A stretch of DNA of 34,353 nt from Lachnospiraceae bacterium (lineage in GTDB: Bacteria; Bacillota; Clostridia; Lachnospirales; Lachnospiraceae), in NCBI GenBank assembly GCA_029062895.1, contig JAIDPF010000094.1, positions 1 to 34,353 on the forward strand. Reading direction: 5' to 3'. Under the pieces are notes generated by a model. It saw only the letters and a program-made list of their open reading frames with translations. It had not been told where the DNA came from and did no database searches. The translations under genes and the position numbers were made by a program. This document shows, in pieces, positions 1 through 34,353 of this stretch; positions within the stretch are counted from its first letter, which is position 1, and the number at the start of each line of letters is the position of its first letter.

Positions 1-75
1 CTTGCTCAGGCAGGTACATCTATGTTGGCACAGGCAAACCAGTCCAACCAGAACGTATTATCACTTCTTGGTTAA
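1..75 (+). CDS. flagellin, C-terminal end (partial)
   Basis: Only the last 24 codons are in the window, in frame 1, ending in TAA. The translation ends LAQAGTSMLAQANQSNQNVL followed by SLLG. This is the typical C-terminal D0 helix of bacterial flagellin, which packs in the core of the filament and is needed for export and polymerisation. The gene is followed at once by a terminator, so flagellin is the last gene of its transcript. Its position next to several glycosyltransferases suggests that the filament protein is glycosylated. That link is inferred from context. The symbol (hag or fliC) cannot be chosen from the fragment. Confidence 0.93.
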   Translation, partial: LAQAGTSMLAQANQSNQNVLSLLG

Positions 76-90
76 TTGATATACTGAAAA

Positions 91-117
91 GGGCGGCCCA
101 AAAGGTCGCCTTTTTTT
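91..117 (+). terminator. flagellin terminator
   Basis: A hairpin GGCGGCC / GGTCGCC (7 bp, one G-U pair, CAAAA loop) is followed by seven T. It lies 16 bases after the flagellin stop codon and has classic intrinsic terminator form. Confidence 0.9.
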
Positions 118-118
118 G

Positions 119-147
119 TTGGAAAATTTGGAAAAGTAGTGTATAGT
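119..147 (+). promoter_or_regulatory. putative sigma-A promoter of the CgeB-like pair
   Basis: TTGGAA, a 17-base spacer and TATAGT lie about 50 bases before the first glycosyltransferase, directly after the flagellin terminator. The -35 box matches 4 of 6 consensus bases. No sigma-28 box is seen here, so this gene pair may not be co-regulated with flagellin. Confidence 0.5.
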
Positions 148-197
148 TAAATTATATGAACAGGACATAGACAAAAAGAAAGGATATCGACAATACA

Positions 198-1370
198 ATG
201 GATTTTGCGGGACTTAGGGCATATTATTATAATTCGGAGAAAATCAATAAGGATGATATTATATGGGGACTGTTGGAACTTGGGGTGGATGTTACCATAT
301 CGGAATATGTCATTGTCTTAAATGATTATACGCAGGAGCAATATCAGGAATTGGAAAAAACTCTGGGAGATACGGATTTTGTTGTGACGCAGAATTTTTC
401 GCTGATGGTGGCGGAACTTTGCTATCAGAAGAATCTACCTTATATTTCATGGGTTTATGACAGCCCGCAGGCGGCTTTATATCATAAAGAAGCATTTTAT
501 CCCACCAGTTATGTATTTGCATTTGATCGGACACAGGTGGAAAGGCTGAAAGCGCTTGGTTTAAAACAAGTGTATTATCAACCACTGGCAGCTAATATTG
601 CGCGGACTTCCGCCTTAAATATTACGGATGAAGAGATTGTTTCTTATGAAGCTGACATTGCGTTTGTCGGAACTCTTTATAAAAAAGATTATTTCCGCTC
701 TCTTTTAGAAGCAATGGATCCGGCGCTGCGGAAGGCTTTTTGGGCGCAACTGGATGCATTAGCATGTGATTGGGGGAAAGGGAAGACTGTGTTTGGCAAG
801 CTGGATCCGGCAGTACGCGCTGCGGTGGAAAGCTGCGTTACCGATAGTCCGGGATATCTGATGGATCATGAATTTTTGACGGATATCCTGATTGTTTCCG
901 AGAATGTGGCAGGCATAGAGCGCAAGAGAGCCCTGACACGGCTGGCAGAACGCTTTGAGACGCGCTTATATACCTATAGCGAGGTGGAGGAGGGTGAACT
1001 ACCGGGTGTGGAGATTCATCCTAAGGTATCTTATGAGAGTGAAATGTATAAGGTTTTTTTTGCCAGCAAGATCAATCTGAATCTTACGATGCGATCCATT
1101 GAGACGGGGGTACCGCAGAGGATCTTCGATATTATGAGCGTTGGCGGATTTGCCATGAGCAATTATCAGGAGGAGATGGAGGAACTGTTTGTTCCGGATA
1201 AGGAGATCGTACTTTTTCATAATCTGGATGAGATGATGGAGAAAGCAGATTATTATCTTTCCCATGAAAAGGAGCGTTTGAAGATAGCGATGGCAGGATA
1301 TCAAAAAGTCCGGGAAGAGTATAATTATCCGAAGGCGCTTAGAAGGATGCTGGAGATTGCGCTGAGTTAA
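198..1370 (+). CDS. CgeB-like glycosyltransferase (first of tandem pair)
   Basis: A 390-residue soluble protein of the DUF3880 / CgeB (YkvP) type. The N-terminal half has the family pattern of a buried strand followed by PYISWVYDSP (about residues 81-90) and a second FDR motif. The C-terminal third has the Glyco_trans_1_2 pattern: NLNLTMRSIETGVPQRIFDI, then a GG, NYQEEMEELF and a closing helix. Such proteins are thought to transfer sugars from nucleotide donors in the cytoplasm, but the donor and acceptor are unknown. It is clearly related to the next gene along its length and probably arose by tandem duplication. The start is a plain ATG with a rather distant AAAGGA. The location behind flagellin favours a role in flagellin glycosylation (inference). 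Confidence 0.8.
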   Translation: MDFAGLRAYYYNSEKINKDDIIWGLLELGVDVTISEYVIVLNDYTQEQYQELEKTLGDTDFVVTQNFSLMVAELCYQKNLPYISWVYDSPQAALYHKEAFYPTSYVFAFDRTQVERLKALGLKQVYYQPLAANIARTSALNITDEEIVSYEADIAFVGTLYKKDYFRSLLEAMDPALRKAFWAQLDALACDWGKGKTVFGKLDPAVRAAVESCVTDSPGYLMDHEFLTDILIVSENVAGIERKRALTRLAERFETRLYTYSEVEEGELPGVEIHPKVSYESEMYKVFFASKINLNLTMRSIETGVPQRIFDIMSVGGFAMSNYQEEMEELFVPDKEIVLFHNLDEMMEKADYYLSHEKERLKIAMAGYQKVREEYNYPKALRRMLEIALS

Positions 1371-1380
1371 TATTAAACGA

Positions 1381-1487
1381 CAGGTTGTGGAAAGGCGTGG
1401 AGGTTAGAACGAAAAATCAAAGATTTTTCATTCATGAATTTGTGCCAACGGCCCAAATTCGCAGACTGTGGAAAGGCATGGTTATTA
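1381..1487 (+). repeat. dispersed palindromic repeat, copy A
   Basis: Copy A of a repeat also found before secE (copy B) and rpsG (copy C). The core at 1411-1429 is GAAAAATC, a three-A loop and GATTTTTC. It is followed by a part shared with copy B: ATTTGTGCC, CCCAAATTCGCAG and GTGGAAAGGCATGGTTATTA. A partial second copy of the right end (CAGGTTGTGGAAAGGCGTGG) precedes the core at 1381-1400. The whole stretch is open in the frame of the downstream gene and would read KNQRFFIHEFVP...RLWKGMVI. The purine-rich GGAAAGG at its end could act as a ribosome binding site. Confidence 0.8.
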
Positions 1488-1489
1488 AT

Positions 1490-2674
1490 GTGAAAAGGGT
1501 ATTGCTCTTAGAATGGGAAAGTTACGGAAATCAGTATATTAAAGCGGAACTGCGTTCCTTGGGATACGAGCTGGTGAGTTTTTTGTTTTCCAATCATAAG
1601 GAGGATACAAGAAAGAGTGAAGAACTGGCGATGAAGATCGCTTCTAAGATTTTGGAAACAGCGCCGGATTTTGTTTTTTCGTTTAACTATTTTCCGGTGG
1701 CTGCGATCGCATGTAAGGCATGCAGGATACCGTATCTTTCATGGACATATGACAGCCCGTTTATTCAGATCTATTCCAGAACCATAGAGTATGAGACTAA
1801 TTATGCCTTTGTCTTTGACCGGTCGGAGTATGAAAGGCTGTACCGGTTTGCGCCGGGACGGGTATATTATCTGCCTATGGCGGCGCCCGTAGATCTGTAT
1901 GATCAGATGGATCCTGACGTGGGAAGACAGAAAAAATATGCGGCGGACATTGCCATGGTGGGTTCGATGTATACGGAGCCGAAGCACCGGATCTTTAAGG
2001 CGATCGATCAGGCGGATGATTATACCAAGGGATATCTGGCGGCATTGATGCAGGCCCAGAAGGGATTATATGGCTGTTCTATATTGGAAGGGGCATTAAC
2101 AGAGGATATCATGGCGCGAATCAGAAAGGTATGTCCTATTGTATCCAATGGGGATGGTTTTGAGACGGCGGAATGGGCATTTGCCAGTTATTATCTGGCG
2201 AGAAAGGTGACGGCTTTAGAACGCAGGGAGGCGTTGGAAGTGCTTTCAGAGAAATACGATGTGGCGCTTTATACGCCGGAGGCGACGCCGGCGCTGCCCA
2301 AGGTAAGAAACCTGGGAACAGTGGATTACTATAAGGAATCGCCTTATGCTATGAAAGCGGCAAAGATCAATCTGAATATCACACTTCGAAGCATCGTAAG
2401 CGGTATCCCGCTCAGGGCGATGGATATTATGGGCTGCGGAGGTTTTCTGCTGACGAATTATCAGGAAGATTTTTTGGAGTATTTCGTGCCGGGAAAGGAT
2501 TATGTATATTATGAGGATCTGGCGGATCTGGTGGAGAAGGCAGGATATTATCTTGCCCATGAGGAGGAGAGGATGGCGATTGCTGGAAGCGGTTATCAGA
2601 AGGTAAAGGAACAGCACACATATCATGAGAGAGTCTTGCACATGCTTACGATCGCCGGGTTACTCCAGCAATGA
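1490..2674 (+). CDS. CgeB-like glycosyltransferase (second of tandem pair)
   Basis: A protein of about 395 residues from the same DUF3880 / Glyco_trans_1_2 family as the preceding gene. The same landmarks are present in order: PYLSWTYDSP, VFDRSEYERL, YYLPMAA, INLNITLRSIVSGIPLRAMD, a CGG and NYQEDFLEYF. I chose the GTG at 1490 because native sequence (VKRVLLLEW) begins there. An in-frame ATG at 1478 and a TTG at 1385 lie within the dispersed repeat and are possible alternatives. If the upstream start is used, the protein gains a repeat-encoded peptide. It probably shares a transcript with the first CgeB-like gene and ends 8 bases from the convergent gene. Confidence 0.8.
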   Translation: MKRVLLLEWESYGNQYIKAELRSLGYELVSFLFSNHKEDTRKSEELAMKIASKILETAPDFVFSFNYFPVAAIACKACRIPYLSWTYDSPFIQIYSRTIEYETNYAFVFDRSEYERLYRFAPGRVYYLPMAAPVDLYDQMDPDVGRQKKYAADIAMVGSMYTEPKHRIFKAIDQADDYTKGYLAALMQAQKGLYGCSILEGALTEDIMARIRKVCPIVSNGDGFETAEWAFASYYLARKVTALERREALEVLSEKYDVALYTPEATPALPKVRNLGTVDYYKESPYAMKAAKINLNITLRSIVSGIPLRAMDIMGCGGFLLTNYQEDFLEYFVPGKDYVYYEDLADLVEKAGYYLAHEEERMAIAGSGYQKVKEQHTYHERVLHMLTIAGLLQQ

Positions 2675-2682
2675 ATGAGTTT

Positions 2683-4476
2683 CTATGAGTAATATAAGGT
2701 ATCCGCAAGATAACAGATCGTATGGATAGATTGGCAGACCCTGACTTTGAGAAAACGGTCTGCCTGATTTTTTTCTTCGGAGTTGATCTGCGCCCAGAGA
2801 TGGCTGTTTTCCAGATAAGATTTGGAAAATAGTTTTCCTGAAAGCGGCAGGTCAAAGAGAGGAGACGCTGCCAGTTCCGCGCGCGCCTGATCATTGCTGA
2901 TCTGCAGAAGCGAGCAGGAGGCATTGGGGTTGATCTGCGTGGCAAAATGGTCACTGTCTTCGATCTCGGATACGGTAAGGCAGATCACGGCATCACAGGG
3001 ATTGGAAGAAAAGATCTGTTTATATTGCCGCAGCAAATCCATGTTCAGCCGGTCCTTTGGCTGCAGGAAGCAGACGTAAGGGGCGGTGATGTAGGAAGCA
3101 AGCAGATTTTCGGCAATGCCATATGCGATGCAGTCTTCCGGTGTCCGTAAGTCGGTAGGGGCTGTATCAGGAGAAAATGGAAAGAGCATCACAGAATCGG
3201 GATATTTCTGTTCAAAGATATTTAATTTATCCCAAGTATCATCATTGGAAGCAAAATCAAGAAAGATCAGCTGCACATGGGTCAGCCCCATAGTCTGCTC
3301 TTCTAATGACTTGAAGAATCCATCCAGAAGATTGGAGGCGTTATGGCAGGGGATAATGGCAGCGATATCTTTCGGATCAGGCAGCACATTTTTTGAATGT
3401 TCGTTCTTTCTTTGCATCAGAGCGTCATAGCGTTCCTTTGTAATAGGAGAGTGGTATGTCATGGCGTGTTCATAGCATAAAAGCGCTTCTTCCACATTGC
3501 CCAGCGCTTCATAGATGCAGCCTAAGTTATGCCAGGGGGTAGCGTTGTTGCTTCCTTCGATATAATATTCTGTAAGGGTAAGGGCGTGGCGGAAAGCGCG
3601 GATTGCTTTTAAGTGTTCATGATTTTCAAGGTAGATGCAGCCCAGCAGACAGACATAATCCGCATAAGAGGATAGCTGGTCATAATACGCTGCCAACTGC
3701 ATTGCCTGTGTCTCACGGTGGGTATGCAGCATGGAATATCCATAGGATACCAGCATGATCCTGACATAACTTAAAGAGGTGTCTAAAGGGAGAGAACAGC
3801 CCTTATGATAATATTCATATTCCTGTTCAGCATCGCTGCAAAGTCCGAAGCTTTGCCCGATCTGGTAATAAAGATAGGGGTCTTCGGGAGATTTTTTTAA
3901 TTCTTCAAATAATAAAGCGTTATTTCGCTCAGCCTTCTGGCGGCGTTCTTCAGGAGTGCCCAGATATCCGTCATGATATACGGTCAAAGGAATCTGGTAT
4001 GCATAAAGCATTTTACCCTGACGATGCGTGATCTGCTCATGGATTGTTCCTGTATAATGATAGAGGCGTCTGTCAAACAACCGCTCTACAAGATCGATGG
4101 AGATTTTTTCGCTGATACCGTCAGAGGCAAAGCAGGCATTGCGCCTTTTGATCTGACCGATGACATCAGGATATTTCCGCAGGAGTTTTTTAATGGCGGG
4201 AATATCGATCTCTTCCACATATTCGTCTGCGTCCAGAAAGAGGATATGGTCGTGGGAAGCCTTGGTCATTGCGTAGTTGCGTGCCGCGCTGAAGTCATTG
4301 ATCCAGTCAAAATGGTAGATTTTGTCTGTGTAATTTTGGGCAACGGAAACTGTGTCATCTGTGGATCCGGTATCCAAAACGATCACTTCCATACCGGTAG
4401 CTTTTAAAGGCTCAAGACACCTGGCAATTTTCTTTTCTTCGTTTTTAGTAATAATACAGAAGGAAAAATCGGTCAT
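2683..4476 (-). CDS. two-domain family-2 glycosyltransferase with TPR middle
   Basis: A 597-residue protein read from the minus strand. Residues 1-100 form a GT2 (GT-A) domain: SFCIITKNEEKKI, VLDTGSTDD (from about 33) and the metal-binding LDADEYVEEI around 81-90. The middle (about 200-370) is helical with TPR-like repeats, for example the NLGCIYEALGNVEEALLCYE segment. A second GT2-like domain starts near AAIIPCHNAS and reaches CFLQPKDRLNMDLL, where QPKD stands in place of a normal DXD, so it may be inactive. I chose the ATG at 4476 because the family motif begins at once and a GGGAG box precedes it; an ATG at 4557 would add 27 unlike residues. GT2-TPR proteins are common in flagellin and surface glycan islands. 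Confidence 0.82.
   Translation of the reverse strand: MTDFSFCIITKNEEKKIARCLEPLKATGMEVIVLDTGSTDDTVSVAQNYTDKIYHFDWINDFSAARNYAMTKASHDHILFLDADEYVEEIDIPAIKKLLRKYPDVIGQIKRRNACFASDGISEKISIDLVERLFDRRLYHYTGTIHEQITHRQGKMLYAYQIPLTVYHDGYLGTPEERRQKAERNNALLFEELKKSPEDPYLYYQIGQSFGLCSDAEQEYEYYHKGCSLPLDTSLSYVRIMLVSYGYSMLHTHRETQAMQLAAYYDQLSSYADYVCLLGCIYLENHEHLKAIRAFRHALTLTEYYIEGSNNATPWHNLGCIYEALGNVEEALLCYEHAMTYHSPITKERYDALMQRKNEHSKNVLPDPKDIAAIIPCHNASNLLDGFFKSLEEQTMGLTHVQLIFLDFASNDDTWDKLNIFEQKYPDSVMLFPFSPDTAPTDLRTPEDCIAYGIAENLLASYITAPYVCFLQPKDRLNMDLLRQYKQIFSSNPCDAVICLTVSEIEDSDHFATQINPNASCSLLQISNDQARAELAASPLFDLPLSGKLFSKSYLENSHLWAQINSEEKNQADRFLKVRVCQSIHTICYLADTLYYS
2733..2774 (+). terminator. plus-strand terminator inside the convergent gene
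   Basis: GGCAGACC (2733-2740) pairs perfectly with GGTCTGCC (2757-2764). TGA and seven T follow. It lies about 60 bases beyond the stop of the second CgeB-like gene and inside the 3' coding end of the opposite-strand glycosyltransferase, so that coding sequence also appears to stop plus-strand transcripts. Confidence 0.7.
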
Positions 4477-4574
4477 AGCGCACTCCCTGTTGTTATTTTC
4501 ATCTTGAGTGATCAGCGTGATACAGAATGTCAGGAGATCCTCTATCAGCGATTTCATAAAAATTTATTAATATA

Positions 4575-4603
4575 ATTATAACAAATCAATCTGCTATTTA
4601 CAA
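4575..4603 (-). promoter_or_regulatory. putative sigma-A promoter of the minus-strand glycosyltransferase
   Basis: Read on the minus strand: TTGTAA, a 17-base spacer and TATAAT, about 100 bases before the start at 4476. Its -35 box overlaps the -35 box of the plus-strand promoter at 4597-4626. Confidence 0.6.
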
Positions 4604-4626
4604 ATCTTTCACTTAGATTGTATAAT
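4597..4626 (+). promoter_or_regulatory. putative sigma-A promoter of the 4721/5392 gene pair
   Basis: TTTACA, an 18-base spacer and a perfect TATAAT. It faces away from the minus-strand promoter, and the two -35 boxes share bases 4598-4602. Confidence 0.6.
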
Positions 4627-4720
4627 ATAGTAAAGTAGGTATACCCGTGGTGAGATCTAAGGGGTGAGAAGATATCATGTCCGTCAGCAGGACAGAGATT
4701 CAGATACGAGGTTAAGAAGC

Positions 4721-5392
4721 ATGCGGATTCCGGCAGTTTTGGGGATAGAAAGTTTTTGCGAAAAGGATAAAGAAGCGGACGCACAGGCAGAGGCAAGGAT
4801 GACTGCCTATGTAGATAATATCTTTGAGGCAAGCGCAGAGAACAGACCGGTAATACAGACAGGGATCTGTGCGATCAAGGGAAAGCTTAATGAAAAACTG
4901 CAAGAAAAAAGCGCCAACGCCTATGAGGCAGCTGCGGCGATGACCGGGCTGGAGGAATATGAAAAGCTGGCGGGGTATGATTATGAACTTTCCTGTTTCC
5001 AGACGGCGGTAAAGATTTATCGTATGGAGAGCGACAATCACGGCAACACCATCTTTGACAATATAGAATATATTGATGATTTTCAAGTGATTTTTCAACA
5101 GATGATATATTATTTCCGTAGGATTCAGCTGCGTCTGGCAAAGCCGCTGCAAAAAGAGTGTATGACCTATATTAAGACAAAAAAACTGTCCGTATATGCG
5201 GTGATACAGATCCTGCTGGACTGCGGCATCGGTAACATAGAAGATATCGTTATGGTATTGGCGGATTTTTATGCAGAGTATAATATGTATAAAGAAGCGT
5301 TGTTTCTGCTGGCAGTCATGATCGAGCAGGGAGATATTTCTTATCAGGAAACTCTGACAAATAAACGTGATGAATATCTGAGGAGAATCTGA
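4721..5392 (+). CDS. helical protein of unknown function next to glycosyltransferase
   Basis: About 223 residues, mostly predicted helix by eye, acidic in the first half (KDKEADAQAEARMTAYVDNI). I do not recognise a family. There is no signal peptide or membrane segment. I placed the start at ATG 4721 (MRIPAVLGIES), which has GAGG eight bases upstream; a GTG at 4664 is in frame but has no well-spaced ribosome site. The stop overlaps the start of the next gene as TGATG, so the two are translationally coupled. A partner or scaffold for that glycosyltransferase is possible but only inferred. Confidence 0.6.
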   Translation: MRIPAVLGIESFCEKDKEADAQAEARMTAYVDNIFEASAENRPVIQTGICAIKGKLNEKLQEKSANAYEAAAAMTGLEEYEKLAGYDYELSCFQTAVKIYRMESDNHGNTIFDNIEYIDDFQVIFQQMIYYFRRIQLRLAKPLQKECMTYIKTKKLSVYAVIQILLDCGIGNIEDIVMVLADFYAEYNMYKEALFLLAVMIEQGDISYQETLTNKRDEYLRRI

Positions 5393-6078
5393 TGCGTATC
5401 AACAAACAAAAATTTTGTTTTATTTTATGTACAACAAGTGAGTTCTATCTGAATGAATGTTGTATGTATATTAATCAATTGAATATTCCGCAGGGATTTT
5501 CCGTGGAGATCCTGCCCATCTATGATGCGAAAAGCATGGCGGCAGGTTATAATCAGGGCATGATGTCTACGGACGCAAAGTATAAGGTTTATCTGCATCA
5601 GGACGTGACGATCATGAACCCCAATTTCCTAAACGATGTCTTGACGGTATTTAAACAGGATTATAAGATTGGGTTGATCGGAATGATCGGTTCTCCGGTG
5701 CTTTCCTCCTGCGGTGTGATGTGGTATGGAGAGCGTGTAGGTAATCTTTACGAGATTGATCGGAACAATGTTGATTTTAACGGTTATGAATATCGTAAGG
5801 AAGACGGCATGACAGATGTGGAAGCCGTCGATGGTCTTTTGATGGTAACTAAAGATGATTTGCCGTGGCGGGAAGATTTGTTTGACGGCTGGGATTTCTA
5901 CGATGTATCCCAAAGCTTTGAATTTCGTAAAAAGGGTTATCGGGTTGTTGTTCCGGAGCAGAGGAAGCCGTGGTGTGCTCATGACGACGGCACGATGAAT
6001 CTGTGGAGTTATGACAGATACCGCAGAATCTTTCTATCGGAATACGCGTCTATGATACATACCTATCAGGCTTTGTAG
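5392..6078 (+). CDS. small StrF-like glycosyltransferase
   Basis: A 228-residue protein resembling the StrF / Glyco_tranf_2_5 type of small GT-A enzymes. The N-terminus is a strand with FILCTTSEFYLNECCMYI. YKVYLHQDVTIMNPNFLNDV (about 64-83) is the family's DXD-like strand, here HQD. Later motifs are VDGLLMVTK, DGWDFYDVSQSFEFRKKGY and the histidine motif CAHDDGTMNLW. It acts in the cytoplasm by family precedent. Its start overlaps the stop of the previous gene by one base. Transcription probably ends at the strong hairpin at 6146-6170. The sugar and acceptor are unknown, with flagellin a candidate from context. Confidence 0.78.
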   Translation: MRINKQKFCFILCTTSEFYLNECCMYINQLNIPQGFSVEILPIYDAKSMAAGYNQGMMSTDAKYKVYLHQDVTIMNPNFLNDVLTVFKQDYKIGLIGMIGSPVLSSCGVMWYGERVGNLYEIDRNNVDFNGYEYRKEDGMTDVEAVDGLLMVTKDDLPWREDLFDGWDFYDVSQSFEFRKKGYRVVVPEQRKPWCAHDDGTMNLWSYDRYRRIFLSEYASMIHTYQAL

Positions 6079-6110
6079 ACGGGGAACAAATAAGCGGATT
6101 TCAGATCATA

Positions 6111-7193
6111 TCAATGGGACAATAATTCTTTTAAACGTTCTTTGGAGCGGGGGTAATCCCCCGCTTTTTTATAAAATTCGATCGCCATATCACGATTGCC
6201 CAGAGCTTCATTGATTACGGCAATATTGTGATAAGCAAAAAAGGAAGTCACTCCTTCTGTTCGGTTGGGTTTCATGGAAATGCATTTTAAAAACTCTGCA
6301 TAGGCCTTTAGGTACATGTCGTTATTCATATAGATCTGTCCAATCAGGAAGAGGAACTCCGGCGTGCCGCAAAAGTCGTCGTAGATGGACAATAGGGAAA
6401 GGGCCTCCTGTTCTCTGCCAGTGGCAAGCATACATTCTCCATATCCGATCACCATCATCTGTGCGTATTCCAGCTTGGGGTCGATATCATAGGAAAGCCC
6501 CTTGCCGAACCACTCATAGGCAGCTTCCATATCCCTGCACAGCATATAGCTTTGGGCGATCTGGAAATATAAGTAGGGATTTTCAGGATCCTTTTCGAGT
6601 TCGCGAAACAGAATTTCATTGTTTCGTGCGGCTTTTTTGGAAAGGGTTTCAGGATCTTCCGAGTAGCCGTTGTGGAAAATGCTGACCGGCAGTGGGCAGC
6701 TGCCGTATGGTTGGTGGTTATTGATGGGGGTCAGCTGCTCATGGATCGGAGAGGTAAAATGATAGTGTTTTCGATGGTACATACGGTCCAGCCGAAAATT
6801 TCGTCTGGTGGTTATATGATTTTCTTCGGAAGTAATGATAAAATGAAGAGAACCGACCCGGTCTTCGTTGTGAAGCATAAATTCCTGCACCGCATTTATA
6901 TCAAAGGACTGCATATATTCATCTGCGTCAATGGAGATGATCCAATCGTTTTTAGCACAGCCGGCAGCATAGTTTTTGGCTGCGGAAAAGTCGTTCACCC
7001 ATTCAAAGTGATGGATCGCGGGAAGGTATTTTCCGGCGATCTCCAGACTTTTGTCTGTTGAACCGGTATCGACTAAAACGATTTCGCCATACGTCCCATC
7101 CGGTCCGAAACCATGGGATGTCAATGCCTGAAGGCAGTTCTCAATATGTTTTTCTTCGTTTTTCATGATGATACAGATAGAAATGGGAATCAT
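6111..7193 (-). CDS. family-2 glycosyltransferase with TPR tail
   Basis: A 360-residue protein on the minus strand. The GT2 domain spans about residues 1-200: SICIIMKNEEKHIENCL, LVDTGSTDKS (40-49), FEWVNDFSAAKNYA and the metal-binding SIDADEYMQ (about 87-95). IHEQL and the DPENPYLYFQIAQSYMLCRD helix pairs then start a TPR tail running to the end. It resembles the first half of the 597-residue enzyme at 2683-4476 but lacks the second GT domain. I chose ATG 7193 because the conserved strand starts at residue 2 and a GAGG box lies just upstream; a further upstream ATG would add 51 unrelated residues. Its 3' coding end contains the plus-strand terminator of the 4721-6078 pair. Confidence 0.82.
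   Translation of the reverse strand: MIPISICIIMKNEEKHIENCLQALTSHGFGPDGTYGEIVLVDTGSTDKSLEIAGKYLPAIHHFEWVNDFSAAKNYAAGCAKNDWIISIDADEYMQSFDINAVQEFMLHNEDRVGSLHFIITSEENHITTRRNFRLDRMYHRKHYHFTSPIHEQLTPINNHQPYGSCPLPVSIFHNGYSEDPETLSKKAARNNEILFRELEKDPENPYLYFQIAQSYMLCRDMEAAYEWFGKGLSYDIDPKLEYAQMMVIGYGECMLATGREQEALSLLSIYDDFCGTPEFLFLIGQIYMNNDMYLKAYAEFLKCISMKPNRTEGVTSFFAYHNIAVINEALGNRDMAIEFYKKAGDYPRSKERLKELLSH
6146..6170 (+). terminator. strong plus-strand terminator inside the convergent gene
   Basis: AGCGGGGG and CCCCCGCT form a perfect 8-bp GC-rich stem with a TAAT loop, followed by a run of T to 6170. It starts 68 bases after the stop of the StrF-like gene and lies within codons for GDYPRS of the minus-strand glycosyltransferase. 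Confidence 0.85.
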
Positions 7194-7538
7194 AAAAGAC
7201 CTCGCTCCTAAAAGTATATGCCGCCAGTAAGCAAGCTTCCGGTGGCATATGATTTTGTATGTGCTCTGCAGTGCGCGTACTCGGAAGCAAAATTCGATTT
7301 CCGAGTATATTTTATCATTTAAACTCGAAAGCCCGTGCTTTCGCACTCCGTGTTTGACTTCGTCAAACGCTTTCTCGTTAATAACCGCAGAAAAACAAAT
7401 GCCGCTTCGCGTCGCTTGTTTTTCTTTTGCGGTTATTATATCATAAATACGGCTGTTAGAAAATGGATTTCTTTGGTGGATTAATCACTTGATCTGTGAT
7501 AGAATGTAAAAGCGAATATTCGGACTGGGGGAATGATT
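7194..7538. other. 345-base gene-free stretch with a chain of hairpins
   Basis: No convincing gene is visible. From 7216 to 7437 there are consecutive hairpins. ATATGCCGCC pairs with GGTGGCATAT (7216-7250). TACTCGGAA pairs with TTCCGAGTA (7278-7307). A branched unit closed by AAC..GAAAGC / GCTTTC..GTT (7322-7379) encloses GTGC-TTTC-GCAC and GTTTGAC-TTC-GTCAAAC. A long stem AATAACCGCA GAAAAACAA with its complement spans 7380-7437. The set lies between divergent genes. It could be a mobile palindromic element or a structured leader for the membrane protein gene. Confidence 0.65.
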
Positions 7539-9254
7539 ATGTCTAGTAAAAAGAAGAAGGCCAGTGAACCTGAACAATCAGTGGCGCAGCAGATCGTAGA
7601 CTTTGGGATGTCTATGCTGATGCTGATTTATGTATCTTCAATGCTTGTATTTTATCCTTTGTATTATCAGCATAAATATCTCGATATGGGAGACGCAAAA
7701 TATGGGTTTTTTAGGAATATTTCCATTACCTTTTTGATTTTCTTTTTGATTATTCTGGCTTCATGGATCATCGCGTATCGGGATAAACTCAAGCTGTCAT
7801 CTATACTTGGAAAATTTTCCACGACGGACTGGTTCGCGACAGCGTTTCTTGTATTAAGCTATTTATCCTATATGTTCAGCGAATATCAAAAACCGGTGCC
7901 GGGAGACACGTCCTCGGCGCTGGTGGGCTATAACGGGTGGTATATGGGGCTTTTGTCTCAGGTGATGTTTGTTTTGATTTTTTTTGCGGTTTCAAGATTC
8001 TGGTCGTGGAGTGAGTTTACACTGTTTTCCGCGATTGTTACGTCAGGAGTGGTCTATCAAATTGCGATCCTGCAGCGTTTTTCCATAGATCCGTTGGAGA
8101 TGTATGATGGATTGGGACCGGAATATATTGAGAAATTTCTTTCTACATTAGGACAATCTACATGGTTTTCCAGCTATGCGGTTCTTGCGTTCCCGCTGGC
8201 CGTTTATTATTTCTGGCATGATGATAGGAGATGGGTAAGAATTCTGGTGGGAATCGTAGTGGCGCTTGGATTTGGCAGCCTTTGTACGGCCCATAGCGAC
8301 AGCGGTTACGTAGCATATGTTCTGATTCTGATGGTATTTTTCTGGTTTTCTTTGGAGAGCAATAAAAAGTTCGCGCGTTTTCTGGAGATCGTTTTGGTTG
8401 GTCTTGCTTCTTTCCGGATTATAGGGATTATGCAGTTATGCTTCCCGGAGAAATTGATACAGCTGATTGCTGAGGATCAGAAGATTTCTTTTTTTATCAC
8501 GCAGAGCAATTTTATGATGGCAATGTTGCTGATCGTAGCCGCAATCTATATTGTTTATTATTTATTTTGCAGTTCCTCTTGGAAAGAGGTTAAGAAAACA
8601 GAAAAGGGAAAAAAAGGACAGGAATCCGGCGCTGCGACTGCCAATAAGCAGAAATTTGAAATCAGCAGATTTTTATGGCTTAGGAAGCTGATGATCATTG
8701 CTGCTGCTGCTGTGCTGCTTGGCGTGGTATTGGTGATCGTTTTTACGACGAAAAAGATGCTGCCGGATGCTCTTGCCGGATTTTATAATGTTGGGTTTTT
8801 CAATTTTAATGACACTTGGGGCAATTGTAGGGGATTTAACTGGAGGATGTCGCTGCAGGCGATCGCAAACGCTTCTTTTAAGGATATGTTGATAGGTGTC
8901 GGACCGGACTGCTTTGCAATGAGCATGGATAAATATTGCGCGCAGGAAGTGGCGGTTTTCTGGCAGGGAATGAAGCTGGCGTGCGCGCATAATGAATTTT
9001 TAAACATGCTGGTGACACAGGGCATCCTTGGCGTAACAGCGTATGTCGGGATTTTTGTCAGCTTTATTGTTCGATGCATAAAGAACGGTAAAGGGACCAT
9101 GGCTGTAGTGCCATTTGCGGCTGCGGCTTTGGCATATATGGGTCATAATTTCTTTTGTTATCAGCAGTGCATCTGTACGCCGATGGTCTTTCTACTTATG
9201 GGTATTGGAGAATTGCTGATGCGTAATGAAACGCAGTCAAAAGAAAAAGATTAA
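7539..9254 (+). CDS. O-antigen ligase / polymerase-type membrane protein (Wzy_C)
   Basis: About 571 residues with roughly a dozen hydrophobic helices, for example FLIFFLIILASWIIAY near residue 70. A lysine-rich start (SSKKKK) stays in the cytoplasm. A charged linker at about 350-380 separates two membrane halves. The C-terminal half carries the Wzy_C pattern: FNWRMSLQAI, then LIGVGPDCFAM and CAHNEFLNMLVTQGILG. Such proteins join or polymerise lipid-linked glycans outside the membrane, and some act on proteins. A Gram-positive host has no lipopolysaccharide, so cell-wall polysaccharide or protein glycan is more likely. I chose the second ATG (7539), seven bases after a GGGGG box; ATG 7533 would be too close to it. 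Confidence 0.82.
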   Translation: MSSKKKKASEPEQSVAQQIVDFGMSMLMLIYVSSMLVFYPLYYQHKYLDMGDAKYGFFRNISITFLIFFLIILASWIIAYRDKLKLSSILGKFSTTDWFATAFLVLSYLSYMFSEYQKPVPGDTSSALVGYNGWYMGLLSQVMFVLIFFAVSRFWSWSEFTLFSAIVTSGVVYQIAILQRFSIDPLEMYDGLGPEYIEKFLSTLGQSTWFSSYAVLAFPLAVYYFWHDDRRWVRILVGIVVALGFGSLCTAHSDSGYVAYVLILMVFFWFSLESNKKFARFLEIVLVGLASFRIIGIMQLCFPEKLIQLIAEDQKISFFITQSNFMMAMLLIVAAIYIVYYLFCSSSWKEVKKTEKGKKGQESGAATANKQKFEISRFLWLRKLMIIAAAAVLLGVVLVIVFTTKKMLPDALAGFYNVGFFNFNDTWGNCRGFNWRMSLQAIANASFKDMLIGVGPDCFAMSMDKYCAQEVAVFWQGMKLACAHNEFLNMLVTQGILGVTAYVGIFVSFIVRCIKNGKGTMAVVPFAAAALAYMGHNFFCYQQCICTPMVFLLMGIGELLMRNETQSKEKD

Positions 9255-9269
9255 TTTAGAAAAAGGGAT

Positions 9270-9296
9270 TAAGCTTTATCGACTTTCGACCGATAT
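9270..9296 (+). promoter_or_regulatory. sigma-28 (flagellar) type promoter
   Basis: TAAG, a 16-base spacer and CCGATAT closely match the sigma-D/FliA consensus of Gram-positive bacteria (TAAA, 14-16 bases, CCGATAT). It is about 150 bases upstream of the small gene at 9445. The 5' leader contains a near-repeat, ATAGAATTGAAAATTACG and ATAGAATGGAAAATCACG, at about 9311 and 9367. Confidence 0.75.
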
Positions 9297-9444
9297 ATAG
9301 AGAGAATCCATAGAATTGAAAATTACGCCCGTATAAGAATATGGCGGGAAGAAAAGTCATGGCGGTCATAGAATGGAAAATCACGAGAAAAGCCATGGTG
9401 ATTGACATGATAGAATGTTAAAAGAGAAAGGTATGGTGTGATTC

Positions 9445-9816
9445 ATGGGAGAAATGGTTTATGCATGGGATGAACAACAGAAGGAAGCAATGCAGGAAGC
9501 AGCCGGGTACCTGTCTCGATTGATTCCGGCAGCGGAGGGAATGGCTGATGAGTTCAAGGGAGAACTTCAGGAGGATTCCTATGATATGCTGGATATGGTG
9601 GTGGAAGGATTAAATTGGATTATTCAGGTTTATAATGGAACGAAGGATGTTATTAATAAAGAAACGGAACAGATTGATTCAAAAGCTATGGATCAGAAGA
9701 TCAGCGCGTTTGGGACTGCATATACTTCTCACGATCAGAGCGGTATCGTATCGGGACTGGAAGACGCGGTTCTGCCTTTCTTAAGAAAGATGAAAGAGAT
9801 CGCGGACGAGGTATAA
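9445..9816 (+). CDS. small acidic helical protein, likely in the flagellar regulon
   Basis: A 123-residue acidic protein with no cysteine, no signal peptide and no membrane helix. The sequence reads as two or three amphipathic helices, including YLSRLIPAAEGMADEFKGEL and VVEGLNWIIQVYNGTKDVI. I do not recognise a family. The sigma-28 type promoter upstream and the convergent FliD-like gene place it with late flagellar genes. An export chaperone or filament-associated role would fit that timing and its size, but this is only inference. A GAAAGG box lies 13 bases before the ATG. A good terminator follows. Confidence 0.72.
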   Translation: MGEMVYAWDEQQKEAMQEAAGYLSRLIPAAEGMADEFKGELQEDSYDMLDMVVEGLNWIIQVYNGTKDVINKETEQIDSKAMDQKISAFGTAYTSHDQSGIVSGLEDAVLPFLRKMKEIADEV

Positions 9817-9847
9817 GATTATACCGATTGTAATAGTGGGATCAGAT

Positions 9848-9877
9848 GGCTGTGAAGGGTTTCCTTCGCAGCCTTTT
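9848..9877 (+). terminator. terminator of the small flagellar-region gene
   Basis: GGCTGTGAAGG and CCTTCGCAGCC form an 11-bp stem with one G-U pair and a short loop, followed by TTTT. It starts 31 bases after the stop codon. Confidence 0.85.
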
Positions 9878-9891
9878 CCTATTAATCCTCC

Positions 9892-9974
9892 AAGTTGCAG
9901 CATTGCTGCGACTTAAATAGAAATGAAAAACGCTGCTTAAAAGCGAACTCGTTCGCTATTAAGCAGCGTTTTTC
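9892..9974. repeat. two further hairpins in the convergent gap
   Basis: AGTTGCAGC / GCTGCGACT forms a 9-bp hairpin (9892-9912). A larger one follows at 9925-9974: GAAAAACGCTGCTTAA pairs perfectly with TTAAGCAGCGTTTTTC and encloses AGCGAAC / GTTCGCT. The A- and T-rich outer ends allow termination on either strand. Confidence 0.75.
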
Positions 9975-9975
9975 G

Positions 9976-10058
9976 GTGTGAAACTTAATATATCTTAGGC
10001 AGTATTTTTACTGCCTTGCAGTGCTTTTTTGCTGCCTTAGATATATTAAGTTTCACAC
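9976..10058. repeat. 27-bp inverted repeat ending at the fliD-like stop codon
   Basis: Bases 9976-10002 and 10032-10058 are inverted copies of 27 bases with a single mismatch (GTGTGAAACTTAATATATCT and on to AGGCAG). The right arm touches the stop codon of the minus-strand gene. The inner region can form a second hairpin, GGCAGTA / TTACTGCC. It may act as a terminator for the minus strand or be a mobile palindromic element. Confidence 0.8.
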
Positions 10059-11362
10059 TACATATATCCGTTAAAAAGCATACCACTGTAAGCGCTTGTT
10101 ACATAAGGGTTGGCGAAATGGCTCACGTTAGGATTTTTATACGCAACAATCCGCTTGTCAATATAATCCATCGGATTGAGCTGAATCTGTGTAGCCTTAC
10201 GTAATGTGGTGTGCGTAAAATTCTTCAGGGAACCTAAAGTTTCTTCGGCATCATTGCTGCCAAGCGCCGTCGTCAGTTTTTCTTCATCTACAGAGAGGTT
10301 TCCGCTACTGTCCTGTATGATGCCTGCTTTTGTAAAGGAAGAAGCGTAGCTTGCGCTCATTGCTTTCATCGTTCCGATCAGAATGTTGGTTCTAGGATGC
10401 TGGTCTACATATTTGGCAGCAGCCTGCAGGAAATCATTGTAAGAACCCGTCAATGAGATAATATTGTCTTTTAAGGATTCATAGTCCGGTTTTACGCCGA
10501 TTTTCACGGGATCATCTTCTGTTCCGCCGATACCCTTTAATGTTATGTTATATTTACCATCCAGAATAAAGGAGTTGGACGGTGACTGGAACGACTCGCC
10601 GTTTACCGTATATCTGGCATTTTGTGCAGGACTGTCTGTTTCGCGGATGCCGAGATAATCGATAATGCCTTTCCGCTGGCTTGTGTTCTCGTCGCTGATC
10701 ATAAAAGGCTGTTGTCCGCCGGCGGTTGTACCGGTCTTGTTGGAACGGATCATCAGAGCGGATTCGTTCTGGTCGTTCGTTATTACGGAAGCGTTCAGTC
10801 CCAGATTGGAATGATTAATCAATCTGGCAAGACGGTTCTGGATCGTCTGGTTAGTGTCCGTATCTCCGATATTAAACTGCAGTTCGTAATTTGAATTGGC
10901 AGTCAGTACATCAAAAGAGTACGCACCGGGGGATAAACTGAGTTCTGACTCAGGAAGAAAATGTCCCACGGTTTCCTGATTGGAAGCCAGACTTTCTACC
11001 GTCATATCCAGCGTTTCATCCATGGAAATATTAAGCCCCGTAGCCTCAATGACATCCGGATCGGTGGAATACACGGTACGCTGTTCAAACATGGTCGATT
11101 CATCCAGACCACCCAGAGACGCAATGGAATTGCGGAAGCGGATCGCGCTTTCCTTCATATGGATAGAATACTCTTCAATCGCTCTGACGTCTTTTAATAA
11201 GAAGACAGGAGCGTCCTTACTCATATTAACAATTGATTTATATACTTTTTTCAAATCGGAACGATCATGTGAATCATAACGAGAAGAAGACCGACCAAAC
11301 AGATCAGCCCTGTAATAATTATAGACATTATTTAAAACTGCGTTATAATAATGAGATGCCAT
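10058..11362 (-). CDS. FliD-like flagellar cap/hook-associated protein, divergent
   Basis: A 434-residue minus-strand protein. The central part has the FliD pattern: TDPDVIEATG, TVESLASNQETVG, YSFDVLTANSNYELQFNI, IQNRLARLINHSNLGLNASV and ALMIRSNKTGT. The C-terminal part has SFTKAGIIQDSSGNLSVDEE and KLTTALGS, as in FliD-C. It differs from standard FliD in two ways. The usual N-terminus (GLASGLDTDSII type) is absent, replaced by MASHYYNAVLNNVYNYYRAD. The C-terminal coiled coil with its final glutamine-rich helix is missing. It may be a minor cap protein or an accessory filament protein. I chose ATG 11362 because AGGAG precedes it at normal spacing; an upstream ATG at 11422 is unsupported. Confidence 0.68.
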   Translation of the reverse strand: MASHYYNAVLNNVYNYYRADLFGRSSSRYDSHDRSDLKKVYKSIVNMSKDAPVFLLKDVRAIEEYSIHMKESAIRFRNSIASLGGLDESTMFEQRTVYSTDPDVIEATGLNISMDETLDMTVESLASNQETVGHFLPESELSLSPGAYSFDVLTANSNYELQFNIGDTDTNQTIQNRLARLINHSNLGLNASVITNDQNESALMIRSNKTGTTAGGQQPFMISDENTSQRKGIIDYLGIRETDSPAQNARYTVNGESFQSPSNSFILDGKYNITLKGIGGTEDDPVKIGVKPDYESLKDNIISLTGSYNDFLQAAAKYVDQHPRTNILIGTMKAMSASYASSFTKAGIIQDSSGNLSVDEEKLTTALGSNDAEETLGSLKNFTHTTLRKATQIQLNPMDYIDKRIVAYKNPNVSHFANPYVTSAYSGMLFNGYM

Positions 11363-11528
11363 GTCAGTTCTCCTTTCCGTCCTTGATCGAACCTTCATGT
11401 ACTGTCGCATCGTTAAGTCCATTTAACGATATCACTACTGCCTACTATTGATAGTTTAATTTATTTTAGCACATGACAAGAAAATTTACAATCATTTTGA
11501 CAAATAAAAATAATAAATATACAATAAT

Positions 11529-11554
11529 AATATCGGTCATGATCGGAGATTTCG
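11529..11554 (-). promoter_or_regulatory. weak sigma-28-like promoter of the FliD-like gene
   Basis: On the minus strand CGAA, 14 bases and CCGATATT lie about 170 bases before the start codon. The -10 box is good and the -35 box is poor (two of four). The long leader is similar in length to that of the 9445 gene. Confidence 0.35.
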
Positions 11555-11627
11555 AAATAGAAAATATTAAAAATAAGTATAAAATTAAAATAAATTAAAA
11601 TATATTGAAATATTTCCAAAATACTGC

Positions 11628-11656
11628 TTGACGTGAAAGGACGAATATGCTATGCT
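11628..11656 (+). promoter_or_regulatory. sigma-A promoter of rpmG-secE-nusG
   Basis: TTGACG, a 17-base spacer and TATGCT lie 87 bases before the rpmG start. Confidence 0.75.
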
Positions 11657-11663
11657 AAATCAG

Positions 11664-11690
11664 CACAAAAGAGTTTGGCTCTTTTTTTTG
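11664..11690 (+). terminator. possible leader attenuator before rpmG
   Basis: Just after the expected transcription start, AAAAGAG and CTCTTTT form a small hairpin (TTTGG loop) continued by more T. It looks like a weak intrinsic terminator between promoter and gene, so it could attenuate the operon. The stem is AT-rich, hence moderate confidence. Confidence 0.42.
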
Positions 11691-11742
11691 TGTTGTGATA
11701 TTGGATATTTGACATTTGAAAGATTTTATGGAGGAAAGATTT

Positions 11743-11892
11743 ATGCGTACAAGAATTACTTTGGCATGTACAGAATGTAAAAATCGTAATTATGATACTA
11801 CAAAGGATAAAAAGACACATCCGGACCGTATGGAAACAAAGAAATATTGCAGATTCTGTAAGGCTCATACACTGCATAAAGAAACAAAATAA
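11743..11892 (+). CDS. rpmG: 50S ribosomal protein L33
   Basis: A 49-residue basic protein beginning [20 protein letters not shown] and ending HTLHKETK. Two CxxC pairs (Cys9/12 and Cys36/39) show that it is the zinc-binding form of L33, found in the large ribosomal subunit near the E site. The length is normal for the family. GGAGG lies just upstream of the ATG. It is first in the rpmG-secE-nusG order that is standard in Firmicutes. Confidence 0.95.
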
Positions 11893-11923
11893 AATTGGTG
11901 CTGGTAGAGCGGCATTTTTATCT

Positions 11924-12034
11924 GGATTTGGGTCGTAATAAGACGCGGCATGAGATTGAAAAATCAAAGATTTCTCAATCGTGTATTTGTGCCTGAAACC
12001 CAAATTCACAGGTTATGGAAAGGCATGGTTATTA
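11924..12034 (+). repeat. dispersed palindromic repeat, copy B
   Basis: The core at 11954-11980 is GATTGAAAAATC, a three-A loop and GATTTCTCAATC (one mismatch). An outer stem GGATTTGGGT / ACCCAAATTC (11924-11933 with 11998-12007) encloses it. The right part matches copy A: ATTTGTGCC, ACCCAAATTC and ATGGAAAGGCATGGTTATTA. It is open in the frame of secE and reads KNQRFLNRVFVP...RLWKGMVI. The frame and the amino-acid pattern agree with copy A. Confidence 0.8.
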
Positions 12035-12036
12035 GC

Positions 12037-12249
12037 ATGGGAAATTCCGATAAGACAGATGGAAAGACGAAGAAACCGAGCTTCTTCAAGGGCTTAAAAA
12101 AAGAGTTTAAGAAGATTACATGGCCGGATAGAAAAACAGTGACAAAGCAGACCGCTGCTGTTGTGGTGGTTTCTGTTGCTTTGGGACTGCTGATTGCGCT
12201 TCTGGATTTTATCATTCAGTATGGTGTTGACCGATTGGTAACATTCTAA
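12037..12249 (+). CDS. secE: preprotein translocase subunit SecE
   Basis: About 70 residues from ATG 12037 (MGNSDKTDGKTKKPSFF). FKGLKKEFKKITWPDRKTV is the conserved cytoplasmic amphipathic helix of SecE, and a single membrane helix follows (TAAVVVVSVALGLLIALLDF). SecE clamps SecY in the protein export channel. An in-frame ATG at 12025 and one at 11950 lie in the dispersed repeat. They would add 4 or 29 residues unlike SecE, so I prefer 12037, though the nearest purine-rich box (GGAAAGG) is about 13 bases away. The gene lies between rpmG and nusG as expected. Confidence 0.9.
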   Translation: MGNSDKTDGKTKKPSFFKGLKKEFKKITWPDRKTVTKQTAAVVVVSVALGLLIALLDFIIQYGVDRLVTF

Positions 12250-12256
12250 GGAGGTA

Positions 12257-12327
12257 CGGATTTGCAGTGGAATTTTGCTGCTTCGCAGCACAAATCCGGC
12301 GCGTGAAACGCTTTGATTAGCGTTTTC
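12257..12327 (+). other. hairpin-rich spacer between secE and nusG
   Basis: CGGATTTG (12257-12264) pairs with CAAATCCG (12291-12298) and encloses a TGCTGC-TTC-GCAGCA hairpin. A second hairpin, AAACGCT / AGCGTTT, follows at 12306-12325. There is no T run, so it is not a plain terminator. It lies inside an operon and may be a processing or regulatory structure. Confidence 0.6.
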
Positions 12328-12372
12328 CTAAAGATGCAGTAATGGTTCGGTGATAAGAAAGGGACGGCGAAA

Positions 12373-13065
12373 ATGGCAGATTCATCAAAAAAAGTGAAAG
12401 TTAAGAAGATGGATGAGCTCAAGAAGATTCTTGCGCAGAAGGAAGATGATACAAGAGACATCTTGAAGCCGATAAGGACAGTTTCTGAAGAAGATGTGCC
12501 CGTGATGAAGGAAGAATATGATATCGGGCAAAGCGATAATAAGAGCGGACGCGGTATGGGCTGGTATGTAGTTCACACCTATTCAGGATATGAAAAAAAG
12601 GTTATGATGAATATCGAGAAGTCCATTAAAAACAGACCGGGACTGGAAGAAAAGATTCTGGAGGTGCGTGTGCCGACCCAGGATGTGACGGAACTGAAAT
12701 CCACCGGTAAAAAGACGTCCGAGAAAAAGATACTTCCCGGATACGTGTTGGTGCACATGGATGCGGATGACAATGACGCATGGTATGTTGTGCGTAATAC
12801 CCGTGGAGTTACGGGATTTGTAGGACCGGGAAGCAAACCTGTACCCCTGGAAGAGGATGAGATCAATCATCTTGATAAGGGTAAAGTGGTGAAGGCTGAC
12901 TTTGAAGTGGGAGATACGATCATGGTTGTAGATGGCGTATGGAAAGATACCATTGGTATGGTCAGCAAGATCGATGAGAATAAGAAGATGGCTTCGATCA
13001 CGGTGGAATTGTTCGGACGGGAAACGAAGCTGGATATCAGTTTTTCGGATGTCAAGAAATTCTGA
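12373..13065 (+). CDS. nusG: transcription termination/antitermination protein NusG
   Basis: A 230-residue protein. Residues 63 onward are the NGN domain (WYVVHTYSGYEKKVMMNIEK, ILPGYVLVHMD, RNTRGVTGFVGPGSKPVPL). The C-terminal KOW domain covers FEVGDTIMVVDGVWKDTIGM to the end. NusG binds RNA polymerase and links it to Rho, pausing and the ribosome. The first 62 residues are a charged extension (KKVKVKKMDELKKILAQKED) not found in the short B. subtilis or E. coli forms, making it about 50 residues longer than usual. An internal Met at the domain border has no good ribosome site, so the extension is probably real. AAAGGG lies near the chosen ATG. Confidence 0.95.
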   Translation: MADSSKKVKVKKMDELKKILAQKEDDTRDILKPIRTVSEEDVPVMKEEYDIGQSDNKSGRGMGWYVVHTYSGYEKKVMMNIEKSIKNRPGLEEKILEVRVPTQDVTELKSTGKKTSEKKILPGYVLVHMDADDNDAWYVVRNTRGVTGFVGPGSKPVPLEEDEINHLDKGKVVKADFEVGDTIMVVDGVWKDTIGMVSKIDENKKMASITVELFGRETKLDISFSDVKKF

Positions 13066-13159
13066 TAGTTGGAATGTTTTAGAAGGGCGTTCGTAGAGAT
13101 CTGATTCCGAATGCGGAAAGATTTCTATTAACATATATATTTATATTATATGCGAGCGT

Positions 13160-13203
13160 GTGTGGGAGCAGTATCAGGAAAAAGATCTGCGCCACTACCA
13201 CAT
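13160..13203 (+). promoter_or_regulatory. probable L1-binding leader hairpin before rplK
   Basis: TGTGG pairs with CCACA, and GCAG with CTGC. The two stems are separated by a 2-base strand (GA) and a 7-base strand (GCCACTA). The same architecture recurs before rplA. L1 is known to regulate its own operon by binding a leader copy of its rRNA site, so this is the natural interpretation. The structure was found by eye. Confidence 0.5.
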
Positions 13204-13223
13204 TATTTAAGGAGGTAGCCAAG

Positions 13224-13646
13224 ATGGCAAAGAAAGTAACAGGTTATATCAAATTACAGATTCCTGCCGGCAAAGCAACACCGGCACCACCAGTTGGACC
13301 GGCACTTGGTCAGCATGGTGTCAACATCGTTGAATTCACAAAGCAGTTCAACGCAAGAACAGCAGATAAGGGTGACCTGATCATCCCTGTTGTAATTACA
13401 GTATATGCAGACAGAAGCTTTAGTTTTGTTACCAAAACTCCGCCTGCCGCAGTATTGATCAAGAAGGCTTGTAATATCAAGTCCGGTTCAGGCACACCGA
13501 ACAAGACAAAGGTGGCAAAGATCTCAAAGGATAAGATCCGTGAGATTGCAGAGTTAAAGATGCCGGATCTGAATGCAGCAAGCATTGAAGCAGCGATGTC
13601 CATGATCGAAGGCACTGCTAAGAGCATGGGTGTTACGGTAGAGTAA
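13224..13646 (+). CDS. rplK: 50S ribosomal protein L11
   Basis: A 140-residue protein starting [20 protein letters not shown], with the glycine/proline-rich [16 protein letters not shown] segment and the C-terminal rRNA-binding half ([20 protein letters not shown]). L11 forms the GTPase-associated centre with 23S rRNA and the L10-L12 stalk. I placed the start at 13224 because AAGGAGGT lies just upstream; the reading frame is open further 5' but without family sequence. It is followed by rplA, as in nearly all bacteria. Confidence 0.96.
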
Positions 13647-13671
13647 CTATTGATCAAAAAATCTGTGATGA

Positions 13672-13700
13672 GTGGAAGAGCGCATACTCGTTAAAACCAC
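13672..13700 (+). promoter_or_regulatory. second probable L1-binding hairpin before rplA
   Basis: GTGG (13672-13675) pairs with CCAC (13697-13700) and GAG with CTC. The internal loop is AA on one side and GTTAAAA on the other, that is 2 by 7 bases, the same as the hairpin before rplK. The ribosome binding site follows at once, so protein binding would mask it. Confidence 0.45.
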
Positions 13701-13716
13701 AAGGAGGTAAATGGGA

Positions 13717-14406
13717 ATGAAACATGGAAAGAAATATGTCACGGCAGCAAAAGAGGTTGACCGTGCAACTTATTATGAGACGGCAGATGCGATCTCTGTA
13801 GTAAAGAAGACAGCTACCGCAAAATTTGATGAGACCGTAGAGGTACACATCAGAACAGGCTGCGACGGCCGTCATGCAGAGCAGCAGATCCGAGGGGCGG
13901 TTGTCCTTCCGAATGGAACCGGTAAGACGGTGAAGGTGCTGGTATTTGCCAAAGGCGATAAGCTTAATGAAGCGGAAGCAGCAGGCGCTGATTATGTAGG
14001 CGGCGATGAGCTGATTCCGAAGATTCAGAATGATGGATGGCTCGACTTTGATGTTGTAGTTGCTACTCCGGATATGATGGGCGTTGTCGGACGTCTTGGT
14101 AAGGTACTTGGACCGAAAGGTCTTATGCCGAACCCGAAAGCCGGCACAGTTACCATGGATGTAACAAAGGCGATCAACGATATCAAAGCAGGTAAGATCG
14201 AGTACAGACTGGATAAGAGCAATATCATCCACTGCCCGATCGGCAAGGCTTCCTTTACGGAAGAACAGTTGAATGAGAATATGAACGCATTGATGGAGGC
14301 CATCGTAAAGGCAAGACCCAGTGCATTGAAAGGTCAGTATTTAAAGAGTATCACTCTTGCAACTACCATGGGTCCTGGCGTTCGTGTCAGCACAGCAAAA
14401 TATTAA
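13717..14406 (+). CDS. rplA: 50S ribosomal protein L1
   Basis: A 229-residue protein starting [20 protein letters not shown]. The L1 landmarks are [20 protein letters not shown], then [20 protein letters not shown] and [13 protein letters not shown]1 forms the mobile stalk at the E site of the ribosome and represses its own mRNA. I chose ATG 13717 over ATG 13711 because AAGGAGGT is eight bases from it and only two from the earlier one. Transcription downstream is interrupted by a capA-like unit rather than running straight on to rplJ. Confidence 0.96.
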
Positions 14407-14423
14407 AAAAGATAAGATTATTT

Positions 14424-14456
14424 GCAGAAAGGCGTGGCTTCGGTCATGCCTTTTGC
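14424..14456 (+). terminator. probable terminator after rplA
   Basis: GCAGAAAGGCGTGGC and GTCATGCCTTTTGC form a hairpin around a TTCG loop, with some G-U pairs, 18 bases after the stop codon. The T run is short and part of the stem, so termination may be partial. Confidence 0.5.
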
Positions 14457-14505
14457 ATTGATGAAAAGAGAGAACGTCGAATATTTGTTGTGGAACAATA
14501 TTTTT

Positions 14506-14535
14506 TTGACAGTCAGATGCAGGAAGTGATATGAT
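14506..14535 (+). promoter_or_regulatory. sigma-A promoter of the capA-like gene
   Basis: A perfect TTGACA, an 18-base spacer and TATGAT, about 100 bases before the gene. Confidence 0.75.
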
Positions 14536-14636
14536 GAAATTGAAAAAAGGATCAACCGTCTGCAAAATGCATTCCGAACCGGAAGGCTGCAATATGTGAA
14601 CGGGAAAATTGATCCGGAAGGATTGAGCATCGTTTC

Positions 14637-15908
14637 ATGAAAAAAAAGATTGGGACATTTTTCATAACATTGTTGATTGTCATGGCGCTGGGCAGTGTGT
14701 TGCTGTTTGGACTTGCGCGATGGAGGGATGCCGGCAGGGCAGGGCAGGACGACGGTTCCGGTGTTGAGGACCCTGCATCTGGGGAACATGCTACATCAAA
14801 CGGATCTGCTGGCGGGGAAATAATATCCGCAGATGAGATTGGAATTTTCACAGAGATGCCTTCGCCAGATGAAGATGCAGAGGTCACACCGGAAGAGGAA
14901 GAAGTGCTTGATCCATACACCTATCGTCTGGAGACTTCCGACGATGGTACGGTGACATTTGTGTTTGCGGGAGATATTTTGTTTGATCCTGCTTATGCGA
15001 TCTTTGCGACTTACCGCCAAAGGGGAGAACAGATCGAACAGTGTATCTCCGAAGATCTTCTGGAGGAGATGCGATCCGCGGATGTTATGATGATAAATAA
15101 TGAATTCCCCTATTCGTACAGAGGAGAACCGGTGCCTGATAAGACATATACGTTCCGCGCGTCTCCAGAATCCGTATCGGTGCTGTATGATATGGGCGTG
15201 GATATTGTGGCCCTTGCTAACAATCATGCTTATGATTATGGGGAAGACGCGTTTCTGGATACGTTGGATACGTTGGAGCAGGCAGGGATTCCATATGTAG
15301 GGGCAGGCAGGAATCTGGAAGAGGCGGTGCAGCCGATCTATTATCTGGTGGGAGACAGTAAGATCGCAGTGTTAAGCGCTACACAGATTGAGCGCACGGC
15401 TTCTCCGCATACCGTAGGAGCCACGGAAGATACGCCGGGGGTATTTCGCTGCCTGGAGACGGAACTTCTGGAAGAAAAGATCAGGGAAGCCAAAGAGGAA
15501 TGTGATTTTGTGATCGTGTATATCCATTGGGGTACGGAAAGCACGGATGAGCTTGACTGGCGGCAGCGCGATGATGCTCCGTTATATGTAGAGGCGGGGG
15601 CGGATATTATCATCGGAGACCATCCTCACTGCCTGCAGGAGATCGGTTATATTGACGGCGTGCCGGTCATCTATAGTCTCGGGAACTTCTGGTTTAATTC
15701 CAGAACGATGGATTCCTGCATTGTAAAAATGACGCTTTCCGAGGATGGCATCCAAAGCCTGCAGTTTGTTCCGTGTCTTCAGTCCAATTGCAGCGTGTCG
15801 CTTCTGGAAGGGACGGAACGCGCAAGGGTAATTTCCTATATGCAGGGCATTTCGCATACGGCCAATATCGATCAGGACGGATATGTGACGCCGACCTCAG
15901 CTGAGTAG
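14637..15908 (+). CDS. CapA/PgsA-family surface metallophosphoesterase-like protein
   Basis: A 423-residue protein with an N-terminal membrane anchor (FFITLLIVMALGSVLLFGLA, about 8-27) and a low-complexity acidic linker to about residue 90. A PGA_cap domain follows. Its metal-site landmarks are FVFAGDILFD, MMINNEFPYSYRG, DIVALANNHAYDYG, VYIHWGTE and IIIGDHPHCLQEIG. CapA-type proteins act outside the membrane and are linked to poly-gamma-glutamate or other envelope polymers; many members have no proven substrate. No capBC genes are nearby, so poly-glutamate synthesis is not implied. The gene has its own promoter and terminator and splits the usual rplKA-rplJL order. Confidence 0.85.
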   Translation: MKKKIGTFFITLLIVMALGSVLLFGLARWRDAGRAGQDDGSGVEDPASGEHATSNGSAGGEIISADEIGIFTEMPSPDEDAEVTPEEEEVLDPYTYRLETSDDGTVTFVFAGDILFDPAYAIFATYRQRGEQIEQCISEDLLEEMRSADVMMINNEFPYSYRGEPVPDKTYTFRASPESVSVLYDMGVDIVALANNHAYDYGEDAFLDTLDTLEQAGIPYVGAGRNLEEAVQPIYYLVGDSKIAVLSATQIERTASPHTVGATEDTPGVFRCLETELLEEKIREAKEECDFVIVYIHWGTESTDELDWRQRDDAPLYVEAGADIIIGDHPHCLQEIGYIDGVPVIYSLGNFWFNSRTMDSCIVKMTLSEDGIQSLQFVPCLQSNCSVSLLEGTERARVISYMQGISHTANIDQDGYVTPTSAE

Positions 15909-15940
15909 AGATCCGGTAGGATTTTCCTACGGCATCTTTT
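15909..15940 (+). terminator. terminator of the capA-like gene
   Basis: A long stem beginning AGATCCGGTAGGA and ending TCCTACGGCATCT, with two single-base bulges and a TTT loop, followed by TTT. It lies directly at the stop codon. Confidence 0.75.
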
Positions 15941-15956
15941 GGACTTGAAAAAATGC

Positions 15957-15985
15957 TTGACATAAGAGAAGCGCGATGATATTAT
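15957..15985 (+). promoter_or_regulatory. sigma-A promoter of rplJ-rplL
   Basis: TTGACA, a 17-base spacer and TATTAT, just before the L10 leader. Confidence 0.85.
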
Positions 15986-15989
15986 ATAC

Positions 15990-16135
15990 AAGGTTGTAAT
16001 GACCATGCCGAAGACAGCAGGTGCAGAAGCATACATGCTATGCATGCGTAAAACGTTTCCATGCGTTGCCTGCCGAGGAGAAAAGAGTTTTTTGTATGAC
16101 TTGATTCCTCTCCGGCGTCCGGAGAGGTTTTTTAC
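15990..16135 (+). promoter_or_regulatory. ribosomal protein L10 leader
   Basis: The stretch contains the conserved blocks of the Firmicutes L10 leader: CCGAAGACAGCAGGTGC near 16009-16025, a central hairpin (ATGC-rich) and TGCCTGCCGAGGAG near 16067-16080. The final part is an intrinsic terminator. By family knowledge, the L10-(L12)4 complex binds the kink-turn region of the leader and causes early termination when L10 is in excess. Confidence 0.88.
16107..16133 (+). terminator. regulatory terminator of the L10 leader
   Basis: CCTCTCCGG and CCGGAGAGG form a perfect 9-bp stem with a CGT loop followed by six T. It lies between the L10 leader and rplJ, so it must be read through for expression. 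Confidence 0.9.
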
Positions 16136-16198
16136 ATGATATAAGATGTGAAACTCCTTTCGGCAGAACCGATGAAAATAATATAAGGAGGTAGAAAG

Positions 16199-16723
16199 AT
16201 GGCAAAGGTTGAACTGAAAAAACCGATTGTTGATGAAATCTCAGAAGCAATCAAAGATGCTCAGTCAGTTGTCCTTGTAGACCATAGAGGTCTTACGGTA
16301 GCAGAAGATACACAGCTTCGTAAGCAGCTTCGTGAAGCCGGTATTATTTATAAGGTCTATAAGAATACGATGATGACGTTCGCGTTTAAGGGAACAGACT
16401 GTGAACAGCTTCAGGAATATCTGAACGGACCAAGCGCGATCGCAATTTCCAAGACGGATGCAACAGCGCCTGCAAGGGAATTGTGCAAGTTTGCTAAAAC
16501 AGCGCCTAAGCTTGAGGTCAAGGGCGGTATCGTAGAAGGTGCGGTTTACGATGCAAAGGGAATTGCTGATATTGCAAAGATTCCTTCCAGAGAAGAGCTT
16601 CTTTCCAAGCTGCTTGGAAGTCTGCAGTCACCAATTACGAATTTTGCACGCGTTATGAACCAGCTTGCTGAAAAAGGCGGAGCAGGGGCAGCTTCTTCCG
16701 AGGAAGCAAGCGCGGCAGAATAA
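16199..16723 (+). CDS. rplJ: 50S ribosomal protein L10
   Basis: A 174-residue protein. [34 protein letters not shown] and GPSAIAIS are typical of the rRNA-binding N-terminal domain. The C-terminal helix ([20 protein letters not shown]) binds L7/L12 dimers. L10 anchors the stalk of the large subunit. AAGGAGGT precedes the ATG. The C-terminus ends in a short alanine/serine/glutamate tail. Expression should be controlled by the leader terminator just upstream. Confidence 0.97.
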
Positions 16724-16775
16724 ACTGCTTAATGTAACTTTAGAAATCAAAATAATGAAAATGGAGGAAATAAAA

Positions 16776-17156
16776 ATGGCAAAGTTAACATCACAGGAAT
16801 TGCTTGATGCGATCAAGGAGATGACTGTATTAGAGTTGAATGATTTTGTAAAGATGTGCGAGGAAGAGTTTGGCGTATCTGCAGCAGCAGGCGTTGTAGT
16901 TGCAGCAGCAGCTGGAGATGGCGGCGCGGCAGCAGGCGAGGAGAAGACAGAGTTCGACGTAGAGCTGACAAGCTTTGGCGAGAAGAAGATGGATGTCATC
17001 AAGGTAGTACGTACGATCACAGGTCTTGGCCTGAAGGAGTCCAAAGAGCTTGTTGAGGGTGCTCCTAAGATGGTTAAGGAGCAGGCTTCCAAGGAAGAGG
17101 CTGAAGATATCAAGAAGAAACTTGAGGAAGCTGGCGCTACAGTTACTTTGAAATAA
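16776..17156 (+). CDS. rplL: 50S ribosomal protein L7/L12
   Basis: A 126-residue protein starting [20 protein letters not shown] (dimerising N-terminal domain), then an alanine/glycine hinge (about 35-60). The C-terminal factor-binding domain carries [20 protein letters not shown] and [10 protein letters not shown]. It forms the flexible stalk that recruits EF-G, EF-Tu and other GTPases. I placed the start at ATG 16776, eight bases after GGAGGA; the upstream open frame is not family sequence. It follows rplJ by 52 bases. Confidence 0.97.
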
Positions 17157-17186
17157 AAATATTAAAAAACATTATTTCACAATACG

Positions 17187-17225
17187 AGGCTTAGGCAGGA
17201 ACGACTGCCTAAGCCTGTATCTTTT
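17187..17225 (+). terminator. terminator after rplL
   Basis: AGGCTTAGGCAG and CTGCCTAAGCCT form a perfect 12-bp stem around GAACGA, followed by GTATCTTTT. The T run is interrupted, so some readthrough into rpoB is possible. Confidence 0.75.
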
Positions 17226-17279
17226 GACTATCTGTAATCTAAAATATCATTTTTGACTTCATTTTTTGAGAAATCTGTA

Positions 17280-17308
17280 TTGACTATAACTCCCGGTTGT
17301 GATACCAT
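17280..17308 (+). promoter_or_regulatory. sigma-A promoter of rpoB-rpoC
   Basis: TTGACT, a 17-base spacer and TACCAT lie 86 bases before rpoB. Confidence 0.65.
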
Positions 17309-17394
17309 GGAAGATGCACTATTTTGTGCAATAGGTTTTTTATGCCCTTTTGTATAAGAAACCGCAAAATATTTGAACGGGGTGAAATGTCAAT

Positions 17395-20300
17395 ATGGAA
17401 AAAAACAGAATACGTCCTATTGTAAACGGTAACAGTATGCGTATGAGTTACTCAAGGCAGAAAGAGGTCTTGGAAATCCCGAATTTGATCGAAGTCCAGA
17501 AGGATTCCTACAACTGGTTTTTGAAGGAGGGATTAAAGGAAGCATTCGATGATATCTCTCCGATTTCCGACTTTGGCGGGCACTTGAATCTTGAATTTGT
17601 TGATTTTGTGCTGGCGAAAGACGAGATCAAACATTCGATCACGGAATGTAAGGAAAGAGACCTGACTTACGAAGCGCCACTGAAGGTTACGGTTCGTCTG
17701 TATAATCAGGATGGCGGTGAAATCAAGAATATTACAGAGCATGTGATCTTTATGGGTAATTTTCCATTGATGACAGAGACCGGCACGTTTGTCATTAACG
17801 GCGCGGAGCGTGTTATTGTCAGCCAGTTGGTAAGATCTCCGGGCATATATTATGCAATTGGACATGATAAGCTGGGCAAAAGACTGTTTTCGTCAACGGT
17901 AATTCCCAATCGTGGCGCATGGCTGGAATACGAGACCGATTCCAATGATGTTTTCTATGTACGTGTGGACAGAACAAGAAAAGTTCCGATCACCGCGTTT
18001 TTGCGTGCTCTGGGACTTGGCACGAATGAGGAGATTCTGGAGCTTTTTGGTGACGAGCCTAAGATACAGCAGAGTTTTGCCAAGGATATTTCCCATTCCT
18101 ACGAGGAAGGTTTAAAGGAGCTTTACGGCAAGGTAAGACCGGGAGAACCCTTTAGCGTGGAAAGCGCAGAGAACTATGTGATCTCTACCTTTTTTGATGC
18201 TAAGAGATATGATCTTGCAAAGGTCGGTCGTTATAAATTTAATAAAAAGCTGGCGTTACGCAACCGTATCAAAGGACATGTGTTGGCTGAGGATGTATTG
18301 AATCCGTTTACCGGTGTGCCGATCGCAACGGCAGGAACCAAAGTAACGCTGGAGCTTGCGGATGAGATCCAGAACTCCGCGGTGGAGAGCGTATGGATCC
18401 AGACAGAGGAGAAGAATGTCAAGGTACTTTCCAATCTCATGGTAAATATTAATGAGTGGCTGGATCTGGATGTTAAGGCGCTTGGCATTTCGGAGAATGT
18501 TTACTGGCCGGAGCTGAAGAAGATACTCAGGGAATATGAAAATAAGCCGGAGCAGCTTGCAGACGCCATCGTGAAGAACGCGCATTCGCTGGTTCCTAAG
18601 CATATTACCAAGAGTGATATCTTTGCTTCCATTAACTACAATATCACATTGGAATACGGCATTGGCAATGATGATGATATTGACCATTTGGGTAACCGTC
18701 GTATCCGTGCGGTAGGCGAGCTGCTGCAGAATCAGTACAGGATTGGACTTTCACGTATGGAACGTGTGGTACGTGAGAGAATGACGACCCATGACGCTTC
18801 TAACAAGGATGAGATATCGCCTCAGGCGCTGATCAATATCAAACCGGTACAGGCGGCGATCAAAGAGTTCTTTGGTTCTTCACAGCTGTCCCAGTTCATG
18901 GATCAGAACAATCCGTTGGGCGAGTTGACGCATAAGAGACGATTGTCTGCGTTGGGACCGGGCGGTCTTTCCCGTGATCGTGCAGGATTTGAGGTCCGTG
19001 ACGTTCATTATACGCATTACGGAAGGATGTGTCCGATCGAGACGCCTGAAGGTCCGAACATCGGTCTGATCAATTCCCTTGCTTCTTATGCAAGGATCAA
19101 TGAATATGGTTTTGTAGAGGCGCCTTATCGTAAGATCGATAAGACCGATCCGGAGAATCCTGTGGTTACGGATGAAGTTGTCTATATGACGGCAGATGAA
19201 GAAGACAATTATCATGTAGCGCAGGCGAATGAAAAGCTGGACAAGGATGGTCATTTTGTTAAGAGGATGGTATCCGGTCGTTATAAAGAGGAGACTCAGG
19301 AATATCCGAAAGCGATGTTTGATTATATGGACGTATCGCCCAAGATGGTATTTTCCGTTGCGACAGCGCTGATTCCGTTCCTTGAGAATGATGACGCGAA
19401 CCGTGCGTTGATGGGTTCCAACATGCAGAGACAGGCTGTGCCCCTTTTGTTTACGGAGGCACCGGTAGTTGGTACTGGTATGGAGCCGAAGGCAGCGGTG
19501 GATTCCGGTGTCTGTGTGATTGCAAAGAAGCCGGGTACGGTAACTTTCGTTTCGGCAAAACAAATCAAGATCACAGCGGACGACGGTGAAAAGATGACGT
19601 ATGATCTGTATAAGTTTGTACGAAGCAATCAGTCGAACTGCTATAATCAGAAACCAATCGTGTTTAAGGGCGACCATGTTGCCGAGGGGCAAGTAATTGC
19701 AGACGGTCCTTCGACTGCCAATGGTGAACTTGGACTTGGCAAGAATCCGCTGATCGGATTTATGACATGGGAAGGTTACAATTATGAGGATGCGGTTCTG
19801 TTGAGTGAGCGACTTGTTCGTGAAGATGTATATACTTCTGTTCATATTGAAGAATATGAGTCAGAAGCTCGTGATACAAAGTTAGGACCGGAGGAGATCA
19901 CCAGAGATATTCCCGGCGTCGGAGAGGATGCTCTGAGGGATCTGGATGACAGAGGTATCATCCGTATCGGCGCTGAGGTGCGTGCCGGTGATATTCTGGT
20001 CGGTAAAGTGACGCCGAAGGGCGAGACCGATCTGACGCCGGAGGAAAGACTGCTGCGTGCGATCTTTGGTGAGAAGGCAAGAGAAGTGCGCGATACTTCC
20101 TTGAAAGTACCGCATGGCGCATACGGCGTGGTTGTAGACGCAAAGGTATTTTCCAGAAGCGCGGGAGATACGGAACTTGCGCCTGGGGTGAACCAGAAAG
20201 TAAGGATCTATATTGCACAGAAGAGAAAGATCAGTGTTGGAGATAAGATGGCAGGTCGTCACGGTAATAAGGGTGTTGTTTCCCGCGTGCTTCCTGTTGA

Positions 20301-21294
20301 GGATATGCCTTATCTTCCTAATGGACGTCCGCTGGATATCGTATTGAATCCGTTGGGTGTGCCTTCCCGTATGAATATCGGACAGGTGTTGGAGATCCAT
20401 CTTTCTTTGGCAGCTAAGGCGTTGGGCTTCAATATTGCAACACCGGTATTTGACGGCGCTAATGAGGAAGATATCATGGATACGCTGGATTTGGCTAATG
20501 ATTATGTCAATCTGGAGTGGGATGAATTTTCCAAAAAACATAAAGAGGAATTGCTTCCGGAGGTATATGAATATCTGGAGAAGAACAAGGACCACAGAGA
20601 AGTGTGGAAAGGCGTGCCGATTTCCAGAGATGGAAAGGTAAGGCTTCGCGACGGACGTACTGGTGAGTATTTTGATGGACCGGTTACCATCGGGCACATG
20701 CATTATCTGAAGCTGCATCATCTGGTGGATGATAAGATCCATGCGCGTGCGACCGGACCGTATTCTCTGGTAACGCAGCAGCCGTTGGGCGGCAAGGCGC
20801 AGTTCGGCGGTCAGCGTTTTGGAGAGATGGAAGTATGGGCGTTGGAGGCATATGGCGCTTCTTATACACTGCAGGAGATCCTGACTGTGAAGTCGGATGA
20901 TGTGGTGGGACGTGTGAAGACCTATGAGGCCATTGTCAAGGGTGAGAATATCCCTGAACCGGGTATTCCGGAATCCTTTAAGGTACTATTGAAGGAGCTG
21001 CAGTCTCTTGCTCTGGATGTCAAGGTTCTGGATGAGAACCGGAAAGAGGTAGAGATCAAGGAGAGCATTGACTATAACGAGAGCGAATACCGTTATGAAC
21101 TGGGCGCTGACAGAGGAACGCCAGACTATTCTAAAGACGATATGACGGCACTGGGATACGGAACGAAGGAATTTGATTCTGACGGCGATATGATCGATGT
21201 TGAGGATGATATGGCGGAAGAGGATGATTTTGAGGATGACATGGATATGGACTATGTTGCCGAAGGTCTTGATGGAGAAGAGGATGAAAATTAG
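17395..21294 (+). CDS. rpoB: RNA polymerase beta subunit
   Basis: A full-length 1299-residue beta subunit. [20 protein letters not shown] is the conserved N-terminus. The rifampicin-binding cluster reads [20 protein letters not shown] followed by [10 protein letters not shown], so the positions usually changed in resistant strains are wild type. GYNYEDAV and [20 protein letters not shown] are active-site blocks. The C-terminal part carries [20 protein letters not shown]. The last 60 or so residues are an unusually acidic tail (rich in D, E and M). The ATG is preceded by GGGGTG. It is followed by rpoC after 47 bases. Confidence 0.98.
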
Positions 21295-21341
21295 TTCATA
21301 ATGTAGAATTCTATCTCGAAGGTGAAAGGAAGGTTATAAGA

Positions 21342-24300
21342 ATGCCTGATTTAAAGAATAATGATTATCAGTCAATTGCATTTGATTCAATTAAGATTGG
21401 TTTGGCTTCTCCGGAGACCATCAGAAAATGGTCCCATGGCGAGGTAATCAAGCCGGAAACCATTAACTACAGGACACTGAAGCCGGAAAAGGACGGATTG
21501 TTCTGTGAAAGGATCTTTGGACCAAGCAAGGACTGGGAATGTCATTGCGGTAAGTTCAGAAAGATCAGATATAAAGGCGTTATCTGTGATAAATGTGGCG
21601 TAGAAGTAACCAAGGCGAATGTCCGCCGTGAAAGGATGGGGCATATCGAACTGGCTGCGCCGGTATCTCATATCTGGTATTTTAAGGGAATTCCGAGCCG
21701 TATGGGTCTGATCCTTGACCTGACGCCGCGTGTGCTGGAAAAGGTATTGTATTTTGCGGCATATATTGTACTGGATCCGGGGACAACCGATCTGGAGAAA
21801 AAGCAGATCTTAACAGAACGTGAATATCAGGACTGTCTGGAGAAATATGGAACGCAGTTCAGGGTCGGCATGGGAGCAGAAGCGATCAAAGAGCTTCTGG
21901 ATGCCATTGATCTGGAAAAGGAGATGGCGGAGTTAAAGGCAGAGCTGGAGAATGAAAGCACCAAAGGTCAGAAGCGCGCTAAGATTGTGAAGAGGCTGGA
22001 AGTGGTAGAAGCATTCCGTGAGTCTGGCAATCAGCCGTCATGGATGATTCTGGATGCCATTCCGGTGATCCCGCCTGATTTAAGACCGATGGTACAGTTG
22101 GATGGTGGACGGTTTGCGACGTCTGACTTAAATGACCTTTATAGAAGGATCATCAACCGTAATAATCGTCTGACAAAGCTGTTGGAACTGGGTGCGCCGG
22201 ATATTATTGTTCGTAATGAGAAGCGTATGCTGCAGGAAGCAGTGGATGCATTGATTGATAACGGCAGGAGAGGTCGTGCCGTGACAGGTCCCGGCAACCG
22301 GGCATTAAAATCACTGTCTGATATGTTAAAGGGTAAATCAGGACGTTTCCGTCAGAACCTGTTAGGAAAGCGTGTTGATTATTCAGGACGTTCCGTTATC
22401 GTTGTAGGTCCGGAACTTAAGATTTACCAGTGCGGACTTCCGAAGGAAATGGCGATTGAATTGTTTAAACCGTTTGTTATGAAGGAACTTGTGGCAAAGG
22501 GAATCTGCCAGAATATCAAAGCGGCGAAAAAGATGGTAGAAAGGCTGGAAGTACAGGTTTGGGATGTATTGGAAGAAGCGATCAAAGAGCATCCGGTAAT
22601 GCTGAATCGTGCTCCGACACTGCATCGTCTTGGCATACAGGCGTTTGAGCCGATCTTAGTAGAGGGTAAGGCGATCAAGCTGCATCCTTTGGTATGTACT
22701 GCGTTTAACGCTGACTTTGACGGTGACCAGATGGCGGTTCATCTTCCGCTTTCGGTAGAAGCACAGGCGGAGTGTAGATTCCTCCTGCTTTCACCGAATA
22801 ACCTGTTGAAGCCTTCTGATGGAGCGCCGGTAACGGTACCGTCGCAGGATATGGTGCTTGGAATCTATTATCTGACTCAGGAGAGACCCGGAGTAAAGGG
22901 CTCAGGCGAAGAGAAAGACGGAAAATATGTTCCTGCCAAGTATTTTAAGAGTGTAAATGAAGCGATTTTAGCATATGAAAATGACGTGATCGACCTTCAT
23001 GCAAGGATCAGGGTCAGAGTCGAGAAGCAGCTTGCTGACGGAAGAGTGATTTCTGGCAATGTGGATTCCACCTTGGGACGTTTCCTGTTTAATGAGATCC
23101 TGCCGCAGGATCTGGGATTTGTGAAACGTGATACGGATGAGAGCATGCTCCTTCCGGAAGTAGATTTTCTGGTTGGCAAGAAGCAGCTGAAGCAGATTTT
23201 GGAGAAGGTTATCAATACCCATGGCGCTACAAGGACGGCAGAGGTATTGGACCTTGTGAAAGCAATCGGATATAAGTATTCTACAAAGGCGGCCATGACC
23301 GTATCGATTTCCGATATGACGGTGCCTGCCGTAAAAGCACAGATGCTTGAGGAAGCGCAGAAGAAGGTTGACAGCATTGCGCAGAACTACCGTCGTGGTC
23401 TGATTACGGAAGATGAGCGTTACAGCGGCGTCATCCGGGTATGGAATGAGACGGATGCTGAGCTGACAAAAGCGCTGATGAATGGTTTGGATGCTTATAA
23501 CAATATTAAGATGATGGCGGATTCCGGTGCCCGTGGTTCGGAACAGCAGATGAAACAGCTTGCAGGTATGCGTGGACTGATGGCGAATACCTCCGGTCGT
23601 ACTATCGAGCTGCCTATTAAGTCGAATTTCCGTGAGGGTCTGGATGTATTGGAGTACTTTATCTCCGCCCATGGAGCACGTAAAGGACTTTCCGATACCG
23701 CGCTGCGTACAGCAGACTCCGGATATCTGACAAGACGAATGGTTGATGTATGTCAGGAACTGATCATCCGTGAAGTAGACTGCTGCGCGGGAAAAGAGAT
23801 TAGCGGTATGAGCGTATCGGCTCTGGTGGATGGCAAGGATGTGATCGAGTCTCTTGAGAACCGTATCCGAAGCAGAGTGGCTGCAGAGGATGTCAAGGAT
23901 GCAAATGGCGATATCATTGTCAAGGCAAACCATATGATCACGCCTAAGCGCGCGGCAAGGATCGCTGCATTTGGCGTGGATAAGGATGGAAAGCCAGTTG
24001 AATCCGTTAAGATCCGTACGATCCTGACTTGTAAATCCCATGTGGGTATCTGTGCGAAATGTTACGGAGCGAATATGGCGACCGGTGAAGCGGTACAGGT
24101 CGGCGAGGCAGTCGGCATCATCGCGGCGCAGTCCATTGGTGAGCCCGGTACACAGCTGACGATGCGTACCTTCCATACCGGTGGTGTTGCGGGTAACGAT
24201 ATCACACAGGGTCTTCCCCGAGTAGAGGAGTTGTTTGAGGCTAGAAAGCCGAAGGGTCTTGCAATCATTGCGGAGTTTGGCGGTACGGTAAGTATCAGCG

Positions 24301-25085
24301 AGGATAATAAGAAGCGTGAAATCGTCATTACAGACGGCGAGAGAAGTAAGAGTTATACCATTACCTATGGCGCAAGGATCAAAGTTACAGACGGCGCAGT
24401 TGTGGAAGCCGGCGATGAGCTGACGGAAGGTTCCGTTAATCCTCACGATCTGTTGGAGATCAAAAAGATCGAGGCAGTGGAGAATTACCTGATCCGTGAG
24501 GTTCAGAAGGTATACGGTCTGCAGGGTGTTGATCTGGCAGATAAGCATATCGAAGTCATCGTCCGTCAGATGTTAAAGAAACAGCATGTGGAAGACAGCG
24601 GCGACACAGATTTACTTCCTGGCAGCCTTGTTGACAGACTGGAAATTGAGGATATCAATGAAAAACTGCTTGCCGAAGGCAAGAGACCGGTTGTTGCGAC
24701 AGATATCATTCTGGGTATTACGAAGGCAGCGCTGGCGACCAATTCCTTCTTGTCTGCCGCGTCCTTCCAGGAGACGACGAAGGTTCTGACCGAAGCCGCG
24801 ATCAAGGGCAAGGTAGATTCATTGATCGGTCTGAAGGAGAATGTTATTATCGGTAAGCTGATTCCTGCGGGAACCGGTGTCAAGAGATACCGGGATGTAA
24901 GACTGGATATTGATGAGATCCGTAAACAGGAGACTGAGGAAGATTACAGCGACGATGAACTGATGGAGAGCGAAGAGGATATCGATATCGTTGACAGCAT
25001 TGATGAAACAGAAGCTGACGATTCTGACGAAGAGACCGTGGAAGGATCGGAAGCCCTTGAAGAGGTGCCTGTTACGACTGAATAA
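21342..25085 (+). CDS. rpoC: RNA polymerase beta-prime subunit
   Basis: A full-length 1247-residue beta-prime subunit. The first zinc site is [20 protein letters not shown] (about residues 67-86). The catalytic loop [12 protein letters not shown] binds the two magnesium ions. The bridge and trigger regions include [20 protein letters not shown] and TGG. The second zinc site surrounds [11 protein letters not shown] near residue 900. The C-terminal tail is acidic, like that of RpoB. It catalyses RNA chain growth with RpoB, RpoA and RpoZ. AAGGAAGG precedes the ATG. A good terminator follows. Confidence 0.98.
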
Positions 25086-25121
25086 ACATCTGTTTCGCTG
25101 GGAATGCTTATAGCAATTGTG

Positions 25122-25158
25122 AAAGAACCGTAATGGAATCATTTACGGTTCTTTCTTT
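25122..25158 (+). terminator. terminator after rpoC
   Basis: AAAGAACCGTAA and TTACGGTTCTTT form a 12-bp stem with an eight-base loop, followed by CTTTT. It starts 37 bases after the rpoC stop. Confidence 0.88.
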
Positions 25159-25188
25159 TGCAAATTTACAAAAAAAGTAATAAATATG

Positions 25189-25217
25189 TTGACATTGCGG
25201 AAATATCACAGTATAAT
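25189..25217 (+). promoter_or_regulatory. consensus sigma-A promoter of rpsL-rpsG-fusA
   Basis: TTGACA, a 17-base spacer and TATAAT: a perfect match to the sigma-A consensus, fitting a very highly expressed operon. Confidence 0.93.
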
Positions 25218-25224
25218 ATTCAAG

Positions 25225-25305
25225 CGTGCCAAAGTGCGTGTCTTTTGTTGTGCTGAAACGAAAGCTGATGAGGATATAAGATGCGCTGATAAGAATTTTG
25301 GCATG
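25225..25305 (+). promoter_or_regulatory. possible structured leader before rpsL
   Basis: CGTGCCAAA (25225-25233) can pair with TTTGGCATG (25297-25305), closing a loop of about 60 bases just after the promoter. No internal terminator is seen. It could be an autoregulatory leader, but the 9-bp closing stem is the only evidence. Confidence 0.3.
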
Positions 25306-25337
25306 TAATGAGAATCAAAAGACAGGAGGTGAAAAGG

Positions 25338-25751
25338 ATGCCAACATTTAACCAGTTAGTAAGAAAGGGTCGTCAGACATCTGTTAAGAAGTCAACTGCA
25401 CCTGCATTGCTCAGAGGTTACAACTCTCTTCACAAGAGGGCCATCGACACAGAGTCCCCGCAGAAGCGTGGCGTATGTACTGCAGTAAAGACAGCAACCC
25501 CTAAGAAGCCGAACTCAGCTCTTAGAAAGATCGCCAGAGTTCGTCTTTCCAACGGAATCGAAGTAACAAGCTATATCCCAGGTGAAGGACACAATCTTCA
25601 GGAGCATAGCGTTGTTTTGATCCGTGGTGGAAGGGTTAAGGATTTGCCCGGTACAAGATACCATGTAATCAGAGGTACGCTTGATACGGCAGGTGTTGCA
25701 AACAGAAAGCAGGCGCGTTCCAAATATGGCGCTAAGAGACCTAAGAAATAA
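25338..25751 (+). CDS. rpsL: 30S ribosomal protein S12
   Basis: A 137-residue basic protein starting [20 protein letters not shown]. It has the two decoding-centre loops: [17 protein letters not shown] and [19 protein letters not shown]. The lysines usually changed in streptomycin-resistant mutants are both present, so the sequence is wild type there. S12 helps check codon-anticodon pairing. CAGGAGGTGA precedes the ATG at 25338; the open frame further 5' is leader. It opens the str operon (rpsL-rpsG-fusA). Confidence 0.97.
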
Positions 25752-25866
25752 GCTTGTGTACCACATGAACTAGTTTGGTGTTGGGATTCTTATCACAAAC
25801 GAATGCCGCCGGATTCCGGAGGCAGATCGACTTGTATTATAGAAGAATACCGCGCGGACACATTAG

Positions 25867-26439
<573 letters not shown>

Positions 26440-26455
26440 GAAGGAGGAACTAGTC

Positions 26456-28573
26456 TTGGCTGAAAGAGAATATCCATTAGAGCGAACAAGAAACATTGGT
26501 ATCATGGCGCATATCGATGCCGGTAAGACAACCCTTACCGAGCGTATATTGTACTATACCGGTGTAAATTACAAGATTGGTGATACTCATGAAGGTACTG
26601 CTACCATGGACTGGATGGCTCAGGAGCAGGAAAGGGGTATTACGATCACATCAGCCGCTACGACTTGTCACTGGACCTTACAGGAGAATACCAAACCGAA
26701 GCCGGGCGCTTTAGAGCATCGTATCAATATTATTGATACTCCGGGTCACGTTGACTTTACGGTTGAAGTAGAGCGTTCTCTGCGTGTATTGGATGGTGCA
26801 GTAGGTGTGTTCTGTGCAAAGGGCGGAGTTGAGCCCCAGTCAGAGAATGTCTGGAGACAGGCAGACACTTATAATGTTCCTCGTATGGCATTCATCAATA
26901 AGATGGATATCATGGGAGCTGATTTCTATAGCGCTGTTGATCAGATCAGAAACAGACTTGGTAAAAATGCCATCATTCTGCAGCTGCCGATCGGCAAGGA
27001 GGATGAGTTTAAGGGTATTATCGATCTGTTTGAAATGAAAGCATATATCTATAATGATGATAAGGGTGAGAATATTGATATTATTGATATCCCTGACAAC
27101 ATGAAGGATGATGCAGAGTTATATCATTCGGAGCTCGTTGAAAAAGTATGTGAGCTGGATGACGATCTTTTAGAGAAGTATCTGGAAGGAGAGGAACCTT
27201 CCATAGAGGCAATGAAGGAGGCACTGCGGAAGGGAACCTGCGAATGTACGGCAGTACCGGTATGTTGTGGATCTGCTTACAGAAACAAGGGTGTTCAGAA
27301 GCTTCTGGATGCGGTATTGGAGTTTATGCCGGCGCCTACCGATATTCCGGCGATCAAGGGTGTCGATATGGATGGCAATGAGATCGAGAGACATTCTTCT
27401 GATGAGGAACCGTTTTCTGCATTGGCATTTAAGATCATGGCAGACCCGTTTGTCGGTAAGCTTGCATTCTTCCGTGTGTATTCCGGTACGATGAACTCCG
27501 GTTCTTATGTATTGAATGCAACAAAGGACAAGAAGGAACGTGTTGGACGTATCCTGCAGATGCATGCGAATAAGAGATCAGAGCTGGATAAGGTATATTC
27601 CGGCGATATTGCAGCGGCAGTTGGATTTAAATTTACGACCACAGGAGATACCATCTGTGATGAGCAGCATCCGGTTATCCTTGAGTCCATGGAATTCCCT
27701 GAGCCGGTTATCGAGCTTGCAATCGAGCCGAAGACCAAGGCGGGACAGGGCAAGCTGGGCGAGTCACTTGCAAAGCTGGCAGAAGAAGATCCTACCTTCC
27801 GTGCGCATACGGATCAGGAGACAGGACAGACGATCATCGCCGGTATGGGCGAGCTTCATCTGGAGATCATTGTTGACCGTCTGCTTCGTGAGTTTAAGGT
27901 AGAGGCAAATGTGGGCGCTCCGCAGGTTGCATATAAGGAGACATTTACAAAGGCTGTTGAAGTTGACAGTAAATACGCTAAGCAGTCTGGTGGTCGTGGT
28001 CAGTACGGACACTGTAAGGTTAAATTTGAGCCGATGGATCCGAACGGTGAAGAAACATTTAAGTTCGAATCTACAGTTGTCGGCGGTGCGATTCCGAAGG
28101 AATACATCCCGGCAGTTGGTGAAGGTATTGAAGAGGCTGCAAAGTCCGGTATTCTGGGCGGATTCCCTGTATTGGGCGTCTATGCCAATGTTTATGACGG
28201 TTCTTATCATGAAGTCGATTCTTCAGAAATGGCATTCCATATTGCCGGTTCCATGGCATTTAAGGATGCTATGAACAAGGGCGGCGCAGTTTTGTTGGAG
28301 CCGATCATGAAGGTTGAGGTAACGATGCCTGAAGAATACATGGGAGACGTTATCGGCGATATCAATTCCCGTCGTGGACGTATCGAAGGTATGGATGATC
28401 TGGGCGGCGGAAAGATCGTCAGAGGATATGTGCCTTTGGCAGAGATGTTCGGGTATGCGACAGACCTTCGTTCCAAGACACAGGGACGCGGCAACTATTC
28501 TATGTTCTTTGAAAAGTACGAACCGGTTCCGAAGAATATTCAGGAAAAGGTATTGGCTGCAAAGGCAAAATAG
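26456..28573 (+). CDS. fusA: translation elongation factor G
   Basis: A full-length 705-residue GTPase. The G-domain motifs are [17 protein letters not shown] (P-loop), the switch I region ending [29 protein letters not shown] and [12 protein letters not shown]. Domains II-V follow, with [16 protein letters not shown] and [13 protein letters not shown] typical of domains IV and V. EF-G drives tRNA-mRNA translocation and ribosome recycling. The start is taken as TTG 26456 because AAGGAGGAAC lies at correct spacing and the protein begins [20 protein letters not shown] as in relatives; no ATG or GTG fits. It follows rpsG by 16 bases. Confidence 0.96.
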
Positions 28574-28620
28574 GATAGCAAATTTGTTCCGTGTTTGCAG
28601 TAAATGTAATAAAATAATAC

Positions 28621-28649
28621 TTGAAAAATATGGTAATATTTACTATAAT
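28621..28649 (+). promoter_or_regulatory. sigma-A promoter of tuf
   Basis: TTGAAA, a 17-base spacer and TATAAT lie 79 bases before the tuf start, so tuf can be made apart from fusA. Confidence 0.8.
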
Positions 28650-28728
28650 TCAAGATAGTGCTAATTAAATTAAAAATGAAAGAGCAGAAAGCTCAAGTGG
28701 AAATCTATTTAAGGAGGATTTATAAGAA

Positions 28729-29916
28729 ATGGCTAAAGCAAAATTTGAAAGAACAAAACCCCATTGTAATATTGGTACCATCGGTCACGTTGACCATGGT
28801 AAAACAACATTAACAGCAGCAATCACAAAGGTATTAGCTGAAAGAGTTGCTGGTAATACAGCTACAGATTTCGAGAACATCGATAAGGCTCCGGAAGAAA
28901 GAGAAAGAGGTATCACAATTTCTACTGCTCACGTTGAGTACGAGACAGAGAAGAGACATTATGCACACGTTGACTGCCCGGGACATGCTGACTACGTTAA
29001 GAACATGATCACTGGTGCTGCACAGATGGACGGCGCTATCTTAGTTGTTGCTGCAACAGACGGCGTTATGGCTCAGACAAAAGAGCACATCCTTCTGTCC
29101 CGTCAGGTAGGTGTTCCTTATATCGTTGTATTCATGAACAAATGTGACATGGTTGATGATGATGAGCTGTTAGATCTGGTTGAAATGGAGATCACAGAGC
29201 AGCTTGAGGAGTATGAATTCACAGGATGTCCTATCATCCGTGGTTCTGCATTAAAGGCTTTGGAAGATCCTAACGGCGAGTGGGGCGACAAGGTTATGGA
29301 GCTGATGGGCACTGTTGATGACTATATTCCTGATCCTAAGCGTGCTACAGACCAGCCGTTCCTGATGCCTGTTGAGGACGTATTCACAATCACAGGTCGT
29401 GGTACAGTTGCTACTGGTAGAGTAGAGCGTGGTGTTCTTCATCTTAACGAGGAAGTTGAAATCGTTGGTATTAAGGAAGAGACAAAGAAGACTGTTGTTA
29501 CAGGTATCGAAATGTTCCGTAAGATGCTTGATGAGGCACAGGCTGGTGATAACATCGGTGCACTGCTTCGTGGTGTTCAGAGAACAGAAATCGAAAGAGG
29601 ACAGGTTATCGCTAAGCCCGGTTCTGTAACATGCCATAAGAAATTCACAGCTCAGGTATATGTACTGACAAAGGATGAAGGTGGACGTCATACTCCGTTC
29701 TTCAACAACTACAGACCTCAGTTCTACTTCAGAACAACTGACGTAACTGGTGTATGTAACCTTCCTGAAGGTACAGAGATGTGTATGCCTGGTGATAACG
29801 TAGAGATGACCATCGAACTGATCCATCCGATCGCTATGGAGCAGGGTCTTACATTCGCTATCCGTGAGGGTGGTAGAACAGTTGGTTCAGGCCGTGTGGC
29901 TACTATCATCGAGTAA
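28729..29916 (+). CDS. tuf: translation elongation factor Tu
   Basis: A full-length 395-residue GTPase: [14 protein letters not shown] (P-loop), [13 protein letters not shown] (switch I), [20 protein letters not shown] (switch II) and [10 protein letters not shown]. Domains II and III include [13 protein letters not shown] and [20 protein letters not shown]-Tu delivers aminoacyl-tRNA to the ribosome. AAGGAGG precedes the ATG by about 12 bases. Codon use is strongly biased, as expected for one of the most abundant proteins. A very long hairpin that can terminate transcription follows. Confidence 0.98.
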
Positions 29917-29934
29917 TCTACGCGAAAGCAATGA

Positions 29935-30066
29935 GATAAGCGCATAAAAAGACGTAAAAAGAGTCACTTCATGCTTGCATGAAAGTGACTCTTTTTACGT
30001 CTTTTCGGGCATTTAACGAATGCCCGCGACCGAGGAAATGCGAAGCATTTTCGAGGTGCGCTTATC
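29935..30066. repeat. branched palindromic element after tuf (four-way fold)
   Basis: GATAAGCGCA (29935-29944) and TGCGCTTATC (30057-30066) are perfect inverted ends. Between them stand three hairpins. The first (29947-30005) has 28 pairs with one bulge and ends in TTTT. The second (30006-30026) is CGGGCATT / AATGCCCG. The third (30030-30056) is CCGAGGAAATGC / GCATTTTCGAGG with a tandem G-A mismatch. Together they can form a four-way junction. The first hairpin can serve as the tuf terminator. The inverted ends also resemble a small mobile palindromic element; no target duplication is evident. Confidence 0.85.
29947..30005 (+). terminator. tuf terminator hairpin
   Basis: AAAAGACGTAAAAAGAGTCA and the following bases pair with their complement through 28 bp with a two-base TT loop, ending ACGTCTTTT. 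It is symmetric enough to work on both strands. Confidence 0.75.
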
Positions 30067-30105
30067 GGAGTTTCGGAGATTTATCCGGAACCTTTTTTAC
30101 ATGAA

Positions 30106-30133
30106 TAGCCACTTTAGAGAACTAAAGTAGCTA
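30106..30133. repeat. hairpin at the end of the Ymh-family gene
   Basis: TAGCCACTTTAG and CTAAAGTAGCTA form a 12-bp stem with one mismatch and an AGAA loop, 24 bases past the minus-strand stop codon. There is no T run, so terminator activity is unsure. Confidence 0.45.
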
Positions 30134-30157
30134 CAAAATGGCTACGATAGTTTATTC

Positions 30158-30853
30158 TTACTCAGTAATTCCTGAATGAATAACACCTTCGTCAATCTTA
30201 TACATTATCATACTTGCAAACATGAGCTGACGCATTGCATCATCTTGGGACATGTTTAGATTTTCATGTGCGACAGGATTTCTTAAAGCGATCATGGCTC
30301 CTTCTGCCATTTTCATAAAACCTAATTGAGTATTTTGTCCACTCTCGGTGTGTCTATCACAAAATTCTACAATAGGATTGTTTGAAGAATATACTCTTGT
30401 CATTGCAGCGGCACCATCTGGAATAGGAGTATTTGGACACGCATTTGCATATATGCGTTTTGTCCGTGCGTTGATTTCTTTAAAAGCATTTTCGGCAGCG
30501 TCAGCATAGAATCCAGCTAGATATTGACCTTTGGAAACTTCTTGTATTTTGGGATGTATATAATTCCAAATATTATTTAATGGTTGTTTTTGATTTTCAT
30601 ATAAAGAAGTGATATAACCAAAAGTCATTCCGAAAACGGCAGGATTTATGCCAATTGGATTGAAAAGGCGTTCTTTTAGGCGAAATAATTCTTTGCTAAA
30701 AAAAGGCTCAGTCTGGTTTATATTTTGACTTAAAAGATTTAGATGATTTTTTACAATTATAATGGTGGCATTAAGAAATCGAATATTAGGGAAATTCTTA
30801 TCACGATCAATTTCTGTAAACCAATCATAAAGAAAATTTAAATGCTCATTCAT
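30158..30853 (-). CDS. Ymh-family (TIGR02391) HEPN-type protein
   Basis: A 231-residue minus-strand protein. The C-terminal half has the Hypoth_Ymh pattern: QYLAGFYADAAENAFKEINA (about 110-129), DGAAAMTRVYSSNNP and GFMKMAEGAMIALRNPVAHE (178-197). RNPVAH (R191 to H196) is an RX4H signature of the HEPN fold, which in many defence and toxin proteins is an RNase site. Whether this family cleaves RNA is unproven here. The N-terminal 100 residues are helical with no recognised domain. It follows the XRE gene by 69 bases on the same strand, with a palindrome between. The ribosome binding site is weak (ATGGGTA). AT-rich content sets it apart from the str/rpo region. Confidence 0.78.
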   Translation of the reverse strand: MNEHLNFLYDWFTEIDRDKNFPNIRFLNATIIIVKNHLNLLSQNINQTEPFFSKELFRLKERLFNPIGINPAVFGMTFGYITSLYENQKQPLNNIWNYIHPKIQEVSKGQYLAGFYADAAENAFKEINARTKRIYANACPNTPIPDGAAAMTRVYSSNNPIVEFCDRHTESGQNTQLGFMKMAEGAMIALRNPVAHENLNMSQDDAMRQLMFASMIMYKIDEGVIHSGITE

Positions 30854-30865
30854 ATGTATATACCC

Positions 30866-30885
30866 ATAACAAAATATAATGTTAT
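30866..30885. promoter_or_regulatory. operator-like palindrome before the Ymh-family gene
   Basis: ATAACAAAAT and ATAATGTTAT form an imperfect 20-bp palindrome (8 of 10 positions symmetric), about 12 bases upstream of the start codon and downstream of the XRE gene. XRE regulators usually bind such sites near their own genes, so it is a candidate operator. Confidence 0.35.
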
Positions 30886-30922
30886 CCTTTCCATATTTAT
30901 TAGAAGGCTAAGTGTAATGATA

Positions 30923-31387
30923 TTATTTTATATCTTTTAAATCAGCGGCTCTTTCGGGAGAAGTATGATTTTTTTTCAGCATTTTAGTATATTCAAACAG
31001 ATCACGGCGGGTTGTATCATCCAATACATATATATCAGCAATCAATTCATCAACCATAGGTAATTCAGTGTAATCAAACTTTTTCAAAATGCGGGCGGTA
31101 CGGTCGGATATATAACTATTTTTATGACTGTCAATATTCCGTTTTTCACCGTCAGATGGAAGTGCAGGTAAGGTCTCAATATCGTCATATGGATTATCCT
31201 TGCAAATAGAACTGATAGGAATATCCAATATATTAGAAATTCTAAGCGCAGTATCAAAGCGGATAGCGGCATCCCTCTGAATAATGGAATAAAGCGTTGT
31301 TGGTGCAATCTTTGCTTTTATTGCAAGTTCTTTTACTGTCATGCCCTTGTTGTCTAAAATATCTTTTAAATTCTGACCGTAACCCAT
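30923..31387 (-). CDS. XRE-family transcriptional regulator
   Basis: A 154-residue protein. Residues about 5-62 are a Cro/C1 helix-turn-helix: LKDILDNKGMTVKELAIKAK, then IAPTTLYSIIQRDAAIRFDT and ALRISNILDIPISSI. The remaining C-terminal part (about 75-154) is charged and helical with no recognised domain. It may bind a partner or a second subunit. AAAGGATG precedes the ATG. It lies between two HEPN-type genes, all on the minus strand, so it may control them or act as an antitoxin (inference). No protease or signal motifs are seen. Confidence 0.85.
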   Translation of the reverse strand: MGYGQNLKDILDNKGMTVKELAIKAKIAPTTLYSIIQRDAAIRFDTALRISNILDIPISSICKDNPYDDIETLPALPSDGEKRNIDSHKNSYISDRTARILKKFDYTELPMVDELIADIYVLDDTTRRDLFEYTKMLKKNHTSPERAADLKDIK

Positions 31388-31469
31388 GTGATCACATCCT
31401 TTCTGTTCAATGTTATTTTTACTTCATTATTACAAACGTGTTTTTACAATAAACTGGAGGTGTTTGAAT

Positions 31470-31898
31470 TCATTTTTTATGCCTATGCTTCCTCACAACA
31501 CTTTTACGAAGTTTCTCGATCTTCTGCTGCAATTCATAAACACGCAATTCATCTTCATGCAGTTTGTCAGCCACCTTTTGAAAAGCCTTGTCATGCTCTT
31601 GTGGATCTTCGATATAATGAAAATCAATGTAGCACTGATGACACCAGTAATTACGTATTTCTCGAATCTGATTCAATAAATCATAGTCTTTCTCTTTGAT
31701 TTTTGAGTAACCTAATTCCTGATCCATTTCCTGAAGACTCTTGAGTAGCTTCCCTAGAGGAAAGTTCTTAACATCGGAAAAATTATCATAAAACTCTCCA
31801 CCTTTGAGAATAGAATATATCAACTTCAAGTCTTGCTCTATATATTGAACAGACATTATCAATTCGCTATGTATTAGTTTAAATGTATCGTAGTCCAT
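31470..31898 (-). CDS. small HEPN-like protein
   Basis: A 142-residue minus-strand protein, helical throughout. LLNQIREIRNYWCHQCYIDF (about 75-94) contains RNYWCH, an RX4H signature (R82, N83, H87) of HEPN proteins, followed by a short loop and a coiled C-terminal helix with a basic end (KSVVRKHRHKK). I do not recognise a specific family; similarity to small HEPN proteins in toxin-antitoxin and defence loci rests on the motif and size. GAGGT lies nine bases before the ATG. The XRE gene follows after 82 bases. Confidence 0.65.
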   Translation of the reverse strand: MDYDTFKLIHSELIMSVQYIEQDLKLIYSILKGGEFYDNFSDVKNFPLGKLLKSLQEMDQELGYSKIKEKDYDLLNQIREIRNYWCHQCYIDFHYIEDPQEHDKAFQKVADKLHEDELRVYELQQKIEKLRKSVVRKHRHKK

Positions 31899-32050
31899 TT
31901 CTTATTTACCTCAATAAACTGGAATCTATCGATTTATTTGTGTAGAGAAAATATCAATTTAACGATTTATCAATCAATAATTCCTATATACCATAAGACA
32001 ATATGTACGAACACTTGCTATCTTGTTTTATTAGAACAATGTTGTTTATC

Positions 32051-32842
32051 TTATATCCTCACATTAATTTCAAGGCGACATATTCCTATCGATTCATTTA
32101 ATTTTTCTTGTTTGGCCATAATTCCGTCATACATACATTGTAGGTACTCCTTTTGACTTCCAGGCAAATTAGTATTTTGCAACTTATCTTGTACATTAAT
32201 AGCCTCTTCCATAGTATGCAATGCTTGTGTCACCATTATTGCATCGTGTTCATCTTGAAGTCTTCTTTCATTTCTAACTTGAGCACCAGCATTAGCCAAG
32301 TGCTCAACACACTCAGCAATACCACTCCATCCAATGTCAATTGGTGAATGATAAGAAATATCACATATCTTTATTCCTTCGTCACCTCTTGGATTGTACA
32401 AAAATATGACCTCGTTATCTTCTGTTATTGCAAAACATATTGGTCTTTCGCAACTGCTAAAGTAATGCCAAAAGTCTTTTGTACCTTTTTCAGATATATG
32501 ACTCATCAGACAATACTTTTCTTTATTCTTATCTATTTTTGAATCCTTTACATAGCCAACGAGTTTATTTTCATAATCCCTTCCATCTTTGTCAATAGGT
32601 ACAGACCCGGTTGATATGCCTATATCAACTATATCTGATTCTCTATTCGAAAAGATATCTATTATCTTTAGTATATATAAAAGTTTAGTATAATTGTCAC
32701 ATGTGGATTTTATGTAATGGTTTATCATCCACATAGGCATTTCTATGGTTTTTGTTCCTCTGATTTTCACTTCATTTATTTTACGTTCCATTTTCCAATT
32801 ACAAGTTTTCATACGGCTATAGTCTTCGAAATATTTGATCAT
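32051..32842 (-). CDS. hypothetical protein in the accessory region
   Basis: A 263-residue minus-strand protein that I do not recognise. The N-terminal half mixes helices and strands (MPMWMINHYIKSTCDNYTKL, then DIVDIGISTGSVPIDKDG). A middle strand region includes RPICFAITEDNEVIFLYNPR. The C-terminal 90 residues are helical and charged (NERRLQDEHDAIMVTQALHT). There is no signal peptide or membrane segment. TAGGAG lies 11 bases before the ATG. Being on the same strand as the HEPN and XRE genes, it may belong with them, but the 152-base gap leaves this open. Confidence 0.6.
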   Translation of the reverse strand: MIKYFEDYSRMKTCNWKMERKINEVKIRGTKTIEMPMWMINHYIKSTCDNYTKLLYILKIIDIFSNRESDIVDIGISTGSVPIDKDGRDYENKLVGYVKDSKIDKNKEKYCLMSHISEKGTKDFWHYFSSCERPICFAITEDNEVIFLYNPRGDEGIKICDISYHSPIDIGWSGIAECVEHLANAGAQVRNERRLQDEHDAIMVTQALHTMEEAINVQDKLQNTNLPGSQKEYLQCMYDGIMAKQEKLNESIGICRLEINVRI

Positions 32843-32969
32843 TTGTCTTTTCCACTCCTAACTTATCCATAAAATTGAAATTTACCATTTCAGAAATTTC
32901 CAATTTGTCTTAATTGTAACATAAAAATAAAAGAAACTTTATATAGTATAACATTGCAGAAGAGAATAT

Positions 32970-33059
32970 GCAATTCGTAAATAATTAAAAATAATTTTAA
33001 AATAGTATTACAAAATACGCAGTGAGTAATAATATTAGATTAATTATAATACGAATTGC
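32970..33059. repeat. spaced inverted repeat in the AT-rich gap
   Basis: GCAATTCGTA (32970-32979) and TACGAATTGC (33050-33059) are perfect 10-base inverted copies 70 bases apart. The gap between the divergent genes holds no ORF of interest and is very AT-rich. They may be binding sites or ends of a small element. Confidence 0.4.
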
Positions 33060-33095
33060 GTAATGTTAAAAATGTAGTGCGAAAAGAGAATTGAA

Positions 33096-33725
33096 ATGAC
33101 AAAGACAAACTACATGATGACTATTGATGATGTCGCTCAGGAGTTGGGTGTGTCAAAATAGAAAGGGTATCGTATTATCCGCCAGTTCAATGAAGAAACC
33201 ATTCGTGAATGTCTTGTTAACTGTTTGGCGCATGCAGATTATGTGCAAGGGTATCCATCTATTAGAATAGATGTTTATGACGGTTGGCTTAGTTTTAATA
33301 ATCCGGGGAAAATGCTTATTTCAGCATAACAATTCTTTTTAGGAGGAGATTCAAGACCACGGAATGAAATTATTATGAAATTGTTCCGGTTATTAGGTGT
33401 ATCTGAAAGACAAGGTTTTGGAGGACCGATGATATATAAAACTGCTATGCAGAATGACTACAAGAGACCGGAAATACTAACGAATATTGAGAGGACGGAG
33501 CTTAAGATCTGGAATATTGATTTAGTAGACTCATATCCGGATTTGGCATCGGATGAAAAAAATGTGCTGAGATATATTGTGAAAAGTAGTCAGGCACAAT
33601 CTGTTAATTCCATTAGAAAAGCACTGAATATGACCGAATATCGTGTAAGAAATAGCATAAAAATACTTGAAGACGAAGAGCTATTTAGAAAAATCGGGAA
33701 TGGATGTCAACTAAATATACTATAG
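33096..33725 (+). pseudogene. chimeric pseudogene: excisionase-like start joined to AlbA_2/AAA_4-type C-terminus
   Basis: One continuous frame with two in-frame stops, TAG at 33159 and TAA at 33327. The first part, MTIDDVAQELGVSK-stop-KGYRIIRQFNEE, resembles a small helix-turn-helix excisionase. At about 33200 it changes abruptly into TIRECLVNCLAHADYVQG, NNPGKMLIS-stop-QFFLGGDSRPRNEI and IMKLFRLLGVSERQGFGGPM, the second half of AlbA_2/divergent AAA_4 regulators, ending in a winged-helix segment. The N-terminal DNA-binding and ATP parts of that family are missing. This looks like a deletion fusion followed by decay, as expected of mobile-element debris. An intact ORF remains only from 33375. 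Confidence 0.75.
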
Positions 33726-33810
33726 GAATTGAGAACGTGGAATTTTTGACGCAATTACAGATGGCAATGGATATTTTGAAGAGACAAATGAATTAGGCTA
33801 TCTCGTGATT

Positions 33811-33842
33811 ATCTCGTGAAATTTATAAGAATTTCACGAGAT
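33811..33842. repeat. perfect 13-bp inverted repeat
   Basis: ATCTCGTGAAATT and AATTTCACGAGAT pair perfectly around TATAAG. A further TATCTCGTGA copy lies directly before it (33799-33808). No T run follows on either strand, so it is more likely a binding site or recombination scar than a terminator. Confidence 0.5.
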
Positions 33843-33876
33843 AAAAATATATAAAGGATTCTACCAAGTCACAAAG

Positions 33877-34353
33877 TTGCTAATTCAGGTGAGCAGTTGG
33901 AGAAGAGGAAGGAATAACAATGCTGTAATATCATTACATGAAAATACAATTCTTTTTTCGGAAAATGGATTGCAAGCATATGATGATTTTAGAAATATTA
34001 GTAGAGATTCAAAGAAATTAATCAAATCACTTTTAAATGCTTTCTACTATTTGCATTCGGATGCATATGAGCATATTAATATAAATCATAGACTTTCCTT
34101 ACTGTTAAACATTTGTGATGGTTATGTTATCTATACAAGAGGCTAAACAAATAATGTGGAAGCAAATATAAAGAATGTATTGGGGGAGAATTTGGATGTA
34201 AAGTTAGTTAAATATGGTGCAGGTCTGTTGGGTATACCAAAAAGTAAATTATACGATGCATTGGCACTGGAGAGAAATGAGATTGATCATTATACATATA
34301 AAAGTGGCAGTATAACAGATTACGTTTTTAATGGAAAAGATAAAAGGGTGGAT
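33877..34353 (+). pseudogene. ApeA-like HEPN protein with an in-frame stop, runs off the window
   Basis: The frame is open from 33829, with no ATG start; a TTG at 33877 is the first usable codon, so the 5' end looks truncated. It reads KLIKSLLNAFYYLHSDAYEH and LSLLLNICDGYVIYTRG, then TAA at 34144. The same frame continues to the window end with NIKNVLGENLDVKLVKYGAG and ALALERNEIDHYTYKSG. RNEIDH is an RX4H HEPN signature in the setting seen in ApeA-like C-terminal domains. Continuity of sequence character across the stop argues for a nonsense mutation rather than two genes. The rest of the gene lies outside the window. Confidence 0.55.

What the first reader, a model, noticed from the sequence alone, without database searches (positions are those of the whole stretch)
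1381..1487. A dispersed palindromic repeat is in frame with three unrelated genes
Copies at 1381-1487, 11924-12034 and 25910-25944 share the core GATTGAAAAATC-AAA-GATTTTTCAATC. Each lies just before a start codon (glycosyltransferase, secE, rpsG). In all three the repeat has no stop in the frame of the downstream gene and reads KNQRF(F/L). Copies A and B continue FVPxxQIxRLWKGMVI and carry GGAAAGG where a ribosome site is expected. Random insertion would give the same frame three times in about 1 of 27 cases (less if one copy is taken as reference: 1 of 9). It may be a mobile element that supplies a translation start, a leader peptide, or an RNA structure. I know of no described family that it matches.
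Basis: partly seen in the sequence, partly recalled or inferred. Interest (0 to 1): 0.8.

Follow-up and report, generated by a model that had tools for sequence, protein, structure and literature searches.

The report
Mobile hairpin element inserting at start codons
A short hairpin-forming DNA repeat of gut Lachnospiraceae sits between a gene's old ribosome-binding site and its start codon, and its own tail appears to act as the new ribosome-binding site, so it may have rewired translation of many genes, secE among them.

Summary
The repeat is real and not confined to three copies. Over 60 copies lie in this genome, it is abundant in 5 of 35 genomes of the genus, and 34 of 397 family genomes sampled carry it. 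A full copy is hairpin 1 + hairpin 2 + a ~25-nt tail (AGGTTATGGAAAGGCATGGTTATTA). Both hairpins covary across genera.

Of 60 own tails, 36 abut a gene start, 27 exactly 2 nt before it, against 18.5% and 1.3% of random positions. The left flank is Shine-Dalgarno-like in 33 of 59 own copies (controls 5-16) and 32 of 40 copies from 13 other genomes (controls 2-10). In relatives without the element that Shine-Dalgarno runs straight into the same start codon. So the element inserts between Shine-Dalgarno and start codon; its tail probably takes over as ribosome-binding site.

The in-frame claim fails: core-to-start mod 3 is 12/4/11 in 27 copies, 16 of them closed by a stop. SecE keeps the same start in a relative without the element. 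The rpsG copy is truncated, upstream of a native Shine-Dalgarno.

I found no described family that fits. The mobilising enzyme is unknown.

The parts
1381..1403 (+). Probable remnant of an older element tail (CAGGTTGTGGAAAGGCGTGGAGG) just left of copy A
   Evidence: Direct repeat of 1462-1496, 71% over 35 nt; a similar old tail left of a newer element is seen at one gene (C88:5234) in own genome, G033 and G007
1407..1433 (+). Copy A hairpin 1
1434..1462 (+). Copy A hairpin 2 (core TTTGTGCC...GGCCCAAA)
1463..1487 (+). Copy A tail with GGAAAGG, proposed ribosome-binding region; GTG start of the glycosyltransferase at 1490
11954..11980 (+). Copy B hairpin 1
11981..12009 (+). Copy B hairpin 2, partly decayed
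   Evidence: non-standard pairs marked
12010..12034 (+). Copy B tail, proposed ribosome-binding region of secE (ATG at 12037)
   Evidence: relative G033 keeps the tail and has lost the hairpins
25910..25936 (+). Copy C: hairpin 1 of a truncated copy, no hairpin 2 or tail
25954..25961 (+). Native Shine-Dalgarno of rpsG (AAGGAGGG); GTG start at 25969. Not part of the element
   Evidence: present in relatives without the element

Best explanation
A family of short (about 80-140 bp), non-autonomous, mobile palindromic elements that insert a few bases upstream of start codons, between the gene's native Shine-Dalgarno (SD) and its ATG/GTG. The element has two adjacent hairpins and a 3' tail. After insertion the native SD is stranded about 80 nt or more from the start, and the tail (GGAAAGG...TTA-nn-ATG; in a sister family ATGGAGGATTA-nn-ATG) serves as the new ribosome-binding region. 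Insertion is therefore survivable even in front of genes such as secE. Shown: copy number, two-hairpin covariation, position, presence/absence at orthologous starts, different inner modules at the same site, and tails without hairpins. Inferred: that movement is DNA transposition by an enzyme acting in trans on the hairpins, and that ribosomes use the tail.
For: Tail to start: 36 of 60 tails have a start codon with ORF>=50 codons within -3..+12, 27 exactly at +2; random positions 18.5% and 1.3%. SD-like left flank (12 nt, -4 kcal/mol or better): 33 of 59 own copies, 26 control windows 5-16 (mean 10.5); after dropping 18 possible older tails 22 of 41, controls 1-13, p=5e-4 against the control mean. 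Forty copies from 13 other genomes (12 in other genera, G003 of the same genus): 32 of 40 SD-like, controls 2-10; 33 of 40 with a gene start at the element end, 26 exactly. Orthologues without the element put that SD next to the ATG: GCGGGCAG|TATG, GAGGACCAAGGTATG, AGAGGAGAATATATTATG, AACGGAGGATTTCTATG, AAAGGAGGGATTTTATG and others; by eye 14 of 34 genes. 27 of 34 genes have at least one of four relatives with no module recognised. secE: five genomes (own and four relatives) show full element, different module, tail only, none, and two stacked elements. Among 100 orthologous sites, 17 of the 19 with hairpin 1 also have a tail or sister module, while 22 of the 36 with a tail lack hairpin 1. Covariation: 105 doubly changed cells against 34 in shuffles and 3-13 with slid partners.
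Against: No enzyme found: Y1 transposases (PF01797) do not track the element (none in G007 or G034, which are rich in it but 88% and 72% complete), and 20 Y1 loci carry no hairpin 1 or tail and only loose hairpin-2-like hits in one. No clean target duplication could be defined. GGAAAGG lies 13 nt from the start, longer than usual, and predicted anti-SD pairing is modest (best mean -3.8 kcal/mol). Predicted openness of the tail (0.33-0.49) and start (0.37) is not clearly above that of the coding part (0.48). GGAAAGG is only slightly better kept in start-abutting copies (mean 0.19 mismatches, against 0.46), and the 18-nt tail as a whole is not (1.28 against 1.00). 24 of 60 tails do not abut a gene by the test. 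Gains were not seen directly: filled/empty pairs do not by themselves exclude losses.
Confidence: 0.7

Rival explanations
1. Not mobile: an inherited cis-regulatory RNA leader shared by a regulon (a riboswitch-like or protein-bound two-hairpin element) that controls translation of many genes.
For: Conserved structure with compensatory changes and a near-invariant hairpin-2 core TTTGTGC...GC-CAAA; placed right before starts.
Against: No Rfam match at the gathering score on the window; on nine copy loci at E<=1 the only hit over an element is TD-2 on the opposite strand (E 0.97, 29.7 bits, below its gathering score of 48.7). Unrelated genes. Present in some and absent in other close relatives at the same gene. 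Patchy: 5 of 35 genus genomes hold 36-113 matches, the rest 0-3. Modules differ and stack at one site.
Confidence: 0.12
2. An in-frame peptide element or leader peptide, in the manner of Rickettsia palindromic elements, extending proteins with a peptide like [26 protein letters not shown].
Against: Frame counts 12/4/11 and 16 of 27 interrupted; inner length varies by non-multiples of three; a relative without the element shares the SecE start.
Confidence: 0.03
3. Insertion is not targeted. Copies landed anywhere, and those at the SD-start gap persisted because their tail happened to work or was selected.
For: 24 of 60 tails do not abut a start; the rpsG copy, a copy between tRNA genes (L180) and C34:3060 (junction against G033) lie elsewhere.
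Against: 27 of 60 at exactly +2 and SD at the left junction in two independent sets. Neutral upstream positions should then dominate.
Confidence: 0.15

Closest known systems
BOX elements of Streptococcus pneumoniae (PMC3049150, passages read)
   Same: Short, modular, hairpin-forming, dispersed, thought mobile and non-autonomous; module number varies between strains at one site
   Different: That paper reports them over-represented between convergent genes, and BOX-encoded ORFs that lack good Shine-Dalgarno candidates; these sit at the SD-start gap with their tail 2 nt from the start. BOX sequences were not compared here
REP / GTAG-tagged palindromes with RAYT transposases (PMC3733652 passages, PMC8266576 abstract)
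   Same: Hairpin preceded by a short tag (here nTAG), high copy, dispersed; PMC3733652 also notes repeats at annotated N-termini that may really lie before the true start
   Different: GTAG in only 11 of 59 copies (TTAG 29); Y1 gene absent in two rich genomes; two hairpins plus an RBS-like tail; 'Firmicutes', 'Clostridi' and 'Lachno' do not occur in that paper's main text
Rickettsia palindromic elements (PMC10969869, passages read)
   Same: Palindromic repeat found in unrelated genes
   Different: Nearly half of the RPEs first described there lie inside genes and can be translated with them; here frame is not kept
MITEs in general (PMC10969869, passages read)
   Same: Small, non-autonomous, structured, lineage-specific bursts
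   Different: No terminal inverted repeats seen and no target duplication defined; the review's main text holds no 'ribosome binding', 'start codon' or 'Shine-Dalgarno'
Hairpin between SD and start in some phage T4 mRNAs (recalled, not looked up)
   Same: Structure between SD and start codon
   Different: There the hairpin shortens the spacing; here a ~25-nt tail follows, so the native SD stays far away

Membership tests
MITE | Terminal inverted repeats | tested here: not met
   Left end nTAGATTG..., right end ...GGTTATTA; hairpins are internal (by eye)
MITE | Target site duplication | tested here: inconclusive
   Junctions in C31:15537 and C34:3060 allow 0-3 nt (by eye); others diverged
MITE | Presence/absence at orthologous sites | tested here: met
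REP (RAYT-associated) | GTAG tag before the hairpin | tested here: not met
   GTAG 11 of 59, TTAG 29 of 59
REP (RAYT-associated) | Y1 (RAYT) transposase in the genome | tested here: inconclusive
   PF01797 absent in G007 and G034, both incomplete (88%, 72%); present in G000, G008, G033 and in 12 genomes that lack or nearly lack the element
Rickettsia palindromic element | In-frame insertion in coding genes | tested here: not met
BOX | Modules with variable middle unit | tested here: met
   Inner inserts in hairpin 2 differ between copies and orthologues; works like, not member of
BOX | boxA/boxB/boxC sequence | not tested
   No BOX sequence was compared
Known riboswitch/leader RNA | Match to an Rfam family | tested here: not met
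   one sub-threshold antisense TD-2 hit (E 0.97)

The most novel reading that the evidence does not exclude
A new class of mobile element whose target is the translation initiation region itself. It recognises the SD-start gap, perhaps as RNA or as single-stranded DNA during transcription or replication, inserts 2 nt before the start codon, and replaces the ribosome-binding site with its own. Several sister families (shared 3' end ...TTA-nn-ATG) compete for, stack on and replace each other at the same sites.
Probability: 0.3. Interest if true: 0.92.

Novelty: new variant of a known kind. Interest (0 to 1): 0.74.

Why it matters
Small interspersed repeats are usually tolerated where they do least harm. 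These sit at one of the most constrained places of a gene, the SD-start gap, including in front of secE, and seem to survive because they bring a ribosome-binding region with them. That gives natural filled/empty pairs in close relatives for testing how translation initiation regions are swapped, how a mobile element can come to lie at start sites, and how many gene starts may be mis-annotated through the open frame of the repeat.

Tried and rejected
Frame conservation: tested and rejected. Known RNA: no Rfam match above threshold for the element; one sub-threshold antisense TD-2 hit. IS200/IS605-type partner: Y1 distribution does not track, and 20 Y1 loci lack hairpin 1 and tail, with loose hairpin-2-like hits in L318 only. 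Plasmid, phage or virus source: no match in the phage or plasmid collections, and no exact match of one 21-nt hairpin-2 form in viral contigs. Looping so that the native SD is used directly: considered; the unpaired stretch would still be about 30 nt (anatomy), and relatives keep a tail without hairpins. Predicted accessibility and GGAAAGG retention gave only weak or mixed support. A strict version of the start test (ORF>=70 and an in-frame stop within 90 nt upstream) gives 17 of 60, 11 at +2, against 3.2% and 0.2% at random; it loses copies because the element itself is often open.

Limits: of 148 rows, 72 were read with flanks: all to E 3.1e-6 except C101:404, which I missed; many lower rows are reverse echoes of the palindrome. 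13 of 72 lacked a recognised hairpin-1 arm and were dropped from flank counts; 12 of 72 lacked the tail pattern and were dropped from start counts. Orthology used 34 of the 51 copies with a long downstream ORF and four relatives; 100 of 136 possible sites were recovered. The 50 called 'no module' include one run of N and a few with tail-like remnants, so 50, and the 27 of 34 genes, are upper bounds; relatives G009, G026 and G003 were left out of these counts, and part's output was cut. A1 was drawn largely from exact-core hits, so hairpin-1 invariance there is partly by selection. A2 shares no identical row with A1 but is fitted to the model structure. The family search scored at most 11 candidates per genome. 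The 40 copies read from other genomes were among the better-scoring ones. Gene names other than SecE, S7 and the glycosyltransferases, such as rpmG, are my reading of translations and come from no call.

Full report
WHAT WAS CHECKED. The three cores are present: copy A at 1407-1433 with three mismatches to the palindrome, copy B at 11954-11980 with one, copy C at 25910-25936 with none. The downstream proteins are a glycosyltransferase (PF13524), SecE (PF00584) and ribosomal protein S7 (PF00177). Copies A and B are full elements; copy C is a truncated one.

COPY NUMBER AND SPREAD. A search of the genome (3.07 Mb, 115 contigs) with copy B gave 62 matches at E<=1, and the 19-nt core pattern with up to 2 mismatches gave 24 forward and 24 reverse matches against none for the reversed control. 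A covariance model from 50 copies (A1) gave 148 rows at E<=1, part of them reverse echoes of the palindrome. In the genus, G000, G033, G034, G007 and G008 hold 113, 91, 78, 57 and 36 matches at E<=0.01; the other 30 genomes hold 0-3. In the family, 34 of 397 genomes sampled and 29 of 334 genera have a match at E<=1e-5. An exact-core scan of public genomes returned 86 stretches; of the 80 listed, nearly all are titled Lachnospiraceae (others: Lachnoclostridium, Ruminococcus, Herbinix, Parablautia muri, one 'bacterium').

ANATOMY. Left end nTAG; hairpin 1 (12 pairs, AAA loop in the commonest form); hairpin 2 with a near-constant core TTTGTGC...GC-CAAA; tail AGGTTATGGAAAGGCATGGTTATTA; two bases; start codon. 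Hairpin 2 can carry further palindromes in its loop, and hairpin 1 has alternative forms. In A1, 8 of 24 pairs have a double change, against 2.4 in shuffles. In copies from 13 other genomes (A2, 41 sequences from 40 loci), 15 of 24 pairs and 105 cells have double changes, against 9.5 and 34 in shuffles and 3-7 pairs, 3-13 cells with slid partners; no A2 row is identical to an A1 row.

POSITION. Of 72 own copies read with flanks, 60 have a recognisable tail; 36 of these abut a start codon with an ORF of at least 50 codons, and 27 do so at exactly +2. Random positions do so in 18.5% and 1.3% (20,000 draws from 70 own loci). 46 of 57 copies follow a same-strand ORF (70 codons or more) ending within 150 nt, as within operons; in 7 the element's TAG is that ORF's stop. 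The 12 nt left of the element pair with the anti-SD at -4 kcal/mol or better in 33 of 59 copies, against 5-16 in 26 control windows; without 18 possible older tails, 22 of 41 against 1-13. Forty copies from 13 other genomes repeat this independently: 32 of 40 against 2-10, with 33 of 40 at a gene start.

EMPTY SITES. In relatives lacking the element, the same left flank runs into the start codon: own GCGGGCAG[element]TATG against G007 GCGGGCAGTATG; own GAGGACA..[element]GTATG against G033 GAGGACCAAGGTATG; G034 AACGGAGGATTAG[element]TATG against G033 AACGGAGGATTTCTATG; C76:25883, C88:1405, C1 and others likewise. I count 14 of 34 genes by eye. 27 of 34 have at least one relative with no module recognised, an upper bound. 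So the SD left of the element is, in these cases, the gene's former one.

secE AS A TEST CASE. Own genome: full element. G034: same place, different inner module. G033: only the tail between the upstream stop and the secE ATG. G007: no element, AGGAGAAAGG before the ATG. G008: two stacked elements, the second with GACATGGGAGATTAGTATG. The protein starts MGNS/MGDS in all five. With only the tail left in G033, the tail is the sole candidate ribosome-binding region there, though coupling to translation of the upstream gene cannot be excluded.

rpsG. Own genome has hairpin 1 only, G033 a decayed one, G034 and G007 none; all have the native AAGGAGGG before GTG. This copy says nothing about translation supply.

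FRAME. Among 27 copies with a recognised hairpin 1 and an abutting gene, core-to-start mod 3 is 12/4/11, and in 16 the frame is closed before the core. Orthologues at one gene differ in element length.

STACKING AND A SISTER FAMILY. At C88:5234, own genome and G033 carry this element and G007 a different one, all right of a similar old tail. Copy A shows the same. A second 3' end, GACATGGAGGATTA, occurs 49 times with up to one mismatch (control 1; a few of these overlap copies of the first family); of 20 read, 15 have a gene start within 12 nt, and several share hairpin 1.

MECHANISM. Shown: structure, position, presence/absence, module differences at one site. Inferred: transposition in trans and ribosome use of the tail. 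The GGAAAGG-to-ATG spacing of 13 nt is long, and pairing and accessibility predictions are only modest, so the second inference needs an experiment.

LITERATURE. Six searches asked for palindromic repeats in Lachnospiraceae, repeats or MITEs at SD/start codons, and Parablautia repeats. Four held no paper; one search listed one and one search listed 10 of 54, and their titles and abstract starts showed no such element. Three more searches were on BOX, RPE and REP. Subscription journals are mostly not held, so absence from print is not proven.

Noticed in passing
L447-L466 (own genome): A sister family ends in GACATGGAGGATTA-nn-ATG, a textbook SD at good spacing; 15 of 20 copies read have a gene start within 12 nt, some lie directly behind a tail of the first family.
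   Followed up: partly
L221 (G008), L335 (G007): Other stacked modules (GTGTGAGAAG... and CGAAAAACGC...) occupy the same pre-start position.
   Followed up: no
L180 about 1401-1489, L043 about 301-325: Copies lie between tRNA-Val and tRNA-Asp genes, not at protein starts.
   Followed up: partly
window 15990-16143: Rfam L10 leader (RF00557) match.
   Followed up: no
L040 1711-1796: NiCo riboswitch match about 200 nt from a copy of the element.
   Followed up: no
A1 columns 41/53, A2 columns 59/69: Inside hairpin 2 a T.C mismatch flanked by nearly invariant pairs is the commonest state (31 of 50 and 22 of 41 rows); T-A, T.T and others make up the rest. It may be a recognition feature.
   Followed up: partly
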